From the NCBI RefSeq assembly GCF_001625445.1, contig NZ_LWHG01000011.1, positions 806,001-870,000 of the forward strand: 64,000 nt of DNA. The letters are read 5' to 3'. The DNA is from Haladaptatus sp. R4 (GTDB taxonomy: Archaea; Halobacteriota; Halobacteria; Halobacteriales; Haladaptataceae). The position numbers and the translations under genes are program-made. Of this stretch, positions 1 through 64,000 are shown piece after piece. Each line of letters begins with the position of its first letter. Positions within the stretch are counted from its first letter, which is position 1. The notes beneath the pieces were generated by a model, which saw only the letters and a program-made list of their open reading frames with translations, ran no database searches and was not told the origin of the DNA.

Positions 1-892
1 GCGGGGCGGCGACCATCGCGGACGCGGCAGCGGCCGCCATCAGCGAGCAGGCGCAGGCCAGCGAGGCCGACACGCCGGACGCGTTTCGAGCGGAAATCCG
101 GGCCGCCGCGCGACGACTCCACGAAACCCGACCGACCGCGGTGAGCCTTCCGAACGCGCTGCGCTACGTGTTGCACGGGATGAAAGGGGATACCGTCGAG
201 GAACTGCGCGCGAGCGTCATGGCGACCGTTGAGGAGTTCCGATTGGACCTCGACCAGGCGCAGGACAACCTCGGTCAGATCGGCGCGAACCGCCTCCGCG
301 ACGGCGACACCATCATGACCCACTGCCACTCGACGGATGCGCTCTCCTGCGTGCGAAAGGCGTTGGACGACGGCAAGGAGATAAGCGCCATCGTCAAGGA
401 GACCCGACCGCGAAAACAGGGTCACATCACCGCCCGCCAACTCCGGGACTGGGACGTTCCGGTCACGCTCATCGTGGACAACGCGGCCCGCCGGTATCTG
501 GACGACACCGACCACGTCCTCGTCGGCGCGGACTCCATCGCCGCCGACGGGAGCGTCATCAACAAGATCGGAACCTCGGGGCTGGCCGTGAACGCCCGCG
601 AACGCGCGTTCCGATCATGGTCGCGGCGCAAACCCTGAAGCTTCATCCGGGGACGATGACGGGCCACACCGTGGAAATCGAGATGCGCGACGAACGCGAG
701 ATTCTCCCCGACGTCGAGCGCGACGACGTGGGCAACGTCCGCGTCGAAAACCCCGCGTTCGACGTGACACCGCCGCGCTACGTGGACGCAATCGTGACCG
801 AACGAGGACAGTTCCCGCCCGAGAGCATCGTGACGCTGATGCGGGAGATGTTCGGGGACCAACAGAAGGGTGAACCGTGGGACGAACGATAG
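1..892 (+). CDS. Ribose-1,5-bisphosphate isomerase (E2B2 family), 5'-truncated by window, frameshifted
   Basis: The reading frame is open from base 3, so the start lies before the window. The protein belongs to the eIF2B-related sugar isomerases. In archaea the R15P isomerase converts ribose 1,5-bisphosphate to ribulose 1,5-bisphosphate in the AMP phosphorylase/type III RuBisCO nucleotide-salvage route. The motif THCHSTDA carries the catalytic Cys and VGADSIAADG the catalytic Asp. The frame breaks near 606, where GAA CGC is followed by GCGTTCCG instead of the expected GGCGTTCCG. One missing G explains it, and the rest of the protein (VAAQTLKLHPGT onward) continues in the next frame to a TAG at 890-892. 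The break looks like a sequencing error. The general family also includes methylthioribose-1-phosphate isomerases, but the ADSI motif context and haloarchaeal host favour R15P isomerase. Confidence 0.85.
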
Positions 893-940
893 CGGTGCCC
901 AAGTCGTTAAGCCAGTAGAAACGAGATACGGGACAGTATC

Positions 941-1612
941 ATGGCGGTCGTTGCCGAACTCACCCTGAAACCGTTCGACTTCCCGCTGGGAAAACTCCTC
1001 ACCGCTGGCGCGCGGATCCACATCGAATTCGAACGAATCGTCCCCGTCGGACCGCGTGTCGTCCCGGTTTTCTGGGCGTGGGGGGACGATTTGCCCGATT
1101 TCGAAGAGCGAGTGCGGGCCGGGTCGTACGTCAACGACCTCACGGAACTCGACCGCGTCGACGACCGCGTCCTCTATCTCATGGACTGGGAGATTCCCGA
1201 CGAAGCGTTCCTCGAAGGACTTCAGGAAACGAACGGCATCATCAGGTCCGCGGAGGGATACGACGGCGAGGATTGGTCGTTCGAACTGCTCTTTCCCTCG
1301 TACGATGATCTGTCCGAGTTCCACAACTACAGTCTAGAAAACGACATCGAGTACACCCTCGGGCGGATCTATACCCTTCGGGAGGCGGGGAAGAACCAGC
1401 TTTCCTTGTCGCTCACCGAGAACCAGCGGGAAGCGTTGCTCCTCGCGCTACAGCGCGGTTATTTCTCCACGCCGAGTCGTGTAACGCTCGATGAGTTGGC
1501 GGCGGAACTGGATATCAGCCAGCAGGCGCTCTCCGAGCGTATTCGACGCGGAAACGAATCGCTCCTCGAACAGACGCTCCTCGATCCCGAGAGCGACGAC
1601 AAACGTGAATGA
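941..1612 (+). CDS. HTH-10 (bacterio-opsin activator family) transcriptional regulator
   Basis: This 223-residue protein has an N-terminal sensor-like beta domain (about residues 1-150) that begins with the MAVVAELTLKPFDFPLG pattern typical of haloarchaeal Bat-type proteins. Its C-terminal HTH-10 helix-turn-helix (about 155-215) holds LTENQREALLLALQRGYF and ELDISQQALSERIRRG. Such proteins bind DNA in the cytoplasm, and their ligands are mostly unknown. A TATA-like TTAAG at about 905-909 lies some 33 nt before the ATG, so the leader would be very short. It stands alone between the isomerase gene and a small HTH gene. A related regulator is at 42318. Confidence 0.85.
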   Translation: MAVVAELTLKPFDFPLGKLLTAGARIHIEFERIVPVGPRVVPVFWAWGDDLPDFEERVRAGSYVNDLTELDRVDDRVLYLMDWEIPDEAFLEGLQETNGIIRSAEGYDGEDWSFELLFPSYDDLSEFHNYSLENDIEYTLGRIYTLREAGKNQLSLSLTENQREALLLALQRGYFSTPSRVTLDELAAELDISQQALSERIRRGNESLLEQTLLDPESDDKRE

Positions 1613-1703
1613 CCTGTCACCTCCGCCTCCACTTATAAATGCCCAGTTCGAACAACCTTATTTTTGAATTTGGTGCGTCCAGTATCCCCCGAACGGATCC
1701 GAA

Positions 1704-2138
1704 ATGGAGGAAACCAATTCTCACCGACGTCCCCCGCTTTCCATCGACGACATCCTGACGGTAATGGCCGACTCCCATCGCCGCAGGCTCCTCGGTCATT
1801 TGTCGTCCACGTCCGAGAACCGGAGTTCGGTCCCGGAACTCGTCGACGCCATCCGGTCGGAAGCTGACGGGGGCGCACAGTCAAAGGAGCGGATACGGCA
1901 CCGACTGCTTCACGTTCACCTCCCGAAACTGAGCGAGCACGGACTCATCGAACACGACGAACGGTCGAACGAGGTGCGATACGTCGAGATCCCACCAGCG
2001 GAAACCTTCCTCGACGAAATACGGTCCGATTCCGACGGCGATTCCGTCGACGACGATTCCGTCGACGGCGGTTCTCCCGACGCCGACGCCGCCGATGCGG
2101 ATACTTCCGGCGACGGTTCCATCGATGGGGACACGTAG
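1704..2138 (+). CDS. DUF7344 winged-helix regulator with acidic C-terminal tail
   Basis: This is a 144-residue protein. Residues about 14-100 match the haloarchaeal DUF7344 winged-helix pattern: MADSHRRRLLGHL, then a helix-turn-helix, then HVHLPKLSEHGLIEHDE and a short wing. The last 40 residues are a low-complexity Asp/Ser/Gly tail built from repeats of the type DGDSVDDDSVDGGSPDAD, encoded by short GAC/TCC-rich repeats. Function is unknown beyond probable DNA binding. It is transcribed alone. A TATA-like AACCTTATTT near 1654 may drive it. Two other DUF7344 proteins occur in the window (33040 and 61905). Confidence 0.8.
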   Translation: MEETNSHRRPPLSIDDILTVMADSHRRRLLGHLSSTSENRSSVPELVDAIRSEADGGAQSKERIRHRLLHVHLPKLSEHGLIEHDERSNEVRYVEIPPAETFLDEIRSDSDGDSVDDDSVDGGSPDADAADADTSGDGSIDGDT

Positions 2139-2259
2139 CGGTTGCGCTCGATACCCGCCGTTAGCCGCTGTCGACGGACGAAACACGATTTAACGAATCG
2201 TCGATGTGAAAGTGGCACAGACCGCAAACCTTTCCACACCTCCGTTCGCGTGTCCGAGT

Positions 2260-3078
2260 ATGGTACTGCCGGACGGGTTCGCACTCCCCCCATTGCTGTA
2301 TCTTCTTCCGCTTCTGCTGGCGGTCGGTGCCGTTCTCTGGTTGCTCTGGGAGGCGGAGCCGACTATCGGGGAACGAACCGTCGTATCGCTCGCGCCGTGG
2401 ATGGTCGTCGGCGCGGGATTCAATGCATTGCATCAACTCCCGAACTCCCCGGTTCCCGACGTCATCGATCCACTGTTCGGGACGCCGTCCGTCTATCTCA
2501 CGACGTTCGTACTGGCGGGAATCGTTTGGCTACTCGCGATCCATCAACTTCGAACTCCCGTCCCGCGTGCGCTCGCGAGCGGCGGTTTGGTTGGCGTCGC
2601 ACTCGTCCTGGTCGTCGCGCTGTGGTTCGGCATCGAACACGACAGCCTTCGACTGTTCTGGCCGTTCGTGGCGCTCGTCGTCGCGGTCATCCTGACGGGA
2701 ATGCTCTGGGCCGCGACGCAGTTCTTCTATCCGGATGTCGCCATCATCACGGGTGCGGTCGGCGTCCTCACGCTGTTCGCACACGCCTTGGACGGCGTCT
2801 CGACGGCCGTCGGCATCGACGTTCTCGGGTTCGGGGAGCAGACGCCGCTCTCGCGGGCCATCCTCGAAATCGCCCATTCGATTCCCGCCGGGGATTCGCT
2901 CGGTGTCGGCTGGCTGTTCGTCCTCGTCAAACTCGCCATCGCCGAGTTCGTCGTCCTGCTGTTCGCGGATTACGTCGCCAGCGAACCGACCGAGGGCTAT
3001 CTCCTGCTCGGCGTCGTCGCCGCCGTCGGACTTGGGCCGGGTGCACACAACCTCATCCTGTTCGCCATCACGGGCTAA
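2260..3078 (+). CDS. DUF63 family integral membrane protein
   Basis: The frame can be extended to a GTG at 2206, but the first 18 residues would be unlike the family. I chose the ATG at 2260, giving MVLPDGFALPPLLYLL and about 272 residues. The protein has about eight hydrophobic segments and the DUF63 features LHQLPNS, FAHALDGVSTAVGIDV and the C-terminal GLGPGAHNL motif. DUF63 proteins are archaeal membrane proteins of unknown activity. A T6 run at 3089-3094 right after the stop could end transcription before the kinase gene. Confidence 0.85.
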   Translation: MVLPDGFALPPLLYLLPLLLAVGAVLWLLWEAEPTIGERTVVSLAPWMVVGAGFNALHQLPNSPVPDVIDPLFGTPSVYLTTFVLAGIVWLLAIHQLRTPVPRALASGGLVGVALVLVVALWFGIEHDSLRLFWPFVALVVAVILTGMLWAATQFFYPDVAIITGAVGVLTLFAHALDGVSTAVGIDVLGFGEQTPLSRAILEIAHSIPAGDSLGVGWLFVLVKLAIAEFVVLLFADYVASEPTEGYLLLGVVAAVGLGPGAHNLILFAITG

Positions 3079-3119
3079 GTCGTCGGGATTTTTTACTCCT
3101 GCCGAGGAACGTGAACGGT

Positions 3120-4030
3120 ATGCCGTCCACGAACCGCGCCGGGGGAGTTCGCGTCGTAACTGCCGGACATATCAACTGGGATGTGACGCTCAGAGTGGAC
3201 GCCTTACCCGAACCCGACGGAGAAGCGCGCATCACCTCACAACAGCGCTCCGGCGGCGGGAGCGCAGCGAACGTCGCGTCGCACTCTCTCGAATGGACGT
3301 TTCGACCGGCCTCGTCGGGAGCGTCGGTTCGGACGACAACGGTCTGCTGGTGCAGCGCGAACTCACGAGCGCGGGCGTCGATTGTACGCACGTCCTCGAA
3401 GTAGCGGGCATCGAGACCACGACGAAGTACCTGATCGTGGACGAAAGTGGCGAGGTGATGGTGCTCGGCAACGAGGGTGCAAACGAAACCATCGCACCGG
3501 ACGACATCGAACCCGGGTACGTCCGTGCGGCCGACCACCTCCACCTGACCAGCCAACGACCGGACACGGCGGCGGAACTGGCACGAATCGCGACGGAGGC
3601 CGGGGTGACCGTCAGTTTCGACCCCGGCCGTCGCCTCGCCGAGCGGGACTTTTCGCGGGCGCTCGCCTACTCCGACATCGTCTTTCTGAACGACCGAGAG
3701 GCAGCGACGATTCTCGACCGTGATTTGGAACACCCCTCCTCGGAACTCCACGGGCGGGTCGTCGTGATCAAACACGGTCGGAACGGCGCGCGGGTCGACA
3801 CGACCAATGGCGTCTACACCCACCCCGGATTCGGCGTCGAATCGGTGGATTCGACCGGCGCGGGCGACGCGTTCGCGGCGGGGTTCATCACCACCTTGCT
3901 CGATTCGGACGACTACGAACGGGCGCTGGAGTTCGCCAACGCCTGTGGCGCGCTCACGTCGATGGCCGCCGGGGCGCGAACGTCCCCGACGCGGGCCGAC
4001 GTCGAGACGTTCTTCGACGAGCGGTTTTAA
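3120..4030 (+). CDS. PfkB family sugar/nucleoside kinase, frameshifted
   Basis: A ribokinase-like carbohydrate kinase of about 300 residues. The N-terminal part (TAGHINWDVTLRVDALPEP, SGGGSAANVAS) and the remainder (GLVGSVGSDDNG, the KHGRNGARV segment and the DSTGAGDAFAAGF anion-hole/catalytic-base motif) are in different frames. The join is at about 3281, where GTCGCGTCGCACTCTC should probably read GTCGCGTCGGCACTCTC. One missing G restores ANVASALSRMDVSTGL. The substrate cannot be named. Its stop codon overlaps the stop of the convergent gene at 4027. Confidence 0.85.
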
Positions 4031-4368
4031 ATCTCGTTCGGGCCGCCAGCGCTCTGTACCTGCCACCCGCCGCGAATTCCACAGGCTTCCCGCACCTCGT
4101 AGACGATTTCGGTTTCCGGTCCCATCCGCTCGCCGCCTTCCACGGACTCGACGCGGAGCGGGACGTCGAGTGTATCGCCACAACAGCCCACGTCGAGGAA
4201 CTCCTCCCACACGTCGCCCGCTTGGACGTGATCCTTCGTCTTCCGGAGGTACGCGAGGAAATGCCTCGTTCCGATCTGAAATTGCCCCCAACTGCTCAGA
4301 TCCTCGGGATACGAGACGACGACTCGGGTCGCCGATTCGCCCGTCTGCTGTGCGTTTTCTGTCGCCAT
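4027..4368 (-). CDS. Conserved haloarchaeal hypothetical protein with CC motif
   Basis: A 113-residue soluble acidic protein that I do not recognise at family level. It has a central FQIGTRHFLAYLRKTKDHV segment, then EEFLDVGCCGDTLDVPLRVE with adjacent cysteines, and a third Cys in EACGIRGGW. The cysteines could bind a metal, but nothing in the neighbourhood shows this. It is convergent with the kinase gene (overlapping stop codons). The start codon is 131 nt from the divergent secF start. Confidence 0.65.
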   Translation of the reverse strand: MATENAQQTGESATRVVVSYPEDLSSWGQFQIGTRHFLAYLRKTKDHVQAGDVWEEFLDVGCCGDTLDVPLRVESVEGGERMGPETEIVYEVREACGIRGGWQVQSAGGPNEI

Positions 4369-4499
4369 AGTGATGTAGAGGAGCGCGAGACAATTATGCC
4401 TTCGTACGACTTTTTCCCTTTTACACTCCCGTTTCGCATGACTGTTTTGGCCGTAGTAATTAAGAAAGCTTATTCAGGGCCGTCCCGGACCCATCCGTT

Positions 4500-5360
4500 A
4501 TGGTAGAGTTTCAAGTACCGGAGGTCGATTACACCCGGTACTCGAATCGGCAATTAGCGGGGGTTCCCCTCGCCATTCTCGTGCTGGCGTTGCTTGTCCT
4601 CGCCGGTTGGTACATGGCAACCGGCGCACCAGTGACGCCCGGCATCGATTTTACAGGCGGAACGGAAATGAGAATTCAGACGACCGCGTCCCAACATCAC
4701 ATCGAGACGTCGTTCGATTCTCAGGTCGCGTCGGTGACGCCGTCGGCATCGCAAAACAACGTGTACCTCGTTTCGTTCCAAAGTACTGATACGAACTCGC
4801 TGACGAATCAGGCACAGAGTAACGGATACGAGGTACTCTCGGTGCAGAGTACGTCCGCGAACTTCGGAGCGGGTGCCCAGCAGCTCGCGCTGTACGGTAT
4901 CGTCGCGGCGTTCGTGGGGATGAGCATCATCGTCTTCCTGATGTTTCGCTCGTTCGTCCCCTCCATCGCCGTCGTCATCTCCGCGTTCGGCGACATCGTG
5001 ATTCCGCTCGCGTTGATGGACGTGTTCGGCATCAAGCTTTCACTAGGTACCGTCGCCGCGCTCCTGATGCTCATCGGTTACAGCGTGGACTCGGATATCC
5101 TGCTCAACAATCACGTCCTCCGGCGCTCGGGTGACTTCTACGAGAGCACCTATCGCGCGATGCGGACCGGTGTGACGATGACTGTCACCTCGCTTGCCGC
5201 GATGGTCGTGATGACCCTCGTGTCCGCCTTCTTCCAAATCGGGCTTCTCACGTCCATCGGCGTGATTCTCGTGATGGGACTGGCGACCGACCTCATGAAC
5301 ACCTACATGCTCAACTTGAGCCTCCTTCGCTGGTACAAATACGAAGGGGTGGCGCGATGA
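4500..5360 (+). CDS. secF: Protein-export membrane protein SecF
   Basis: A 286-residue six-TM subunit of the SecDF complex, an RND-type partner of the Sec translocon that uses ion gradients to help pull proteins across the membrane. The first TM is at about 20-42. It is followed by the GIDFTGGTEM motif, a short P1 domain (about 55-120), and five more TMs containing GDIVIPLALMDVFGIKLSLG and IGYSVDSDILLNNH. Archaea place secF before secD, as here, and the ATG of secD overlaps the secF stop (ATGA at 5357-5360), so the two are translationally coupled. An A/T-rich TTAAGAAAGCTTATT at about 4460-4474 is the likely promoter. Confidence 0.95.
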   Translation: MVEFQVPEVDYTRYSNRQLAGVPLAILVLALLVLAGWYMATGAPVTPGIDFTGGTEMRIQTTASQHHIETSFDSQVASVTPSASQNNVYLVSFQSTDTNSLTNQAQSNGYEVLSVQSTSANFGAGAQQLALYGIVAAFVGMSIIVFLMFRSFVPSIAVVISAFGDIVIPLALMDVFGIKLSLGTVAALLMLIGYSVDSDILLNNHVLRRSGDFYESTYRAMRTGVTMTVTSLAAMVVMTLVSAFFQIGLLTSIGVILVMGLATDLMNTYMLNLSLLRWYKYEGVAR

Positions 5361-6916
5361 GCATCCGCGACCATTGGCGTACCGGGTTGCTCCTCATCCT
5401 CCTGCTCGGGAGCGCGTTCGCGCTCTTCGTCCCGCAGGGTGGGAACAGTAACAGCCTTTCCGCAAACGCCACCTCTTCCGGTCCGACCAACCTGAAGTAC
5501 GGGCTCGACCTGGCGGGTGGGACGCAAATCCGTGCGCCCGTCAACGGTGTCACCGCCGAACAGGTACACATCGCCAACGGAACGTCCCAAACCGACCTCC
5601 AGAAGAGCGTCGCCAGCAACATCAAGGGCGTCGGTCAGGCGGACGTGAAGTTCCGGGCCACGCAGTCTGCGACTGTCGGCACCATCGAGGTGTACTCGAA
5701 GAACGTCAAACCGGCACAGCTGAAATCCGCGCTCGACAGCGCGAACGTCGAGTACGGCACCGTTCGACAGGGTGTGACCGCACAGACGCGCTCGGAAATC
5801 GTCAAGGTGTTGAGCGACAAGATTTCGAAGGCCGGACTCGCCGGTGGCCGCGTCCAGCAGGTTACGGCCGCGAACGGCGACCACTACATCCAGATCGAGA
5901 TGCCGAACGCGAACCAGTCCGAGATGCAGGAATTGGTCACCCACCGCGGTCAAGTGTCCATCGTCGCCCACTATCCGACGGACAACGGCACCGCGAACAC
6001 GACGGTGATCACCAAACAGAACATCACCAACGTCGGGCCTGCACAACAGAGCCAACGGGACCAAACGTGGGGCGTCAGCGTCTCGCTCACCGACGGCGGT
6101 GCGAAGTACTTCTCCAAGGTGATGAAGGATCGCGGATTCACCAGTTCGAAGGGAACATTCTCCTGTAACTATCCCGGGCAGTCCCCGGACCAGGCGGGAT
6201 ACTGTCTCTACACGGAAACCGACGGGAAAATAGTGTCGGGCGTGAGTATGGGTGGTCTCGCAAGCTCCATCAACAACGGCGATTTCCAGAAGAATCCGAC
6301 GTTTACGATTACGACCGGTCACAACGCCTCCGAGGCGCGGAAGATCCAGATCAACCTGCAGGCCGGTGCGCTCCCGGCCTCACTCGACACGCAGGCGGGT
6401 TCGACGACCTACCTCGCGCCGAGTCTGGCGAGCCAGTTCAAACTCTACTCGCTCCTCGCGGGTATCGCGGCGGTGCTGGCCGTCAGCGGCGTCGTCTTCA
6501 TCCGCTACGGGAAGAAGGAGGTCGCCCTGCCGATGATCCTGACCGCCCTCTCCGAGGTGTTCATCCTGCTCGGCTTCGCTGCGGCGATCAGTTTGCCGCT
6601 CGACCTCTCGCACATCGCGGGATTCATCGCGGTCATCGGGACCGGGGTGGACGACCTCATCATCATCGCCGACGAGGTGATGAGCGAAGGAAAGGTCAGT
6701 TCCTCGCGCGTCTTCCAATCGCGCTTCCGCAAGGCGTTCTGGGTCATCGGGGCCGCCGCCGCGACGACCATCATCGCAATGAGTCCGCTGGCAGTCCTCT
6801 CGCTCGGTGACCTGCAAGGGTTCGCCCTCATCACCATCCTCGGCGTCCTCATCGGCGTGCTGGTGACGCGACCGGCGTACGGTGACATCCTGCGCTACCT
6901 GCTGACGGACCGATAA
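5357..6916 (+). CDS. secD: Protein-export membrane protein SecD
   Basis: A 519-residue protein: TM1 at about 8-28, the GLDLAGGTQIRAPV motif, a large extracellular P1 region (about 55-340), then five TMs (about 350-515) with the GFIAVIGTGVDDLIIIADE motif. In archaea SecD and SecF form the accessory SecDF complex without YajC. It starts inside the secF stop codon. The extracellular part includes FSCNYPGQSPDQAGYCLY, with two cysteines 14 residues apart that could form a disulfide outside the cell. The gene ends before an AT-rich stretch that leads to the halocin-like gene. Confidence 0.95.
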   Translation: MSIRDHWRTGLLLILLLGSAFALFVPQGGNSNSLSANATSSGPTNLKYGLDLAGGTQIRAPVNGVTAEQVHIANGTSQTDLQKSVASNIKGVGQADVKFRATQSATVGTIEVYSKNVKPAQLKSALDSANVEYGTVRQGVTAQTRSEIVKVLSDKISKAGLAGGRVQQVTAANGDHYIQIEMPNANQSEMQELVTHRGQVSIVAHYPTDNGTANTTVITKQNITNVGPAQQSQRDQTWGVSVSLTDGGAKYFSKVMKDRGFTSSKGTFSCNYPGQSPDQAGYCLYTETDGKIVSGVSMGGLASSINNGDFQKNPTFTITTGHNASEARKIQINLQAGALPASLDTQAGSTTYLAPSLASQFKLYSLLAGIAAVLAVSGVVFIRYGKKEVALPMILTALSEVFILLGFAAAISLPLDLSHIAGFIAVIGTGVDDLIIIADEVMSEGKVSSSRVFQSRFRKAFWVIGAAAATTIIAMSPLAVLSLGDLQGFALITILGVLIGVLVTRPAYGDILRYLLTDR

Positions 6917-6994
6917 GCTGTCTAACTTCTCACCGTTTTCTTCGAATTTTGGTCGTGCTGTAGTAGTCGATCTCGACCGGCTCTCGGCTGTGTG

Positions 6995-7076
6995 AAGATA
7001 ATATCTGTGATATAAACAAATACATTGATATAAATTTATATAAAATTAATCAATCTAGAAATAGAATTTATCTGTG
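6995..7076 (+). promoter_or_regulatory. AT-rich promoter region of the halocin-like gene
   Basis: Eighty bases are almost pure A/T, including GATATAAATTTATATAAAA around 7026-7044, in an otherwise GC-rich genome. TATA-like elements occur several times, so the true one cannot be picked. The nearest strong one is about 55-65 nt before the ATG at 7100. AT-rich promoters of this kind often mark horizontally acquired or silenced genes. Confidence 0.5.
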
Positions 7077-7099
7077 TAGACTATCCATCTGAAGTTGCA

Positions 7100-7876
7100 A
7101 TGTCTGATCGAGATACGAACGAGGACGTCAAACGGAGCGACGTGCTACGAGACGTCACAAAAACGGCGTCGGAGACGAAGACGAAACGACGGGGATTCCT
7201 CCGTTCCTCCGGTGGTATCGCCGCATCGCTCGCTGCACTTCCCTTGGTTTCGAGGGTCACTTCCGCAGCCGAGCCGCAATCGGCCGAGGAGCGGCTTCAC
7301 GAGCTTGCAAAGAAGCACGAGTCGCCCGAAGTCGCCCGCAAAGCGGTCGAAGAGACGGGAGGAGAACTGCTACGTGCGCTTTCGACCCGTGGACTGCTGG
7401 CGGATGCCGACGTGAACTCGCTCGGTATCGAGGAAATCCTCCCCCATCAAGACAGCAGTAAGGTGGACGACGGCGTCATCGTTCTCGCGTACGACCACAA
7501 AGGGACGCTGACGACGCAAGTGCAGATAATCAAGCGACTCGCGGATAGCAGGCTCCGTATCATGGTGGAACCACAACTCGACCGCAGTTTTGCGCTGGTC
7601 GAACCCGACGCCGACGAAGAGTCAGCCACGGTTATCACGACGAACGACGACGGGGTGACTGTTCAGCGAAACTGCGATACGAGCTGGTACGGCGGCTGTA
7701 ACCACAACCCGTCAGATGACTGTGGTTGTACGGAAAACAGCATGTGTGGATGTTATCAGACCGAAGTCAGATGCTGTCAGACCCTCGGTTGCTCGATAAC
7801 CGGGTACAAATACGGAAACTGTGTTACGACGCCGAGCGGCTGTTGCACGCACGAGGGTTGTGAGTCCTTCTGCTAA
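7100..7876 (+). CDS. Tat-exported Cys-rich protein, halocin-like (microhalocin precursor candidate)
   Basis: A 258-residue protein. A twin-arginine signal (KRRGFLRSSGG at about 29-39, hydrophobic to about 50, possible cleavage after about 56) is followed by a Cys-free acidic domain (about 57-190). The last 67 residues contain all 14 cysteines (residues 192, 200, 208, 210, 216, 218, 225, 226, 231, 241, 248, 249, 254, 258). Known halocin C8 is made from a Tat-exported precursor whose N-terminal part is the immunity protein and whose C-terminal Cys-rich part is the peptide antibiotic. The layout here is the same, but the Cys spacing is not one I can match, and the C-terminal part is polar rather than hydrophobic. 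Alternatively it is a secreted metal-binding or structural Cys-rich protein. A T6 run follows at 7903. Its neighbours (secD, phosphatase) do not explain it. Confidence 0.55.
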   Translation: MSDRDTNEDVKRSDVLRDVTKTASETKTKRRGFLRSSGGIAASLAALPLVSRVTSAAEPQSAEERLHELAKKHESPEVARKAVEETGGELLRALSTRGLLADADVNSLGIEEILPHQDSSKVDDGVIVLAYDHKGTLTTQVQIIKRLADSRLRIMVEPQLDRSFALVEPDADEESATVITTNDDGVTVQRNCDTSWYGGCNHNPSDDCGCTENSMCGCYQTEVRCCQTLGCSITGYKYGNCVTTPSGCCTHEGCESFC

Positions 7877-7902
7877 CGAACTCGGTTACCGCTGACGAAG
7901 CC

Positions 7903-7908
7903 TTTTTT
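7903..7908 (+). terminator. T6 terminator after the Cys-rich precursor gene
   Basis: TTTTTT lies 27 nt after the stop codon of the halocin-like gene. Archaeal transcription commonly ends at such T-runs without a strong hairpin. Confidence 0.45.
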
Positions 7909-7996
7909 CGAAAACGAGTGGCCGTATTCCGTCACCCAATGTAATCATCTCCTGTGGCCACCGTAGGTACCGTCTACTCCCGAAACGATGCGTCCC

Positions 7997-8002
7997 TTAT
8001 AA
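7997..8002 (+). promoter_or_regulatory. TATA box (TTATAA) of the LMW-PTP/ATP-grasp operon
   Basis: CCCTTATAACC centred at about 7999 lies about 28 nt before the ATG at 8028. This is the usual TATA-to-start distance for haloarchaeal leaderless transcripts and decides the start of the phosphatase gene in favour of 8028 over the GTG at 8013. Confidence 0.6.
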
Positions 8003-8027
8003 CCACCACAGCGTGGAATCGGGGACG

Positions 8028-8678
8028 ATGTTGGAATACCTCCAGCACGGCAGACGACGGGTCGCCGTGGAGATGGAGCGGTTGCGCCTGCGGCCGGACG
8101 CCCAGCCACGGGACACGGCACGTGCGGTGCGGTCGCTCCCGCCAGAACCGGCGGTTCTGTTTCTCTGCCTCGGAAACATCTGTCGCAGTCCGCTCGCCGA
8201 GCGATATCTTCGTGAGCGACTGCAGACGTCGGCGTTCGATTGCTCGACCGTTCGCTCGGCCGGATTCATCGAAAAGGAAGGCCGGTCGAGTCCCGACGCG
8301 GCGGTCGCCGCCGCAGGAGAACTCGGCGTCGATTTGTCCGATCACCGTTCGCAGTGCGTGGACGAGACCATGTTGCGCGAGAGCGACCTCGTCCTGCTCA
8401 TGGACGCGTGGAACTACTGGTATCTGAAACGCGACTACCCCGACGCGCTCGGGAAGGCCTACTTCGCGCGGTCGTTCGACGCCTCCCCGGAGTTCGAAAT
8501 CGAGGACCCGTACGACGCCGACAGAGCCACGTTTCGGCGGGTGTACGGCGAAGTCACGGGAGCGGTGGATGCGTTTCTGGCGACCGTCGAAGACGGTGAA
8601 AGCGAGGTGAGTGAGAACGACGTGGTGAACGGGAACGTCGCGGGGGAGGAAACGCGGGCGGAGGACCGGAGCGCATGA
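8028..8678 (+). CDS. Low-molecular-weight protein tyrosine phosphatase family protein
   Basis: About 216 residues. After an N-terminal extension (about 1-45, basic, with MLEYLQHGRRR) comes the LMW-PTP fold beginning LFLCLGNICRSPLAER, the C-x5-R-S phosphate loop. The general-acid region is IEDPYDADRATFRRVY. This family hydrolyses phosphotyrosine or arsenate. The second Cys of the loop (CLGNIC) is also present, as in redox-regulated members. The C-terminal 30 residues are an acidic tail. The start at 8028 fits the TATA box at 7997. The ATGA overlap with the ATP-grasp gene implies a coupled two-gene operon. Confidence 0.85.
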   Translation: MLEYLQHGRRRVAVEMERLRLRPDAQPRDTARAVRSLPPEPAVLFLCLGNICRSPLAERYLRERLQTSAFDCSTVRSAGFIEKEGRSSPDAAVAAAGELGVDLSDHRSQCVDETMLRESDLVLLMDAWNYWYLKRDYPDALGKAYFARSFDASPEFEIEDPYDADRATFRRVYGEVTGAVDAFLATVEDGESEVSENDVVNGNVAGEETRAEDRSA

Positions 8679-9886
8679 GCGTCGTCGTCCCGGCCATCGC
8701 GGCGGGAAGTAGCCTCGCGTGCATCCGTTCGCTCGGCCGGAAGGGAATCCCCGTCATCGCGGCCTCCGAATCCCCCGAATCTCCCGCGTTCGCGTCGAAG
8801 TACGTCGACGAACGCGCGTCCCTTCCCGCACCGATCGACGGCATCGAGGGGTATCGGGACGGACTGCTGTCGCTCGCGGAACGGCCCGACGTGGAGACCA
8901 TCGTTCCGCTCCGGGAACCCGAGAGCTACGTCCTCTCGAAATATCGGGAGCGATTCGCGGAGCACGTCGGCACGCCGTGGCCCGACTTCGAGACGATGGA
9001 GTCCGCCCGCGACAGGAATCAGTTGTTTCAGCGGGCAGAGGAGGTCGGGATTCCGATTCCGGAGACGAAACTCCTCACGGAGTGGGACGACTGGCGCGAC
9101 GACACGGTCGTGAAATCCCGGTACACCGTGCTCGTCCGCGACAACCGAACGCAGTATCCGGGCGTGCGGTTCGTCTCCGGCGATCCGGACGAACTCGATA
9201 CCCCCGACGAGGACCGCCTGATCGCCGAGATGGGCCACGTCCCAATCGTCCAGGAGTGCATCCCCGACGGGACGGAGTACGGCTTTTTCGCCCTCTTCGA
9301 CCACGGCGAACCGGTCGTCACCTTCCAGCACCAACGAATCCGGAGTTACACCTACTCCGGCGGCGCGAGCGTCTTTCGGCGGGCCGTGTCGATCCCCACG
9401 CTTCACGAACAGGGCGTTCGGCTCCTGTCGGCGCTCGACTGGCACGGCCCCGCGATGGTCGAGTTCCGTCACGACCCGCGCGACGGCGGGTTCAAGCTAC
9501 TCGAAGTGAACCCGCGCTTCTGGGGATCGCTACAACTCGGGGTCCACGCGGGCGTGGACTTCCCGTATCGCTACTATCAACTCGCGAACGGGGTTCGAAA
9601 ACCGGATTACGGCTACACGGTCGGCACGGGGAGCCACATCCTTCGGGGCGAACTCGTCTACCTCGTCAGCCTGCTGCGCGACGATTACGACCACGTCGAA
9701 CGCCCGTCGGTTCCCAGCGCCGTCGCTCGCGTCCTGTTCTCACTGGCCACTGACCCGAACTTCGATTACTTCTCCTGGGACGATCCGGGACCGTTCCGGC
9801 GAGACCTGACGAACCTCGTCGGCGAGTACGCGCCCTCGAAATCCGCGCCGCTCAAACGTGCCGTGTCGGCGCTGGTCGGCAAATGA
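8675..9886 (+). CDS. ATP-grasp family ligase
   Basis: A 403-residue protein with a Rossmann-like N-terminal domain (VVVPAIAAGSSLACIRSLGR) and a carbamoyl-phosphate synthase-like ATP-grasp domain (about 115-300) containing VQECIPDGTEYGFF and the metal-binding KLLEVNPRFWGSLQL. ATP-grasp enzymes join a carboxylate to an amine or thiol through an acyl-phosphate. The substrate is not evident, but similar stand-alone proteins occur in cell-surface polymer or amino-acid ligation clusters. It is translationally coupled to the upstream phosphatase, suggesting that the phosphatase and ligase act in one pathway or in a modification/demodification pair. Confidence 0.8.
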   Translation: MSVVVPAIAAGSSLACIRSLGRKGIPVIAASESPESPAFASKYVDERASLPAPIDGIEGYRDGLLSLAERPDVETIVPLREPESYVLSKYRERFAEHVGTPWPDFETMESARDRNQLFQRAEEVGIPIPETKLLTEWDDWRDDTVVKSRYTVLVRDNRTQYPGVRFVSGDPDELDTPDEDRLIAEMGHVPIVQECIPDGTEYGFFALFDHGEPVVTFQHQRIRSYTYSGGASVFRRAVSIPTLHEQGVRLLSALDWHGPAMVEFRHDPRDGGFKLLEVNPRFWGSLQLGVHAGVDFPYRYYQLANGVRKPDYGYTVGTGSHILRGELVYLVSLLRDDYDHVERPSVPSAVARVLFSLATDPNFDYFSWDDPGPFRRDLTNLVGEYAPSKSAPLKRAVSALVGK

Positions 9887-9896
9887 CCGTCGAAAA

Positions 9897-10592
9897 TCAG
9901 AACTGATCGAGTCCCGACTGTTCCCGGGCGGCCAGCACGTCCTTGCTCGTCCGCCACGAGGTTCGGGCACAGCCTGGTAGTTCGCCGTTGGCTTCGACGT
10001 ACTCGCGCAGGAATTCTCGGGTGTTGGGGTCGCTCGGATAGCCGCTGCCGACCCCGCCGTGTTTCTCGGCGAGTCGCGCGACGTGCGCGTCTCGCTCGAC
10101 CTTGGCGACGATGCTCGCCGCACCGACGATGGCGTGGGTTTCGTCCGCCCCGTGCTCCGCCTCGATTTCGACCGTACCCTCGATACCTCCCCGCTCCTCG
10201 ACACCCGCCGTAACCCGCCGGGCGAACCGCGCTTCGCTGGTGTCACAGGCGTCCACGATTCCGCGCGCGCAGTTTCCGTTTCCGTCGGCGGCGACCCGCG
10301 AAATCGCCTCGACGTGCGCCGCGACGGTCAGCGTGTTCATGTCTGTCTCGGGGTCGTCGATCCGCTCCGTCGTGATCTCGGCGACGCCGACCGAGATGGA
10401 TTCGTCCGCGCGAATCGCCGCCGCGAGCGCCTCCCGGCGCTCCGGCGGGAGGTTCTTCGAGTCGTCCATACCGTCGGGGAGGGCCGCGGGGTCGTCAACC
10501 GCGACCGCAGCGGCGAACATCGACCCCAACACCGGCCCGCGCCCCGCTTCGTCTACACCGAACACGACCGGACGATGGGAGTGGGACACCAT
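9897..10592 (-). CDS. rnhB: Ribonuclease HII
   Basis: Archaeal type-2 RNase H, which cleaves the RNA strand of RNA-DNA hybrids and single ribonucleotides in DNA. Catalytic acids are visible in FGVDEAGRGPVLGSMF (Asp, Glu), IVDACDTSE and the Asp in KVERDAHV. The SKNLPPERREAL and AIVGAASIVAKVERD motifs are typical. The frame extends upstream to 10727, but that stretch has no family similarity. I take the ATG at 10592 (MVSHSHRPVVFGVDEAGRG), giving 231 residues. It converges on the ATP-grasp gene with about 10 nt between stops. Confidence 0.93.
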   Translation of the reverse strand: MVSHSHRPVVFGVDEAGRGPVLGSMFAAAVAVDDPAALPDGMDDSKNLPPERREALAAAIRADESISVGVAEITTERIDDPETDMNTLTVAAHVEAISRVAADGNGNCARGIVDACDTSEARFARRVTAGVEERGGIEGTVEIEAEHGADETHAIVGAASIVAKVERDAHVARLAEKHGGVGSGYPSDPNTREFLREYVEANGELPGCARTSWRTSKDVLAAREQSGLDQF

Positions 10593-10776
10593 GGTCGTTT
10601 CTGATTCACCGACGGAAGGGATGTGATTTTTACAATCGTTTTTGGTGTGGTTACTAAGAAGATGAGTTGCGATTGTTGAGTGCCAGGCTCCGAAAGTCTT
10701 CACCTGTTCGCTTCGAGAGACTACCACTTATTCTCAGACCACAGTTACCGAGCCGCATGAATACCGCACCGCTACT

Positions 10777-11043
10777 GCACCGCGAGCCTCCCCAGCCTCC
10801 TCGCTCCCTATGGTCGCTCGTCCACCGTCGGAGACACGCTCCGACGAGCCATTCTTCGCGGTGCTCACGAAGACCTCGCGCGCCATGCGGTTGGCCAGTA
10901 GCGCCCAGCTCGTCCAGCGGATGGCGCGCGCTGACGAACAGCGCGACCAGCGGTCGGTTGCGCTGTTCCGGAATTTGTCGTGCGAGGGATGACGAGCGTG
11001 AGCGAGGAGTCGGTTGGGGAGGCGTGTGGCGTGGTGGCGGTGC
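10777..11043. repeat. Structured intergenic element A (nested inverted repeats)
   Basis: There is no convincing gene between 10593 and 11386. This part folds as nested inverted repeats. The outer arms are GCACCGC 10777-10783 with GCGGTGC 11037-11043, and GCCTCCCC..CTCCTCGCTC 10786-10806 with its complement 11000-11023. Inside are perfect hairpins 10826-10833/10839-10846 (8 bp, 5-nt loop), 10878-10886/10921-10929 (9 bp) and 10936-10944/10960-10968 (9 bp, with a further GACC-AGC-GGTC hairpin in its loop). Such order is not expected by chance. It could be a MITE-like element, a relic of one, or a structured RNA. Confidence 0.6.
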
Positions 11044-11084
11044 CGTCGGGGTGGGACTGAAAGGGGTCGTCGCTCGCGTTTACC

Positions 11085-11207
11085 GTGGTCGCTTGCACGG
11101 GCCAGTATTTTGGCCGTGCGGTGTCCTCGTGAACGAAGCGAACGAGGGCTTGGAAGAGCTTCGCTCTTCCAGCGCGGAGAGGCCAAAATATCCCGTGCAA
11201 CGACCAC
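11085..11207. repeat. Structured intergenic element B (long stem enclosing two hairpins)
   Basis: An imperfect 25-29 bp inverted repeat encloses about 65 nt. The paired segments are 11085-11091/11201-11207, TTGCACGGG 11093-11101/11192-11200 and TATTTTGGCC 11106-11115/11181-11190. Within the loop are CCTCGT 11125-11130/ACGAGG 11142-11147 and TGGAAGAGC 11151-11159/GCTCTTCCA 11163-11171 with a 3-nt loop. The whole could form a branched, cloverleaf-like structure as RNA or a cruciform as DNA. The remaining bases to 11386 show nothing recognisable. Confidence 0.6.
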
Positions 11208-11386
11208 GAGCGGGCGGGGGCTTTCGAGGTAGTTTTCCCAGTAACTGCAGTCGCTAAGCCATCAAACACCTCTTTGTGTAGCGGGCGGGGGATTCAACGA
11301 CTGCCCCTCAGCAACTAGAATCGCAACAGAGTCAAAATGAGGACCGTCAGTCGGATTCGATGGGTCGGATACTCCCTCCTCGTGGA

Positions 11387-12682
11387 TTACTCCTTCAAGT
11401 AGTCGTCGTGGCCGAATATCTCGTCCTCGCCCTCGACGGCGACGACGTCCAGTGCCGTGACTTCCGCGTCGACGCCCAGTAGTCCAGCCAGACTCGGCTC
11501 TGTTCGCCCTTCGTCGCCGCTGACGAGTTCCTTGATGTAGAGGCCGCCCTCGCCGTGGATTTCGACTTCGCCGTGACGCTCGTCGTCCATGTGTCCCTCG
11601 ATACTGTAGACTTCGCGGACGCGCGTGAGGTTGGCCCGGCGGTGGTCCACCCGGTTCGGGGTGAACTGATCGACCGTCGCGCCGTCCAGTTCCTCGATGG
11701 CGGCCGCGAGGTCCTCCTCCGTGACGGCCTCGTCGAACTCCACCTGTGCGCGGTAGGTCTTGCTCGCATCCAATCCCTTCACGCGCTCGACCATGTCGTG
11801 CGTGGCGAGGGTGAGCGTATCGACTTCGGCCTTTCCGTCCGCGAACTCGTTGATCTCCGCTTCGAGTTCGTCGGTGTCGGGTCGCCGCCGTCGCGGTTTC
11901 TTGACTTCGATGGCGAACGGGCGTCCCGTCCCGAGCATCAAGGCGTCCACGTCCTCGCGGCCCGCGCCGTGGAAGATGGCCTCCTCGCCGTCCATCGCCT
12001 CCAGCACGGGCGGCGTCGTCAGTTGCTCGACGCTCTCGTCGTAGAGGAAACCGCTGCCGCCGCAGTAGTCACAGGATTCCTCGCCGCCGCCCTCGGCTAG
12101 TTGCTTGCCCGACCCGCCGCACTCGCGGCAGGGCCATTTCGTCTGGGGGATGTCCCGTTCCAGCTTTCGATAGCGGCCGAAGACGAAGGCGGGGTTCACC
12201 TGCACGTCCACGTCGCCGCGTTCGAGGTTCAGGAGCGCCAGCACGTCCGGGCGGTCGAAATCGACTTCGGTGTCGGTGAGTCGTCCGACGCGCTTGCCGA
12301 CCTCGCGGTTGAATTCGGACTTGAACAGTTCACCGGTATCCTCGGGCAACTCGGCCAATTCGCGGAGCAGGATTTCGTTTTCCTCCACGAGCGGTGGTGC
12401 CCGCGTTCCGACCTGATACGTCTCGAATTCGACGTCAGCGAGGGCCTCCGCGACCTGTTCCGCGTACGCATCGAACTCGTCGATGAGTCCTTCACAGACC
12501 CAACACTCCTCGTCGGGTTCCTCGAAATCCTCGTCGTCCTCCAGTGCGACCGCAACCCGGAGGGAGTGGCCACGTTCGGTGTTCGTCAGCCCGAAACTTC
12601 GGTCGGCGAACTGGCGACCGAGACAGGCATCACACACCGGATCCTCCGCGATGACCCGCCGCGCCGCCGAAAGTACGTCCAT
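11387..12682 (-). CDS. tRNA pseudouridine(54/55) synthase Pus10
   Basis: A 431-residue archaeal Pus10 that makes pseudouridine 54 and/or 55 in the T-loop of tRNAs. The N-terminal zinc/THUMP-like part has CDACLGRQFADRSF and CWVCEG. The catalytic Asp region is FHGAGREDVDALMLGTGRPF, and the C-terminal segment includes YIKELVSGDEGRTEPSLAGL. An insert at about 180-215 has two CxxCxGxG units (CRECGGSGK and CDYCGGSGF) that resemble DnaJ zinc-finger repeats and probably bind zinc. With trmY at 15726, which methylates the N1 of pseudouridine 54, the window holds two consecutive enzymes of T-loop modification. Confidence 0.92.
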   Translation of the reverse strand: MDVLSAARRVIAEDPVCDACLGRQFADRSFGLTNTERGHSLRVAVALEDDEDFEEPDEECWVCEGLIDEFDAYAEQVAEALADVEFETYQVGTRAPPLVEENEILLRELAELPEDTGELFKSEFNREVGKRVGRLTDTEVDFDRPDVLALLNLERGDVDVQVNPAFVFGRYRKLERDIPQTKWPCRECGGSGKQLAEGGGEESCDYCGGSGFLYDESVEQLTTPPVLEAMDGEEAIFHGAGREDVDALMLGTGRPFAIEVKKPRRRRPDTDELEAEINEFADGKAEVDTLTLATHDMVERVKGLDASKTYRAQVEFDEAVTEEDLAAAIEELDGATVDQFTPNRVDHRRANLTRVREVYSIEGHMDDERHGEVEIHGEGGLYIKELVSGDEGRTEPSLAGLLGVDAEVTALDVVAVEGEDEIFGHDDYLKE

Positions 12683-12745
12683 GTCTCATCCGTGGGAGTC
12701 ACGCGGTAAACCGGTTTCCGATTGCGTCGAAAGAAGAAGGGAAAA

Positions 12746-14322
12746 TCAGTCGCGAGTGAGCGTTATCGAGTCGGTATCCGTGAGGCCGTCGTCGTCGGTG
12801 ACCCGGACCCTGATGGTCCGCTGATCGCAGAAGTCCGTGTGGACCGTGACGTTCTGGCCGGTGGTCTCGTACGCTCCGTCGCCGTCGAGGTCCCACTCGT
12901 AGCTGATGATTTCGTCGCTATCGGCCGTCGATGCGTTCGCGTGGAGCGTCACGGTGCGGTTCCCGTGGAACGTCCGGTTTGCCGCGTTCTTCGGCGACGT
13001 CTCGATGATGACGTTCGGGGCGTCCATCTCGTCTCCGGCGACTTGATGGTCGAGCGACGGCCTGTGGTCGCTCGATTCGAGGACGTGCAGTTCGCTCTCC
13101 TCCGATAGCACGCCGAGCCACTCGTGAACGGTCACGTAGAGTTTCCCGTCGGCAACGACAGGTGCGTACGGGACGAGGGGGCTCGACTCGCTAACCGAGT
13201 AGTTCCACTGTTCCTGGCCGGTGCTCGCATCGAGGGAGTAGATGGCGGGCGACGCCGGTCTGTCGCTGTGTCTGGTGAAATGGCGTCCGCCGACGTACAC
13301 CGAGTCGTTGGTGGCCGTCGGTGCCGACAGATGGTCCGCCGCCGTGTCGTACGTCCACTGCTCGTCGCCAGTTGCGGCGTCGAGGGCGTACACAGTCCCG
13401 TGACCGTCTCCACGGGTGCTGACGTACACGGTATCGTTTCTGACCGCCGGTTCGGATATCTCGTCCCTCTCGGTGCTATCGGCGCGTGCCACCGAGTGGG
13501 TCCAGACGACGCTTCCGTCGTCGGTCGAGAGCGCGTAAACGGGTTGTGTGTCACCGTCGGTTTCGGCGGTGAGGAAGATGCGGTCGCTCGTCACGGCGCT
13601 GTCGAAGCCCTCGGTCGCATGGGGATTCGACACGTTCCACTTCGGCGCTCCGCTCGACGCGTCCATCGCCGACACAGTCGTGCCGTTCTGTGCGTACGCG
13701 GTCCCGTTCACGACGCCGATTATTCGCTGGCCGTACGCGGACCAAAGCTCGTCGCCCGTCTCCGCGTCGTAGGCCGTGTTTGCGACGTAGACGACGCCGT
13801 CGGCGACTATCGGACTCGCTTGGGCGGAGTTGTTGACGCGCCACTGGACTTCGCCGGTCGCGGCGTCGAGGGCGTACAGACCGCCGTTGTGGTCGTAATC
13901 ATCGGCGTGCGTGCCGCGCGTTTGGACGTACACGGTCCCGTTGTCGACGGCGGGCGCGCCGGTCGCCGCACCGACCGTCGTGCTCTTCCAGCGTTGGTCG
14001 CCGGTCTCCGCGTCGTACGCGACGACGTATCCCTCGGCGGCAGTTCGGCGTTGGTCGTTATCGATACGTACGCCGTTCCGTTCACGACGGCCGCCCCCGA
14101 GTCGGCACGCGCACCGAACTGTGTGCTCCAGTCCTCGGTCGCGTACGGGGCCGGACCCGTATCGTTCGTCGCACCGGTTCGTCCCGAATCGGCGCGGTCG
14201 GACGCCCAACCGTCGTCCGCAGACGTCTGTGACTGCGGTGCCGTCGCCGCGACGAACGATATCGACGAGACGACGACGAGGAGGGCGAGTACTAATCCGA
14301 CTCGTGCCCGATTTCGTTTCAT
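12746..14322 (-). CDS. Secreted PQQ-type beta-propeller protein with C-terminal PKD domain, frameshifted
   Basis: The N-terminus is a Sec signal peptide (MKRNRARVGLVLALLVVV..). It is followed by repeated blades with the PQQ-like pattern YALDAATGEVQW, YDAETGDELW, MDASSGAPKWN, YALDAATGDEQW and YSLDASTGQEQW, forming a beta-propeller of about 390 residues. A PKD/Ig-like domain at the C-terminus contains IISYEWDLDGDGAYETTG. There is no obvious membrane anchor. The frame breaks near 14040: NAELPP is followed one base out of frame by AEGYVVAYDAETGDQRW. A single missing base explains it. It probably acts outside the cell in binding or scaffolding. No cofactor can be assigned. Confidence 0.8.
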
Positions 14323-14767
14323 CGCTCACTTCCGTTGTTAGCTACTGTCATGGTTTCCTTCGGATCTGTGAACGTCAATCTCGAATCACTCGACTGACGT
14401 ACCATCAGATACCGAAACATGTCTCCTTACTATATGGTTATTAACCGAAATAATGAAGAATGAGTTTCGTTTCGGAGTGGAATTAACTGTCTGTTATCGG
14501 AACTGGATTCGGTAGCCGGTAGTCGTTCGATTACGACGCGCAGTCCCCGGGACATCGCGTCCACGACTTCGAGCGCCACCGCCGTCTTCCCCCCGCTATC
14601 CCCCCTCCAATTAGTGTGAGGAGTTTGACAAGGTTGTCCCATGGGAACCCCTCCCGCGAAAGATTTATTCGATGCGCGTTTGGAATGCAACGTCGTGTTG
14701 GCAGTATTGTACGTTGTGCATATGGGGAACCGAAGGGGCTATATGCATGCTAACGCAGTGTGACGAT
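14323..14767. other. Intergenic region between divergent secreted-protein and glycosyltransferase genes
   Basis: 445 nt without a convincing gene. It holds an AT-rich part with the palindrome GGTTATTAACC at 14436-14446, likely promoter or operator sequence, and a TATA-like AGATTTATTCG near 14660-14670. An 86-codon frame on the minus strand (14430-14690) has no recognisable features, and I treat it as chance. Confidence 0.4.
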
Positions 14768-15676
14768 ATGCCTTCCGAGCCGCCGTTTATCTCTGTTATC
14801 ATTCCGGTCTACAACGACCCGAGGGGCATTCGCATGACGCTCGATGCCGTCATCGACCAGACGTATCCAAAAGCGGCGTACGAAGTGTTGGCTGTGGATA
14901 ACGGCTCCACGGACGACACGCAGGATGTCATCAGGAGTTACGAAGAGCAGTATCCCGATCTCGTACAGTTGCTCGTCGAAGACGAGGTGCAGGGTCCCGC
15001 CGCGGCCCGTAACACGGGCGTCGCCGAGTCCGAGGGATCGATCCTCGCGTTCATCGACGCCGACATGACCGTCGAGGAAACGTGGCTCGAACACGCCATC
15101 GCGTCCATGGAATCCAACGATTGGGACTACATGGGTTGTAACGTCGAAATCTACGTCGAAGACGGAAAGGACACCCTCACCGCGAAGTACAACCAGATTT
15201 TCGGCTTCCCCATCCAGAAGTACATCGAGGAACAGCAGTTCTCGGGGACGGGCTGTCTATTTACCCGACGTGAAGTGTTCGACGAAGTCGGCAACTTCGA
15301 CGAGCGTCTGTTCTCCGGCGAGGACCAGGAGTTCGGCAACCGGGTGTACGACGCCGGGTTCGGTCAGCACTACCAGCCCGCGATCACGATGTATCACCCC
15401 GCTCGCTCGTCTCTCACGTCCCTCCTGAAAAAGCACTTCCGACTGGGTCGTGGCCGAGCACAGATGCAACGCTACCATCCGAGCCGCGTCAAGAAGCCGA
15501 GCGTTCTCAACCCGCGAAACTATCTCCCCCCACATCCGATTCGATTCTACAAGAGCGTGACAGAGGTGGCGACGCTGACGTGGACCGAAGTGATTCTCCT
15601 GTTTTTCATCGCCTATATGAAGCGGCTCACCTCGACTGCGGGCTGGGCCTACGAACACTTCGGCGAGGGCGACTGA
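14768..15676 (+). CDS. Family 2 glycosyltransferase
   Basis: About 302 residues from the ATG at 14768 ([18 protein letters not shown]). The frame extends further upstream, but without family similarity. GT-A fold motifs are [21 protein letters not shown], the [10 protein letters not shown] metal-binding Dx[17 protein letters not shown] and [10 protein letters not shown] with the catalytic Glu-Asp. One C-terminal hydrophobic segment ([13 protein letters not shown]) suggests membrane association. It likely transfers a sugar from a nucleotide-sugar donor in surface glycan or glycolipid synthesis. It stands alone, so the acceptor is unknown. Confidence 0.9.
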
Positions 15677-15725
15677 TCGCGCCCGCGTTCAGAAGCGACT
15701 TACACCCCCCGAGACGACTATCCGT

Positions 15726-16322
15726 ATGCGACAGTTCATCGTTCTCGGTCACGACGCCCCGACGACGCCCGACTTCTCGCTGGACGACTTGGCGGGCGCC
15801 GCAGGGCGACTCGACGCCCTCTGTCGGTGTGTCAACAGCGCGTTTTTCCTCTCGCACGACTTTCGAAGCGACGTTCGATGCTTCCTCGTCCTCCAGGACG
15901 AGCTGACGATTCGCTTCGAGGGGAGCGAACTCCGCCGACTCAACCCCGACGAGCGAAGCACGGCGGCGCTCGTTCGCAAAGCGCTGGAGGCGAAGGGGGA
16001 AGCCATCGGCCACATGGAAGCCGAGAGCACGCCCGGCGTGTTCATCTCGAAGCGCGACTTCGAAACCATCCTCTCCGAGGCGAGTCGGAATTCCACCGTC
16101 GTCGAACTCCACGAAGAGGGGACGCCCGTCGTCGACCTCGAACCGCCGGAGAACCCGCTGTTCGTGCTCTCTGATCACGGCGACTTCACGGACGAGGAGG
16201 CGGAACTGCTGGCCAACGAGTCCGACGAACGGGTTCGACTCGGTCCGGAACTCCTCCACGGGGACCACGCGATGACGGTCGCACACAACTATCTCGACAC
16301 GCGGGGGTACACGGAATACTGA
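15726..16322 (+). CDS. trmY: tRNA (pseudouridine(54)-N1)-methyltransferase TrmY
   Basis: A 198-residue SPOUT-class methyltransferase that uses SAM to make N1-methylpseudouridine 54 in archaeal tRNA. Typical features are the start [35 protein letters not shown], and the knot region with [16 protein letters not shown] and [16 protein letters not shown], which close the SAM pocket. The length matches the family. The next gene starts 2 nt after its stop, so the two form an operon just before tRNA-Pro. Its substrate is made by Pus10, encoded at 11387. Confidence 0.92.
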
Positions 16323-16324
16323 CC

Positions 16325-16777
16325 ATGCGGGTCAGCGTCATCGGCGGCGGAACCGTCACCGAGACGGAAGCGGAACTGGCGACGGAAGTCGGCCGATTGC
16401 TCGCCGAGCGGGACCACACCGTCGTCTGTGGCGGTCTCGGCGGCGTCATGGAGGCCGCCTGTCGCGGCGCACAGGGTGCGGATGGACGGACGGTCGGAAT
16501 CCTGCCGGGGACCGACCGCGACGCGGCGAATCCGTACGTTGACGTGGCCATCGCGACCGGACTGGGTCACGGACGGAACCCTCTCGTCGTGATGAACGGC
16601 GATGCGGTCATCGCCATCGACGGCGGGTCGGGGACGCTCTCCGAACTCGGTTTCGCGGGCGTGTTCGACCGTCCGACCGCCGGGTTGACGACCCACGACG
16701 TGCCGAACGTTCACCCGGTCGATACCCCCACGGAGGCCGTCGAATACGTCGAGGACGAAGCGGCGGAGATATCCTGA
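16325..16777 (+). CDS. TIGR00725 family (LOG-like, SLOG superfamily) protein
   Basis: A 150-residue Rossmann-like protein with the nucleotide-binding pattern VVCGGLGGVMEAACRGAQG and AIDGGSGTLSELGFA, the latter similar to the PGGxGTxxE motif of LOG/lysine-decarboxylase-like nucleotide hydrolases. Here the Pro-Gly-Gly of LOG is DGG, so cytokinin-riboside hydrolase activity should not be assumed. Function is unknown, but it is a predicted nucleotide or nucleotide-sugar binder. It starts 2 nt after the trmY stop and is probably co-transcribed with it. Confidence 0.8.
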   Translation: MRVSVIGGGTVTETEAELATEVGRLLAERDHTVVCGGLGGVMEAACRGAQGADGRTVGILPGTDRDAANPYVDVAIATGLGHGRNPLVVMNGDAVIAIDGGSGTLSELGFAGVFDRPTAGLTTHDVPNVHPVDTPTEAVEYVEDEAAEIS

Positions 16778-16819
16778 CTTCGGAAGCGTTAAAGGTACCC
16801 CTCGCCATCTTCAGAATGC

Positions 16820-16892
16820 GGGCCGGTGGGGTAGCCTGGTATCCTTCGGCCTTCGGGTGGCCGTAACCGCGATTCGAATTCGCGCCGGCCCA
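16820..16892 (+). tRNA. tRNA-Pro (anticodon CGG)
   Basis: The 73-nt cloverleaf has acceptor GGGCCGG paired with CCGGCCC (16885-16891) and discriminator A. The anticodon stem CGGCC/GGCCG encloses loop TTCGGGT with anticodon CGG. The T-arm CGCGA/TCGCG has loop TTCGAAT, and the D-arm has GGTA. CCA is not encoded. A TATA-like GTTAAAGG about 30 nt upstream (around 16788) fits an archaeal tRNA promoter. The tRNA reads CCG codons, common in this GC-rich genome. I see no intron. Confidence 0.93.
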
Positions 16893-16971
16893 TTCTTATC
16901 CCCACACTCAACGCCGACGAGCGGAGCATTTCGCATACGCTTACGATACACGAGTTCCGCCGAACCGTGTG

Positions 16972-17687
16972 CTACCGTTTCGACGCTCGAATACACACGA
17001 ACGTCGGTCGCTTCAGCCGTTTCTCGTACGACCCCGGCTTTTTCTCCTCGAACGTCGCCGTCGGAGTGGGTTCGACCAGTTCGTCCAGTCGAAAGCCGGT
17101 TTCGAGGAGAGGATCGATGATTTCCGAAAACGGTCGGTGATAGAACGGGACGTCGACGTCTCCACCACTACTCGTCCACGTCATTTGCTCCCGTTCGGTT
17201 TCGAAGTAGTTCACGCCCTCGTACGCGAGGTAGTCGTCGAGCGGATGATGGGCTGAAAATGCGAGGAACCTCCCGGTCGGAGGAGGCGGGAAAACTCCGC
17301 GAACGGTCGCCGCCAGTCCTCCACGTAATGGAGCGAGAGACCGCTGACGACGCCGTCGAACGCGTCGTCGTCCGCGACGTCGAGCGGCCGTTCCATGTCC
17401 CCTCGGAGAACGGTCGCTCGGTCACCGATGCGCTCTCTCGCCCCGTCGACCATCTTCTCACTCGTATCGAAAGCGACGACGTCCGCTCCGTGGTCGAGCA
17501 ACCACTCCGAGTATCGTCCGTAGCCACACCCCGCATCGAGGATTCGTTTTCCCTCCACCTCCGGAACGAGGTCTACCATCGCGGGAAATTCCAAATCCGA
17601 ACAGTAGGGGTCGTCTTCGTGTTCCCTGTACGCTTCCGCCAGTTCGTCGTAGGCGTCCTCCGCGATGGGCCTGTCGTCGGGTGACAT
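16972..17687 (-). CDS. Class I SAM-dependent methyltransferase, frameshifted
   Basis: A methyltransferase of about 240 residues. Motif I is ILDAGCGYGRYSEWLLDHGA, then VVAFDTSEKMV, GDMERPLDVADDDAFDGVV and SLLHY-type motif IV (LSLHYVEDW), ending LLRPGG. After LLRPGG the frame breaks at about 17270, where one missing base would restore FLAFSAHHPL. The C-terminal part (YFETEREQMTWTSSGG, GFRLDELVEPTPT) follows in another frame. The chosen start is MSPDDRPIAEDAYDEL, but an upstream ATG at 17738 is also possible. The substrate is unknown. Transcribed alone. Confidence 0.8.
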
Positions 17688-17834
17688 GGACACGATTGTC
17701 TGTCGGTTCCCATGGTAACTGTTCCGATTCATATTCATTCGTGTTCACATGTCGTCGAACGACACCGACGAGCGGAACGGTTCGACCCACCGAGTCACCA
17801 CCGTTATCCCCCTCCCATCCCTAGCTCCATCAAC

Positions 17835-18557
17835 ATGACCGAGGGAGTCGATTTCGACGTCGCAAGTGCAGAGGAGATCGCGGGACAGCGGGACGAAGTC
17901 GTCGCCGCGGTCACGGACCACGCGGGCACGGTCGCGCGCGAACTCGCGTTGCTTCAGGGAGGGGACTACGGCCAAGAGACGTTCAAGACGAACGCCGGGA
18001 AGTGGACGCTGAAGTACGAAGCGGGTACGGTCCAGTACCTTCGATTCAAAGGGAAAGCGGGCGGCGAAACCTACGTCGTCTCGTCCCAGCAACCGCCGGA
18101 CCCGGACGAACTCGCCACGGCGATGCGGGACTACGACGCGTTCGTCCGGGCGTACAACGATTTCGTTCGATCGAAGGAAGGCGTGCTGGACGACGTGGAA
18201 ATCGACTTTCCCGCGGTCGAATCCACCGACACGGTCGTCTCCGAACGGGACCGCGTCGTCGGACGGATTCGGGAAGTGGCGGACGTGATGGCCGGTGAAC
18301 TCCACCGTTACGACGGGGTGGACTACGGGACGTTCACGGCCCGCGTCAACGGCAAGCGCTGGGAGTTGAAACGCGAGGAGAGCAGAGCGTCGTACCTTCG
18401 CGTCGGCGGTCAGGGCGGCACGTATCTCGTCTCGCAGTACGAACCGCCCTCCGCGCCGGACGTGCGTGAACTGGCCGACGACTTCCGTGATTTCGTCGCG
18501 GAGTTCAACGAGTACGTGGACGAGTTGGAAGCCGACCTCGGGCACGTCACCCTCTAA
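17835..18557 (+). CDS. Unrecognised haloarchaeal protein with two tandem copies of one domain
   Basis: A 240-residue acidic soluble protein starting at the ATG 17835 (MTEGVDFDVASAEEI). It is an internal duplication. Each copy of about 105 residues has an N-terminal helix (QRDEVVAAVTDHAGTVAREL / ERDRVVGRIREVADVMAGEL), a GGDYG or GVDYG turn, a beta part (KWTLKYEAGTVQYLRFKG / RWELKREESRASYLRVGG), TYVVSSQQPPDPDEL / TYLVSQYEPPSAPDV, and a final helix (DYDAFVRAYNDFV / DFRDFVAEFNEYV). I do not recognise the domain. The alpha-beta-alpha pattern suggests a small ligand- or partner-binding module. It stands before the SDR/ADH operon with 55 nt between. Confidence 0.75.
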   Translation: MTEGVDFDVASAEEIAGQRDEVVAAVTDHAGTVARELALLQGGDYGQETFKTNAGKWTLKYEAGTVQYLRFKGKAGGETYVVSSQQPPDPDELATAMRDYDAFVRAYNDFVRSKEGVLDDVEIDFPAVESTDTVVSERDRVVGRIREVADVMAGELHRYDGVDYGTFTARVNGKRWELKREESRASYLRVGGQGGTYLVSQYEPPSAPDVRELADDFRDFVAEFNEYVDELEADLGHVTL

Positions 18558-18612
18558 CCCGTTTTACACCGCTTCCCCAAGGGACAAAGTCGTCCGCGAC
18601 GACTCTCCGGGC

Positions 18613-19315
18613 ATGGATTCCGAACCAGTCGCAATCGTCACCGCCGCCGGGCGGGGTATCGGCGAAGCGTGCGCTCGAAGGCTCGCGGACGACGGCTACA
18701 CGCCCGTCCTCCTCTCGAAATCCGGTGCGGCGGTCGACGTGGCCGAGGACCTCGGCGGCGTCGGATTCGGGGGCTCGGTGACCGATCCGGACGACCTCGA
18801 TGCACTGGTAACGGCCGCAACGGAGCGCTACGGCCGTATCGACGCGCTCGTGAACAACACGGGCCATCCGGCGACGGCGACCTCCTCGACATCTCGGACG
18901 AGGAGTGGCACGACGGGTTGGACTCGTCCTCCTGAACGCGGTTCGAACCGCGCGGCTCGTCACGCCGGTCATGCGTGAGCAGGGTGGCGGAGCGATCGTG
19001 AACATCTCGACCTTTTCGGCGTTCGAACCGAGCACCGAGTTTCCGGTCTCCTCGGTGCTCCGCGCCGGACTCGGGAGTTTCACGAAGCTCTACGCGGACC
19101 GCTTCGCCAGCGACGATATCCGAATGAACGCCGTGCTTCCAGGCTTCGTGGACAGCTACGAGGTTGACGACGAGACGCGAGCGAAGATTCCGATGGGACG
19201 CCCTGCGAAGACCGAAGAAATCGCGGACACCGTCGCGTATCTGGTCTCGCCCGCGGCGAGTTACGTCACCGGGCAGAACGTCCGCGTCGATGGCGGACTG
19301 ACGGGATCGGTATGA
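18613..19315 (+). CDS. Short-chain dehydrogenase/reductase family protein, two frameshifts
   Basis: About 235 residues over three frames. The first segment has the NAD(P) motif TAAGRGIGEACARRLADDG and LVNNTGHPAT. The second (GDLLDISDEEWHDGLD) follows a missing G at about 18877. The third (LVLLNAVRTARLVTPVM onward) follows a missing C at about 18922. The classical YxxxK active site is not clear: the expected place reads FPVSSVLRAGLGSFTK, as in divergent SDRs lacking the catalytic Tyr/Lys pair. So a reductase role is uncertain. The stop overlaps the start of the downstream alcohol dehydrogenase (ATGA), implying a coupled operon. Confidence 0.8.
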
Positions 19316-20428
19316 AGGAACGGCAGGTGCGAGCGGCCGTCGTAACGGAGCAATCCGACGGATTCCACATCGAGGAACTCTCCATCGACGAACCGAGCGC
19401 GGGCGAGGTACTGGTTCGAATCGCTCGCGACCGGCGTCTGTCCTGCGGACATCGCCGTCCGCGACGGTGGGTTCGGAACGTCGATCCCAGCGGTTCCCGG
19501 GCACGAAGGCGCAGGGGTGGTCGAAGCGGTCGGTGACGACGTGACGAGCATCACGCCCGGCGATCACGTGGTGTTGAGCTACGATACCGACGGGACCTGT
19601 CGAAACTGTGCGGAAGGTAACCCGGCCTACTGTTCGGCATTCGCCCGGTACAACTTCGATGGCGTTCGCGGCTCGGACGGGTCCTCCCCGCTCCGCCGGA
19701 ATGGGGAAAACGTCGGGTTGTTCTTCGGTCAGTCCTCGTTCTCGACTCACTCGGTCGCCAACGAGCGCCAGATCGTTCGGGTTCCGGACGACGTTCCGCT
19801 CGAACTGCTCGGCCCCCTCGGGTGCGGCATCCAGACCGGATGTGGCGCGGTGATGAACTCGCTCGACCCGAACGCGGGCACGTCGATCGCTATCTTCGGC
19901 GTCGGTGCTGTCGGCCTGAGCGCCGTGATGGGCGCGGTCGTGTCCGGTTGTACGACCGTCGTCGCCGTGGACTTGCTCGAAGAGCGACTCGAACTGGCGA
20001 ACCGTCTCGGCGCGACCCACACTATCGACGCCGGGAGCACGGACGATCTCTCCGGAGAAATCCGATCGATCACCGACGGCGGCGTCGATAACACCCTGGA
20101 CACGACCTCCGTTCCGTCGGTCGTTCGGGCCGCCGTGGACGCGACGCGCGTTCCGGGGACCTGTGGACTCCTCGGTGGCGCGCCGACCGAACCGGACCCG
20201 AACCTCGATATGGGTCGGATTTTGAGCGGTCGAGCGATTCGCGGCATCTCGCAGGGCGATTCGATTCCACAGGTGTTCATCCCCCGACTCATCGATCTCT
20301 ACCGCCAAGGTCGGTTTCCGTTCGACGAACTCGTGGAATTCTACGACTTCGAGGACGTCAACCGGGCAGCCGAGGATTTGGAGGCGGGGCGGACGATCAA
20401 ACCAGTACTCCGAATCGGTGAGGTCTGA
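19312..20428 (+). CDS. Zinc-dependent alcohol dehydrogenase (MDR, aryl-alcohol dehydrogenase-like), frameshifted
   Basis: A medium-chain dehydrogenase of about 370 residues. The N-terminal part ends at VLVRIA. The rest resumes at ATGVCPADIAVRDGG, after an apparent extra C near 19428. The catalytic zinc ligands are the Cys of GVCPAD, the His of PGHEGAGVV and the Cys of LGPLGCGIQTG. The structural zinc loop is CRNCAEGNPAYC with only three cysteines. The NAD(P) fold shows IFGVGAVGLSAVMGAV. The GCGIQTG motif resembles aryl/benzyl alcohol dehydrogenases. It is coupled to the SDR gene, suggesting sequential oxidation steps on one alcohol substrate. Confidence 0.87.
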
Positions 20429-20479
20429 TCGAGCGTTCGGGTCGTGACGAATCCCCGCGTGGAGTCCTTCCGCGACGAC

Positions 20480-21868
20480 TCACTCGGTGTCGTTCCCGCC
20501 GCTCGTTCCGCCTCCGCTCGCCGTTCCGCTTCCACCTGCCGTTCCGCTGCCATCTACCGTTCCGCTTCCGGTGTCCGGCGCGTCAGGCGAGTCGCTCGGC
20601 GTGCTCTCCACCGGCGTACTCGACTCCCGTGACGTACTGGCCTCCCCGGCAGTCTCCCGCTGTCGGGCTGTCGTCGGGTTGGTTGTTTCCCGTCGTGTCG
20701 TCCCTCGTTTCGTTTGGGTTTCTGTTTCGGTCGTCGTCTCCGTTGTCGCCGTTTCCGTCTCGGTTGTCGTCGCCTCCTGCTTGAGCTTTCGATCACATGC
20801 CTTCGTATTCGGGTTTCGCTTCGATATCGTCGCCTTCCCGCTCCCCGACTCGTAGGCGGTGATGTTCACGACGACGAATCCCGACTCGCCGACGTCACCG
20901 ACGTTCGAACGGTCGATCCGCGTTCGACCGCTCACCGGTCCGATTTCGCTGTACGACGTGGCGATCCCCGACGAGTCGTACCACGAACTGTTGATGGTCA
21001 CTCGCTCGAACTTCCCAGTCACCACCGCCTTCTCACAGCCGAGGAACTCGATACGTGCCGACTGCTTCCCCGACTTCTCGTTCGATTCCCGTTTACCCTT
21101 CCCACCCGATTCGTTGCCGGTCCGCGACCGGTGTCCCTTCGCCTTTCGACACCACGGCCCGGCATACGGATTGTCCGCCGTGAACTTCGAGGGTTGGCCC
21201 GGGTACTCCAACTTTCGCGTGTCGAGGCTCACCGAGTCGATGGCGAACGGATACGGGTCGTGTGCCGCCGCCGGATGAAGGACGGTCGTTCCGCTGATCG
21301 GCCCCGGAAACAACACGTTCGTCCCGAGACCCGTCTCGTCCCAGAAACTCGTGTTCATTTCGACGCCCCGGAAGGACCCTTTCACTCGCGCCGTGTTGCA
21401 GTCGAGAAACTCTATGGGCGTGTTCGCGGCGGGTGCATCGCCGAGTTCGTCCGGACGGACCCGACGACCGTTGAGGTAGATGTCGACCTCGTTCTGCCGC
21501 TTGGCCGACAGCGAAACCCGAAATCGAGTGATTCGCCCGGTGAACCGATAGGCGTCCCCGCCCCCGGCTATCGCGCCGCTGGCGTGTTGCCCCCGGTTCG
21601 AAATACGGTCTTCCCCGTCGATGGTGACGAATCGGTCGAGGATGGGCGCACCATCGCCGCTTCCACTCTTCCGGAGACGGCCGCTCACCGAGAATTCGTA
21701 TTCGATGACCGCTTTCGGACTTCCGCCGAAAATGACTAGGTGATTGATGGTTTTACTCCCCGTTCCCTCCGCTTTCGTCGGTCGCGTCGTATCGACCATT
21801 CCCGCCGTCCCGATTACACTGGCCGACGCTGCAAGTACCCCTCGTCGGCTGATCCGCTTCGTGTTCAT
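20480..21868 (-). CDS. Tat-exported protein of unknown function with Ser/Thr/Glu-rich C-terminus
   Basis: A 462-residue protein. The twin-arginine signal is KRISRRGVLAASASVIGTAG. No lipobox Cys follows, so it is probably released or held otherwise. The middle contains two related beta-rich units with IEFLDCNTARVKGSFRGVEM and IEFLGCEKAVVTGKFERVTI, so the domain around each is a repeat with one conserved Cys. The last 110 residues are Thr/Glu/Gln-rich, then Ser/Gly/Thr-rich (TVDGSGTAGGSGT type), a likely glycosylated stalk. There is no C-terminal TM segment. It is convergent with the alcohol dehydrogenase gene. Not recognised as a known family. Confidence 0.75.
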   Translation of the reverse strand: MNTKRISRRGVLAASASVIGTAGMVDTTRPTKAEGTGSKTINHLVIFGGSPKAVIEYEFSVSGRLRKSGSGDGAPILDRFVTIDGEDRISNRGQHASGAIAGGGDAYRFTGRITRFRVSLSAKRQNEVDIYLNGRRVRPDELGDAPAANTPIEFLDCNTARVKGSFRGVEMNTSFWDETGLGTNVLFPGPISGTTVLHPAAAHDPYPFAIDSVSLDTRKLEYPGQPSKFTADNPYAGPWCRKAKGHRSRTGNESGGKGKRESNEKSGKQSARIEFLGCEKAVVTGKFERVTINSSWYDSSGIATSYSEIGPVSGRTRIDRSNVGDVGESGFVVVNITAYESGSGKATISKRNPNTKACDRKLKQEATTTETETATTETTTETETQTKRGTTRRETTNPTTARQRETAGEASTSRESSTPVESTPSDSPDAPDTGSGTVDGSGTAGGSGTASGGGTSGGNDTE

Positions 21869-22042
21869 GAATCCCGGATGAAATCCGACGCCATCACGAA
21901 TAAAGCACGGTAACCGTTCTATTGATAGTTCGGCGGCAACGGTATCCTACCGGCCCGACGGTCGACTGTCGAACACTATCGTTCGCTTCGACGGCGTTCG
22001 GAAGACCGGTGTGTCTTTGTCCCCACCCGAGACAGACTGCAT

Positions 22043-22597
22043 ATGGCATCCGACAAGGACCCACTCGCGTGGGAGACGGTCGATTCAGACGTTGCCTACC
22101 ACTGTCCGGGGTTTGACGTTCGAAACGAGAACGTCCGCCTGCCGGACGGCACCGAGACGGATTTCGATTACATCACGGAACCAGAAAGCGTGGTCGTCCT
22201 TCCGTTCACCGAGGACGGTGACGTGGTGATCATCGAGGAGTGGCGACAGGCCGTGTCGCGGGTCTCCCGCGGACTCCCAGTCGGCGGCGTCGAACCCGAC
22301 GACGGCGACCTTGCGGCCGCCGCCCGGCGCGAACTGATCGAGGAGACCGGCTACGAAACCGACCGCGTCAGTCACCTCACGACCGTCGAACCCGCAAACG
22401 GCTACGCCGACAGCGTCCACCACTACTTCGTCGCCTACGATTGCACTCCGACCGGCGAACAGGACCTCGACCACAACGAGAGTATTCGGTCCGCCACGAC
22501 GACCATGGACGAACTGCGGGAGGAAATCGCGGAGGACGGCGTGTACGACGGGCGGACCGTACTCGGCGTGCTCTACTACGACAGTTTCAGCGAGTAG
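22043..22597 (+). CDS. Nudix hydrolase (ADP-ribose pyrophosphatase-like)
   Basis: A 184-residue protein with the Nudix box ending ARRELIEETGYE and a start like ADP-ribose/ADP-sugar pyrophosphatases (YHCPGFDVRNENVRLPDG, VVVLPFTEDGDVVIIEEWRQ, GLPVGGVEPDDG). The first Glu of the canonical box (G-x5-E) falls on Gly here, while the REUxEExGU core is intact, so metal binding should be retained. It hydrolyses a nucleoside diphosphate linked to another group, the exact one unknown. Transcribed alone. Confidence 0.88.
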   Translation: MASDKDPLAWETVDSDVAYHCPGFDVRNENVRLPDGTETDFDYITEPESVVVLPFTEDGDVVIIEEWRQAVSRVSRGLPVGGVEPDDGDLAAAARRELIEETGYETDRVSHLTTVEPANGYADSVHHYFVAYDCTPTGEQDLDHNESIRSATTTMDELREEIAEDGVYDGRTVLGVLYYDSFSE

Positions 22598-22815
22598 ACG
22601 CGTTTACGACCGAACGATTGGTCTACGCAGCGCTCGACTCCTCGAACACGACGAATTGCTGACGGTTCCTGATTATCACGCGCGGTACTGACGGACGAAT
22701 TTATTACGGATGATTCATAACACATCTCGTACTAAACAATGTCGACACTATCTACACCGGCCATCAGGTCTCAAATGTGCCGGAATCTTGTGCCTCGACA
22801 CAAGTTCACAAAATC

Positions 22816-24246
22816 ATGCGGAGGGGTTGTCACTTGATGGCAGCTCGAAGCGCCGCGTCACTGATGGTCGTCGCCGTCCTCCTCTGTACGTTCGCCGTTG
22901 GACCGTTTTCGTCGGGTATCGCGGACGGACAGAGCGCCACTTTCGTCAACAACTCACCCACTAACGACCGTGGTGACGTGATTCCGATCACCGTCCACAC
23001 GGATCACGGGGGAACCGTGAACATCGGATCAGCGGCTAACGGCTTCTGGGTGCAGGTGAACGTCACGAGCGGGACGACGACGCTCGACCTCAACACGTAC
23101 CGCGCGGCCGATCCGAACCGCACCGTGACGGTCGGTAAGGGGGGGATCAAGGGAACGCCGAACGTGAGGATTCCATCGGAAAAGGGACCGCTGCAATCCG
23201 GCGTGTACGACATGAACGTCACGGTCGATGGCGTCACGCAGGATATGGGTTCGTTCACGGTGAAAAAGCACACGTTGGGAGCGGCACGCACGGGGGTCCT
23301 TCCCGAGAAGACGGACGTGTCGGAGTTCGACACGGCGGACGACCTGCGCGCGGCGGTCTCCCCGACCGAGAACGGGACGGTTGCGAAGGACGATCAACTC
23401 GTCCTCGCCGTCAACGTCTCCGGCATGTCCGGGTTCCTCGACAAGTCCATGCTCGACGGGAGCGGCGAGGACGTTCGGGTTCGCTTCCGTGAGACGAACG
23501 CGAAGCGAAACACCGTCGCGAACGAGTTCGACGGTGACGAGGCGAAACGGCTGTTGATCGACGACGAAAACGACGTTCTGTATCTGATGCTCGACACCGA
23601 CGGACACGGAATCGAGGCCGGTGACAGCTACGAGGCCACGTTCGAGATCAGGGAAGACAATCCCTTGGTCACCCAGACTGAAACGGCGAGTACGAACTTC
23701 ACCGTTGAAAAACGCCGCGTCTCGCTCGACCACTCGGGCGACGTGTTGGTGGTGGACGGCAAGACGAAAGTCGGCGGGACGACGAATCTCGCGCCGGGAA
23801 CGACCATAAACATCTCCGCCCACGACAAGGGTTCGGGGGCGTTCTTCTGGCCGAAGACGGCGACGGTCACGGAAGACCGGACGTTCGGAGCGACGTTCGA
23901 TTTCAGCGGGTTGGAATCGGGACGGACGTTCACGGTCGAACTCCGCGATCAGGATCAGACTCTCCCGGGTGTCGTCGCCTCCAGTTCGGAGGAATCGACC
24001 ACGACGACCACTACCACCACGACCACGACGACTACTACCACCACGACGACCACTACCACCACGACGAATACGTCCACGACTACGACGTACACGACGACCA
24101 CGGAAACCGCACCACCGGTCACGACCCAGCAGCCAATCACTGCCCAGTCGGTGTCGAAGGACGGTCTGCCGGGATTCGGTATCCCGGTTGCGCTCGTGGC
24201 ACTCGCGGCGGCGGCCGTTCTCGTCGTTCGCCGAGCACAATGGTGA
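22816..24246 (+). CDS. PGF-CTERM surface glycoprotein with Thr-tract stalk
   Basis: About 476 residues. A signal peptide (MAARSAASLMVVAVLLCTF) precedes an S-layer-glycoprotein-like N-terminal region (VNNSPTNDRGDVIPITV, with the BGTF-type domain pattern). A beta-rich middle has several N-glycosylation sequons (NVTSG, NVSGM). Next is a stalk of about 23 consecutive Thr codons (24000-24066) plus further Thr. The C-terminus LPGFGIPVALVALAAAA ending VVRR is the PGF-CTERM signal processed by archaeosortase A, so the mature protein should be lipid-anchored. The earlier ATG at 22777 is possible but adds a Cys-containing leader. I favour 22816 or 22837. Confidence 0.85.
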   Translation: MRRGCHLMAARSAASLMVVAVLLCTFAVGPFSSGIADGQSATFVNNSPTNDRGDVIPITVHTDHGGTVNIGSAANGFWVQVNVTSGTTTLDLNTYRAADPNRTVTVGKGGIKGTPNVRIPSEKGPLQSGVYDMNVTVDGVTQDMGSFTVKKHTLGAARTGVLPEKTDVSEFDTADDLRAAVSPTENGTVAKDDQLVLAVNVSGMSGFLDKSMLDGSGEDVRVRFRETNAKRNTVANEFDGDEAKRLLIDDENDVLYLMLDTDGHGIEAGDSYEATFEIREDNPLVTQTETASTNFTVEKRRVSLDHSGDVLVVDGKTKVGGTTNLAPGTTINISAHDKGSGAFFWPKTATVTEDRTFGATFDFSGLESGRTFTVELRDQDQTLPGVVASSSEESTTTTTTTTTTTTTTTTTTTTTTTNTSTTTTYTTTTETAPPVTTQQPITAQSVSKDGLPGFGIPVALVALAAAAVLVVRRAQW

Positions 24247-24313
24247 AAATGTCCGATAATTTTTATACGATGGTTGATCATACCAGCACAAACCAGGCGT
24301 CCTTCCTCAGATC

Positions 24314-25318
24314 ATGATACGACAGATACCACAGTCCGCGTTTCCCGATTTCGTCGCCACTCTCTGGCGGAAACAGGGATGGACGACGACGGTGAAGGAG
24401 AAGGCAGAAAAGACGTTCGTCGCCCTCCAACGGGAAGGTGCGGAAGGACTCATCTGGGCCACGCCGCGAACGGGGGACGGCGTCAGCGGGAAGGAACTCC
24501 AGCAGTTCGTCAAGATTTGCAAGCAGTACGGCGTCAACGAGGGTGCCGTCGTCACTCCGGGAACGTTCACCGAGGACGCGGAGAAAATCGGCTCACAAGC
24601 AGGCATCCAGTTGGTCGATGGCGAGAAACTACGGACCATCGTCGAAGCGCGCGAACTTCACGACCTCGTCGAGCAGTTCGCCGACGGCGACGCGACTGGG
24701 GCGGACGAATCGGGTGACACGGATGGAATCGGCCCACTCCCGATTTCGCTTCCCAACTCCCTCCCGATTCCGGACGCGGTTTCTCGGAAGATGGTCGCCG
24801 CCGTCGTCGTCGCGGTCCTCGCTATCGCGCTCGCCGCCGTCGTCGCCCCGACGATTCTCGGTACTGGCGGCCACGTCGCGACCGACGACGGGTGGAACGT
24901 CTCCGCGAACTCGACGGCGACCCCGAACGCGGCGAACGCGCTCGAAGTCCGCTGGAACGCGAAACGCGTCCCGAAAGTGGACCCGAAGACTGGGGACGAC
25001 GGCGTGTACAAAGCGAGGGACGGGAAACAGTTCCTCCTCGTCTCGATGAACGTCACGAACGACGGCGACGATACCGTCGGCCTGCAATCGCAAGATTTCG
25101 CCGTTCGCTCGAACGGGTCGCTGCTGGGCGCGCAGGCGCTCACGAACACGACTGGCCACTCCGGCGTACTCGAATCGGGTGACTCCACGACCGTGTGGTA
25201 CGTCTTTTCCATCGACGAGGACGCGCCGAGCGCGACTATCGTCACGAGCGGTCGGATGCGTCGCAGTAACGTTCCCGTCCGGTTCGTGCGCGACAAATCC
25301 GTCGAAGCGAACGTCTAA
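24314..25318 (+). CDS. Membrane protein with cytosolic Mrr-like domain and external DUF4352-like domain
   Basis: A 334-residue protein. Residues about 8-112 match the restriction endonuclease-like (Mrr) fold: FPDFVATLWRKQGWTTTV, and the late strand VVTPGTFTEDAEKI..GIQLVDGEKL. The usual catalytic Asp..(E/Q)xK signature is not evident (the place reads VALQREGAEGLIWATP), so nuclease activity is doubtful. A linker leads to one TM helix (160-178). The outer domain (about 190-330) looks like DUF4352/Ig-like (FLLVSMNVTNDGDDTVGL, SGDSTTVWYVFSID). A DNA-binding-fold domain inside and a sensor-like domain outside is an unusual pair. It is 67 nt after the glycoprotein gene. Confidence 0.75.
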   Translation: MIRQIPQSAFPDFVATLWRKQGWTTTVKEKAEKTFVALQREGAEGLIWATPRTGDGVSGKELQQFVKICKQYGVNEGAVVTPGTFTEDAEKIGSQAGIQLVDGEKLRTIVEARELHDLVEQFADGDATGADESGDTDGIGPLPISLPNSLPIPDAVSRKMVAAVVVAVLAIALAAVVAPTILGTGGHVATDDGWNVSANSTATPNAANALEVRWNAKRVPKVDPKTGDDGVYKARDGKQFLLVSMNVTNDGDDTVGLQSQDFAVRSNGSLLGAQALTNTTGHSGVLESGDSTTVWYVFSIDEDAPSATIVTSGRMRRSNVPVRFVRDKSVEANV

Positions 25319-25408
25319 ATACAACTCCCGAGCCGTCCGTACCGATTCGGTGCGAACCGACCCCTAACGCGGGCAACCCTTTTGACCTATCATCCCTAAT
25401 TCGCCTCC

Positions 25409-27053
25409 ATGAGCGCCGACCGCGCCGCCTTACAGCGCGCTCTCGACCGGGGAGAGCAGGAAGGTGGCAGCGTGGAGTTCAAGGAACGACTCACGAGGGA
25501 GATCCACCTCGCCCACGGGCGAATGGAAAGTCTCGCTGCACAACTACGCCACCGTGTCCTCTCCGGGGACGGCGAAGCGACGTACGTCGTCGGCGTCACC
25601 GACGACGGTGGGCTAGCGGGCATCAAACCGGACGTGTTCTCCGAAACGATGGACGTGCTCTCCTTGCTCGCCGAGGAAGCGGGGGCACACATCGAGGACG
25701 TCCAGACGTGGGGTATCGACGCCGACGAGACCAGCATCCACGCTTCGACGCGAAACGGAAGCGGCGGACTGGTCGGCGTCGCCACCATCCGCGAGGGTGC
25801 CGTGCTCGACATCGACAGCGAACACATCGTCGTCGGCACGGCGGGCCACGTGGACCACGGGAAGAGCACGCTCGTCGGGAGCCTCGTCACCGGTCAAGCC
25901 GACGACGGCGAGGGCGAGACGCGCGGTTACCTCGACGTCCAACCGCACGAGGTACAGCGCGGCCTCAGTGCGGACCTCTCCTACGCGGTGTACGGCTTCG
26001 ACGATGACGACGGGCCGGTTCGCATGGACAACCCGCATCGGAAAAACGACCGCGCTCGCGTGGTCGAGGAGAGCGACCGTCTCGTCTCCTTCGTGGACAC
26101 CGTCGGCCACGAACCGTGGCTTCGGACCACGATTCGCGGCCTCGTCGGCCAGAAACTCGACTACGGCCTGTTGACCGTCGCGGCCGACGACGGCGACGAA
26201 GACGACGCGCGAACATCTCGGCATCCTGCTGGCGACCGAACTTCCGACCATCGTCGCCATCACGAAGATCGACGCCGTGAGCGAGGAGCGATCGACGGAG
26301 GTCGAGGCCGAAGTCGAACAACTCCTCCGCGAAGTGGGGAAGGTACCGCTCCGCGTCGAACGACACGGCGTCGACGTCGCCATCGAGGAGGTAAACGAGA
26401 ACGTCGTCCCAATCCTGATGACCAGCGCGGTCACGATGGAGGGACTCGACGCGCTCGATACGATGTTCGAGCGCCTGCCGAAGACGACGGCCGACAGCGG
26501 CGAGTTCAAGATGTACATCGACCGCAGTTACAGCGTGACCGGCGTCGGCGCGGTTGCGAGCGGTACCATCAACTCCGGGTCGGTCGAGGCGGGTGACGAA
26601 CTCCTCCTCGGTCCCATGGCCGACGGGAACTTCCGGACCGTCGAAGTCCGTTCCATCGAGATGCACTATCACCGCGTGGACGAGGCCAAGGCGGGCCGGA
26701 TCGTCGGTATCGCACTGAAAGGGGTCAGAGAGCCCGAAATCGAACGCGGAATGGTGTTGCTCCCGGCGAACGCGGACCTGAAACCCGTCCGCGAGTTCGA
26801 GGCCGAGGTGATGGTTCTCAACCACCCCACCCGCATCGGCACCGGATACGAACCCGTCGTCCATCTCGAAACCATCAGCGAAACCGCCGTCTTCGAACCC
26901 GAGGGCGGCCATCTCCTTCCCGGCGACAAGGGGAAGACGAACGTTCGATTCAAGTTCCGTCCGTACCTCGTGGAGGAGGGCCAGCGGTTCGTCTTCCGCG
27001 AGGGGCAGAGCAAGGGCGTCGGTACCGTGACCGACGTGCATCCGAACGAGTGA
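25409..27053 (+). CDS. Translational GTPase, GTPBP1-like (EF-Tu superfamily), frameshifted
   Basis: About 548 residues. An N-terminal domain (about 1-140) precedes the G domain: G1 VGTAGHVDHGKSTLVGSL, G3 VDTVGHEP, and G4 ITKIDAVSEE. The beta-barrel domains follow (YSVTGVGAVASGTINSG, then C-terminal VRFKFRPYLVEEGQRFVFRE). This resembles archaeal homologues of GTPBP1/2, which are linked to elongation factor 1A-like roles in ribosome or mRNA quality control. The frame breaks near 26195, after TVAADDG and before TKTTREHLGILLATELP, by an extra base or two missing. The break is in the conserved switch II-G4 interval, so I treat it as an error. Confidence 0.88.
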
Positions 27054-27156
27054 TCGAACGCATAGTCGAGTTTCTGGAGTTTTTACGATAGGCACGTGGT
27101 GCATCGGTAGCGCATCCTTCATACGTCAGAACGGCCTTTAAACTGGGGTTGAAAGG

Positions 27157-27714
27157 ATGAAGACGCAATACTACACGTCAACGAGTATCGACGGGTATCT
27201 CGCCGACGAGAACAACTCCCTCGACTGGCTCTTCCAGTTCGGAGAGATCGATGAGATAGAGGGCGCGAAGGACGACTACCCGCAGTTCATAGAACAAGTC
27301 GGGGCCTTGGCAATGGGTTCGATGACGTACGAGTGGATTATCGAACACGAAAACCTGCTGGAGGAGCCGGAACTATGGCCGTATGAGACCCCGGCTTGGG
27401 TGTTTAGTAGTCGGGAGTTGCCGGAGATAGATGGGGCGAACATTCACTTCGTGCAGGGAGATGTCGCACCCGTCCACGAGGATATGGTGGAGGCAGCAGC
27501 CGGAAAGAACGTCTGGCTCGTCGGTGGCGGTGATCTCGTGGGACAGTTCCACGAGAACGGTCTCCTCGACGAAATCATTCTCACCGTCGCTCCCGTCACG
27601 CTCGGTTCGGGTGCACCACTACTGCCGCGCCGGATTACCGACCCGCCGTTGAGACTGACGAACGTAGAACAATACGGTGACATCTTTGCGGCTTTGACCT
27701 ACGAAGTGCAGTAG
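27157..27714 (+). CDS. Dihydrofolate reductase / RibD C-terminal family protein
   Basis: A 185-residue protein of the RibD C-terminal (DHFR-like) family: KTQYYTSTSIDGYLADENN at the start, ALAMGSMTYEWI, VFSSRELPEIDG and NVWLVGGGDLVGQFHENGLL with the NADPH-binding GGG, then PVTLGSGAPLLPRR. Members reduce varied substrates. It is not a certain folate enzyme because the pterin-binding residues cannot be confirmed by eye. Codon choice and GC look somewhat lower than its neighbours (e.g. GATGAGATAGAGG), which may hint at later acquisition. Confidence 0.88.
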   Translation: MKTQYYTSTSIDGYLADENNSLDWLFQFGEIDEIEGAKDDYPQFIEQVGALAMGSMTYEWIIEHENLLEEPELWPYETPAWVFSSRELPEIDGANIHFVQGDVAPVHEDMVEAAAGKNVWLVGGGDLVGQFHENGLLDEIILTVAPVTLGSGAPLLPRRITDPPLRLTNVEQYGDIFAALTYEVQ

Positions 27715-27934
27715 CTCGATGAGCTACTCGGTCAGGCGTCCCACCTACCCTCGGAATCCGATATCCGGAGAGGGCGCGTTCGGTCCGGGAAGTCGAGGTC
27801 GGTGAAAACGGGTCGGTCGCGGAACCGTCGATAGATGGCCGAGAAACCGCTCGATATCACGTTACGAGGCGAGCCGAGAAATCGTTTGAAATTCCGTCGG
27901 ACCCCACGAATCGGGGCCGTGCCACCCTCCGTAT

Positions 27935-28612
27935 CTACGGCATCCGCCACGGTCGTTCTGTGAGCGGATGCAGCGTCTCGAACGCGAAATCCGGGGTCGG
28001 GTCGGGCGTCTCGTCCGGGTCGGCCGGAACCCACACCGCGCCGAGTCCCGCGGCTTTCGCGCCGGGAACGTCTGTGTCGAGCGAGTTACCGACGTGTAGG
28101 GCGCGTTCGGGCGTGGAATCGAGTTCGGAGAGCGCACGTTCGAACGGTTCGGGGTTCGGTTTCGCCGGTGCGTCGTGACCCGCGAACACGATAGTGTCCA
28201 CGTACCGTTCGACGCCGAGCGCGGCCATCTTCGCTCGTTGCATCTCGGGCGCGCCGTTCGTGACGATTCCCAGCGCGTGCTCCCCCGTGAGCGCTTCGAG
28301 CGTTTCGGACGCGCCGGGGAGGAATCGGACTCGGGAGTGGTCTCGAACCTCGGCGAACGCGGCGGCGACGGCGCGTCCCGTCTCCTCGTCGTAGCCGTTC
28401 TCCCGCGCGATGGCCGCGAAGCAGTTGGCTCGCTGGTCATTCACGCTCAGCCCCGCTTCGAGGAACTCGTCGTACCGGGCGTGATACGCCGGAATGTCGA
28501 AAAACGAATCGACGCCGACGCGGTCGAACGACGCTGCGAGGACGTCCGGCGACCGTTGTTCGTACTCCAACAGCGTGTCGTCCAAGTCGAACAGGAGGGT
28601 ATCGATTGTCAC
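27935..28612 (-). CDS. HAD family hydrolase
   Basis: A 225-residue haloacid dehalogenase-like phosphatase. Motif I is LLFDLDDTLLEYE (nucleophile and acid Asp), motif II LGIVTNGAPEMQR, motif III Lys in APAKPNPEPFE, and motif IV VGNSLDTDVPGAKAAG. The helical cap (YHARYDEFLEAGLSV) puts it in subfamily I near phosphoglycolate phosphatases and YjjG-like nucleotidases. The substrate cannot be fixed. The 220 nt between this stop and the DHFR-like gene hold no evident gene. Confidence 0.9.
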   Translation of the reverse strand: MTIDTLLFDLDDTLLEYEQRSPDVLAASFDRVGVDSFFDIPAYHARYDEFLEAGLSVNDQRANCFAAIARENGYDEETGRAVAAAFAEVRDHSRVRFLPGASETLEALTGEHALGIVTNGAPEMQRAKMAALGVERYVDTIVFAGHDAPAKPNPEPFERALSELDSTPERALHVGNSLDTDVPGAKAAGLGAVWVPADPDETPDPTPDFAFETLHPLTERPWRMP

Positions 28613-28682
28613 TCCCGATACGTACGCGACGAGTCGATAAAAATGAACGTGACGCGCCGATTGTGCCCCCGCGTGAACGGGG

Positions 28683-29471
28683 CTACGAAACCCGTCTTTC
28701 CGCTCGTTGTGGGTGTGAGAGGGCCATCGACACCTGCTCGCCGCTCACCACCTCGGGGATGATGACCTCGTCCGCTCCGGCCTGCCGGGCGAGCGATTCG
28801 TACGTCGCGTCACCCGCGCGGGCGATGAGTTTCACTCCCGGTGCGAGTTGGGTGGTGGCGATGATTATCTGGATGTTGACGTTCGAGTCGTCTATCGCGC
28901 CGATAACCGTCTCGGCCTGCGACGCACCGGCGTCGGACAGTACCTGCTCGTGCCGTGCATCGCCTTCGACGGCGAGAAAGCCGTCGTCTATCGCTTTCCG
29001 ATGTCCCGTCTCCTTCGTCTCGATGACGACCACGTCGCGTCCCGACTCGTCGAGTTGGGCCGCGATGGTCTTTCCGAACGTTCCGTAGCCGCAGATGATA
29101 ACGTGATTTTCGAGGTTGTCGATTTCGTGTTGAATTTGCATGTGTCGTAGTTCTTCGTGTATTTGTCCGCCGAACGCCGCCGAAACGAACGTTTCACCGA
29201 TCCAGAGTCCGACGACGACGAGACCGGTGAATATCACGATGGCGTACGCCTTGACCAGCGTCTCGGGGCCCTCGTGCGTTTGGAAGTGGAGTTCGATGCT
29301 CGTCGGGTCGATGAGCCAGAACAACGCGTCCACGACGCCGACGCCGTGAACCGTGCTGAACCCGACGACCCCCGCCACGACGAGGAACACGAACGCCGCG
29401 ACCGGCCGTAACAGTCGGCGTAGAAGGGTCCTCCGAACGAACGCGCCGAGTGGGAGGGGGGCCGAAGTCAT
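28683..29471 (-). CDS. Two-TM ion channel-like protein with TrkA-N (RCK) domain, CASTOR/POLLUX-like pore
   Basis: A 262-residue protein. TM1 is at about 21-39 and TM2 at about 74-91, separated by a pore-like loop FWLIDPTSIELHFQTHEGPE that lacks the K+ selectivity filter (no GYGD). The WLIDP pattern resembles the non-canonical pore of CASTOR/POLLUX-type channels. An RCK/TrkA-N domain follows with the NAD motif HVIICGYGTFGKTIA (GYGTFG at 128-133) and GDARHEQVLSDAGASQAETV. Probable membrane channel gated by a nucleotide or metal. The ion is unknown. Transcribed opposite to its neighbours to the left. Confidence 0.8.
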   Translation of the reverse strand: MTSAPLPLGAFVRRTLLRRLLRPVAAFVFLVVAGVVGFSTVHGVGVVDALFWLIDPTSIELHFQTHEGPETLVKAYAIVIFTGLVVVGLWIGETFVSAAFGGQIHEELRHMQIQHEIDNLENHVIICGYGTFGKTIAAQLDESGRDVVVIETKETGHRKAIDDGFLAVEGDARHEQVLSDAGASQAETVIGAIDDSNVNIQIIIATTQLAPGVKLIARAGDATYESLARQAGADEVIIPEVVSGEQVSMALSHPQRAERRVS

Positions 29472-29632
29472 CGGAACCGGAGGCCGCGAATTTTTTCATG
29501 ATCGAATTCTCTTCTCGATTTCTGCTCAATTGAATCATTAGACACAGAATATTCGGCTACTTGGAAACAGATAACGCTGTTCGTGCCCGGAATTGTATTT
29601 TATAACGGCAATTAAATTGTATAATCACGCGA

Positions 29633-30118
29633 CTACGCTCGAACGTAGCCGTCCTCGACCCCCTCCGCGAGTCCCAACAGCACCGCCCAATCGAGCACGT
29701 TGTCGACGCGCTCGCGCCTCGCCGCCTCGACTCCCGAATCCCCGTCCCGTCCCCGCGATGGAACCTCCTCCCTGAAGCGCTCGAAAACGGCGTCCGCTTC
29801 GAGAGGACCCTCGTCGGAAAGCACGTCCAGCACGCTCGAAGCCCGGTACACGCGGGTTTGGAACGCCTCGGCCAGTTCGTCCCGTTCCGGTTCGCGGCGA
29901 CGACGAACGAACGTCCCATCTTCTGTCTCCTCGGCCAGTTCCAGCGCCCGCAAGAACGTGAGCCACGTTCCTGCACTGTCCCGGTTTTCGACCCCTCCCC
30001 GTCGCATCACCCGGGCACAGCAGTCGTCCGTCACGTCGGGCACCAGCGGGAGGGCACGCTGGACGTCCCGAACGAAGTCGAGGTTCTCGGGCGCTTCGGG
30101 GACGGGCTTGAACTTCAC
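29633..30118 (-). CDS. Conserved haloarchaeal protein coupled to mch
   Basis: A 161-residue acidic protein of unknown function. It looks all-helical with winged-helix-like parts (CCARVMRRGG, TWLTFLRALELAEETEDGTFV, SVLDVLSDEGPLEADAVFERF, WAVLLGLAEGVED). It starts with GTG at 30118, overlapping the mch stop (GTGA), so it is translationally coupled to mch and probably co-regulated. I cannot name the family. Repeated two-helix-plus-wing segments suggest a DNA- or protein-binding role. Confidence 0.75.
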   Translation of the reverse strand: MKFKPVPEAPENLDFVRDVQRALPLVPDVTDDCCARVMRRGGVENRDSAGTWLTFLRALELAEETEDGTFVRRRREPERDELAEAFQTRVYRASSVLDVLSDEGPLEADAVFERFREEVPSRGRDGDSGVEAARRERVDNVLDWAVLLGLAEGVEDGYVRA

Positions 30119-31047
30119 AGGTCGAAGCTACGTTTCAGGAGGTCCTCGTTCGTCTCCCCGAGGACGTGCGTCGGCCCGTCCACGACGTCCACCGTCACCT
30201 GCGCCGGGGCGAAGACGCTCTCCGGAATCTCCTCGAAGTCCCAGTCGGCGTCGTCGAAGAACGCCTCGAACGGCGTGCCGTACTCGTCGCCCGCGGTCGA
30301 CGGCAGTTCGTCGAACCGGTCGAACTCCTCCTCCACGGTGAGGTGGACTTTCCCGCCGTAGGCCAGCGCGTCGTTCGTCCGTCCGATGGCCGTCGCCTCG
30401 TCGTGGCTGACCGGAGCGACCGGGGCGGAACCCATCGCGGAGCGAATCGCCAGCGGATCGTATCCGAGTTCCGTCAGGCGGAAGACGGCGAGTTCGGCGG
30501 CCCGCGACGCCACCGAGACGCTTCCGGTCATGCTCCCGGTTGCGAACGTCGGGAGGTAGACGGAATTGGCGTCCACCTCGGCGAGGTCGGCGACGTGTTC
30601 CGCGACTTCCTCGGTCGGCGGTGTGTCGGATTCGACGGCGAGGACGGCGAAGTCGAACGCGTCGGTGTAGCCGACGCGGCGGTACTCGTCCTCCTCCGCG
30701 ACCAATGCGCGTGCGGGGCCGCTCCCGAGTCCTTCGAACCCGTCCACGGCGAGTTCCCACCCGGCCTTCTGCGAGCAGAGCAAGGCGATTGCGGGATGGT
30801 CCGTCGAGAGTTCGACGGTGGGAATCGGCGCACCAGCCACGTCGCCCATCCGGTTCTGTATCGTCGCCAATCCGGCCGTCTGGAGTTCGGCGAGCAGGAG
30901 TCCGGCCTCCATTCCACCGGCGGTTTCGACCCCGAAGTCGAGCACGGTGGCCTCGTTGTCCAGTTCGTACGCGGCGACGTTCAGTTCGTCCGCGAAGTCG
31001 ATGGCCTCGTCCACGAGTTCGAGCGCCATCCGATTGAGACTCTCCAT
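30115..31047 (-). CDS. mch: Methenyltetrahydromethanopterin (folate) cyclohydrolase
   Basis: About 310 residues, matching the family (about 315). Mch hydrolyses or forms the methenyl group of a C1-carrying pterin. Non-methanogenic haloarchaea keep the gene, presumably for tetrahydrofolate-type C1 metabolism. Motifs: LDFGVETAGGMEAGLLLAE, PIPTVELSTDHPAIALLCSQ, KAGWELAV, LGSGPARAL, YLPTFATGSMTGSVSVA and GSAPVAPVSHDEATAIGRTNDA. The ATG at 31047 (MESLNRMALELVDEA) is the natural family start. The upstream extension to 31128 is not. Coupled to the small gene downstream. Confidence 0.93.
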   Translation of the reverse strand: MESLNRMALELVDEAIDFADELNVAAYELDNEATVLDFGVETAGGMEAGLLLAELQTAGLATIQNRMGDVAGAPIPTVELSTDHPAIALLCSQKAGWELAVDGFEGLGSGPARALVAEEDEYRRVGYTDAFDFAVLAVESDTPPTEEVAEHVADLAEVDANSVYLPTFATGSMTGSVSVASRAAELAVFRLTELGYDPLAIRSAMGSAPVAPVSHDEATAIGRTNDALAYGGKVHLTVEEEFDRFDELPSTAGDEYGTPFEAFFDDADWDFEEIPESVFAPAQVTVDVVDGPTHVLGETNEDLLKRSFDL

Positions 31048-31167
31048 ACCTCCGGGTTGGTGGTCATCCGGTAAACAATTCCGGATTCGGACGTTGCGGA
31101 GACGTGTCGGCGTGTCGAGTTCGACCATCCCGACGACTCATGTGCGTCGCTAGCGTACATCGTCCGC

Positions 31168-31608
31168 ATGTCCGAAACAGGCATCGACGAGACGCTCGCG
31201 GAGGAGATCGCAGTGACCTGTCGGACGGGGGTGGGGGACACGCTGCGGAGCGTGATTCACTTCACACCGAACTCGTCCGAACTGCTGTATCTTCGGAGCG
31301 ACCTGTACGGCGGGGACCGTGAGATGGCCATGGAGCGCAAATCCGTTCTGGTGGGGAACGAGCGGCTCGGGTTCAGCACGCACGAGACGTACCAACGGCT
31401 CGAAGAGGAGGGATTCGCACCGGACATCGGCGAGTACGAGCTAACGATCCGCGCGTTCTCGGACGGATTCGTCAGTCGCGTCATCGTGGGAGACCACGGC
31501 ATCCTGCTGACGAGCGACAACCTCCCGATCGCGGATTTCGAGGACGTGGCGGTGTCGCTCCGCACGGAACTCGCCGAACGCGTCGAAGAGAGTGATGGAA
31601 CCGACTGA
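31168..31608 (+). CDS. DUF7522 family haloarchaeal protein
   Basis: A 146-residue protein with the pattern CRTGVGDTLRSVIHFTPN, ELLYLRSDLYGGD, LGFSTHETY, DIGEYELTIRAFSDG and VIVGDHGILLTSDNLPI. This is a widespread haloarchaeal family of unknown function, often found near signal-transduction genes. It is predicted cytoplasmic, alpha/beta. It lies between divergent mch and the purD gene with short spacing on both sides. Confidence 0.8.
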   Translation: MSETGIDETLAEEIAVTCRTGVGDTLRSVIHFTPNSSELLYLRSDLYGGDREMAMERKSVLVGNERLGFSTHETYQRLEEEGFAPDIGEYELTIRAFSDGFVSRVIVGDHGILLTSDNLPIADFEDVAVSLRTELAERVEESDGTD

Positions 31609-31682
31609 AATGACCACAGATTTGCATACTTCCCCGGTGGCCAACGGCAACCTTTACACCGCTGTGCCCATATCGTGGCGGT

Positions 31683-32970
31683 ATGAGTGACACCGTACTG
31701 CTGGTGGGTGGTGGCGGCCGAGAACACGCGATCGCCCGAGCGCTGGCCGAGAGCGACGCGAGCCTCTACGCCTGTGCGGGCAACCGGAACCCGGGAATCG
31801 CCCGGTTGGCCGACGGGTTCGAGACGCTGGACACGACGAACACGACGGCGGTCGTCTCCTACGCGGAGGAAGTCGACGCGACGCTCGCAGTGGTCGGACC
31901 CGAGGGACCGCTAGCGGCCGGTGTTTCGGACGCGCTGGATGACGCCGGAATCTACGCCTTCGGCCCGCACGCCGACGAGGCGCGAATCGAGACGGACAAG
32001 CGTTCCAGCGGCGGTTCATGGAGGAGCGCGATATTCCGGGCTGTCCGGATTTCGAGACCTTCGACGACATGGAGGCGGCCTGCGAGTTCATCGACGAGTA
32101 CGACGGGGACCTCGCGGTGAAACCCGCCGGACTGACGGGCGGCAAGGGTGTGAAAGTCATCGGCGACCAGGTGACCGAGGAGGAAGCGAAGGAGTATCTG
32201 CGGGACAGCGACTACGAGCGCGTGGTGCTCGAAGAGCGACTCGTCGGCGAGGAGTTCACGGTGCAGGCGCTCGTGGCGAACGGCCAACTGCGCGTGACGC
32301 CCGCGATTCAGGACCACAAGCGCGCCTACGAGGGCGACGAAGGGCCGAACACGGGCGGCATGGGCAGTTACAGTGACGCCGGTCTCGAACTCCCGTTCAT
32401 GTCCGAGGAGGACTACCACGAAGCCGTCGACGTGCTGAAGGAAACCGTCGCCGCCTTGGACGACTACCGCGGCGTGCTCTACGGTCAGTTCATGCTCACC
32501 GCCGACGGCGTGAAGGTCATCGAGTTCAACGCCCGGTTCGGCGACCCCGAGGCGATGAACACCCTTCCCGTCCTCGCGACGGACTTCCTCGACGTGCTCG
32601 TCGCCGCACGCGACGACGAGGATTTGCCCAAACTCACCTTCGAGTCGAAGGCGACCGTCTGCAAGTATGCGGTGCCTGACGGCTATCCGACCGACCCTGA
32701 AGCCGGTGCGAAAGTCAAGATCAGCGAGGAGAACGCGGGCGACGCCATCCTCTTCTACGCCAGCGTGGACGAACGCGACGACGGGATTTACACCACGACG
32801 TCCCGCTCGTTCGCCGTCGTCGGTCTCGGAGAGTCCATCGAAGAAGCCGAGGAAATCGCCGAGGAAGCGCTTTCCGTCGCTGGCGAAGAGGGTCTCCACA
32901 TGCGACACGACATCGGGACGCCGACCTCGTCCAGCGCCGGATCGACCACGTACAGGAACTCCGTAACTGA
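31683..32970 (+). CDS. purD: Phosphoribosylamine-glycine ligase, two frameshifts
   Basis: Second step of purine synthesis (GAR synthetase, ATP-grasp). N-terminal VGGGGREHAIARAL and VVGPEGPLAAG are followed by a break at about 32003: AAGCGTTCCAGCGG should probably be AAGCGTTTCCAGCGG, giving KRFQRRFMEERDIPGCPDFE. The ATP-grasp part has KPAGLTGGKGVKVIGD, GPNTGGMGSYS and EFNARFGDPEAMN. A second break at about 32920 (one missing G) restores the natural end DLVQRRIDHVQELRN with TGA at 32968-32970. Two breaks in one essential-pathway gene point to sequence error rather than decay. The full length would be about 430, normal for the family. Confidence 0.93.
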
Positions 32971-33039
32971 ACGGTACGCACCGGCTACCGGTTCGTCAGT
33001 CGGCCTATAATCAAGTCCGTTCATCCTGATGAAAACGGT

Positions 33040-33339
33040 ATGGAACGGCAACTCACGTGCGACGAGATCTTCGATGTCCTCGGAAATCGCCAGCGCCGAC
33101 ACGTCCTCTCCGCGCTGTTGGAATACGACGAGGCGACGACCGTCTCGGAACTCGCGGAGATGACGGGGTCGGAAAACGGCGGCAATCCCGAGCGGATCGA
33201 AATCGGTTTGGTCCACTCCCATCTCCCGCGTCTCGAAGGGATGGGCATCGTGGAGTACAACCCCGAAACCCGCATGGTCGAACCGACCACCGCCGTCACC
33301 GACCTCGAACCGTTTTTCGAACTAATTGAGAGTTGGTAG
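33040..33339 (+). CDS. DUF7344 winged-helix regulator
   Basis: A 99-residue protein made only of the DUF7344 winged helix: EIFDVLGNRQRRHVLSALLE, TVSELAEMTG, then VHSHLPRLEGMGIVEYNPET and the wing. Likely DNA-binding, with unknown targets. It ends 63 nt before the acyltransferase gene on the same strand. Confidence 0.8.
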   Translation: MERQLTCDEIFDVLGNRQRRHVLSALLEYDEATTVSELAEMTGSENGGNPERIEIGLVHSHLPRLEGMGIVEYNPETRMVEPTTAVTDLEPFFELIESW

Positions 33340-33401
33340 CGCGCGAAACGGGAGACCAGCGGAGAGGTAGGTTCAAGCTATTTCGGACGAAAGCGGCGGG
33401 C

Positions 33402-33917
33402 GTGAGCGACGATACGACCCGGCGCCACGAGCGAATCACGCGCCACGAAACCCCCGGTGGCCTGAACTCCTTGCAGTACTGGGCGGACGCCCGGAGTCCA
33501 CTTCGGGTTGCGATACAGTACATCGTCATCTGGCTCGTGCGGATCAACCCGAGCCTACGACTGAAAAACTGGCTCCTACGCGGAATCGGCGTCACGATCG
33601 GTCGTGGCGTGTCGTGGGGGTTGGAATCGACGCCCGACGTGTTCTGGCCGGACCTCATCACCGTCGAGGACCACGCCATCATCGGCTACGACGCGACCAT
33701 CCTCTGTCACGAGTTTTTGCAGGACGAGTATCGAACCGGCGAAGTCGTCATCGGCGAGCGCGCCATGATCGGCGCGAACGCCACCATCCTTCCCGGCGTC
33801 GAAATCGGCGACAACGCACGGGTCGCCGCCAACTCGCTCGTGACGCGGGACGTCCCCCCGGGAGCAACCGTCGCTGGTGTCCCCGCGACCGAGATGTCGA
33901 GCGACGACTCCGACTGA
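33402..33917 (+). CDS. Hexapeptide-repeat acyltransferase
   Basis: About 171 residues from a GTG at 33402 (VSDDTTRRHERITRHETPG). The frame continues upstream but overlaps the previous gene. The left-handed beta-helix is shown by imperfect hexapeptides (ITVEDHAIIGYDATI, GEVVIGERAMIGANATILPG, VEIGDNARVAANSLVTRDVP, PPGATVAGVPA), the pattern of acetyl- or other acyl-CoA transferases (NodL/CysE-like). LCHEF may give the catalytic His. The acceptor is unknown. The thiI stop is only 9 nt beyond its own stop (convergent). Confidence 0.87.
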   Translation: MSDDTTRRHERITRHETPGGLNSLQYWADARSPLRVAIQYIVIWLVRINPSLRLKNWLLRGIGVTIGRGVSWGLESTPDVFWPDLITVEDHAIIGYDATILCHEFLQDEYRTGEVVIGERAMIGANATILPGVEIGDNARVAANSLVTRDVPPGATVAGVPATEMSSDDSD

Positions 33918-33925
33918 CGCGGTAC

Positions 33926-35095
33926 TCACAACTCGACGATTTCGACGTTCTCCGTCGCTTCCTTCGCCAGTTCGTACAACCCGTCAGGCTCCGCGTTGTC
34001 CACGATTTCGTGGGTCGCGTTGGTTTCGGGGTAATCGGGCGCGAGACGGTTACAGCCCGCCGGAATCGTGGATTCGGTGAAGGTGTCGATGCGGCGGGCG
34101 CGGGCGACGATGTCGCTCTTGTCCATCGTCAGGAGCGGACGGTGGACGGGCATGCTGGTCGAGGTGCTCACGACGCCCAGATTCCGGGCCGTCTGGCTGG
34201 ACTTCTGCCCGATGGCTTCGCCGGTGACGATGCCGTGGGCGGACTCCTCGTTGGCGATGTGCTCGGCCACGCGGTACATGAACCGCCGGAAGACGAGCAT
34301 GCGGGCGGGGCCGACCTCCTCGCCGAGGAGGTTCATGGCTTCGCCTGCGGGAACCTTCCGGACGCGCATGTCCTGGTTGGGGGCGTATCTGGCGAGCTTT
34401 CGGACGGTTTCGATGGCCCGCGCTTGGTGATCGATGCCGCCGTAATCCCCCAAATCGAGGTAGATGGGGACGATGGGACTGCCGCGCTTCATCACTTCCC
34501 ACGTCGCCACGGGGGAGTCGATACCGCCGCTGACGAGCGAGACGAGTTTCGTTTGGGTGCCGAGCGGGAGGCCGCCGGGGCCGTCGCGCTTTTCCAGGAA
34601 GACGAAGGCGTCCGAGTCGCGCACTTCGACGAAGAACGTGATGTCGGGGTCGTCCAGATCGACTTCCGGGTCCTCCACGGCGTTCCAGACGGCCGTGCCG
34701 CCCTCTCGTTCGAGTTCCGTGCTGGTGAACGGGTGGTCCTTCGTCGCCCGCCGGGCGCGGACGGCGAAGGTACCGCCGTCGTACTGTTCGCGCGCCGCGT
34801 CGGCCAGCGTCTCCTCGATGACCTCCTGTTCCGGCGAAACGACCGCGGCGGGGCTGGCGGACTGCACGCCGAAGGTGTCCGCTGCGGCGGCCGTCGCCTC
34901 CTCGACGTCGGCTTCGGTCGTGTGGACCAGTAGGCGCGACCACTGTCGTTCGACTTCGGCGTCGATATCCCTCGCTTCGAGTATCGCGGCGATGTTGTCC
35001 CGAAGCCGCTTTTCCATCTCGGTCTGCACTTTCCCACTCTTCACGCCCACGTCACCGTGTCGGACGAGGACGGTGTCGGCTCCGGACGGATGCAT
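33926..35095 (-). CDS. thiI: tRNA 4-thiouridine(8) synthase ThiI
   Basis: About 389 residues. The N-terminal ferredoxin-like/THUMP region (VLVRHGDVGVKSGKVQTEME to about 165) is followed by a PP-loop adenylation domain with VSLVSGGIDSPVATWEVM. Further motifs are RRFMYRVAEHIANEE and VTGEAIGQKSSQTARNL. No C-terminal rhodanese domain is present, as in other archaeal ThiI, so sulfur comes from another source. The start is the ATG at 35095 (MHPSGADTVLVRHGDVG). The family also serves thiazole synthesis in bacteria. Confidence 0.93.
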   Translation of the reverse strand: MHPSGADTVLVRHGDVGVKSGKVQTEMEKRLRDNIAAILEARDIDAEVERQWSRLLVHTTEADVEEATAAAADTFGVQSASPAAVVSPEQEVIEETLADAAREQYDGGTFAVRARRATKDHPFTSTELEREGGTAVWNAVEDPEVDLDDPDITFFVEVRDSDAFVFLEKRDGPGGLPLGTQTKLVSLVSGGIDSPVATWEVMKRGSPIVPIYLDLGDYGGIDHQARAIETVRKLARYAPNQDMRVRKVPAGEAMNLLGEEVGPARMLVFRRFMYRVAEHIANEESAHGIVTGEAIGQKSSQTARNLGVVSTSTSMPVHRPLLTMDKSDIVARARRIDTFTESTIPAGCNRLAPDYPETNATHEIVDNAEPDGLYELAKEATENVEIVEL

Positions 35096-35181
35096 AGCCG
35101 GGCATAACAGTGGGCCGGATAAACGACTGTCGAAGGCGTATGGGGTGTCGATGTCGCCGGACACGGCGACTGTTCCCCTTT

Positions 35182-35811
35182 TCAAACCCGTTCGCTGGCG
35201 TCGAGATACGAATCGAGTAACGGCGGGAAATCCCTGCCACGAAGGTATCGGAGGCCGAAATCCTCGGCCCAGTTGACGATGCCCGTGTCCTCGGTGACGA
35301 CGCCCGCATCGAGTTCTCGGGCGAGGATGAGCAGGTCGAAATCCTCGCGGGAGTCCAAGACGCCGCGACGGAGGGTCGAGCGGTACTGGCTACGCAGGTC
35401 GGAGATGACGGACCCGACGTTGGAGTGACCGTCCTCGGACGCCTCGCGGACGGCGTTTTCGGAGACGCGGAGCCCTTTGTCCACGCGTCCGCTCATCTCG
35501 TCGATGAACCGGTAGACGAGTTCGGCGGGGATCATCACCTCGAAGCGGGCGGGGTTCTTCTTGATGACCCACGTTTCGAGCTTCGAGACGGTCGTTTCGG
35601 ACACGTCGCGCTCTTCGAGGATGGTGGTGAGTTCGTCGTGGACGGACGGCGGCATGTAACAGGAGATGTTGAGCACGAGTTTCGCGGTGGCGATGGAGTC
35701 GAGGAGACGGTCGAGTGCGTCTTCCAACCCCTCGTCTTCGTCGCGGATTTCCTCCGAGAGGAAGAGTGACGTATCGAGGACGAACCGCTGTTTCAGCGGA
35801 TGTTCCGGCAT
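35182..35811 (-). CDS. RNA ligase partner protein (PIN domain)
   Basis: A 209-residue PIN-domain protein. Conserved acids are in [54 protein letters not shown] and [18 protein letters not shown]. This matches the archaeal family named RNA ligase partner because it usually sits beside an ATP-dependent RNA ligase gene. No RNA ligase gene is next to it here; the neighbours are thiI and a non-coding stretch. Probable metal-dependent ribonuclease. Confidence 0.85.
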
Positions 35812-36265
35812 GAATGGCGATACGCGTGAGAGGGCAAAAACACTTCCATGTCATTTGTTCACATTCATCATGGCAGAACTTCTGAACAAAGTTCATAACG
35901 ATAGATGACCAAGGTACAATTGTCGCTGGGACCACGGGAACACACCGGATGGCCCACGTCGATAAGACGTAGACGCGGAGCAAACACCAAGTCGTCGGTC
36001 AAACGACAACGAGGTCAACGCTCCGACGGAAAACCGAAGCGATGCAGAAATCGTCCGGAAGGACGGTCGTGAAGACCAAGTAACGGACGGCGTGAAAACG
36101 GCGTTCGTGAAACTGACGAGAGTCAGCCACGGTCGAAAGCGTCGTGGAAAACGTTTCCCATCCGGGTTCTAATCGTGGTTCCTGCGCGTTTCTCGTACTT
36201 ATAACCTTCCGAGCCAGCGCGCCATTTCCAAACGGTTTATACCGGAGGGAGCGCAATTCCGCGAT
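35812..36265. other. Intergenic region upstream of eIF5A
   Basis: 454 nt without a convincing reading frame. The composition is A-rich on the plus strand. TATA-like ACTTATAACC (about 36203) and the eIF5A TATA at 36236 lie in the right part. I looked for C/D-box or other small RNA signals (AGATGA near 35905, CTGA near 36115) but could not support one. Confidence 0.35.
36236..36241 (+). promoter_or_regulatory. TATA box of the eIF5A-agmatinase operon
   Basis: GGTTTATACC is centred about 27 nt before the ATG at 36266, the distance expected for a leaderless haloarchaeal transcript. Confidence 0.6.
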
Positions 36266-36646
36266 ATGGCGAAAGAGCAAAAGGAAGTCCGCGAACTTAA
36301 AGAAGGCAACTATCTGATGATGGACGACGCAGCGTGCGTCATCAAGTCCTACAGCACCGCAAAGCCGGGCAAACACGGCAGCGCGAAGGCCCGTATCGAG
36401 GGCAAAGGCGTCTTCGACGACAAGAAACGAAGCATGAGCCAGCCAGTCGACGCGAAGATCTGGGTCCCGATCATCAACCGCAAACAGGGACAGGTCGTCA
36501 ACGTCGAGAGCGAAACTGTCGCACAGGTCATGGACCTCGACACCTACGAGACCATCACCATCAAGACGCCCGAGGGAATGGGACTGTCGCCCGACGACAC
36601 CATCGAATACCTCGAGATGGACGAACAACGCAAGATCGAACGCTAA
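36266..36646 (+). CDS. eif5a: Translation initiation factor 5A (aIF5A)
   Basis: A 126-residue protein that relieves ribosome stalling, for example at poly-proline. It needs hypusine or deoxyhypusine on the Lys in the loop [13 protein letters not shown] (Lys36). The N-terminal SH3-like domain and C-terminal OB-like domain ([16 protein letters not shown]) are complete. Its stop TAA is followed at once by the ATG of an agmatinase gene, so the two are in one operon. In haloarchaea agmatine rather than spermidine is reported as the donor for deoxyhypusine and an agmatinase-like enzyme takes part, so the pairing is functionally sensible. Confidence 0.95.
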
Positions 36647-37462
36647 ATGTTTCCCGGCGCGTCTACTGACCGCGGACGAGCGGACTTCGTGGTGGTGGGT
36701 GCGCCGCTCGACGTATCCACCTCATTTCAGCCCGGTACACGGTTCGGTCCCGACGAAATCCGAAAGTACGCCCGAACCTTCGACGATTACGACCATCGAA
36801 CCGGGCAGTTCTTTTCCGAACTCGGCGTTCACGACCACGGCGACGTCTACGCGTGGGACGATGCCGAGGAGTATCTGGAGTACCTCGAAGGCGTCGTCAC
36901 CGACGTCGTCTGGGACGATGCGTGCCCGTTGCTTCTCGGTGGCGAACACACCATCACGGGGGCGGGTGTCAGCGCCACCGAGCCAAACGTGTTCGTCTGC
37001 CTCGACGCCCACCTCGACTTGCGTGAGGAGTACGACGGCAATCCCCTCAGCCACGCGACCGTCACTCGCCGCGTCCTCGACACCGTCGACGAAGCCGTAA
37101 TCATCGGCGCTCGAACCGGTAGCGAGGACGAATGGGAGCGCGCTGCGAAATCGGACGTGACCGTCGTCCCGCCCGAGGAGGCGGCCGACTGGGAACCGGA
37201 TTTCGACGGGGACGACAGCACGTACCTCAGCGTGGACATCGACGGTGCCGACCCCGCGTTCGCACCCGGCACCGGGACGATGGAACCGTTCGGTCTGTCT
37301 TCGCGGGAGATGCGCGACGTCGTCCGCGACGTCGCGCAAACGACGGACGTCGTCGGTTTCGACGTCGTCGAGGTCAACGACCGGGACGACGGCCAAGCCG
37401 CGACACTCGGCGGAAAATTATTGCGGGAGTTCGTGTTTTCGGCGGCGGAGCGTGGAGACTGA
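36647..37462 (+). CDS. speB: Agmatinase (ureohydrolase family)
   Basis: A 271-residue binuclear manganese ureohydrolase. The metal ligands are in LLLGGEHTITGAG (His), VCLDAHLDLREEYDG (Asp-x-His-x-Asp) and LSVDIDGADPAFAPGTG (Asp-x-Asp). It removes urea from agmatine, giving putrescine, or acts on an agmatine-modified lysine in the hypusine pathway. The gene begins directly after the aIF5A stop codon with no gap. A T5 run at 37485-37489 may terminate the operon. Confidence 0.92.
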   Translation: MFPGASTDRGRADFVVVGAPLDVSTSFQPGTRFGPDEIRKYARTFDDYDHRTGQFFSELGVHDHGDVYAWDDAEEYLEYLEGVVTDVVWDDACPLLLGGEHTITGAGVSATEPNVFVCLDAHLDLREEYDGNPLSHATVTRRVLDTVDEAVIIGARTGSEDEWERAAKSDVTVVPPEEAADWEPDFDGDDSTYLSVDIDGADPAFAPGTGTMEPFGLSSREMRDVVRDVAQTTDVVGFDVVEVNDRDDGQAATLGGKLLREFVFSAAERGD

Positions 37463-37512
37463 CGGGCGTTTTGACTGACGAACGTTTTTCCCAAAAAGCG
37501 AATGAGGCGCGG

Positions 37513-37605
37513 TTAGAGCGCGCGCCGTACTTTGCGCATGATACGTCGCCTGAATCGTCGTGGGATTCGTCGCCACGTAGCCATGGCCTTACGGAACTTG
37601 CTCAT
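37513..37605 (-). CDS. Candidate 30-residue Arg-rich small protein
   Basis: Too short for usual gene finders. ATG at 37605, TAA at 37513-37515. The peptide begins MSKFRKAMATWRRIPRRF and ends VRRAL, with about 12 Arg and 3 Lys and almost no acidic residues, which is remarkable in an acidic proteome. A strong Shine-Dalgarno GAGGTGA lies 6 nt before the ATG, matching the 16S 3' end. It may be an RNA- or DNA-binding peptide, an antimicrobial-like peptide, or a leader. It sits alone between agmatinase and the Nif3 gene, opposite strand. Confidence 0.45.
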   Translation of the reverse strand: MSKFRKAMATWRRIPRRFRRRIMRKVRRAL

Positions 37606-37776
37606 ATTCGTTCACCTCGGTATCGCTTTCCCCGAGACGGGGGAATGAACATCGCTCTCCCGCTGGCTTAACCGTGATGGCAGGTGAAACGGAAGGTCGG
37701 TCCGGACGGCGAAACGAAACTGGAATCGGACGTGCAAGCCGGGGCTTACAAACCGACGCCGACACGATACCCGTGC

Positions 37777-38547
37777 ATGAACCTCGCCGAACTCACCGAA
37801 CGGTACGACGACCGACTCCGAACCGACGACTTCGCCGACATCGACGCAAGCGCGAACGGGTTGCAAGTCGGGCCGAACGATCCGGAAGCCGTCGACGTCG
37901 AACGCGTCGCGTTCGCCGTCGATGCCGCCGAGCGGACCATCGAGGAAGCGGTGGAGCGGGACGCCGACGCGCTGGTCGTCCACCACGGACTCTCGTGGGG
38001 CGGCATCGAGCGCGTGACCGGACGCGACTACCGACGAATCGCGCCGCTCATCGAGAACGACGTAGCGCTGTACGTCTCCCATCTGCCGCTCGATTCGCAT
38101 CCAGAACTCGGCAACGCGGCAGGGGTTGCGGATCTGTTGGGACTCGAATCGCGCGAACCCTTCGGACGAACGGGACCGGAGCACATCGGCCAGCAGGGAC
38201 ACGGCGACTTAACACGGGTGGAAATCGGCGACCTGCTTTCGTCCGAACTCGACACGGGCGGGCGGGACGTCCAGCAGTTCGACTTCGGCCCCGAGGAGAT
38301 CGCACGCGTCGCCATCGTCACCGGAAGCGGCGTGGACTGGTTGGACGAGGCCGTCGAAGTCGGCGCGGACGCGCTGATCACCGGGGAAGGGAAGCAAAAG
38401 GTCTACCACGAAGCGCGTGAAGCGGGGCTGAACGTCTTCCTCGCGGGCCATTACGCGACGGAAACGTTCGGCGTGAAGTCGCTCGAATCGCTCGCCGAGG
38501 AGTGGGGGCTGACGACGACCTTCATCGACGCGCCGACCGGTCTGTGA
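37777..38547 (+). CDS. Nif3-like dinuclear metal-centre protein
   Basis: About 256 residues from the ATG at 37777 (MNLAELTERYDDRLR). Metal ligands are in ALVVHHGLSWGG (two His), LPLDSHPELGN (Asp and His), and the C-terminal ITGEGKQKVYHEAREAG and LAGHYATETFG. Proteins of this family (NIF3/YbgI/GTP cyclohydrolase I type 2) form toroidal hexamers. The activity in archaea is unproven. The frame runs upstream to 37684 without family similarity. Confidence 0.88.
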   Translation: MNLAELTERYDDRLRTDDFADIDASANGLQVGPNDPEAVDVERVAFAVDAAERTIEEAVERDADALVVHHGLSWGGIERVTGRDYRRIAPLIENDVALYVSHLPLDSHPELGNAAGVADLLGLESREPFGRTGPEHIGQQGHGDLTRVEIGDLLSSELDTGGRDVQQFDFGPEEIARVAIVTGSGVDWLDEAVEVGADALITGEGKQKVYHEAREAGLNVFLAGHYATETFGVKSLESLAEEWGLTTTFIDAPTGL

Positions 38548-38550
38548 GGG

Positions 38551-38832
38551 CTATCCTTCGACTCGGTACTCGTCGACCGCCGCTCTGATTTCTTCGGCCT
38601 TCACTCGACCGTGAGCGAGAAACGGGGCGATCACCGAAATCTGGTATCGTAACTTCGTGTTCGCCCCCGACACGTCGTCCGTCTCCGACAGGATTGCGAG
38701 GAGCATCCCGCTCGCGTTCCGGTACTCTATCGAGTCGTCGACCGTCTTCGAGCGAAGACCCTCGACGGACTCCATGATGTGCTCGTGTGCGTCCTCCTTT
38801 TCTATTTCGAGGTAAGCCGTCGCGAAGGTCAT
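38551..38832 (-). CDS. Small hypothetical protein
   Basis: 93 residues: MTFATAYLEIEKEDAHEHIM, then LRSKTVDDSIEYRNASGMLL and HGRVKAEEIRAAVDEYRV. Soluble, mostly helical, acidic. No family recognised. Codon use is normal for the genome. It converges with the Nif3 gene, with stops 4 nt apart, which argues for a real gene rather than a shadow, since no other frame here is convincing. Confidence 0.6.
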   Translation of the reverse strand: MTFATAYLEIEKEDAHEHIMESVEGLRSKTVDDSIEYRNASGMLLAILSETDDVSGANTKLRYQISVIAPFLAHGRVKAEEIRAAVDEYRVEG

Positions 38833-38976
38833 CTCCGAGCTAGTTGGTTCGGTACCGATGGATATAGTTCGGCCGGGCGACGCGGCAATCTCGTCTCCGA
38901 TGATCGCCGGATGTCGTACGACGGCACTTCGAGGTAAAACCGAGGTTTATCTGCCTTCGCGGGATACCCACATCGT

Positions 38977-39489
38977 ATGACGGTCTACGAAACCGACGTT
39001 CCCGGCGTCGGGAAGAAGTACGAGGTGGACACCGCCGATGGAACTCGGCTGGTAATCCTCCTGCACCACGACGGGAGACGTGAGATATATCTTCGCCCCG
39101 ACGACGACGCGGACAGCGAACGGCTGTTTTCGCTCACCGGGAAACAGGCCCGTCAGGTCGGATCGATCCTCGAAGGGGCCTACTTCCAACCCGTCGAATT
39201 GGAGGACGTAACCGTACCGCTCGGGGACGCCATCATCGAATGGGTCGACGTGCCAGCGGATTCCGACGTGGTCGGGAAAACGCTTCAGTCGCTGGGATTG
39301 CGTAATCGAACCGGCGTCTCCATTATCGCGATTCAACGGGGGAAAGAGACGGTCCCGAACCCCGGTCCGGAGGAGACGATTCGAGCGGACGACATCCTGG
39401 TTACGATCGGAACGCGGGAGGAACAGGCCTCCCTCGCTGGCCTCGTCGCTGCCGATCAGCCGATGGAACCCGACGACACGGGGTACTGA
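38977..39489 (+). CDS. Cation:proton antiporter regulatory subunit (RCK_C/TrkA-C, KhtT-like)
   Basis: A 170-residue cytoplasmic protein. The N-terminal part (YETDVPGVGKKYEVDTADG, ILLHHDGRREIYLR) is like KhtT and the C-terminal RCK_C domain has DSDVVGKTLQSLGLRNRTG, VSIIAIQRGKETVPNPGPEE and ADDILVTIGTREEQ. In KhtTU-type systems this subunit senses a nucleotide or ions and gates the antiporter. Its stop overlaps by one base the ATG of the transporter gene (TGATG at 39487-39491). Confidence 0.9.
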   Translation: MTVYETDVPGVGKKYEVDTADGTRLVILLHHDGRREIYLRPDDDADSERLFSLTGKQARQVGSILEGAYFQPVELEDVTVPLGDAIIEWVDVPADSDVVGKTLQSLGLRNRTGVSIIAIQRGKETVPNPGPEETIRADDILVTIGTREEQASLAGLVAADQPMEPDDTGY

Positions 39490-40706
39490 TGGCCGATGTA
39501 CTGCTCGTCGAAGTGGGTATCGCGCTGACGGCAATCGCCGTCGCGGGCGCAGTGGCCAATCGGATCAGTCTCTCCGTGATTCCGGCGTACATCGTCGTCG
39601 GCATTCTCATCGGACCACACGAACCGACCTCTCTCGGAGGAATCTCCCTCCAACTCGTCCAGAATCGGGAAGTCATCGACCTGCTCTCGGAACTCGGTAT
39701 CGTCTTCCTCCTGTTTTTCCTGGGATTGGAGTTCAGCATCGACCAGTTGCTCGGTGCACGAACTGAAATCGGGAAGATCGGTTTCGTGGATTTCGCCGTC
39801 AACTTCGGTCTCGGACTGGCGCTCGGCGTCCTGTTCGGTTGGTCGCCCCTCGAAACGCTGTTCCTCGCGGGTATCATCTACATCTCGTCGAGCGCCGTCA
39901 TCACGAAATCGTTGCTCGAAAACGGCTGGATCGCGAACCCGGAAAGCGGTCCAATTTTGGGGACTCTCGTCTTCGAGGACATCCTGATCGCGATCTATCT
40001 CGCGGTTCTGTCCGCAGTCGCCTTCGGCGGCGGGAGTATCACGAGCGCCATCGTTTCCATCGGAACTGCGTTCGGTTTTCTCGCCGTACTGACGGCCGTC
40101 GCGTGGTATGGGACGGGAGTCGTCGAACGGCTATTCTCGACCGAGTCGGACGAACAGTTCCTCTTGCGGATACTCGGGGTGACGGTGCTCATCGCGGGCT
40201 TCGCCCTCGTGAGCGGCGTCAGCGAAGCCGTCGCCGCGTTCTTCGTCGGAACGGCGTTCAGCCAGACGGGACACGTGGAACGAATCGAGCGAGTCGTCTC
40301 TCCCGCACGCGACCTCTTCGCCGCGGTGTTCTTCCTGTCCATCGGATTGACGACGGACGTCACGCTCCTTCGGGACGTCCTCGGACTGTTGCTGGCCGCC
40401 ATCGCACTTTCAGTCCTCGGCAAGATTCTCAGCGGTGTGGTTTCGGGACGAACCTACGGACTCTCGCCGACGCGTTCGGTTCGAGTTGGCTTGGGGATGG
40501 TTCCGAGAGGGGAGTTTTCTCTGATTATCGCAACGCTCGCGGGCGGTGTGGGCGGTGTCGCGTTCCAGTCCGTGCTTCCCGCGTTCACCGTCGGCTACGT
40601 GCTGTTCATGAGCATCATCGGAACCGTGCTGATTCAGCATGCGGACCGGGTCACCGGGGTACTGGTTCCGCTCGTCGCCCGCCTCTCGAAAGGTGCCGAT
40701 ACGTGA
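39489..40706 (+). CDS. Kef/KhtU-type cation:proton antiporter (CPA2)
   Basis: A 405-residue membrane protein with about 12-13 TMs: GPHEPTSLGGISLQL, FLLFFLGLEFSIDQLL, IYISSSAVITKSL, TLVFEDILIAIYLAVL (the acidic transport site), FFLSIGLTTDV and GLGMVPRGEFSLIIAT. The monovalent cation:proton antiporter-2 family exports K+ or Na+ in exchange for H+. No C-terminal RCK domain is fused. The separate subunit upstream supplies it. Relevant to K+ homeostasis in a salt-in halophile. Confidence 0.93.
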   Translation: MADVLLVEVGIALTAIAVAGAVANRISLSVIPAYIVVGILIGPHEPTSLGGISLQLVQNREVIDLLSELGIVFLLFFLGLEFSIDQLLGARTEIGKIGFVDFAVNFGLGLALGVLFGWSPLETLFLAGIIYISSSAVITKSLLENGWIANPESGPILGTLVFEDILIAIYLAVLSAVAFGGGSITSAIVSIGTAFGFLAVLTAVAWYGTGVVERLFSTESDEQFLLRILGVTVLIAGFALVSGVSEAVAAFFVGTAFSQTGHVERIERVVSPARDLFAAVFFLSIGLTTDVTLLRDVLGLLLAAIALSVLGKILSGVVSGRTYGLSPTRSVRVGLGMVPRGEFSLIIATLAGGVGGVAFQSVLPAFTVGYVLFMSIIGTVLIQHADRVTGVLVPLVARLSKGADT

Positions 40707-40728
40707 GACGGCCGTTCGCTGCTTGCGG

Positions 40729-41751
40729 TCACGCGGCCCGTTTTGCCGTAAGCGCCGCGAGCACGCTCCCCCCGATGAGGGTTGGAACCCAGTAGATCAG
40801 TCCGCGGAAAATGACGACCGCCGCGACGACGATCGCCGACTCGACGCTCGTCGCTGAAGCGAGGAGCGCGACGAGAACCGTTTCGATTCCCCCTGCACCA
40901 CCGGGGAGCGGAGTCACGCCAGCAATGGCGCTAATGGGAATCGCGAACAGCACGACGGAGAAGGAGACGCTCGTACCGATCGCGTAAAACGCCAGCCACA
41001 ACGCACCCGCCTGAAACAGCCACCCGGCACCGGAAAACCCGAGCGCGATGGCGAGTCGTGTCGGACTCGCGGCGACCTGTTCGATAGTGCCGACGAAGTG
41101 GGCGATTCGCTCCCGAATCGACTCCTGACTGGGGGCTGAAAAGCGGGGGACGTAACCCGCGACGCGGTCGAGGAGGCTAGCGGCCCCGGCCGAAATCCGT
41201 CGCTCGGCGGTCGCTCTGGAAGTCCACAGATAGTACCCCCCGCCGACGAGAACGACGCCGATTCCGCCGAGGAGGACGGCCGCGAACTTCAGACGCGACG
41301 AGAGCGTCAGTACGATGGCGTAGTAGCTGATCCCGACCGTTGCGAACACGAACGAGGGGACGAAGTTGAGGGTATCGACGCTGGCGATCGCCGCCAACCC
41401 GGTTTCGTATCTGGTCCCGGACGTCCGTGAGATGAGGTAGGCCGTGATCGGCTCACCGCCCGCTTGGCCGAACGGCGTCACGTTGTTCGAGAACGTCGCG
41501 CCCGAGAACAGGAAGAACGACCACGGGACGGACACCGAAACGTCCAACGTTCGGAGCACGGTTCGGAGCGATTGACTCCACGCGAACAACCAGCCAATCG
41601 TCGTCAACAACACCAGTCCGAGAACCGTTCGCCGTGCCTGTTCGAGCGCCGCGAGAACGGGGTCGATGTCGACGAACCAGAACAAGAGCGCGAAGACAGG
41701 AACGGTCAGAAGAAATCCGAAGAGGATTCTCCGCACGAGTGAACGATCCAT
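40729..41751 (-). CDS. UPF0104 / lysylphosphatidylglycerol synthase TM-region family (AglD/flippase-like)
   Basis: About 340 residues from MDRSLVRRILFGFLL (ATG at 41751). It has about eight TMs, with the family motifs FSGATFSNNVTPFGQAGGEP and VTPLPGGAGGIETVLVALL. Members are membrane proteins found beside glycosyltransferases and are thought to move or modify lipids. The substrate is unknown. It converges with the antiporter gene. Its upstream side faces the 22-bp repeat array and the HTH-10 gene. Confidence 0.88.
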   Translation of the reverse strand: MDRSLVRRILFGFLLTVPVFALLFWFVDIDPVLAALEQARRTVLGLVLLTTIGWLFAWSQSLRTVLRTLDVSVSVPWSFFLFSGATFSNNVTPFGQAGGEPITAYLISRTSGTRYETGLAAIASVDTLNFVPSFVFATVGISYYAIVLTLSSRLKFAAVLLGGIGVVLVGGGYYLWTSRATAERRISAGAASLLDRVAGYVPRFSAPSQESIRERIAHFVGTIEQVAASPTRLAIALGFSGAGWLFQAGALWLAFYAIGTSVSFSVVLFAIPISAIAGVTPLPGGAGGIETVLVALLASATSVESAIVVAAVVIFRGLIYWVPTLIGGSVLAALTAKRAA

Positions 41752-42317
41752 ACCTCCTGGGATGCAGGGGTCCAATATGACCCTTGTGGCATCCGATTGT
41801 CGATGACGGCGACGACCCCGAGGCGAGGTGCCCGAATCGCCCGCCGAACATTGTTGGCTGGTAACATCCTTCATTGACGCGGCGACGTATCTGTAACTAC
41901 TCATTCGGTCACCTACAACTACGTCCCGTGTCGTCTGCAACTACTGTCTCATTCGTCTACAACTACCTCGGTGATGGTACTGATTTTTCGAGATGTATCG
42001 TACGATTTCGTCCAAAGAGGAGGTATTAAAAGGGGGGAGTGCGAGGAAACGGACGTGTCCTGCGGGTTTCAACGGCCCATGAGGACCGCCGGAACTATCG
42101 AGGTCACGTTTCGGTCTCGCTGGACACGGGCCGTCGCCGACCGGCCCCGATAGCCGAACTTCGGTTACGGCTAATCGAAGCGCCGCTGGTGCCCGACCTC
42201 ACACCACGCGCGCCCTCGTGGCAGTCGGCAACACCGTTTCTCAGAGGACAACGGGCTACGAGTTCTCACTGTAACCAGAAGACGGAACCAGTTGCACGCC
42301 GTTACTACAGCACTCAA
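41752..42317. other. Divergent intergenic region between UPF0104 gene and HTH-10 gene
   Basis: 566 nt. Apart from the 22-bp repeat array it holds GAGGAGGTATTAAAAGG (about 42016-42032), a Shine-Dalgarno-like and TATA-like run. The frame of the HTH-10 gene can be extended to a GTG at 42039, but that extension is basic and unlike the family, so I leave it untranslated. Confidence 0.4.
41891..41978 (+). repeat. Four tandem 22-bp iterons with core TCTRCAACTAC
   Basis: The 11-bp core occurs at 41891 (TCTGTAACTAC), 41913 (CCTACAACTAC), 41935 (TCTGCAACTAC) and 41957 (TCTACAACTAC), exactly 22 bp apart each time. The spacers between are not conserved except for a partial CATTCG. A spacing of two helical turns puts all cores on one face of the DNA, as expected for cooperative binding of a regulator. 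It lies between divergently transcribed genes, one of which is an HTH-10 regulator that could bind it. Confidence 0.7.
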
Positions 42318-42977
42318 ATGAGCTTTATCGTCGAAATCGAAGTCCCCACCGATTCGTTTCCACTGGGGGAACTCGTTCAGCAGTATCCGGAGGCACGTAT
42401 CGAACTCGACCAACTGGTTCCCAGTGAGGATAGACTACTTCCGTTTTTCTGGATTCGGAACGTGAACCCGGACGAAATCGACGAGATAGAACTCGGGGCG
42501 CCGTCACTCGAATCGATCATCGTTCTAGACGACACCGGCGAAGCGCTACTCTGCCGAGCGGTCTGGAACAGAACGCGACCGGGATTCCATGATATCTTCA
42601 TGAACGAGCAGATGACGCTTCTCCGAGGGAGCGGGTCATCGGATGGGTGGTATTTCCAGTTTCGGTTTACTCACCACGCCGCCGCGAACCAGTTACGCGA
42701 AGACCTTACGACGCGCGAGATTCCCTTCGAGGTCATTCGTGTCTATTCGGTACGGGAGATGCGGGAACGACAGTACGACCTCACCTCCGACCAGTACGAA
42801 GCGCTAGTTGCAACACATCAGGCGGGGTTCTTCGAGACGCCACGTCGAGCGACGTTGGCGGAAGTCGCATGCACCCTCGACATCTCACCACAAGCACTGT
42901 CAACTCGATATCGACGTGGATTGAACTCGCTACTCGATACGACGCTCTACAAACTCGACGAGGACCAGCCCTCATAA
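42318..42977 (+). CDS. HTH-10 (bacterio-opsin activator family) transcriptional regulator
   Basis: About 219 residues from the ATG at 42318 (MSFIVEIEVPTDSFPLGEL). The N-terminal sensor domain resembles that at 941 (both have a RIxxxxLVP-type segment followed by LxPFFWxRN). The C-terminal HTH-10 has LTSDQYEALVATHQAGFFET and CTLDISPQALSTRYRRGLN. The promoter-proximal repeat array may be its operator or that of the divergent gene. 63 nt downstream is a HalOD1 gene on the same strand. Confidence 0.85.
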   Translation: MSFIVEIEVPTDSFPLGELVQQYPEARIELDQLVPSEDRLLPFFWIRNVNPDEIDEIELGAPSLESIIVLDDTGEALLCRAVWNRTRPGFHDIFMNEQMTLLRGSGSSDGWYFQFRFTHHAAANQLREDLTTREIPFEVIRVYSVREMRERQYDLTSDQYEALVATHQAGFFETPRRATLAEVACTLDISPQALSTRYRRGLNSLLDTTLYKLDEDQPS

Positions 42978-43040
42978 GAACATAAAGCCTCGAAGGTTTA
43001 AACCCGAATCCACCAACCGGTAACCGACTAACGGAACCAT

Positions 43041-43313
43041 GTGAAAGAACCATCGAATCCGGAAAACGTCAGCCAGTACGGTTCCCGTCTCGGGGGAGAT
43101 TCTCCGCCTCGTCCCTCCGAGGCCGTCATCGAAGCGGTTGCAGCGGTCGAAGAAATCCAACCGTGGGACCTCGAACCGCCGTTGTACGACACGCTCGACC
43201 CGGACGCGCTCGATTCGTTACTAACCGGCGTTTCGGCGCGGTCTCGACTCGAATTCGACTATCACGGGTACACCGTCGTCATCGAAGATGGCGGCACCGT
43301 GGTCATCGAGTAA
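43041..43313 (+). CDS. HalOD1 output-domain protein
   Basis: A 90-residue protein starting with GTG (VKEPSNPENVSQYG). The HalOD1 domain shows SEAVIEAVAAVEEIQPWDLEPPLYDTLDPDALDSL in outline, then LEFDYHGYTVVIEDGGTVVIE. This haloarchaeal domain is an output module of signal pathways, with unknown action. It is probably co-transcribed with the HTH-10 gene upstream. Confidence 0.8.
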   Translation: MKEPSNPENVSQYGSRLGGDSPPRPSEAVIEAVAAVEEIQPWDLEPPLYDTLDPDALDSLLTGVSARSRLEFDYHGYTVVIEDGGTVVIE

Positions 43314-43344
43314 CCGCGACGTACAAGCTAGCACACGGGTGAAC

Positions 43345-43470
43345 ATGACCGACCACGAGAAGCGCTCGTAGGGCAAACTCGAAAAGGCCGCGCGCAACGT
43401 CTCGGCGTACGTCGACGCGACGATTACGCTCACGCTGGTGGTCGCCGCCGCACGGGAACGGGTCGAGTAG
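43345..43470 (+). pseudogene. Small gene relic interrupted by an in-frame TAG
   Basis: ATG at 43345 opens MTDHEKRS, then TAG (43369-43371), then the same frame stays open for GKLEKAARNVSAYVDAT and LTLVVAAARERVE to a second TAG at 43468. The codon use after the first stop is normal for the genome and the start resembles small haloarchaeal proteins beginning MTDHE. It could be a gene just decayed by a nonsense mutation, a fragment of a longer lost gene, or a sequencing error. Confidence 0.4.
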
Positions 43471-43482
43471 AGCAGTCGAAAA

Positions 43483-43872
43483 TCAGTAGCGGGTGAACGT
43501 CCCGGACCCGACCTCGATTCGCACGAGCGTGTTCTCCGGGTAGGCGTCCGTATCGGCGCCGTATCGCGGATTGATCCGTTCGGCGGCTTTCATCACTTCC
43601 TCCTCGTCCTCGACCACCGCGGCCGTCCCTTGCATCGTGACCTTCCACTCGGCATCCCCGGCGGTGTCCTTCTGGATCGAGAGCGCGACGCGCGGGTTCG
43701 TTCGGATGTTCGCTAGCTTGCGCCCGCTCGTGAGGATCGAAACGATCCCGTCCTCGTAGTGGTACCAGACGGGTGCGACGTGCGGTCGGTCGTCCGAACA
43801 CGTCGCGAGGTGGGCCATCACGGACACCTCCGAGAGGAGCGTCTCGGCTTCGTCGGGGAGTACGTCTGCCAT
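43483..43872 (-). CDS. Pyridoxamine 5'-phosphate oxidase-like flavin/F420-binding protein
   Basis: A 129-residue split-barrel protein: LLSEVSVMAHLATCSDDRPH, VAPVWYHYEDGIVSILTSG, RKLANIRTNPRVALSI and VTMQGTAAVVEDEEEVMKA. The PPOX class binds FMN or F420 and reduces or oxidises varied compounds. The substrate is not known. Single gene. Confidence 0.87.
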   Translation of the reverse strand: MADVLPDEAETLLSEVSVMAHLATCSDDRPHVAPVWYHYEDGIVSILTSGRKLANIRTNPRVALSIQKDTAGDAEWKVTMQGTAAVVEDEEEVMKAAERINPRYGADTDAYPENTLVRIEVGSGTFTRY

Positions 43873-43995
43873 GGTTGAAAGGGAGGACGGAAGAAGAAAA
43901 TAACTTCCTGCCGAACGCTCCGGACGATTTCGCGCCGCAGTCCCCGATCACAGTGGCTCATCGGATCAGTGGCCCATCGGCTACACGATGTCGTT

Positions 43996-44313
43996 CTACA
44001 CGGGGTCGTCCGGGTCGTGGCGCGCTCGCATGCGCTCCGCCTCGTTCGCGTACCGTTCACGGGTCTCGGCGTCGGTGACGGGCGTCAGGCGCTCCGCTTC
44101 GACCGTGATGGCGGCCGTCACCTCCGGCCCCGGTCCCGACCCGAAGCGGTTGAACGCCCGCTCCTTTTGCAGGTATCGGGACCCGTCCGGCGTCGCGTAG
44201 ACGGTCACCAAGATGTGCGGCGAGTCCGCCGAGAACGTCCGTTCGACCATCCAGACCCGCTCGGTCCGCTGTTCCGACTCGGCGTGTTCCGATCCGGATT
44301 CGTCCGCGTGCAT
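43996..44313 (-). CDS. Small haloarchaeal hypothetical protein
   Basis: 105 residues: an acidic N-terminus (MHADESGSEHAESEQ), then RVWMVERTFSADSPHILVTV, YATPDGSRYLQKERAFNRFG, PEVTAAITVEAERLTPV and a helical end with RERYANEAERMRARHDPDDPV-type charge. It looks like a conserved small haloarchaeal protein of unknown function. The start could be further downstream. Confidence 0.6.
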   Translation of the reverse strand: MHADESGSEHAESEQRTERVWMVERTFSADSPHILVTVYATPDGSRYLQKERAFNRFGSGPGPEVTAAITVEAERLTPVTDAETRERYANEAERMRARHDPDDPV

Positions 44314-44511
44314 GGTCGAACGTTCGTCTCCCGCGGTCTTGTACGCCGGTCGTAGTTCCCGTCGCTTGAGAACAGATCGTTCGACGGAAACGCTCTTTTC
44401 CCCGGTGTCCCTATCGGCGGATGGCCGATGACGAGAACGGCGTTCCGAACCGGCGTGGCGGCCGGTGATGACGAACCCTATGAGTGCCGAGGCCGAACGA
44501 GTATCGACCGT

Positions 44512-46228
44512 TCATTTCTCTCGTTCCTCACGCGTTTTACCCTCTGGTGATTCGGGATGGTCCGCTCCATCTTCGTCCCCCGGTATCCGCCGTGGCAGGA
44601 ACGTCGATGCGACGAGCAGGAGTAACACGAACAGTACGAGGAGGAGCAGCGCCGCCCGTTGCGCGTCGAACATTGCGGCCTCGAAGATGCCGCGGAGCAA
44701 TCGTCGTTGCGGAGGGGTGAGTTGACTCAGGAAGTGTTGCTGTGTGGCTTCCGTCGCTGTCTCCGCCGCATCTTCGAGCGCGATCACCAACTCGTACCGT
44801 TGTTTCATCGTGAGTGTTACCCCACGCGCCCGCAGGACGCCGTCGACGACGCTGCCGTAGAACCGTCCGAGAAGAAACGAGCCAACGACTGCCGTCCCCA
44901 GCGAAAATCCTATCGAACTGCTCACGTTCAGGACTCCGGACGCCTCGGCGGAGTCCGCGTCGGGGACGGCCGACATCGTCATGTTGGTGATCTGTGCCAG
45001 TATGAGTCCGACTCCCGCCCCATACAGCGCCACCGGAATAACCATCCTGCCGACCGTCTGACCGGGACCCGTCTGCTCGTACAACAGCACCAGTCCGAGG
45101 CCCATGGACACGATGCCGACCTGGATGAGCGTCTTCGGCGAGACGAACTTACGCCATCCGGGCGTCACCGTCGCGAAGAGGATCGATGCGAGGGAATACG
45201 GTAGCAACGCTATCCCGGTCTCGAAGGCGGTGTATCCGAGTACTGCCTGGAGATAGACCGGGAAGATGAACATGAAGCCAGCCGAGATTATCGACCGAAT
45301 ATTGTACGTGACGACTCCGGACAAAAAGGAACGGTTCGTCAGCACGTGCAGCGGAACGAGCGGGGATTTCCCGGCACGTTCCATTCGGCGTTCGTACTGA
45401 ACGAACGCGGCGAACGCGAGAAATCCGACCCCGAGAAACCAAATCGTCGGCGACGTGCCGAGCGGGTTGAACTGTACGTCGCGAGAAAAACGGTCGCCTC
45501 ACGAGTAACCACCCGTACTTCCCGCTGAGAAGGAATCCGGTGACGAGCGTCGTCGCACCGACGACGGACAGCGCTGTCCCGCCTTTATCGAGCGAACTGG
45601 GCGTTTCCGACAGTGGATTCGGACTCACGTACCGGACGAAGAAGAGAATGACCCCCATTCCGATGAGTTGGAGGGAAAACCCCCATCGCCAACTCGCGTA
45701 CGTGGTCAGGGCACCACCGATAATCGGTCCAAGGGTCGATGCAACGCCATTCACGCCAGCCAACAGTCCGAACGCCTTCGCCCGGTCATCGTCCTCGTAG
45801 CTGACGGTCAAGACGGTGAAGGTCAAGGGAAGTAACACCGCCGCCGCGGCCCCCTCGATGAGCGACCAACCGATATAGAGGACCGTCGTGTTCCAGCTAA
45901 TCGCGGCCACCAGCGTCCCACCGGTATAGATGATCAGTGCGACCGCCATTACACGCCTGCTACTGTGCCGAGACGGCAGCGTCCCGGCCGGGAGAATCAG
46001 CGCAGCGATCACCAGTGAATAGAGTGAAACCGCTCCCTGAATCGCGGTGACCGAGGTATCGAACTCGTCCACCATCGTGGGAATCGCCACGTTCATCAGG
46101 GACGCATTGATGACCACGATGAACGTCGTCAGACTCACGGCGATCGCTGGCCCCCAGTATCGTACGACAGTCTTCACGTCCGTAGAGCGATGAGAGCTCC
46201 CGTTGGACGTGGACTCACCCGGGACCAT
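44512..46228 (-). CDS. MFS transporter, DHA2 family (EmrB/QacA type, 14 TM), frameshifted
   Basis: About 570 residues. The first part has IAVSLTTFIVVINASLMNVA, LPAGTLPSRHSSRRVM, GVNGVASTLGPIIGG and FLLSGKYGWL. The frame breaks at about 45481, after RRPFFS. The rest (DVQFNPLG, GFLAFAAFVQYERRMERAG, FPVYLQAVLGYTAFETGIAL, MSAVPDADSAEASGVLN) follows after an extra base or two missing ones. Proton-driven drug/proton antiporters have this layout. The C-terminal tail is basic. A complete protein is expected if the break is a sequencing error. Confidence 0.85.
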
Positions 46229-46361
46229 ACAACGGCCTACCACTTTGATCCTGAAATAGCATGGACCCGGTCAGTCGCCGAGCGTCGAGGAGCGCCGTTT
46301 CACTTCCCGATTCGGGCGTTGTGTGCCACTGTTTAATTCCTTGGCGACTGTACGGTGAGCG

Positions 46362-47336
46362 ATGCGAACCATCGCGGTCGAAGAACACTTCGTCGCAAGC
46401 GGTTTCGCCGAGAAAGGGGCAGGCGACGACCCCGGAGAGGGGGACACATCGGAGACGTCGCTGACGAACCGACTCGGGAATCTCGGCGAAGGGCGCGTGG
46501 CGGCGATGGATGACGGGGGTATCGACGTGCAAGTCATCTCGGAAACGCAGTTGCACGGCGTGGAGTTGACGACGGAGGAGTGGACCACGCTCGCCGAGGC
46601 GGCAAACGATGAACTCGCGGACGCGGTCGCCGCCCATCCCAACCGATTCGCCGGGTTCGCCACGTTGCCGATGGCAACTCCCGAGAAAGCGGCCGACGAA
46701 CTCGAACGGACCGTCTCGGGGCACGGGTTCGTCGGCGCGATGATCAACGGGACGACCGATGGCCAGTTCCTCGACCATCCGCGGTTCGTGCCGGTACTCG
46801 AACGGGCCGCGGAACTCGACGTGCCGCTCTACATCCACCCCGGGTTTCCGCCCGAGACGGTCGAAAAGCAATACTACGAGGGGTTCGGCCCGGAGGTCGA
46901 CTTCTCGCTCGCCACCACAAGTTGGGGGTGGCACGCCGAGGCGGGACTCCACGCGTTGCGGTTGATCGCGTCGGGCGTTTTCGACCGCCTTCCCGACTTG
47001 AAAATCGTTCTCGGCCACATGGGCGAGATGATTCCGTTCATGCTCGACCGAATCGACGAGTGGCTCAGTCCGCTGACCACCGAATTGGAACACGACGTCC
47101 CGCACTACTTCCGCGAACACTTCTGGCTCACCACGAGCGGGATGTTCAGCCGAATACCGTTCAGGGCGGCGCTTGCGGCCGTCGGAGCCGACAACGTCAT
47201 GTTCGCCGTGGACTACCCGTACAGCTCCAACGAGCAGGGTCGCCGGTTCATCGAGAACGTGGACGCCTCACCTACGGACCTCGAAAAGATCACACACCGC
47301 AACGCGGAACGGCTTTTCGGGCTGTCCGAGGACTGA
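46362..47336 (+). CDS. Amidohydrolase family 2 (ACMSD/resorcylate decarboxylase-like)
   Basis: A 324-residue TIM-barrel metal enzyme. The N-terminal TIAVEEHF gives the usual ExH site. PLYIHPGFPPETVEKQYYEG, LKIVLGHMGEMIPFMLDRI and NVMFAVDYPYSSNEQG match the PF04909 family of decarboxylases and hydrolases acting on aromatic acids. Next to it, convergent, is an intradiol ring-cleavage dioxygenase, so a role in aromatic breakdown is plausible though not shown. Confidence 0.88.
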   Translation: MRTIAVEEHFVASGFAEKGAGDDPGEGDTSETSLTNRLGNLGEGRVAAMDDGGIDVQVISETQLHGVELTTEEWTTLAEAANDELADAVAAHPNRFAGFATLPMATPEKAADELERTVSGHGFVGAMINGTTDGQFLDHPRFVPVLERAAELDVPLYIHPGFPPETVEKQYYEGFGPEVDFSLATTSWGWHAEAGLHALRLIASGVFDRLPDLKIVLGHMGEMIPFMLDRIDEWLSPLTTELEHDVPHYFREHFWLTTSGMFSRIPFRAALAAVGADNVMFAVDYPYSSNEQGRRFIENVDASPTDLEKITHRNAERLFGLSED

Positions 47337-47404
47337 GACGCGACTGTTTTCCGCGGTGTCGTCCGACCGCGAACCCGTATTCGTCCGTCAGTAGACCGGG
47401 CCGA

Positions 47405-48406
47405 CTATCCGTCCGTGGTCGTCTCGTTCGCCACCGTCCCGTTCGGTGGAGCGGAACCGTTCGGCGGTGCCGACCCGTTGGGCGGGGCCGACCCGTTCGG
47501 TGGAGCGGAACCGTTCGGCGGAGTGCGCCCTCCCTGTGAACCGGACGCCGAGTCGTCCTCGTTCACCTCCTCGTCCTTGTACAGTGCGACGTCGAGCGTT
47601 CCGGAGTATCCCGAATCGGTCTTCGTGACGTCGAGCAGGAGTCGTGAAGCGTTCCCCTGTTGGAAGATGTTGTCGTCGGCGTTGCGCGTGTCGCGCTCGT
47701 CGCGTTCCGAGTACGGCTCTTTCGTGTACACCGTGTCGGTGAGGTCGTCGTCGAAGAACAACTGCGACGTGAACTCGTAGGCGTCGGTCGCGTCCTCGGA
47801 CGAGCGAATCTTGAAGTGGATGTGAACCGCCCGACCCGGATACCAACCGGGGTAGATGGTCGTGAACGACGCTCCGCCGTTCTCGTCCGTGCTCTGAATC
47901 CCGCGAAGGAAGTCCTTGCCCACGGTTCCCTGCGCTTGGACATCGGAGTACACCCCGTCGACGTTCGCGTGCCAGACGTCGACGATGGCATTTTCGAGCG
48001 GTTCGCAGGTGTCATCCGACAGGTCGTGCACCGTGAAGTCGAGATCGAGACGGATTCCATCCTGCTGATTGCCCGTCCCTGTGTCCGACCGGATGTCGGA
48101 GCGACGGAGGTTCTCGTCGACGTAGTACGGTCCCTCGGTCAGTTCCGTCATGGCGACGCACGCGGTCGTTCCGTCGCCCGTCGTGACGGTGGTGCTCGTC
48201 ATGGTACCCGTCGCCGGGTAGTCCGAATCCGTCGTCGACATCGGGGTAGCGGTCACCGTCCCGGACGAACCGTTCGTTTCCGTACTCCCGCTCGAATCGC
48301 TCGACGTCGAACAGCCGGCGAGAAACGCCAGCGCGGGGGCACCACCGAGTGCGATGGCCTGTCTACGAGTGAGTAACCGACCGACCGGTTCATCGTCGTC
48401 GTCCAT
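47405..48406 (-). CDS. Secreted intradiol ring-cleavage dioxygenase family lipoprotein
   Basis: About 333 residues. A Tat signal with lipobox (LLTRRQAIALGGAPALAF then LAGC) suggests a lipid-anchored exported protein. The dioxygenase core has TEGPYYVDENLRRSD (Tyr ligand), IVDVWHANVDGVYSD, TIYPGWYPGRAVHIHFKI (Tyr, His, His iron ligands) and TSQLFFDDD. These enzymes open catechol-type rings using Fe(III); extracellular members also act on lignin-like or unknown substrates. The C-terminus has five PPNG(S/T) repeats, a flexible possibly glycosylated stalk. The upstream ATG at 48451 is less likely. Confidence 0.88.
   Translation of the reverse strand: MDDDDEPVGRLLTRRQAIALGGAPALAFLAGCSTSSDSSGSTETNGSSGTVTATPMSTTDSDYPATGTMTSTTVTTGDGTTACVAMTELTEGPYYVDENLRRSDIRSDTGTGNQQDGIRLDLDFTVHDLSDDTCEPLENAIVDVWHANVDGVYSDVQAQGTVGKDFLRGIQSTDENGGASFTTIYPGWYPGRAVHIHFKIRSSEDATDAYEFTSQLFFDDDLTDTVYTKEPYSERDERDTRNADDNIFQQGNASRLLLDVTKTDSGYSGTLDVALYKDEEVNEDDSASGSQGGRTPPNGSAPPNGSAPPNGSAPPNGSAPPNGTVANETTTDG
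47438..47527. repeat. 18-bp tandem repeat encoding PPNGSA units
   Basis: Within the 3' end of the dioxygenase gene the unit CCGTTCGGTGGAGCGGAA and close variants recur about five times in 90 bp, encoding PPNGSA on the minus strand. Each unit has an NGS or NGT, but these are not N-x-S/T sequons as written (N-G-S is a valid sequon, so each unit may be N-glycosylated). Copy number may vary among strains. Confidence 0.75.
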
Positions 48407-48673
48407 ATTTCGACGTTGTCGGATTCCCTTATGGGGATTTGCCGAAATCACGCGAAAACGACCCGGAAGTCAGGCACAAATTCGTCCCACAACGGGGACA
48501 CCACGGGATAGAAAGGCGTCAGCGACCTATGCTCGATTCGTCCTGTCAATCCGCAACGAATCATCCCTCCCTGCTACGAGACAGCACAACCGGTACACGC
48601 GACGTACTCCACTTGCCTCCAGAAATCGAGATAGCCGGTGCCATTCTTTACCATCGGATCTTTATTGCATCGT

Positions 48674-49516
48674 ATGGGCAGTCGCGAATCGCCACGAGCA
48701 CCATCCGATTTTCGTGATCGGGTGCAGTTTTATCTCGTCGATCACCGAACGCCGCTCGGGAAGGCGATCGACGTCTGGTTACTGGTATTGAACCTGCTGT
48801 TCGTCGGCGTCTTCGTCGCACAAACCTACTCCCTTTCGGCGACGGCGGAGGCGTGGCTGTGGCGACTGGAGGTCGGCATCGCGTTCGTGTTCGTGGTCGA
48901 ATACGTGCTCAGGCTGTACGGCGCTCGGAACCGCCTCGCGGAGTTCACGAACCCGTACACGATGGTCGATCTGCTGTCGGTGCTCCCGACGCTGGCGGTG
49001 TTGTTCCTGCCCGCCTCGGTCGTCCTCGTCAATATCGGGTTCCTCCGGGCCATTCGAGTCGTCCGGGTACTTCGATTCTACCGATTTACGGAGGACGACG
49101 AGTTCTTCTTCGGCACCGTGTCGGTCGGCACCCTTCGAACCATGAAACTCCTGTTGACGGTGCTGGTCATCTTCTTCGTCTCAGCGGGCCTGTTCTTCAG
49201 CGTCGAGTACCGGACGAACCCCGCCGTGAACAACTTCGGTGACGCGTTCTACTACACGGTCGTAACCCTCACAACCGTCGGGTTCGGCGACATCATTCCG
49301 ACCACCTGGATGGGCCGATGGGTGACGGTAGCCGGAGTACTCACTGCGATCATCCTCGTCCCGTGGCAGGCGGGAAAGATCGTTCGGGAATGGACACACA
49401 GGGGAAAAGTCAACGTCACGTGCCCCCAGTGCGGTCTCGCCTACCACGACCGGGACGCGTCGCACTGCAAAGCGTGCGGTCACGTCATCTATCAGGAGTA
49501 CGATTCGCGGCAGTAG
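48674..49516 (+). CDS. Voltage-gated-type potassium channel with C-terminal zinc ribbon
   Basis: About 280 residues from the ATG at 48674 (MGSRESPRAPSDF). It has six TMs: S4 carries RAIRVVRVLRFYRF (about 125-138), the pore has TTVGFGD (filter at about 201-206). The C-terminus bears VTCPQCGLAYHDRDASHCKAC, two CxxC pairs (about 250, 253, 265, 268) forming a zinc ribbon in the cytoplasm. KvAP-like tetrameric channels of this kind conduct K+. The zinc ribbon may sense metal or bind a partner. Confidence 0.9.
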   Translation: MGSRESPRAPSDFRDRVQFYLVDHRTPLGKAIDVWLLVLNLLFVGVFVAQTYSLSATAEAWLWRLEVGIAFVFVVEYVLRLYGARNRLAEFTNPYTMVDLLSVLPTLAVLFLPASVVLVNIGFLRAIRVVRVLRFYRFTEDDEFFFGTVSVGTLRTMKLLLTVLVIFFVSAGLFFSVEYRTNPAVNNFGDAFYYTVVTLTTVGFGDIIPTTWMGRWVTVAGVLTAIILVPWQAGKIVREWTHRGKVNVTCPQCGLAYHDRDASHCKACGHVIYQEYDSRQ

Positions 49517-49608
49517 TGGAACCCAGAAACCGCATCCGGTACCGATCATCCGATCACCGCTCTCCGTCGACGTTCCCATCGATCCAGTCCCGACGATTCA
49601 CCAACCAA

Positions 49609-49654
49609 TCCGACCAACTCAACAAGTCCGACTAACCCGACCAATCCGACCAAC
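49609..49654. repeat. Short 9-bp periodic repeat upstream of the deacetylase gene
   Basis: TCCGACCAA-like units occur at 49609, 49627, 49636 and 49645, spaced in multiples of 9 bp. The run ends beside a TATA-like CCTTAACC about 30 nt before the start at 49687. It may be a simple sequence slippage product or an operator. Confidence 0.4.
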
Positions 49655-49686
49655 CCTTAACCTCCCACCACGAGACGGGGTACCCA

Positions 49687-50514
49687 ATGCCCAACGCAAC
49701 CGTCTGTTTGTGCTTCGACTTCGACGCAGTTTCGGGATGGATTCACGGCCACGGTGCGACCGATAGCCCGGTGAAACTCTCGCGTGGTCGCTACGGTCCG
49801 GAGGTCGCCGCGCCCCGAATCCTCGACCTGCTGGACCGAATGGACGTGCCCGCGACGTGGTTCACGCCGGGGCACACCATCGAGAGCTTCCCCGAAATCT
49901 GCGGCGAGGTACACGACTGCGGTCACGACGTCCAGCATCACGGCTGGCACCACACGCCGCCCGCAAAGTTCGCGGGCAGGGAGGCCGAGCGCGCCGACTT
50001 CGAGCGCGGCATCGAAACGATTCGGGACCTGACGGGCGAGAAACCGACCGGGTATCGATCACCGTCGTGGGACTTCTCGGCGCACACGCTCGATATCCTG
50101 CAGGAGTTGGATTTCGAGTGGGACTCCAGTCTGATGGGTCACGACTTCGAACCGTATCGTGTGCGCGAACTGCCGACTGCCGACCCCGATGAACCGTACG
50201 TGGCGGGCGAGGAGACCGACTTGCTGGAGTTTCCGGTGTCGTGGCACCGGGACGACTGGCCCTCGTTGCAGTTCACGCCCGGACGAAGCGGCAGGCCGCG
50301 GGCCGACGAGGAAGCCGTCTTCGACGGCTGGTACGAGCAGTTCGATTGGATGTACGAGAACGTCGAGGACGGCGTGTTCACGCTGACGATGCACCCGCAG
50401 GTGACTGGGCAACCGCCCCGACTTCGCTATCTGGAGGCGTTCGTGGAGTCCGTGCGCGCGAAGCAGGGCGTGGAGTTCGCGCTGTTGAACGATGTGGATC
50501 GGCGAATCTCATAA
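49687..50514 (+). CDS. Polysaccharide deacetylase family protein
   Basis: A 275-residue NodB-fold enzyme. CLCFDFDAVSGW gives the metal Asp, GHDVQHHGWHHTPP the two His, and YRSPSWDFSAHTLDIL and LTMHPQVTGQP the later motifs. The sequence is closer to the cyclic-imide/allantoin type (PuuE-like) than to chitin deacetylases because of the SGWIHGHGATDSPV segment and absence of a signal peptide. The deacylated substrate is thus likely cytoplasmic. Confidence 0.85.
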   Translation: MPNATVCLCFDFDAVSGWIHGHGATDSPVKLSRGRYGPEVAAPRILDLLDRMDVPATWFTPGHTIESFPEICGEVHDCGHDVQHHGWHHTPPAKFAGREAERADFERGIETIRDLTGEKPTGYRSPSWDFSAHTLDILQELDFEWDSSLMGHDFEPYRVRELPTADPDEPYVAGEETDLLEFPVSWHRDDWPSLQFTPGRSGRPRADEEAVFDGWYEQFDWMYENVEDGVFTLTMHPQVTGQPPRLRYLEAFVESVRAKQGVEFALLNDVDRRIS

Positions 50515-50679
50515 GGAAAACAACTGCTCTAGATTGATATCTAATTTTTTATACTTAACTAGAATATTCGGACAACTGAACATCCAAAGAGATTTGTATC
50601 GGTACTGACTCTAGCGCACGAACGAATCGATAGTATCGATTTTGATAACTGTAGACAACCGTCTCCCCATCCAATAACT

Positions 50680-53600
50680 ATGTCACGAAATCACGGCCGT
50701 ATCCGTGCGGCCCTTCTGGTAGTAATCGCGCTGATGGTCGTCGTCGGAATCACGCCACCATCGGTGAGCGGTGCAAACAATATCGGCATCGGCATCAATG
50801 GGGAGGACGAGACGATTGCGCCGGGGGATTCGTTCGGCTATTACACATACGGTTTCTCCGGTGACCACTACGTCTACGTCGTTCTTGACAAGAACGGAGA
50901 CGGTTTCTACAACGCGTCCGACGGGTACATGAACGTCTCCGTTTCCACCAGCGATAGCAACTTCAACGACTACTTCCCCGCCACGAAGACCACCGGCTTG
51001 GACGGGACGTACGACGTGTATGCTGTCGACGATAAATCCCTCGACGACGGACTACTCGATACCGGTGACAGTCTGACGAACGGTTCCTCGACACAGATTC
51101 ACATCGACGGGAGTCCACCGTGGGTTTCGGACGTGAATTTCACGAACCCGACCAACCAAACGCTCGATTTTTCCTTCACCACGAACGAGCAGGTGAACAC
51201 ATCGACTATCAGCATCTCCGGACCCGAGTCGAGAATCCTCGACGGCAGTAACTTCACCGAGACCAACGACAACGGGACCTACACGTACAACACCTCCGTC
51301 GCAGTCACCCACGACGGTGACTACACGGCGGAAATCACCACGGCGAAAGACGACATCGGAAACGACGCCGCGAACAACCAATCGACATCGGAACTGTCCG
51401 ACAACGTTACCGTCGATACCGTTCCGCCGGGACTGCAACACGTCGAGGCGGAAGTCGGCGACGACACTGCCACCGTCACGTTCAACGAGAGTGTCGTGGA
51501 CGGCGACGGAAATGCACTCAGCGCCGACGATTTCGTGTTCACCAACGCCGACGGAGGCGGCGCGACGAATATTGGCTCCGTGAGCCACACGACGGGCACG
51601 GACACGGCGACGGTGACCTTCGACGCCTCCGTCTCGGCGGGTGACCTCGAAAACGACACCATCGCGGCGAAATCGGGGCACGTCTACGACCGGTACGGGA
51701 ACGCCGCGGACACGACGGCTAAATCGCTGGAAGATACGGTGCAACCGGGGGCACCGACGGGAATCTCCGCACCGGACATCAACGCGAGCAATCGAGGGTC
51801 GTACGACGTTTCGGTCACCCTGCCCGACGACCACGAAGCCGGAACTGTACAGCTATCGCTAGCCGGTAATGTGACCAGAAGCACCACGGTCACGGCCGAG
51901 TCGGATGGCGACTCGACCGGTGAAACGGTCACGTTCACCGGTATCGATACCTCCGGTATCGCCGACGGATCGGTGTCCATCGACGCGACGATGACCGACT
52001 ACGGCGGGAATTCGAACAGCGCGTCAGGAGTCGAGGTGACGAAGGATACGAGTCTCCCAGGCGTCACCGATGCGAGCATCTCGAACGCACCCATCGGTAC
52101 CTACGACGCCGGGACCCAACAGACGGTGACCGTCGAGTTCAACGAGAGCATCGATACGAGCGCAAGCCCGACGGTTCGGGTCGTGAATCTGAATCGGACG
52201 TACGCCGTCAACGGGAGTTTCGACGACGATACGACGTGGACCGGGACCGTCACCATCGCGGACGACAACGAGCAGGCGACCGGAGCCATCGACATCTCCG
52301 GTGCGACCGACGGCGTGGGGAACGTGATGGCCGCCGACAGTTCGAACACGTTTCAGGTCGATACGACGGGACCGGCCAAACCCGATTCCACCGACGCGGC
52401 GAACATCACGCGAAAGAATCAGGATGACTACGACGTCACCGTGAACCTCGTCTCCGACTCGGAAGCCGATACGGTGAGCGTGAAGGTTTCGGACGGGACG
52501 AACTCGGTCGTCGAGAATCGGAGCGTCACGAACGGTACGGATTCGGTTACCGTCCCCGGTATCGACGTTTCGACGCTGGACGATACGGGAACCATCACCG
52601 TCACCGCGCTCGCGTTGGATGGCGGCTATCCGAACAGCGAGGGGTACACGGCGGGGACGACGGTGACGAAGGACACGACGCGGCCGACAGCGACGAACGT
52701 CGAAATCGGCGACGGCGAAATCAACGACACCGATGCCGGGACGTCACGGACGGTGACCGTCACGTTCGACGAGTCGATGAATCGGAGCGTCGACCCGTCC
52801 GTTCGGGTGGCGGGTCTGAACCGGACGTACGTCGTCGTCGGGAGTTACGATAGCGACACGATATGGACGGGGACCGTCACCATCGCGGACGACAACGAGA
52901 CGACGACCGGGAACGTCACGGTCGAGAACGCGACCGACGCCGTCGGAAACGAACTGGCGGCGACGAAACACGCGTTTTCGGTCGATACGGTGTCTCCCTC
53001 CATCACCGGATTCGACGTGCGACGTACCGGCGGCGGAACGGTCGAGCTATCGTTCAACGGCAGCGAACGACTCGACGCCGCTTCCGTCACCCTTTCGACC
53101 CCGAGCGGAACGACGACGCTCACCTCGTTTACCGAGTCGGGGAGCGGGCCGTACGAGTACACGACGACGTACGCGGGCGGTGACGGCACCTACACCGCGA
53201 CGTTGACCGAGGCCCGCGACGATGCGGGCAACGACGGCGCAAGCGGGCAATCCGACGCGGTGACGGTGGACACGACGCCGCCGACGTTCAGCGATCCCGT
53301 TCCCAGCGACACGACGGTCACCGACAACGAATCCACGGTGCGTATCGACGTCGCGGATGCGACCGGGAGCGTGAACGGGAGTTCGATTCGCGTCACGGTC
53401 ACTGATTCGTCCGGAACCGAACTGAACGCGGTCGGAACGGCCCACAGCGGGGTTTCGTTCGACGGGAGCACGCTCACCGTCGACCCTTCGGCGGCGGGAA
53501 TCACGCTGGCCGACGGCGACGTGAACGTCACCGTCGCGGCGAACGATACGGACGACAACCGGAACACGACCGAGTTCTCGTTCGGCGTCGATACGACGAC

Positions 53601-56600
53601 CCCCGGCGTTCAGCAACCCCGCGCCGACCGGGACGTGACGGACGATTCGACGACGATTCGCGTCGATATCGACGACGCGACGACCGGCGTTGACGGGTCG
53701 AGCCTCCAAGTCACGCTCGACAACACGAGCGGCCAGTTCTTCAGCGGCGGAACCGGCACCGACGGCGTCTCGTTCGATGGCGACACGCTCACCGTCGACC
53801 CGACGAAGTCGGGCGTCCCGACCCTTCCGAACGGTACGGTCACCGTTACCGTCACCGCGGACGATGCGGTCGGAAACGAACGCTCGAACGGGTTCGAGTT
53901 CGACGTCGACGTCCCGCCGTCGGTCAGCGGTTTCACGGCGACGAACACCGACGGGATGAACGTGACCGCGTCGTTCGATTCGACCGACGAACTCGATACC
54001 GTGGCGGTCGGCATCAGCGGTGCGGAAAGTTCGACGTTGACCACGGCCGATTTCTCCGCGACGCCTGACGGCGACGGCGGGTACAACTACACGGCGACGT
54101 ACACCGGGGGTACTGACGGAAACTACACGTTCCGGTTGAACACGGCCGACGACGGACGGAGCGACGGTGCGACCGGGGAAACGGAGACGGTACTCGTCGA
54201 CGACACGCCGCCGTCGGTAACCGTTTCGACGCCCGACGGTGGGGAACAGTTCCACGACGGCGAGACGGCGACTGTCGAGTGGACCGCGACGGACTCCGTG
54301 AGCGTGGACACCGTTTCGATCGACTACTCCGCGGACGGCGGTGCGAGTTGGGCGACCATCACGGCGGCGACGAACGACGGAACCTACGACTGGACGGTTC
54401 CCGTCATCGACTCCGAGTCCGTCCTCGTTCGCGTCAACGGGACCGATACCAGCGGGAACGTCGGCACCGACACGAGCGCCGGGACGTTCACCATCGACTC
54501 GACGGCACCGACGGTCGAAAACTACAGCGTGAGTAATCCAACCGGGCAAGACGTCGTCGTCTCGTTCGATACCGACGAACGACTTGGGGCGATTACCGCG
54601 GAGGTCTCCGGTACCGAGTCGGGAACGCTCACGATGAGCGATTTCACCGAGACGGACAACGGCGACGGAACGTACACCTACGCGACCACGTACGCCGGGA
54701 GTTCCGACGGCAACTACACGGCGACCCTGACCGAGGCGACCGACGCCGTGGACAACGACGGCGCGAGCGGCCAGTCGGAAAGCGTCGAGGTCGATACGAC
54801 TGACCCGTCGATCTCGAACTTCACGGTGACGAACCCGTCGGGGCGGAACGTGACGGTCGAACTCGATAGCGACGAATCGCTTTCGGACATCGATGTCACG
54901 CTCTCGGGTGCCGAGAACGCGACGCTGACCCGAACCGATTTCACCGTGAGTGGAACGACCTACACGGCGACCTACGACGGAAGCGTGGACGGTACGTACA
55001 CCGCGACGCTCGACTCCGCGGCCGACGACGCGGGCAACGACGGCGCATCCGGGGAGACGGACGCGGTCAGCATCGACACGACGCCGCCGACCATCTCGAA
55101 CGTCACCGTCTCGAATCCGACCCAGCAGGAGGTGCAACTGCGCTTCGACAGTTCAGAACCGCTCGCCGCCGTCGGTATCGCCATCTCCGGCGCCGAAACC
55201 GCGACGTTACGTCGAACCGGTCCGTCGAACGCGAGCGGATCCTACGTCGTCACGTACACCGGGAGCGTCGATGGTACGTACACCGCGACGTTGACCGAGG
55301 CGACGGACGATGCGGGTAACGATGGCGCGAACGGCCAATCGGGTAGCGTGACCGTGGACGCCCTGTCGCCGACCATCTCGAACCTCACTGCCTCGAACCC
55401 GACCGGTGACGAGATACGGGTCCGAGTCGTGAGTTCGGAACCGCTCTCCGCGCTCGAAACGGACCTCTCCGGGCCGGAGAACGCGACGCTCACCTTCGAC
55501 GACTTCGTTCGAAACGGGACGACGTACACCGCGACGTACCCGGACGCCCCGAACGGCGAGTACGACGTGACTGTGGTCGGGTTCGCCGACACCGCGAACA
55601 ACACGGGGTCATCGGGTCGGACGGACAACGTGACGCTACAGACCAGCGCGCCGACCGCCTCGAACTTCGTCGCCACCAATCCGACCGGAAGACGTGTCGT
55701 CATCAGCTTCGACGGATCGGAACCGCTTTCGGCGATCGACGTCTCGCTCTCCGGCGCGGCGAACGCGACGTTGACGCGGGCGAACTTCACCGAAAACGGA
55801 ACGACCTACACGGCGACCTACAACGGGAGCGTCGATGGCACCTACACCGCGACGCTGGATGGGATAACGGATGGAACGGGTATCCACACCGTCCCGGGTA
55901 AAACGGCCAGCGTCACCGTCGATACGTCACAATCCGGTGGTGGAACCGGCGGCGGAAACACCGGTGGGAGCGGGACCGGCGGTGGGAGCAGTGGCGGAGA
56001 TACCGGAGACGGAACCGGTGGAAACGGGACGGTCGGTGATGAGGGCACTGGCGGGTCGAACGATGACACGGCCGACGACACGCACGACGACCCGCTCTCG
56101 GTCACGGTCACACCGGGTAACGGGGAGACCACGAACGTCTCCGTCGAAAACGCCGACGCGTATCGGAACGTCGGCGTGACGTTCGAAAACGAGACCGGTA
56201 CGGGTGGACTCAACGTCAGCCAGTTGAACCTCACCGTCGAGCGGCGGGCGAATTACGACTTGCGCGTGAACACCTCGGAGAACCTGTCCACCGAATCACC
56301 CGATTTCAACGGACGTACCGTTGGACTCGCTCGAATCGATCACTCGATCCCCGATTCGGAGATCGATGGCGTCCAGTTCACGTTCCGGGCCGATGCACGC
56401 CGCTTCGAATCGACCGCCATCGACCCCGACGAAGCGGTAGTCTACCGCTACCACGACGGACGGTGGAACGCCCTCGAAACGAGCGTGGTTCGACGGGACG
56501 GGGATTCGTACGTCCTGCGTGCCGACTCTCCGGGCCTGTCCACGTACGCCGTCGGTCTTCGAAACGAGGACCTCCTCTCCGTCTCGGGTGCGAGTCTGTC

Positions 56601-57057
56601 GGGTCCGTCCGGAACCGTCGGGGATTCCGTCACGGTCTCCGCAACCGTCACGAACCGCGGTAACTGGATGGCGGACGAGACTGTCTCGGTGACGGCCAAC
56701 GGGACGAACGTCGCCACTCGAACGATCACCGTCCCCGTCGGGGAAACGAAGGCGATATCGTTCGATATCACGCTCGATCAGCCCGGGACCTACGCCCTCG
56801 CGGTCGATGGAACGTCGGCCGGAACCCTCGTCCTCTCGGGCGTTTCCGAAACGACGGAAACGAGCGGGGACGTCGCCACGACCGAGTCATCGACCGCTTC
56901 GACTTCGTCACGGACGACGGGGATGGTCGGGACGACCCACACGACGGCGCTCGGCGACTCGTCGAAAACGAACCGGGACCGTCGTCCCAAAAGCTGGTCG
57001 CTCCTCGCGGTTGGTGCTCTCGTCCTCGCCGCGCTCCTCGTGATTCGCCGACGGTGA
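50680..57057 (+). CDS. Giant surface protein with about 16 Ig-like repeats and PGF-pre-PGF domain
   Basis: 2125 residues. A signal peptide (ALLVVIALMVVVGIT) precedes a long array of about 16 Ig-like domains of roughly 95-105 residues each, marked by VDTTPPT-type junctions. Domains 12-16 (from residue about 1279) are near-tandem, with the last units exactly 94 residues long (54811, 55093, 55375, 55657). A Gly-rich linker (about 1752-1800) leads to a PGF-pre-PGF domain (DLRVNTSENLSTESPDF, VQFTFRADARRFES, YRYHDGRWNALE), a CARDB-like domain and a Ser/Thr stalk. The C-terminal helix SWSLLAVGALVLAALLVIRRR lacks the PGF motif. Strong N-glycosylation potential. Likely an adhesin or S-layer-associated fibre. 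An AT-rich promoter lies at about 50535-50580. Confidence 0.85.
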   Translation: MSRNHGRIRAALLVVIALMVVVGITPPSVSGANNIGIGINGEDETIAPGDSFGYYTYGFSGDHYVYVVLDKNGDGFYNASDGYMNVSVSTSDSNFNDYFPATKTTGLDGTYDVYAVDDKSLDDGLLDTGDSLTNGSSTQIHIDGSPPWVSDVNFTNPTNQTLDFSFTTNEQVNTSTISISGPESRILDGSNFTETNDNGTYTYNTSVAVTHDGDYTAEITTAKDDIGNDAANNQSTSELSDNVTVDTVPPGLQHVEAEVGDDTATVTFNESVVDGDGNALSADDFVFTNADGGGATNIGSVSHTTGTDTATVTFDASVSAGDLENDTIAAKSGHVYDRYGNAADTTAKSLEDTVQPGAPTGISAPDINASNRGSYDVSVTLPDDHEAGTVQLSLAGNVTRSTTVTAESDGDSTGETVTFTGIDTSGIADGSVSIDATMTDYGGNSNSASGVEVTKDTSLPGVTDASISNAPIGTYDAGTQQTVTVEFNESIDTSASPTVRVVNLNRTYAVNGSFDDDTTWTGTVTIADDNEQATGAIDISGATDGVGNVMAADSSNTFQVDTTGPAKPDSTDAANITRKNQDDYDVTVNLVSDSEADTVSVKVSDGTNSVVENRSVTNGTDSVTVPGIDVSTLDDTGTITVTALALDGGYPNSEGYTAGTTVTKDTTRPTATNVEIGDGEINDTDAGTSRTVTVTFDESMNRSVDPSVRVAGLNRTYVVVGSYDSDTIWTGTVTIADDNETTTGNVTVENATDAVGNELAATKHAFSVDTVSPSITGFDVRRTGGGTVELSFNGSERLDAASVTLSTPSGTTTLTSFTESGSGPYEYTTTYAGGDGTYTATLTEARDDAGNDGASGQSDAVTVDTTPPTFSDPVPSDTTVTDNESTVRIDVADATGSVNGSSIRVTVTDSSGTELNAVGTAHSGVSFDGSTLTVDPSAAGITLADGDVNVTVAANDTDDNRNTTEFSFGVDTTTPGVQQPRADRDVTDDSTTIRVDIDDATTGVDGSSLQVTLDNTSGQFFSGGTGTDGVSFDGDTLTVDPTKSGVPTLPNGTVTVTVTADDAVGNERSNGFEFDVDVPPSVSGFTATNTDGMNVTASFDSTDELDTVAVGISGAESSTLTTADFSATPDGDGGYNYTATYTGGTDGNYTFRLNTADDGRSDGATGETETVLVDDTPPSVTVSTPDGGEQFHDGETATVEWTATDSVSVDTVSIDYSADGGASWATITAATNDGTYDWTVPVIDSESVLVRVNGTDTSGNVGTDTSAGTFTIDSTAPTVENYSVSNPTGQDVVVSFDTDERLGAITAEVSGTESGTLTMSDFTETDNGDGTYTYATTYAGSSDGNYTATLTEATDAVDNDGASGQSESVEVDTTDPSISNFTVTNPSGRNVTVELDSDESLSDIDVTLSGAENATLTRTDFTVSGTTYTATYDGSVDGTYTATLDSAADDAGNDGASGETDAVSIDTTPPTISNVTVSNPTQQEVQLRFDSSEPLAAVGIAISGAETATLRRTGPSNASGSYVVTYTGSVDGTYTATLTEATDDAGNDGANGQSGSVTVDALSPTISNLTASNPTGDEIRVRVVSSEPLSALETDLSGPENATLTFDDFVRNGTTYTATYPDAPNGEYDVTVVGFADTANNTGSSGRTDNVTLQTSAPTASNFVATNPTGRRVVISFDGSEPLSAIDVSLSGAANATLTRANFTENGTTYTATYNGSVDGTYTATLDGITDGTGIHTVPGKTASVTVDTSQSGGGTGGGNTGGSGTGGGSSGGDTGDGTGGNGTVGDEGTGGSNDDTADDTHDDPLSVTVTPGNGETTNVSVENADAYRNVGVTFENETGTGGLNVSQLNLTVERRANYDLRVNTSENLSTESPDFNGRTVGLARIDHSIPDSEIDGVQFTFRADARRFESTAIDPDEAVVYRYHDGRWNALETSVVRRDGDSYVLRADSPGLSTYAVGLRNEDLLSVSGASLSGPSGTVGDSVTVSATVTNRGNWMADETVSVTANGTNVATRTITVPVGETKAISFDITLDQPGTYALAVDGTSAGTLVLSGVSETTETSGDVATTESSTASTSSRTTGMVGTTHTTALGDSSKTNRDRRPKSWSLLAVGALVLAALLVIRRR
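54514..55932 (+). repeat. Tandem 282-bp (94-residue) Ig-like units in the giant surface gene
   Basis: Units start at 54514 (297 bp), 54811, 55093, 55375 and 55657. The last intervals are each exactly 282 bp. Each unit has the pattern (I/A)SN-xTxxNPT, SxEPLxAI, GTYTATL and DAGNDGA. Equal lengths point to duplication by recombination. Assembly collapse or expansion is possible here. Confidence 0.75.
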
Positions 57058-57163
57058 TCACGGGGCGGCGATTTCGTGAAACGTCTGAATATGGTAACTG
57101 AGGATATTACGGAAGTCCCCGCTCGTTGTGTCGAATCGGAATCAAAGACCCGAATAACCGCAT

Positions 57164-57230
57164 ATATGTGTCTAGATGGCCACAATGAGGTTCCTAAAAC
57201 GAATATGTGTCTAAAAATCACTCGTTTTAG
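57164..57230 (+). promoter_or_regulatory. Repeats and inverted repeat upstream of the cold-shock gene
   Basis: ATATGTGTCTA occurs at 57164-57174 and 57203-57213. The perfect 9-bp inverted repeat CTAAAACGA 57194-57202 / TCGTTTTAG 57222-57230 surrounds the second copy. The TATA-like CCTTAACC at about 57247 lies 30 nt before the ATG 57281, so these elements are upstream of the core promoter and may be activator or repressor sites. Confidence 0.45.
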
Positions 57231-57280
57231 AGAACGAATGCAGAACCCTTAACCGTGTACCCCAATTGTGTATAGTTGTA

Positions 57281-57475
57281 ATGGCAAACGGTAAAGTTGA
57301 TTTCTTCAACGACACAGGCGGCTACGGTTTCATAGAGACGGACGACGCGGACGAGGACGTTTTCTTCCACATGGAAGACGTTGGCGGCGAGGACCTTACG
57401 GAAGGTACCGAGATCGAGTTCGACATCGAACAGGCCCCCAAGGGCCCGCGAGCGAAGAACGTCGTTCGCCAGTAA
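57281..57475 (+). CDS. cspA: Cold-shock domain protein
   Basis: A 64-residue OB-fold protein: ANGKVDFFNDTGGYGFIETD with the RNP1-like motif and DVFFHMEDV with the RNP2-like motif. It binds single-stranded RNA or DNA and acts as an RNA chaperone. Haloarchaeal CspA is acidic like this one. The start is MANGKV at 57281; the in-frame ATG... at 57266 would add MCIVV and is less likely given the TATA position. Confidence 0.93.
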   Translation: MANGKVDFFNDTGGYGFIETDDADEDVFFHMEDVGGEDLTEGTEIEFDIEQAPKGPRAKNVVRQ

Positions 57476-57491
57476 ATAACGATTTTACACT

Positions 57492-57527
57492 GTCGCCACG
57501 TGCGACAAGGTATATATCGATTTTTTT
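57492..57527 (+). terminator. Terminator of the cold-shock gene
   Basis: A short hairpin GTCGC-CACGT-GCGAC (57492-57506) is followed by an A/T-rich stretch ending in T7 (57521-57527), 17 nt after the stop codon. Confidence 0.5.
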
Positions 57528-57553
57528 AGCGCAGTAGTATCCGAGAGCGACGG

Positions 57554-57922
57554 TTAGAACAGTCGCCAGAGTACCGACCGAACCCGGTAGCCGAGCGACC
57601 CGGCTCGATAGCCGCGCCAACCGCTCATGCCCCCCGCGAGCGTACTGACTTCGTATCCCTCCTCGTCGAGAATACCGGTCGCCCGTTTTGCGACGACGCC
57701 CATCTTGCAGACCGTGACGACGGGGTTGTCTTGTGGGATTTTATCAAGACGGCTGCGGAGTGCGTCCTCGTCTCCCCCGCGTAAATCGTCGTACACAGGG
57801 ATGTTACGACTTCCGTCGATATGCTCCGACTGAAACGCTTTTCTCGGCCGAATATCGAGAACGTACGGCGCGTCATCGGCGTCGAGTCTGTCGTCCAGTT
57901 CGTCGGGTCGAATCTTGCTCAT
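57554..57922 (-). CDS. Rhodanese-like domain protein
   Basis: About 122 residues, one rhodanese domain: ELDDRLDADDAPYVLDIRP, FQSEHIDGSRNIPVYDDLRG, and the active-site loop VVTVCKMGVVAKRATGIL with the catalytic Cys. C-terminal LAGGMSGWRGYRAG. It may carry sulfur as persulfide. The start at MSKIRPDEL (57922) is preferred over the ATG 9 nt upstream. Convergent with the cold-shock gene. Confidence 0.9.
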   Translation of the reverse strand: MSKIRPDELDDRLDADDAPYVLDIRPRKAFQSEHIDGSRNIPVYDDLRGGDEDALRSRLDKIPQDNPVVTVCKMGVVAKRATGILDEEGYEVSTLAGGMSGWRGYRAGSLGYRVRSVLWRLF

Positions 57923-58103
57923 TATGCCCACAAATGTACCGAAGCGTTAAAGCCGTGACGTCATCGGGTGACGGTAGCAACTGTCGAACGCCTCGGTCGG
58001 TCGCGTTTCAAGTCGCACCGCTCGGTGCGAGCGGAGACCGCTGGAAAAATCTACACGTACGCTGAATCGACGGTTAGAAGTCCGTTTCAGTTCACCGAAG
58101 GGA

Positions 58104-58388
58104 TCACTGGATGTGGCCTTCGCGGCGGAGTTGGTCCGCGTCCTGGCTGGTGTATCGCCATTCGATGTTGGCCTTCTCGTCCTGCCAGTCCCACGGTTCG
58201 ATGAGGACGACGTCGCCCTCTTCGATCCAGGTTCGGTATTTCATTCGACCGGGAATCCGGCCCATTCGCTCTTTTCCGTCGTTACATCGGAGCTGTACGT
58301 GGTTGCCACCGTTGTGTTGGGTGACGACCGCGAACATCTCGTCCTCGTTTGGCATTCGGAGGTTCCGACGCCCACTTTCTTCACTCAC
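58104..58388 (-). CDS. eif1a: Translation initiation factor eIF-1A
   Basis: A 94-residue S1/OB-fold factor: [40 protein letters not shown] and [20 protein letters not shown], with a C-terminal helix. It promotes 30S initiation complex formation. Length is as usual for archaea. Transcribed alone, divergent from pckA. Confidence 0.95.
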
Positions 58389-58604
58389 AGGTGGAATAAG
58401 TAGCGGACACGGTTAAGTGGTAGGTGTCTTTCGATACCGTTTGACATGCAAACTGGATACTGGATCGGGGTGACCCCCCACCGAAACGAGGAGTATTTAC
58501 TCGCATCTGAAAACACAATTCCGCCGAAATCGGCGTTATGAGGGCACTAAGACGGCCGTACACCATACATAATTATACGTTCGTAGGTGGGTCGTACAAC
58601 CACG

Positions 58605-60113
58605 ATGTCAGACACTGGGCAGTCAGTCCAATCCCTGAAGTCGAAACTCCCGAATCCAATAACGGCGGACAACGTTCGCTACAACCCGTCGTTTTCGGAA
58701 CTTCGTGAGTTTTCGCGGGAGTTGGAGACGACGGCCGAATTCGGTTCCGCGTCGTACGTCAGCCGCGAACGGTCGCGCAACTCGGACAAGACGAGAAATG
58801 CCGTCGACGAAGGATTCGACGCGGACGACTACGCACACATCGAGGACGCGGTCGAGTTCGCCCGAGAACACGAGATGCTCTGCGTGGACCGCCTGATGGG
58901 CCGCCACACCGACCACTCCTACCGGTGCAGACTCTACGTTCCGAAGAAGTACGGCCGTATCGCCCTCGCGTGGGCGAACCTCTTCGAACCGGTCGAGGAG
59001 GAGGGTGAACCGGATTTCGTCACGATACAGGTTCCCGACTGGGACGAAATCGCCGTTCGAGTCCTTCCCGAGGAGGGCGTGACCGTCGCTCTCGGAAGCG
59101 ACTACACCGGCGAGGCGAAGAAGTCCTTCCTCAGGTTGTTCATGTTCCACGCAAAACGGAAGGGCGGCCTCGGACTGCACGCCGGAAGCAAGCGAGTGAC
59201 GCTTCGGGACGAAACCGGCGACCTGCGCGATGTGGGGCAGGTTTTCCTCGGTCTCTCCGCGACCGGCAAGTCCACGCTGACCGCCCACGGTCTCTGGCTC
59301 GACGACCCCGAATCGGCGACGATGCTCCAGGACGACGTCTGTGCCCTGCTCCCCGACGGAAGCGTCGCGGGCAGCGAAGGTAACGGGTTGTACGTCAAGA
59401 CCATCGGCTTGGACGCCGACGAACAGCCCGCGATGTACGACGCCGTCACGCACGAATCCGCGGTCCTCGAAAACGTGGACGTGGACGACGACGGTACCGT
59501 CGATTTCGACAGCGACCTCCACACGTCGAACGGCCGGGCCATCATCCGCCGCGACCAACTCTCGTCGTCGAGCGAGGACATCGACCTGGAGCGGGTCGAC
59601 CAACTGTTCTTCATCACCCGCAACCCGACGATGCCGCCGGTGGCGAAACTGTCGCCGGAGGAGGCGGCGGTGGCGTTCATGCTCGGCGAGTCCATCGAGA
59701 CCAGCGCGGGCGACCCGTCGAAAGCCGGTGAGTCCATCCGCGTCGTGGGCACCAACCCGTTCATCATCGGATCGAGGGGCGAGGAGGGCAACCGGTTCCG
59801 CTCGCTCATCGACGACCTCGGCGTCGAAACCTACATCCTCAACACCGGCCACCTCGGCGGCAAGGACATCGGCGTCACGGAGTCGGTGACGTTGCTCCGG
59901 GAGATCGCGCGCGGGACGGTCGAGTGGACGGACGACGACGCGAGCGGACTCACCGTTCCGAGTTCGGTCCCCGGTATCGACATCGGCGAGTTTTCGGTCG
60001 CGGACAACGTCGACGACCACGATTCGGAGTTGTCACGACTCCGTACCGAGCGACGGGTCCACCTCGACACGTTCGAGGATCTGGACGAGGACATCCGGGA
60101 CGCGGTTTACTGA
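58605..60113 (+). CDS. pckA: Phosphoenolpyruvate carboxykinase (ATP)
   Basis: About 502 residues from the ATG at 58605 (MSDTGQSVQSLKSKL). It converts oxaloacetate and ATP to PEP, CO2 and ADP in gluconeogenesis. Motifs: P-loop GLSATGKSTLTAHG (from residue about 216), metal-binding LQDDVCALLPDG, NGLYVKTIGLD, and GRAIIRRDQLSSS with the catalytic Arg/Lys region. Haloarchaea usually carry PpsA and PckA. The length and motifs indicate the ATP-type enzyme rather than the GTP-type. Confidence 0.93.
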   Translation: MSDTGQSVQSLKSKLPNPITADNVRYNPSFSELREFSRELETTAEFGSASYVSRERSRNSDKTRNAVDEGFDADDYAHIEDAVEFAREHEMLCVDRLMGRHTDHSYRCRLYVPKKYGRIALAWANLFEPVEEEGEPDFVTIQVPDWDEIAVRVLPEEGVTVALGSDYTGEAKKSFLRLFMFHAKRKGGLGLHAGSKRVTLRDETGDLRDVGQVFLGLSATGKSTLTAHGLWLDDPESATMLQDDVCALLPDGSVAGSEGNGLYVKTIGLDADEQPAMYDAVTHESAVLENVDVDDDGTVDFDSDLHTSNGRAIIRRDQLSSSSEDIDLERVDQLFFITRNPTMPPVAKLSPEEAAVAFMLGESIETSAGDPSKAGESIRVVGTNPFIIGSRGEEGNRFRSLIDDLGVETYILNTGHLGGKDIGVTESVTLLREIARGTVEWTDDDASGLTVPSSVPGIDIGEFSVADNVDDHDSELSRLRTERRVHLDTFEDLDEDIRDAVY

Positions 60114-60164
60114 GCCGAAAGCGACCGGAACCGATCCCGGTCGGTCGTTGCTTCGTGTGCGATT

Positions 60165-60383
60165 TCAGTTCAGCGTCTCGACTTCTTTCGTCAGGTCGGT
60201 CGGTTCGTCCACCGGACCGTTGACGAACAGGCCGTGACCGATGATGGCGACCGCGACGAGCGCCGCACCGATTACCGCGGCCGTCAACGAAACCGAAGTG
60301 AGGTAGCCGACACCCACACCGAAGAACATGCTGACGGCTATTCCGCCCAGTACGAGGTCGTAGTACTGCCACGTGTAGGCCAT
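60165..60383 (-). CDS. Small two-TM membrane protein
   Basis: About 72 residues (MAYTWQYYDLVLGGIAVSM..) with two hydrophobic segments (LVLGGIAVSMFFGVGVGYL and AAVIGAALVAVAIIGHGLFV) and a hydrophilic tail. Unknown function. The start may be METHRM 15 nt upstream. Convergent with pckA. Confidence 0.6.
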   Translation of the reverse strand: MAYTWQYYDLVLGGIAVSMFFGVGVGYLTSVSLTAAVIGAALVAVAIIGHGLFVNGPVDEPTDLTKEVETLN

Positions 60384-60438
60384 ACGATGAGTTTCCATCC
60401 GTAGACCCGAATAACTAGGGGCCGAAATCCGTCGGTCA

Positions 60439-60630
60439 GGAACGCACCCGATGCGTACTCGCCCGCCTCTCTCGAAAACAGAAGGAAAGAATGGCTTCGA
60501 ATCGACCGTCGCCATCGTTCACAGCGTCGATTACGCGCTGCTGTTCGGTTTGCCGTCGTCCGGAGTGCCGCCCAGAACCACGTCCTGCTCGGCGAGCGTC
60601 GGGAACGCACCCGATTCGTACTCGTCCGCC
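60439..60630. repeat. 29-bp direct repeat flanking the 3' end of the TasA-like gene
   Basis: The 29-mers at 60439-60467 and 60602-60630 (beginning GGAACGCACCCGAT) differ at two positions. The right copy lies in the coding end of the TasA-like gene (peptide EYESGAF). The left copy, 163 bp away, lies after the stop and would encode EYASGAF in the same orientation. It looks like a remnant of a duplicated C-terminal segment. Confidence 0.6.
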
Positions 60631-61478
60631 CACGGGTTCTCCGGATACTTGTCGGCGGGAGTGTCGTTGGGGTCGCGGAAGCGTTCTTCGGGGTTGTGCC
60701 GGGACTGTTCGGCGTAGAAATCGAAGTTGACCCGGATGCTGTCGCCCTGTACCTCGTTGCCGACGTCCTCGGGGAGTTCCCACCGAACCGTGATGTACTG
60801 GCACGTGCCGTTCTGGAACGGATCGATCGGTTCGCCGTCGGGATACGCACCGCCGACCACGTCGGGGGAGTCGCCGTCACGGACCCCGTCGAGCAGCACG
60901 GGGACGGACCCGTACTGCGGCGTCGTCGTTTGCGTCCCCTTGAGGTCGAGTGGCTTCTGGATATATCGGTCGTTCCAGAGGTTGCCCGACTCCGGACCGT
61001 CGCCCACCGTCGCGTTCTTGTTCTGGTCGTAGAACGTACGGAACTCCAGGTTCTCGTCCATTTCGCCGTAGCCGTTGGTATCCGTCCCTTCGGCTTCTTT
61101 TTCGGGGTCGTTCTGTCCGTTTTCTTGGGAGTGGCTGAGCCGACCGCGGAACCACACCCACGCCGGGTTGTCCACGTTCTCGATCGTGAACCGAATCCAT
61201 CCCTGGTCGCCGGGCTTGATGTCCTTGAACTCGATGCCGAGCTCCGTGTTGTCGGTATCCTGTGCCGGAACGACTTTGGGATCGACGTCGTTCCCGTAGT
61301 GATCGACTTCCCAACCGATCTTCAAGTCGAGGTCGCCAGCAGTGAACGTCGCGTTGGTTCCTTCCTTGTCGTTCAGGAACGCCATCGTGCCCGCGCCGCC
61401 GAGCGCTGCCGCGACACCCATGCCGCCGATACCGAGAAGTACGTTGCGCCGATTGAGAGTGAGTTTTTTATCTGACAT
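60531..61478 (-). CDS. TasA/CalY-like protein with SipW-dependent-type signal peptide
   Basis: About 315 residues. The N-terminus LNRRNVLLGIGGMGVAAALG is followed at the cleavage region by GTMAFLNDKEGTNATFTAG and DLDLKIGWE, the pattern of SipW-dependent substrates such as TasA and CalY. The mature part is beta-rich (WIRFTIENVDNPAWVWFRG, YITVRWELPEDVGNEVQGD). Known relatives form biofilm fibres in Bacillus and donor-strand pili in Crenarchaeota. It is divergent from a regulator and signal peptidase locus at 61905-63082, which would process it. There is one Arg-Arg in the signal, so Tat use is also possible. Confidence 0.8.
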   Translation of the reverse strand: MSDKKLTLNRRNVLLGIGGMGVAAALGGAGTMAFLNDKEGTNATFTAGDLDLKIGWEVDHYGNDVDPKVVPAQDTDNTELGIEFKDIKPGDQGWIRFTIENVDNPAWVWFRGRLSHSQENGQNDPEKEAEGTDTNGYGEMDENLEFRTFYDQNKNATVGDGPESGNLWNDRYIQKPLDLKGTQTTTPQYGSVPVLLDGVRDGDSPDVVGGAYPDGEPIDPFQNGTCQYITVRWELPEDVGNEVQGDSIRVNFDFYAEQSRHNPEERFRDPNDTPADKYPENPWADEYESGAFPTLAEQDVVLGGTPDDGKPNSSA

Positions 61479-61904
61479 TAGTTGTCTCCGTTCTTCGACA
61501 CCCATCGTCGGTAGCTTCCGACGGTTCCGAGTCGAAGACGCAACCGACCCGATGACCTATCACCGTGTATATATATACTCGATAGTGGTTTCATAGAGAT
61601 CGTATATCCATCCCATAAACGGTCTCTAGCGGGTTTACAAGCGATTCGAGGGGGTTCAGGCGCGACCCATAGAGACCGTATAGTGGGTCACAAGCGGCAG
61701 TTGACGCTCATATTCGTTCGCGGTAACGTCGGGAGACAGCGTCTCGGAGCCATTGGTCCTGACAAATATATAACTAATGAATTATGGAAATGCATCTATC
61801 AGGTTCATAAATATAATACTACAGTTCCAGCTATCTACCCGGGCAAAACGATGATAACGACGAGCCGGGGGGGCAGTGATGAAAGATAACGGCAGGGTCG
61901 ACGT
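61479..61904. other. Divergent promoter region of the TasA-like and regulator genes
   Basis: 426 nt, AT-rich in places, with TATA-like runs TATATATATACT (about 61568) and AAATATATAACT (about 61764). It carries the repeated sites at 61592-61682 and no convincing reading frame. Confidence 0.5.
61592..61682. promoter_or_regulatory. Three copies of TAGAGAYCGT, candidate operators
   Basis: CATAGAGATCGTAT 61592-61605 and CATAGAGACCGTAT 61669-61682 are direct copies. AAACGGTCTCTA 61617-61628 is the same site inverted. A second shared word (GGGTTTACAAGCG at 61631, GGGTCACAAGCG at 61685) follows two of them. Position between divergent genes of one system fits a shared operator, perhaps for the DUF7344 protein. 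Confidence 0.5.
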
Positions 61905-62495
61905 ATGAGCACGACGACCCCCGTCCCGACTCAACCCGAACAGACAACACAACAAAATCGAGAACCCAAGACACTCACACAGGAGACGGCGTTCAACATT
62001 CTCAGCTGTCAGCGGCGGCGGAACGTGGTCCACTATCTCCTCCAGCAGGGCGAATCCGTCTCGCTCCACGAACTCTCGAAGCAGCTCGCGGCGTGGGAGA
62101 ACGAGATAGTGCCCGAGGAGGTCACGTACGAACAGCGAATGCGCGTCTACACGGCGCTTCGACAGGCACATCTGCCGAAGATGGACGACGCCGACGTCGT
62201 CCACTTCGACGCGAACGGAGGGACGATACGGCTCACCGACGCTGCGACGAAGTTGGAGGTCTATTTGGACATCGTCCCCCACGACGGAATCCCGTGGAGC
62301 GGTTACTATCTCGGACTCGGCGGCGTCTCGGTAGGGCTGATCGCGCTCGCGTGGATCGGTCTCTTCCCGTTCGACCGACTACCGGGCCTCGCGTGGGGAT
62401 TCGTGATTTCGCTACTGTTCCTCGCATCCGCCGTGGCACACAAGCGACACGACGAACGGCACCGCCTCGGCAAGGAGGGCCGCCCGCCGCTATGA
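61905..62495 (+). CDS. Membrane-anchored DUF7344 regulator of the TasA-like locus
   Basis: A 196-residue protein: a winged helix (TAFNILSCQRRRNVVHYLL, VSLHELSKQLAAWENEIV, ALRQAHLPKMDDADVVHFD) followed by two TM segments (about 135-180, LGLGGVSVGLIALAWIGLF and LPGLAWGFVISLLFLASAVA). This is a variant of the DUF7344 family with a membrane anchor. It is translationally coupled to signal peptidase (ATGA at 62492-62495), so it probably senses or controls export of the TasA-like proteins. Confidence 0.8.
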   Translation: MSTTTPVPTQPEQTTQQNREPKTLTQETAFNILSCQRRRNVVHYLLQQGESVSLHELSKQLAAWENEIVPEEVTYEQRMRVYTALRQAHLPKMDDADVVHFDANGGTIRLTDAATKLEVYLDIVPHDGIPWSGYYLGLGGVSVGLIALAWIGLFPFDRLPGLAWGFVISLLFLASAVAHKRHDERHRLGKEGRPPL

Positions 62496-63082
62496 TGGCC
62501 GTCGCCGCCGCCCGAAAGCCACGGCGAATCGCACGCCTCGGCGGGATGGTGCTCCTCGTCGCTGGCATCCTTCTGCTGGCGGTCGTCGTGTTTCCGCAAC
62601 TCGTCGGCGCGAGCGGGAGCTACGTCGTGCTCTCGGGGAGCATGCATCCGACGATACACGCCGGGGACGTCGTCGTCTCGAAGCACGTCGAACCGAGCGC
62701 AATCGAGGAAGGCGACATCCTCGTCTTCCATCGCGAATCGGCTTCGAATTCCGACCGCACGACACACCGCGTCGTCGACGTCGTCCACCGCGACGACGGA
62801 CTGTACTTTAGAACGAAGGGAGACGCGAACGAGAATCCGGACGTCGGACTCGTCTCGGCCGACGACGTGATCGGCCGCGTTTGGTTCCACGTCCCGTACA
62901 TCGGGCATCTCCTGCTGTTCGCACGGACGCGCGCAGGGTTGCTCTCGTTGGTCGTCCTCCCCTGTCTGCTGATCGTGATCTCGGAAGCGTACTCGCTCGT
63001 CGGTGCGACGCGGGCCAAAAGCGAAGACGAGGACGAAACGGGCGGTGACAAGGACGAAACGGATGGTAAAGATACGAGATGA
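62492..63082 (+). CDS. Archaeal type I signal peptidase (SipW-like)
   Basis: About 196 residues with two or three TMs. The Ser-His-Asp type is shown by the catalytic Ser in VLSGSMHPTIHAGDVV, the His in RTTHRVVDVVHRDDG, and GDANENPDVGLVSADDV with the Asp. This is the ER/SipW-like class (no catalytic Lys). The C-terminal tail is acidic and hydrophilic. It is coupled at both ends (ATGA overlaps with the upstream regulator and the downstream small protein), so a dedicated peptidase for the TasA-like proteins is likely. Confidence 0.88.
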   Translation: MMAVAAARKPRRIARLGGMVLLVAGILLLAVVVFPQLVGASGSYVVLSGSMHPTIHAGDVVVSKHVEPSAIEEGDILVFHRESASNSDRTTHRVVDVVHRDDGLYFRTKGDANENPDVGLVSADDVIGRVWFHVPYIGHLLLFARTRAGLLSLVVLPCLLIVISEAYSLVGATRAKSEDEDETGGDKDETDGKDTR

Positions 63083-63432
63083 TACACGGACCCAATCCCA
63101 AAGCGACCGTGCTCGTAGTCGCGGCGCTCTGCCTGCTAAGCACGATCAACACCCCGGTCACACACAGCCTGTATGCGGATTCCGAGGTGATGAGTTCGAA
63201 CTTCGTCGGCGGAAACGTCACGACTACCGCCGTCGAGAACGCAACGAATCACACCACGACGAACGTGAACGAAACGTCCGTCGAACCGACGACCGTCTCC
63301 CCCACGACCAGCGGAACGACGCCACCACCGAACACCACGACGTCCTCCTCGCTGGTAGGGACGACGACGAACGAAACGACGGATACCGACCCGGTCACGA
63401 CACGAAAAACGGTGACCGAAAACAGTGGCTAA
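63079..63432 (+). CDS. Small Thr-rich secreted protein with SipW-dependent-type N-terminus
   Basis: 117 residues. A signal peptide (KATVLVVAALCLLSTINTPV) is followed by THSLYADSEVMSSNFVGGN, matching the pattern of SipW-dependent substrates. The rest is Thr/Asn/Ser/Pro-rich with many N-x-T sequons, a likely glycosylated stalk or a minor component (TapA-like in role). Its start overlaps the stop of the signal peptidase gene, making a three-gene coupled operon. Confidence 0.75.
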   Translation: MIHGPNPKATVLVVAALCLLSTINTPVTHSLYADSEVMSSNFVGGNVTTTAVENATNHTTTNVNETSVEPTTVSPTTSGTTPPPNTTTSSSLVGTTTNETTDTDPVTTRKTVTENSG

Positions 63433-63507
63433 CCGGGATAGCGTCACCGTGATCGGCGGCAGGCCGAGCTAGCATCGTTTTAGGATCGGCGGTACGTATC
63501 CGAACCG

Positions 63508-64000
63508 ATGGACGACCTCGCCGCTCGGATCACCGCCGTTACCGACGAACCGCCGACGGAGCTTTGCGAACTCGACGGGGGCGAAATCGGCGCGGTGTAT
63601 CGCGCCGATTTCGCTTCCGGCACGCCGCTCGTCGCCAAGACGAGCGACGCGACGCTGACGGTCGAGGCGACCATGCTTCGCCACCTCGCTGACCACGGCC
63701 TTCCCGTCCCCGACGTGTATCACGTCGAGGACGACCTGCTGTTGCTCGAATTCATCGACGGCGACTCGACCATTACGCCCGACGTGGAGCGGGAGATGGC
63801 CGACCACCTTGCCGCCCTGCACGACACCGCCGCGCCCGCCTACGGGTTCGACTGCGACACGCTCACGGGGTCGCTCTCACAGCCGAATCCGTGGACGGAA
63901 TCGTGGATCGAATTCTACGGCGAACACCGTCTCAGGCACGCGGCGGAAGTCGCGCGGGAAACCGGTGAACTGCCGGAGTCGATGGTGGAGCGAGTGGAAG
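63508..64000 (+). CDS. Fructosamine kinase / aminoglycoside phosphotransferase-like protein, 3'-truncated by window
   Basis: The first 164 residues of a kinase from the ATG at 63508. Features are the glycine-rich start LDGGEIGAVYRADFASGT, the ATP Lys in LVAKTSD, HGLPVPDVYHVEDDLLLLEF and HLAALHDTAAPAYGFDCDT, typical of the fructosamine-3-kinase family. Such kinases phosphorylate glycated amines so that they can be removed. The catalytic loop is outside the window. Confidence 0.85.
   Translation, partial: MDDLAARITAVTDEPPTELCELDGGEIGAVYRADFASGTPLVAKTSDATLTVEATMLRHLADHGLPVPDVYHVEDDLLLLEFIDGDSTITPDVEREMADHLAALHDTAAPAYGFDCDTLTGSLSQPNPWTESWIEFYGEHRLRHAAEVARETGELPESMVERVE

What the first reader, a model, noticed from the sequence alone, without database searches (positions are those of the whole stretch)
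7100..7876. Halocin-like precursor with 14 cysteines in the last 67 residues
A Tat signal, a Cys-free acidic central domain and a C-terminal Cys-rich peptide with adjacent CC pairs repeat the layout of the halocin C8 precursor (immunity domain plus peptide). The Cys pattern is different, so it may be a new class of microhalocin. The very AT-rich upstream region suggests a mobile or specially regulated gene. Alternative: a secreted metal-binding protein.
Basis: partly seen in the sequence, partly recalled or inferred. Interest (0 to 1): 0.75.

Follow-up and report, generated by a model that had tools for sequence, protein, structure and literature searches.

The report
Variable disulfide-rich secreted haloarchaeal precursor family
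This gene belongs to a large, unnamed family of secreted proteins of salt-loving archaea that join one conserved front part to many different cysteine-rich tails, which look like a hidden set of peptide weapons, although no killing activity has been shown.

Summary
Window 7100-7876 (+) encodes 258 aa with a Tat signal and 14 cysteines, all in the last 67 residues. It is not a halocin C8 relative: there is no TIGR04449 hit, and its central domain does not match HalI (hhalign probability 3.3%). It belongs to a family without a Pfam or NCBIfam model. A search with the Cys-free central domain alone found it in 59 of 392 genomes of the order, up to 10 copies each; 116 of 121 retrieved genes carry a Cys-rich tail. 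Cysteine number is even in 114 of 116 tails (70 of 70 tail clusters), with no preference for multiples of four, so disulfides fit and metal centres do not. Tails of orthologues are strongly conserved, while relatives with 58-79% identical leaders can have 36-46% identical tails. Members recur beside ABC-2 transporters, Hvo_1808-like surface proteins or a prenyl-synthase-like protein (7 of its 10 copies found). The window copy is an accessory gene between secD and a phosphatase, absent in two relatives with 105-113 bp junctions. Best reading: a halocin-like two-module precursor. Family and disulfides are well supported; antagonism and peptide release are inferred (about 0.5).

The parts
7100..7876 (+). 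precursor gene, 258 aa plus stop
   Evidence: relatives
7100..7267 (+). N-terminal extension and Tat signal (residues 1-56; twin arginine at residues 30-31, 7187-7192; cleavage after TSA proposed)
   Evidence: sequence; sub-threshold Tat models; RR near-invariant in the 100-row alignment; cleavage site inferred
7268..7606 (+). Cys-free central domain (residues 57-169), the conserved module of the family
   Evidence: alignment A2; profile search
7607..7672 (+). acidic linker ending in VTVQRN (residues 170-191), proposed release site
   Evidence: position-specific composition before the first Cys in 116 members; cleavage inferred
7673..7873 (+). Cys-rich tail (residues 192-258), 14 Cys, spacing 7-7-1-5-1-6-0-4-9-6-0-4-3, contains the recurrent core EVRCCQTLGC
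   Evidence: dN/dS
6990..7099 (+). AT-rich promoter region
7055..7058 (+). CTAG element at -45, in the position bin where it clusters in the family; a TATA-like AT stretch follows at about 7064-7072
   Evidence: TATA assignment inferred
5357..6916 (+). secD, left anchor of the site
   Evidence: NF006215 above cut-off
8028..8678 (+). low-molecular-weight phosphatase-like gene, right anchor of the site (ORF listed from 8013; ATG at 8028 matches relatives)

Best explanation
The gene encodes a two-module secreted precursor, one of a large haloarchaeal family. The Tat pathway exports it (inferred from the signal). The Cys-free acidic domain acts as a pro-domain that carries the tail and keeps it harmless or foldable (inferred). 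Outside the cell the 14 cysteines close seven disulfides (strongly supported by parity across the family). A protease then cuts the flexible linker near VTVQ|RN and frees an acidic, polar peptide of about 7.4 kDa (inferred). The tail is the effector: it is more conserved than its leader among orthologues but is replaced or rebuilt between paralogues. The most likely role is antagonism against other haloarchaea, as a halocin-like peptide unrelated to halocin C8, with self-protection in some lineages supplied by a neighbouring gene (inferred). My estimates: family and disulfides about 0.9; separate effector tail about 0.75; antagonism about 0.5.
For: The leader-only profile finds 59 of 392 genomes (24 of 95 genera) in the order; 116 of 121 distinct ORFs have a tail of at least 4 Cys. 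Even Cys number in 114 of 116 tails and 70 of 70 tail clusters; counted from the domain start, 110 of 116, while seven other residues are even in only 50-67 of 116 tails. Multiples of 4: 58; 4n+2: 56. Window against its G004 orthologue: tail omega 0.06, domain 0.16. Leaders 79, 72, 62, 61 and 58% identical with tails 39, 43, 38, 38 and 36%. Recurring neighbours: 8 loci with ABC-2 type transporter genes, 10 with Hvo_1808-like proteins, 7 with a prenyl-synthase-like protein; 7 of the 10 copies of the last found in 80 genomes lie beside a member; labels follow the leader tree, 0 of 200 shuffles as low. Variable presence at the secD site.
Against: No activity, processing or immunity has been shown. 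The tail is polar (GRAVY -0.41), whereas HalC8 is +0.89 and a review says that all described halocins are hydrophobic (PMC11509114, passages). The window copy has none of the three recurring partners next to it, and most members have none that I detected. Leaders can stay similar while tails change, so the leader is unlikely to be a tail-specific immunity protein as HalI is for HalC8. The linker motif is weak (20 of 116 members). The structure prediction failed (pLDDT 35.6).
Confidence: 0.5

Rival explanations
1. A secreted disulfide-rich protein family without a killing role: variable surface ligands, adhesins, protease inhibitors or signalling peptides, in which leader and tail may stay joined.
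For: Recurrent Hvo_1808-like surface proteins beside members; polar acidic tails; strong purifying selection on tails of orthologues; no recurring partner gene at most loci.
Against: The rebuilding of tails between close paralogues and the patchy presence fit conflict better; ABC-2 genes, one of whose ATPases resembles lantibiotic-protection ATPases below cut-off (TIGR03740, 1.3e-51), recur beside three tail types.
Confidence: 0.33
2. A secreted metal-binding protein: the cysteines hold Zn, Cu or Fe-S centres.
For: High Cys density with CXC and CC motifs.
Against: Cys numbers are 4n+2 as often as 4n (56 against 58), not expected for four-Cys sites; almost no odd counts, not expected for metallothionein-like clusters; exported into an oxidising medium. 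No metal gene recurs among the neighbour groups I read.
Confidence: 0.07
3. A lanthipeptide or other modified peptide, Cys being joined to Ser/Thr.
For: Archaeal lanthipeptide enzymes are reported mainly from Halorussus, Haloferax and Haladaptatus (PMC12144867, passages).
Against: Cys-to-Ser/Thr rings do not require an even number of Cys; a large Tat precursor is not a lanthipeptide layout. I did not search for LanM specifically; none was recognised among the neighbour groups read.
Confidence: 0.03
4. A divergent member of the halocin C8 family.
For: Same order of parts; HalC8-like tails also have 10 Cys as a rule and AT-rich upstream regions (median GC 0.42, n=20).
Against: No TIGR04449 hit in the window protein or any of 100 members; hhalign of the two domain profiles 3.3%; different hydropathy and Cys pattern. 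G034 carries both a HalC8 identical to the recalled sequence and a member of this family.
Confidence: 0.03

Closest known systems
Halocin C8 precursor ProC8 (TIGR04449, halocin C8-like domain)
   Same: Tat signal, Cys-free domain, C-terminal Cys-rich peptide; even Cys number; AT-rich upstream region; same order of hosts
   Different: No detectable homology of domain or tail; 14 Cys and polar tail against 10 Cys and hydrophobic; tails of this family are hypervariable; no cis-immunity shown
Protease-activated antagonism precursors HalH4 and HFX_0892 (PMC12893001; abstract and passages)
   Same: Secreted haloarchaeal precursors from which a protease frees an active fragment
   Different: Those fragments are not described there as Cys-rich (the word cysteine does not occur in the text); no sequence comparison was made here
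Polymorphic toxins (PMC3482391, search listing only)
   Same: Conserved N-terminal part with interchangeable C-terminal modules; partner genes differ by lineage
   Different: Small proteins, Tat export, disulfide-rich tails instead of enzymatic toxin domains; no consistent immunity gene directly downstream
Archaeal lanthipeptides (PMC12144867, PMC10105419; passages)
   Same: Secreted Cys-containing peptides of haloarchaea
   Different: Tat precursor with a large domain; parity points to disulfides

Membership tests
Halocin C8 family | match to TIGR04449 | tested here: not met
   window protein, E up to 10; 0 of 100 members, E up to 0.01; the recalled HalC8 itself hits at 1.1e-16
Halocin C8 family | HalI-type central domain | tested here: not met
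   hhalign of A2 against A8, probability 3.3%
Halocin C8 family | hydrophobic tail with 10 Cys | tested here: not met
   14 Cys, GRAVY -0.41 against +0.89
Halocin C8 family | Tat signal and C-terminal Cys-rich peptide after a Cys-free domain | tested here: met
   (Cys-free domain in 110 of 116 members)
Halocin C8 family | release of the peptide, killing, immunity by the N-terminal part | not testable with these tools
   needs culture work
Metal-binding Cys-rich protein | Cys numbers that suit four-Cys sites | tested here: not met
   58 tails 4n, 56 tails 4n+2, 2 odd
Metal-binding Cys-rich protein | bound metal | not testable with these tools
   needs purified protein
Lanthipeptide | LanM gene nearby | tested here: inconclusive
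   none recognised among the neighbour groups read, but LanM was not searched for specifically
Polymorphic toxin | conserved leader with interchangeable tails | tested here: met
   (leaders 58-79% identical with tails 36-43%)
Polymorphic toxin | dedicated immunity gene downstream | tested here: inconclusive
   three partner types recur, some 4 bp downstream, but at a minority of loci and not at the window's

The most novel reading that the evidence does not exclude
Haloarchaea carry a large, unrecognised arsenal of disulfide-rich antagonistic peptides (70 tail clusters at below 50% identity in the genomes sampled), built on one Tat leader domain and unrelated to any described halocin. Different lineages pair the peptide with different protection genes: ABC-2 exporters, a decayed or intact HExxH surface protein, or a prenyl-synthase-like protein. 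The last would point to isoprenoid lipids or lipid carriers as the target.
Probability: 0.3. Interest if true: 0.85.

Novelty: new variant of a known kind. Interest (0 to 1): 0.7.

Why it matters
Few halocins are known at the sequence level (PMC11509114, passages). A family with one recognisable leader and dozens of tails gives a direct handle for finding and testing many candidates, and the even-cysteine rule makes the chemistry testable at once by mass spectrometry. The dedicated partner genes offer paired knock-out tests of self-protection. If antagonism fails, a hypervariable disulfide-rich secreted family in archaea still needs an explanation.

Tried and rejected
Rejected: HalC8 homology; metal binding as main role; plasmid, phage or viral origin (no match); a mobile element at the site (no notable end repeats). 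Structure: AlphaFold2 on the window's residues 56-258 alone gave pLDDT 35.6, so no fold search was made. PDB sequence searches: A2 (central domain) and A3 (whole protein) gave no match better than E 0.5. Scans of genome contigs confirmed no relative, so no named organism is attached to the family. The hypothesis that HalC8-like genes share the CTAG promoter element was tested and not supported (4 of 20 with CTAG, one near -45). The idea that all tails share a CC-centred core holds only for a subset (26 of 116 against 6.4 in shuffles for E-x-x-CC-x(2-10)-C; broader CC or CXC patterns are not above shuffles).

Limits: 13 of the 135 match rows (all weak, E 3e-7 or worse) were not fetched. Of 121 distinct ORFs, 5 were dropped before the Cys counts because they had fewer than 4 tail Cys (L110, L016, one frame of L166, L151, L172); some look like frameshifts. 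Counting every Cys from the domain start, 6 of 116 are odd. dN/dS uses Nei-Gojobori with high dS (0.8-1.4 for the window pair). The rows of A2 come from genomes, and those genomes are counted again in the 59 of 392. The background for Hvo_1808-like genes (about 3 per genome) and ABC-2 genes (119 matches in 10 genomes, genomes partly chosen because members with such neighbours lay there; used for copy number only) is approximate; the ABC-2 enrichment is modest (members p about 2e-4, lineages about 0.04). The 110 neighbourhood loci include a few overlapping ones (the window with L001; L026 with L166). The tree has few columns and many open forks. The survey by Makarova et al. 2019 (mBio 10:e00715-19) on archaeal antimicrobial peptides is the work most likely to overlap; it is not held and I saw only how another review describes it (PMC6869823, passages). 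My searches of print showed no description of this family, but they are limited to the open-licence library and, for most hits, to listings.

Full report
Observation. The gene at 7100-7876 (+) is as described: 258 aa, a twin-arginine signal, a Cys-free middle and 14 Cys in the last 67 residues. No Pfam or NCBIfam family matches beyond sub-threshold Tat signals and one incidental weak hit.

A family, not a singleton. The protein finds relatives in 21 of 59 related genomes, its own included. Their leaders align but their C-termini look different, so I built a profile of the Cys-free central domain only (A2, 29 rows). It matches 59 of 392 genomes of the order in 24 of 95 genera, up to 10 matches per genome (the genomes with matches are among them). 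A draw of 294 genomes from the phylum gave 4 with matches, all in the same order. From the loci held I extracted 121 distinct ORFs; 116 have at least 4 Cys in the tail. The profile contains no tail, so this constancy is not built in. Among 100 members scanned, Pfam and NCBIfam show Tat signals and isolated weak hits only.

Disulfides. Cys number in the tail is even in 114 of 116, and in 70 of 70 representatives at below 50% tail identity. Counted from the start of the domain it is 110 of 116; seven other residues taken as controls are even in 50-67 of 116 tails. Multiples of four (58) are no commoner than 4n+2 (56). The last Cys lies within 3 residues of the C-terminus in 108 of 116. Fully paired disulfides explain this; four-Cys metal sites, metallothionein-like clusters and lanthionine rings do not.

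Two modules. For the window and its G004 orthologue, the tail has dN/dS 0.06 and the domain 0.16; the same order holds in most close pairs, with exceptions such as L009-L011 and L168-L169. Yet several pairs with well conserved leaders have very different tails, among them tandem neighbours in L089 and L119. A core E-x-x-CC-x(2-10)-C, present in the window as EVRCCQTLGC, occurs in 26 of 116 tails against 6.4 in shuffles, so at least some tails probably descend from one fold. Just before the first Cys there is an acidic or glycine-rich stretch and then a weak V-T-(T/P)-Q preference; [STD][TP]Q is 13 times denser there than in the domain but present in only 20 of 116.

Neighbours. In 110 loci (a few overlapping), apart from the family itself, the largest group is ABC ATPases in 12 loci, of which 8 have ABC-2 type genes near a member (L017, L108, L113, L115, L121, L147, L155, L164; some 4 bp downstream or overlapping, one 2.2 kb away) and 4 have other ABC types (L026 and L166, which are the same gene, L106, L149). 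Ten loci have an Hvo_1808-like surface protein (sub-cut-off match to NF038145), with HExxH intact in some and lost in others. Seven loci have a protein without a Pfam match (two of the seven scanned) that resembles prenyl diphosphate synthases (best PDB profile match 4.8e-7). The last is rare: 10 copies in 80 genomes searched, 7 of them beside a member. Hvo_1808-like genes are common (384 of 392 genomes, about 3 each), so 10 loci exceed a rough expectation (p about 5e-12 by members, 3e-9 by lineages); the ABC-2 excess is modest. Partner type follows the leader tree better than in any of 200 shuffles. The window copy has none of these partners.

The site. secD and the phosphatase flank the gene in the window's genome and in G004. 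In G003 and G008 the same two genes lie 113 and 105 bp apart with no member between them; in G007 and G001 the gap is 411 and 1061 bp and holds other sequence. In G017, of another genus, two members of different lineages, one the window's closest relative there, follow secD; members of the second lineage also lie at secD in G016 and G026. So this looks like a long-lived site where members come and go. No match was found in plasmids, phages or viral contigs.

Promoter. The 150 bp upstream have a median GC of 0.45 in 116 members against 0.63 for the loci; HalC8-like precursors share this (0.42, n=20), so it is not specific. More specific is CTAG: 0.62 per kb in the loci but 5.2 per kb at -110 to -11; 44 of 116 members have it against 110 of 660 AT-rich control windows (p 9e-7), and 27 of 60 sites fall in one 10-bp bin, -50 to -41. 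CTAG-N4-CTAG occurs in 8 of 116 against 1 of 660. The window's CTAG is at -45. This suggests common regulation of a subset.

Comparison with halocin C8. HalC8-like sequences occur in 24 of 243 genomes of the order. The central domains do not match by profile comparison, the tails differ in hydropathy and Cys pattern, and no member hits TIGR04449. The resemblance is of layout. A review says ProC8 is exported by Tat and matures into HalI and a 76-residue HalC8 (PMC11509114, passages). A 2026 paper reports that extracellular serine proteases free active fragments from secreted haloarchaeal precursors (PMC12893001, abstract and passages), which makes the proposed linker cleavage plausible in this group of organisms.

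Verdict. A large unnamed family of Tat-secreted, disulfide-rich, variable-tail proteins: well supported. A halocin-like role: the best single explanation, at about even odds.

Noticed in passing
L165:861-1751, L154:1157-2002, L091:2062-2913 and others (alignment A5): Unnamed prenyl-diphosphate-synthase-like protein with an EYYDIxDD motif, 10 copies in 80 genomes, 7 of them beside members of the family.
   Followed up: partly
L012:305-1459, L018:247-1458, L019:2196-3347, L142:3026-4213 (alignment A4): Hvo_1808-like proteins beside members in which HExxH is intact in some and degenerate in others (HELSS, HELSD, HELGG).
   Followed up: partly
window 7055-7058 and upstream of 44 of 116 members: CTAG element sharply placed at -50 to -41, although CTAG is rare in these loci; 8 members have CTAG-N4-CTAG.
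   Followed up: partly
G000:C28:325858-326487, G000:C28:523445-523855, G000:C7:50913-51212 (L158, L159, L160): Three further members in the window's own genome, with different tails of 10, 10 and 22 Cys.
   Followed up: partly
L017, L108, L113, L115, L121, L164: ABC-2 transporter genes directly beside members; the ATPase in L115 resembles DrrA and lantibiotic-protection ATPases below cut-off.
   Followed up: partly
L016, L166: Leader domains that run out of frame before the tail: likely decayed copies or sequencing frameshifts.
   Followed up: no
L179 (G001, secD-phosphatase gap of 1061 bp) and L178 (G007, 411 bp): Related remnants of what looks like a membrane protein gene at the same site where the window has the precursor gene.
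   Followed up: no
L012, L018, L019, L008, L014 N-termini: A second RR-x-x-L-like motif 15-30 residues before the Tat twin arginine; a crude pattern finds two such motifs in 6 of 116 members.
   Followed up: no
L034, L048, L050, L053, L056, L057: HalC8-like precursors often have TTQ, STQ or HTQ shortly before the first Cys, similar to the weak linker motif of the family here.
   Followed up: partly

Follow-up and report, generated by a model that had tools for sequence, protein, structure and literature searches.

A haloarchaeal operon of DUF7344 regulator, SipW-type signal peptidase and small secreted-protein genes beside a TasA-like gene

Organization of the locus

The locus comprises four genes within the window, the whole 64,000-nt stretch of Haladaptatus DNA that was analyzed. 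A TasA/camelysin-like secreted protein is encoded on the minus strand (60531–61478); its N-terminus carries a twin-arginine motif (NRRNVL) and a signal of the SipW-dependent type. Divergent from it, a three-gene operon on the plus strand (61905–63432) encodes a DUF7344 winged-helix regulator with two predicted C-terminal transmembrane (TM) helices (61905–62495), a SipW-type signal peptidase I of the Ser-His-Asp class (62492–63082), and a small secreted protein with a non-RR signal, an LYADSE motif, and a Thr-rich tail (63079–63432). Both joints of the operon, as read from the sequence, are 4-bp ATGA overlaps, located at 62492–62495 between the regulator and peptidase genes and at 63079–63082 between the peptidase and small genes. 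The nearest relative lacks the ATG that lies upstream in the TasA-like frame at 61505, which makes 61478 the likely start. The four genes with these coordinates and domains, the ATGA joints, and the divergent TasA-like gene had all been proposed in the original prediction and held. Its "regulator-peptidase fusion" failed as a fused protein, and we reject that literal reading because the two are separate proteins; operon coupling of separate genes holds.

The neighborhood contains other features. A frame at 58587–60113, directly adjoining the locus, matches ATP-type PEP carboxykinase (PF01293, E = 6e-57). About 3.5 kb from the locus, 50680–57057 encodes a 2125-residue, repeat-rich secreted protein with a C-terminal hydrophobic segment, a possible surface adhesin. 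An sR-tMet C/D box RNA (Rfam RF02163, 71 bits) lies at 44423–44494.

Properties of the encoded proteins

The peptidase scores 107 bits against TIGR02228 (cut-off 51.85), and an alignment pairs its Ser (LSGSM), His (THRVV), and Asp (TKGD) with the corresponding motifs of SEC11C, which upholds the proposed assignment to the Ser-His-Asp type I signal peptidases. The cut-off of the Bacillus SipW equivalog NF046067 is not reached (107 of 190 bits); the enzyme is thus SipW-type and not SipW itself. Three peptidases in the whole genome pass the TIGR02228 cut-off, and each adjoins one of the genome's three TIGR04088 proteins. Because of this pairing the peptidase looks dedicated to its linked substrates, as inferred from gene position alone. 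Two further weak TIGR02228 matches in the genome are longer frames, which we take to be general Sec11-type enzymes. Among 178 haloarchaeal TasA-like signals, 160 carry a small-bulky-bulky-S/N/T/A/G-D motif, with mostly Y, L, or F at the second place.

The TasA-like protein meets the cut-offs of the SipW-dependent signal model TIGR04088 (29.7 bits, cut-off 19) and of Pfam camelysin PF12389 (36.4 bits, cut-off 22.5); that of the Bacillus TasA equivalog NF046066 is not reached (24 of 450 bits). In a PDB search with a profile of 32 relatives the two best sequences were TasA (E = 6e-4 and 7e-4), and the match includes an N-x-Q-G-x-S strand common to both proteins. Only this 32-row profile found TasA; single-sequence searches with the protein or its N-terminus did not. 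The AlphaFold model has a mean pLDDT of 61, with core blocks at 70–88. Foldseek alone returned nothing for this model at E <= 0.001, and TasA was absent from its top 50 hits; TasA ranked first by structure only after re-alignment, in which the first three rows were TasA entries (Z = 7.3, 7.2, and 6.7, ~20% identity). All these scores lie below 8 and would be unconvincing by themselves. Since they are joined by the profile match and the signal, we accept homology to TasA as likely, on the basis of a predicted model and a modest fold match. Structure prediction, suggested earlier as a check of the TasA fold, therefore speaks in its favor with that reservation: the nearest solved structures are TasA.

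Many relatives of the TasA-like protein are long and contain additional domains, such as von Willebrand A, which is present in 8/32 sampled TasA-like proteins, as it might be in a tip adhesin.

The small protein has 117 residues, in which a hydrophobic N-terminus is followed by LYADSE and a low-complexity, Thr-rich tail. It matches nothing in the family-model libraries searched and has no detectable globular domain. The same hydrophobic N-terminus and LYADSE-type pattern occur in 16 proteins at the equivalent place in related loci. The SipW-type signal originally ascribed to it is thus only partly upheld; it rests on these relatives and not on a family model.

The regulator matches DUF7344 (PF24035) with 94.9 bits (cut-off 27.8, E = 4e-27). 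Its AlphaFold model shows a winged helix and two long helices, and hydropathy places hydrophobic segments at residues 136–154 and 159–177; the proposed combination of a DUF7344 winged helix with two TM helices held. The best structural match of the winged helix is RosR (Z = 10.7, rmsd 2.4, 87 residues), and a PDB profile search with the regulator alignment gave no match. Model and hydropathy predict a membrane-anchored winged-helix protein; DNA binding and promoter control are inferred. The C-terminal tail has basic residues, from which we tentatively infer that both ends lie inside the cell.

DUF7344 is a strongly expanded family in this 4.9-Mb genome, with 57 matches ranging from ~120-residue proteins to ~200-residue proteins with TM helices. 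Judged by eye, some of the long paralogs neighbor frames resembling sugar or surface genes; a wider role of the family at cell-surface genes is therefore possible.

The region between the divergent genes

The stretch that separates the TasA-like gene from the operon contains a near-palindrome, CATAGANNNCGTATA, three times, a number of matches that was reached in no shuffle. Repeat 1 (CATAGAGATCGTATA, 61592–61606, plus strand) fits the pattern exactly and is conserved in two related loci, L123 and L124. Repeat 2 (61616–61629, minus strand) is an inverted copy with two mismatches, and repeat 3 (CATAGAGACCGTATA, 61668–61682, plus strand) lies 76 bp from repeat 1. The exact pattern occurs twice in the whole genome, both times between these genes; a reversed control pattern is as frequent genome-wide as the one-mismatch background. 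L123 (Haladaptatus DYF46) shows the same 76-bp spacing between its sites, of which one, CATATACGGCGTATATG, is a palindrome except at its center, and L124 (G002) has one exact site. Repeat 1 is positioned upstream of an inferred TATA-like box of the TasA-like gene (GTATATATATAC, 61564–61580, minus strand), and the box is conserved in L123, L124, and L125, with the distance between the two fixed.

This arrangement is suggestive of operator sites for the regulator and no more than that, as there are no binding data. The repeats occupy the position, upstream of the TATA box, at which activators in archaea usually bind; activation of the TasA-like gene is hence a possible, inferred mode of action, and no more than a guess. 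We sought the repeat pattern in all fetched loci and found it absent outside the Haladaptatus clade, including the operon-type loci of other families; the idea that it is a general site of the DUF7344 family is rejected on this ground.

A different element, CATAACTA, is common to operon-type loci of other families (L146, L149, L150, L168, L175, and L180), where it lies upstream of the regulator gene. It could be either a promoter element or a binding site.

Conservation across haloarchaea

Of 194 genomes searched within the order, 72 hold a related peptidase, and 60 loci were analyzed. A full-length DUF7344-TM gene lies within ~9 kb in 44/60 SipW loci vs 0/17 control windows of the same genomes (Fisher 2.4e-8). 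Shared ancestry among the SipW loci makes the p-value indicative only. Nine other genomes carry 3–11 full-length DUF7344-TM genes each, which would put the rate expected by chance at a few percent. The remaining 16/60 loci have no such gene nearby; the regulator is therefore not obligatory.

Two arrangements recur: the regulator gene is either head to head with TasA-like genes or directly before the peptidase gene, as in the window. Thirteen regulators directly before a peptidase form one clade (UFB 100, aLRT 96) that spans four labeled families and Halorarius. In all 14 regulator-before-peptidase loci examined (this clade and L144), a third gene follows the peptidase gene, mostly with a 4-bp overlap, and the N-terminus of its product is hydrophobic, in most cases accompanied by an L/F-S/A-D-like motif. 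Because the third gene follows in every one of these loci, over several families, the three-gene operon is conserved well beyond the genus; the locus is thus a conserved regulator–SipW-type peptidase–small secreted protein operon beside a TasA-like gene. Other families with the operon-type arrangement often have their TasA-like gene downstream or convergent, not divergent. The synteny search proposed with the original prediction, for DUF7344-TM plus SipW in other haloarchaea, is hence positive: the pairing is widespread and the operon-type regulators are one clade. The genome's other two SipW loci also have short DUF7344 genes, at a distance of ~3.5–6 kb; for these genes, chance neighborhood is not excluded.

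Other loci in the sample show further variety. Large haloarchaeal TasA-SipW clusters (L073–L084, L088, L102) contain four to six TasA-like genes. L133 (G023) and L134 (G011) have a DUF7344-TM regulator divergent from other, weakly TasA-like proteins (GAFTSVSA motif) and also hold a long, divergent SipW-like peptidase, a second flavor of the same pairing. L125 (G009) has a peptidase gene on either side of its TasA-like gene: the first belongs to the regulator operon, and the second, behind the TasA-like gene, is overlapped by a 56-residue SipW-signal frame.

Signals for two possible export routes

A twin-arginine motif is present in 175/178 strong haloarchaeal TasA-like signals vs 2/37 in bacterial loci. 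The profile behind this count was seeded with an RR sequence, which biases it toward such signals. The TasA-like protein of the window stays below the cut-off of the Pfam Tat model (15.2 of 22.7), and few of its relatives match Tat models. A SipW-signal-like frame occurs at the 3' end of 43/73 peptidase genes, and the RR motif is missing in 35 of these 43. With RR in TasA-like signals and mostly none in the small partner, two export routes, Tat for the TasA-like protein and Sec for the small one, may meet at SipW, a possibility inferred from sequence. If it is true, TasA-like subunits would exit folded, the cut would free the donor strand outside, and the small protein would arrive via Sec. 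It also raises the question of how a donor-strand fiber is built from subunits seemingly exported by Tat.

A model for the locus

With moderate confidence (probability ~0.55), we favor a model in which the four genes form a haloarchaeal TasA/SipW-type surface-fiber locus under the control of a membrane-anchored one-component regulator that it encodes itself. Tethered to the membrane through the TM hairpin, the DUF7344 winged helix would bind the repeats upstream of the TasA-like promoter and switch the gene; it may be tuned by the membrane or by the peptidase made with it. Tat would export the TasA-like subunit, and SipW would cut it at the conserved A-bulky-bulky-S/N-D motif, freeing an N-terminal donor strand by which subunits are joined. 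Sec would export the small protein, in which a similar N-terminal motif is kept without a detectable globular domain; this protein may start, cap, or anchor the fiber in a role resembling that of TapA in Bacillus. DNA binding, activation, cleavage of both secreted proteins, fiber assembly, and the TapA-like role are all inferred, with no expression, binding, cleavage, or imaging data; the fiber function, already marked as inference in the original prediction, is still inference.

A bolder reading, which we consider unlikely, is a two-route assembly line: folded, Tat-exported TasA-like subunits and a Sec-exported, tethered donor-strand peptide would both be freed by one dedicated SipW, and the regulator, translated together with SipW, would read the state of the peptidase and set expression of the fiber gene. 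If true, a family of membrane-bound one-component regulators for surface structures in haloarchaea would thereby have its first worked example.

Alternative explanations

The regulator could act locally, as an autoregulator or repressor of the operon that encodes it and of nothing else, with another factor controlling the TasA-like gene and owning the repeats. This remains possible: the repeats are confined to the Haladaptatus clade, and the operon occurs in several families where the TasA-like gene is often downstream or convergent. However, in the other branch of the regulator family the regulator is commonly head to head with TasA-like genes, and the repeats sit between the regulator and the TasA-like gene.

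The secreted proteins may likewise be non-polymerizing surface or adhesion proteins of an ordinary, SipW-processed kind, whose resemblance to TasA reflects only a shared beta-sandwich and signal. The Z scores below 8, the moderate model confidence, and the many long relatives with von Willebrand A or other domains fit this view. Against it, TasA is the best PDB match by both sequence profile and structure, and the N-x-Q-G-x-S strand is held in common.

Regulated proteolysis, in which the peptidase cuts the regulator to release a soluble factor, could be imagined since both are membrane proteins with overlapping genes and a shared history. We regard it as very improbable: after cleavage in the short loop outside, the winged helix would still be attached to the first TM helix, that loop shows no SipW-type motif, and in the head-to-head branch the regulator is away from the peptidase gene.

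Chance neighborhood, which the 57 DUF7344 matches in 4.9 Mb might favor, is all but ruled out by the 44/60 vs 0/17 control windows and the 13-member operon clade across families, a rejection that applies to the full-length TM type only.

The SipW/TasA linkage gives a concrete, testable function to part of the abundant DUF7344 family, control of surface fibers from the membrane, and it also bears on the making of the archaeal biofilm matrix and on the reason for having a separate SipW.

Comparison with known systems

Archaeal TasA homologs are already known (PMC10151520, PMC9674648). We found no paper on DUF7344 or haloarchaeal SipW, and no description of the regulator–SipW–small gene arrangement, in the literature searched, whose coverage was partial and lacked the key bundling-pili paper (PMC9245690); the earlier claim that the arrangement seems undescribed holds within these limits. 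The archaeal bundling pili of Pyrobaculum (7ueg) are an archaeal TasA relative, and their similarity to the model of the window's TasA-like protein is weak (Z = 5.3), tied with unrelated sandwiches.

The closest parallel is the tapA-sipW-tasA operon of B. subtilis, which likewise combines a dedicated SipW-type peptidase, a TasA-like protein, and a small secreted accessory protein whose gene overlaps that of the peptidase; tapA and sipW overlap in Bacillus (PMC10151520). Unlike that operon, the haloarchaeal locus has a DUF7344-TM regulator in the operon, a divergent TasA-like gene, a twin-arginine motif in the TasA-like signal, and a small protein without a detectable folded domain. Bacillus uses SinR/SlrR for control (PMC13082335). 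TapA has a folded Ig-like domain behind its donating N-terminus, whereas the haloarchaeal small protein has no family match and a low-complexity, Thr-rich tail. TapA that secretes only residues 44–57 still supports biofilm (PMC10151520). By analogy, the small protein may work like the N-terminus of TapA, a tentative parallel, and we do not class it as TapA.

The N-terminal domain of the regulator shares its winged-helix fold with RosR of Halobacterium salinarum, but the RosR chains compared have 110–116 residues, leaving no room for the C-terminal TM pair. B. subtilis SipW is bifunctional and is reported to influence matrix gene expression (PMC13082335). The haloarchaeal locus would resemble it in tying the peptidase to control of matrix genes, with that control placed in a separate membrane protein encoded by the adjoining gene.
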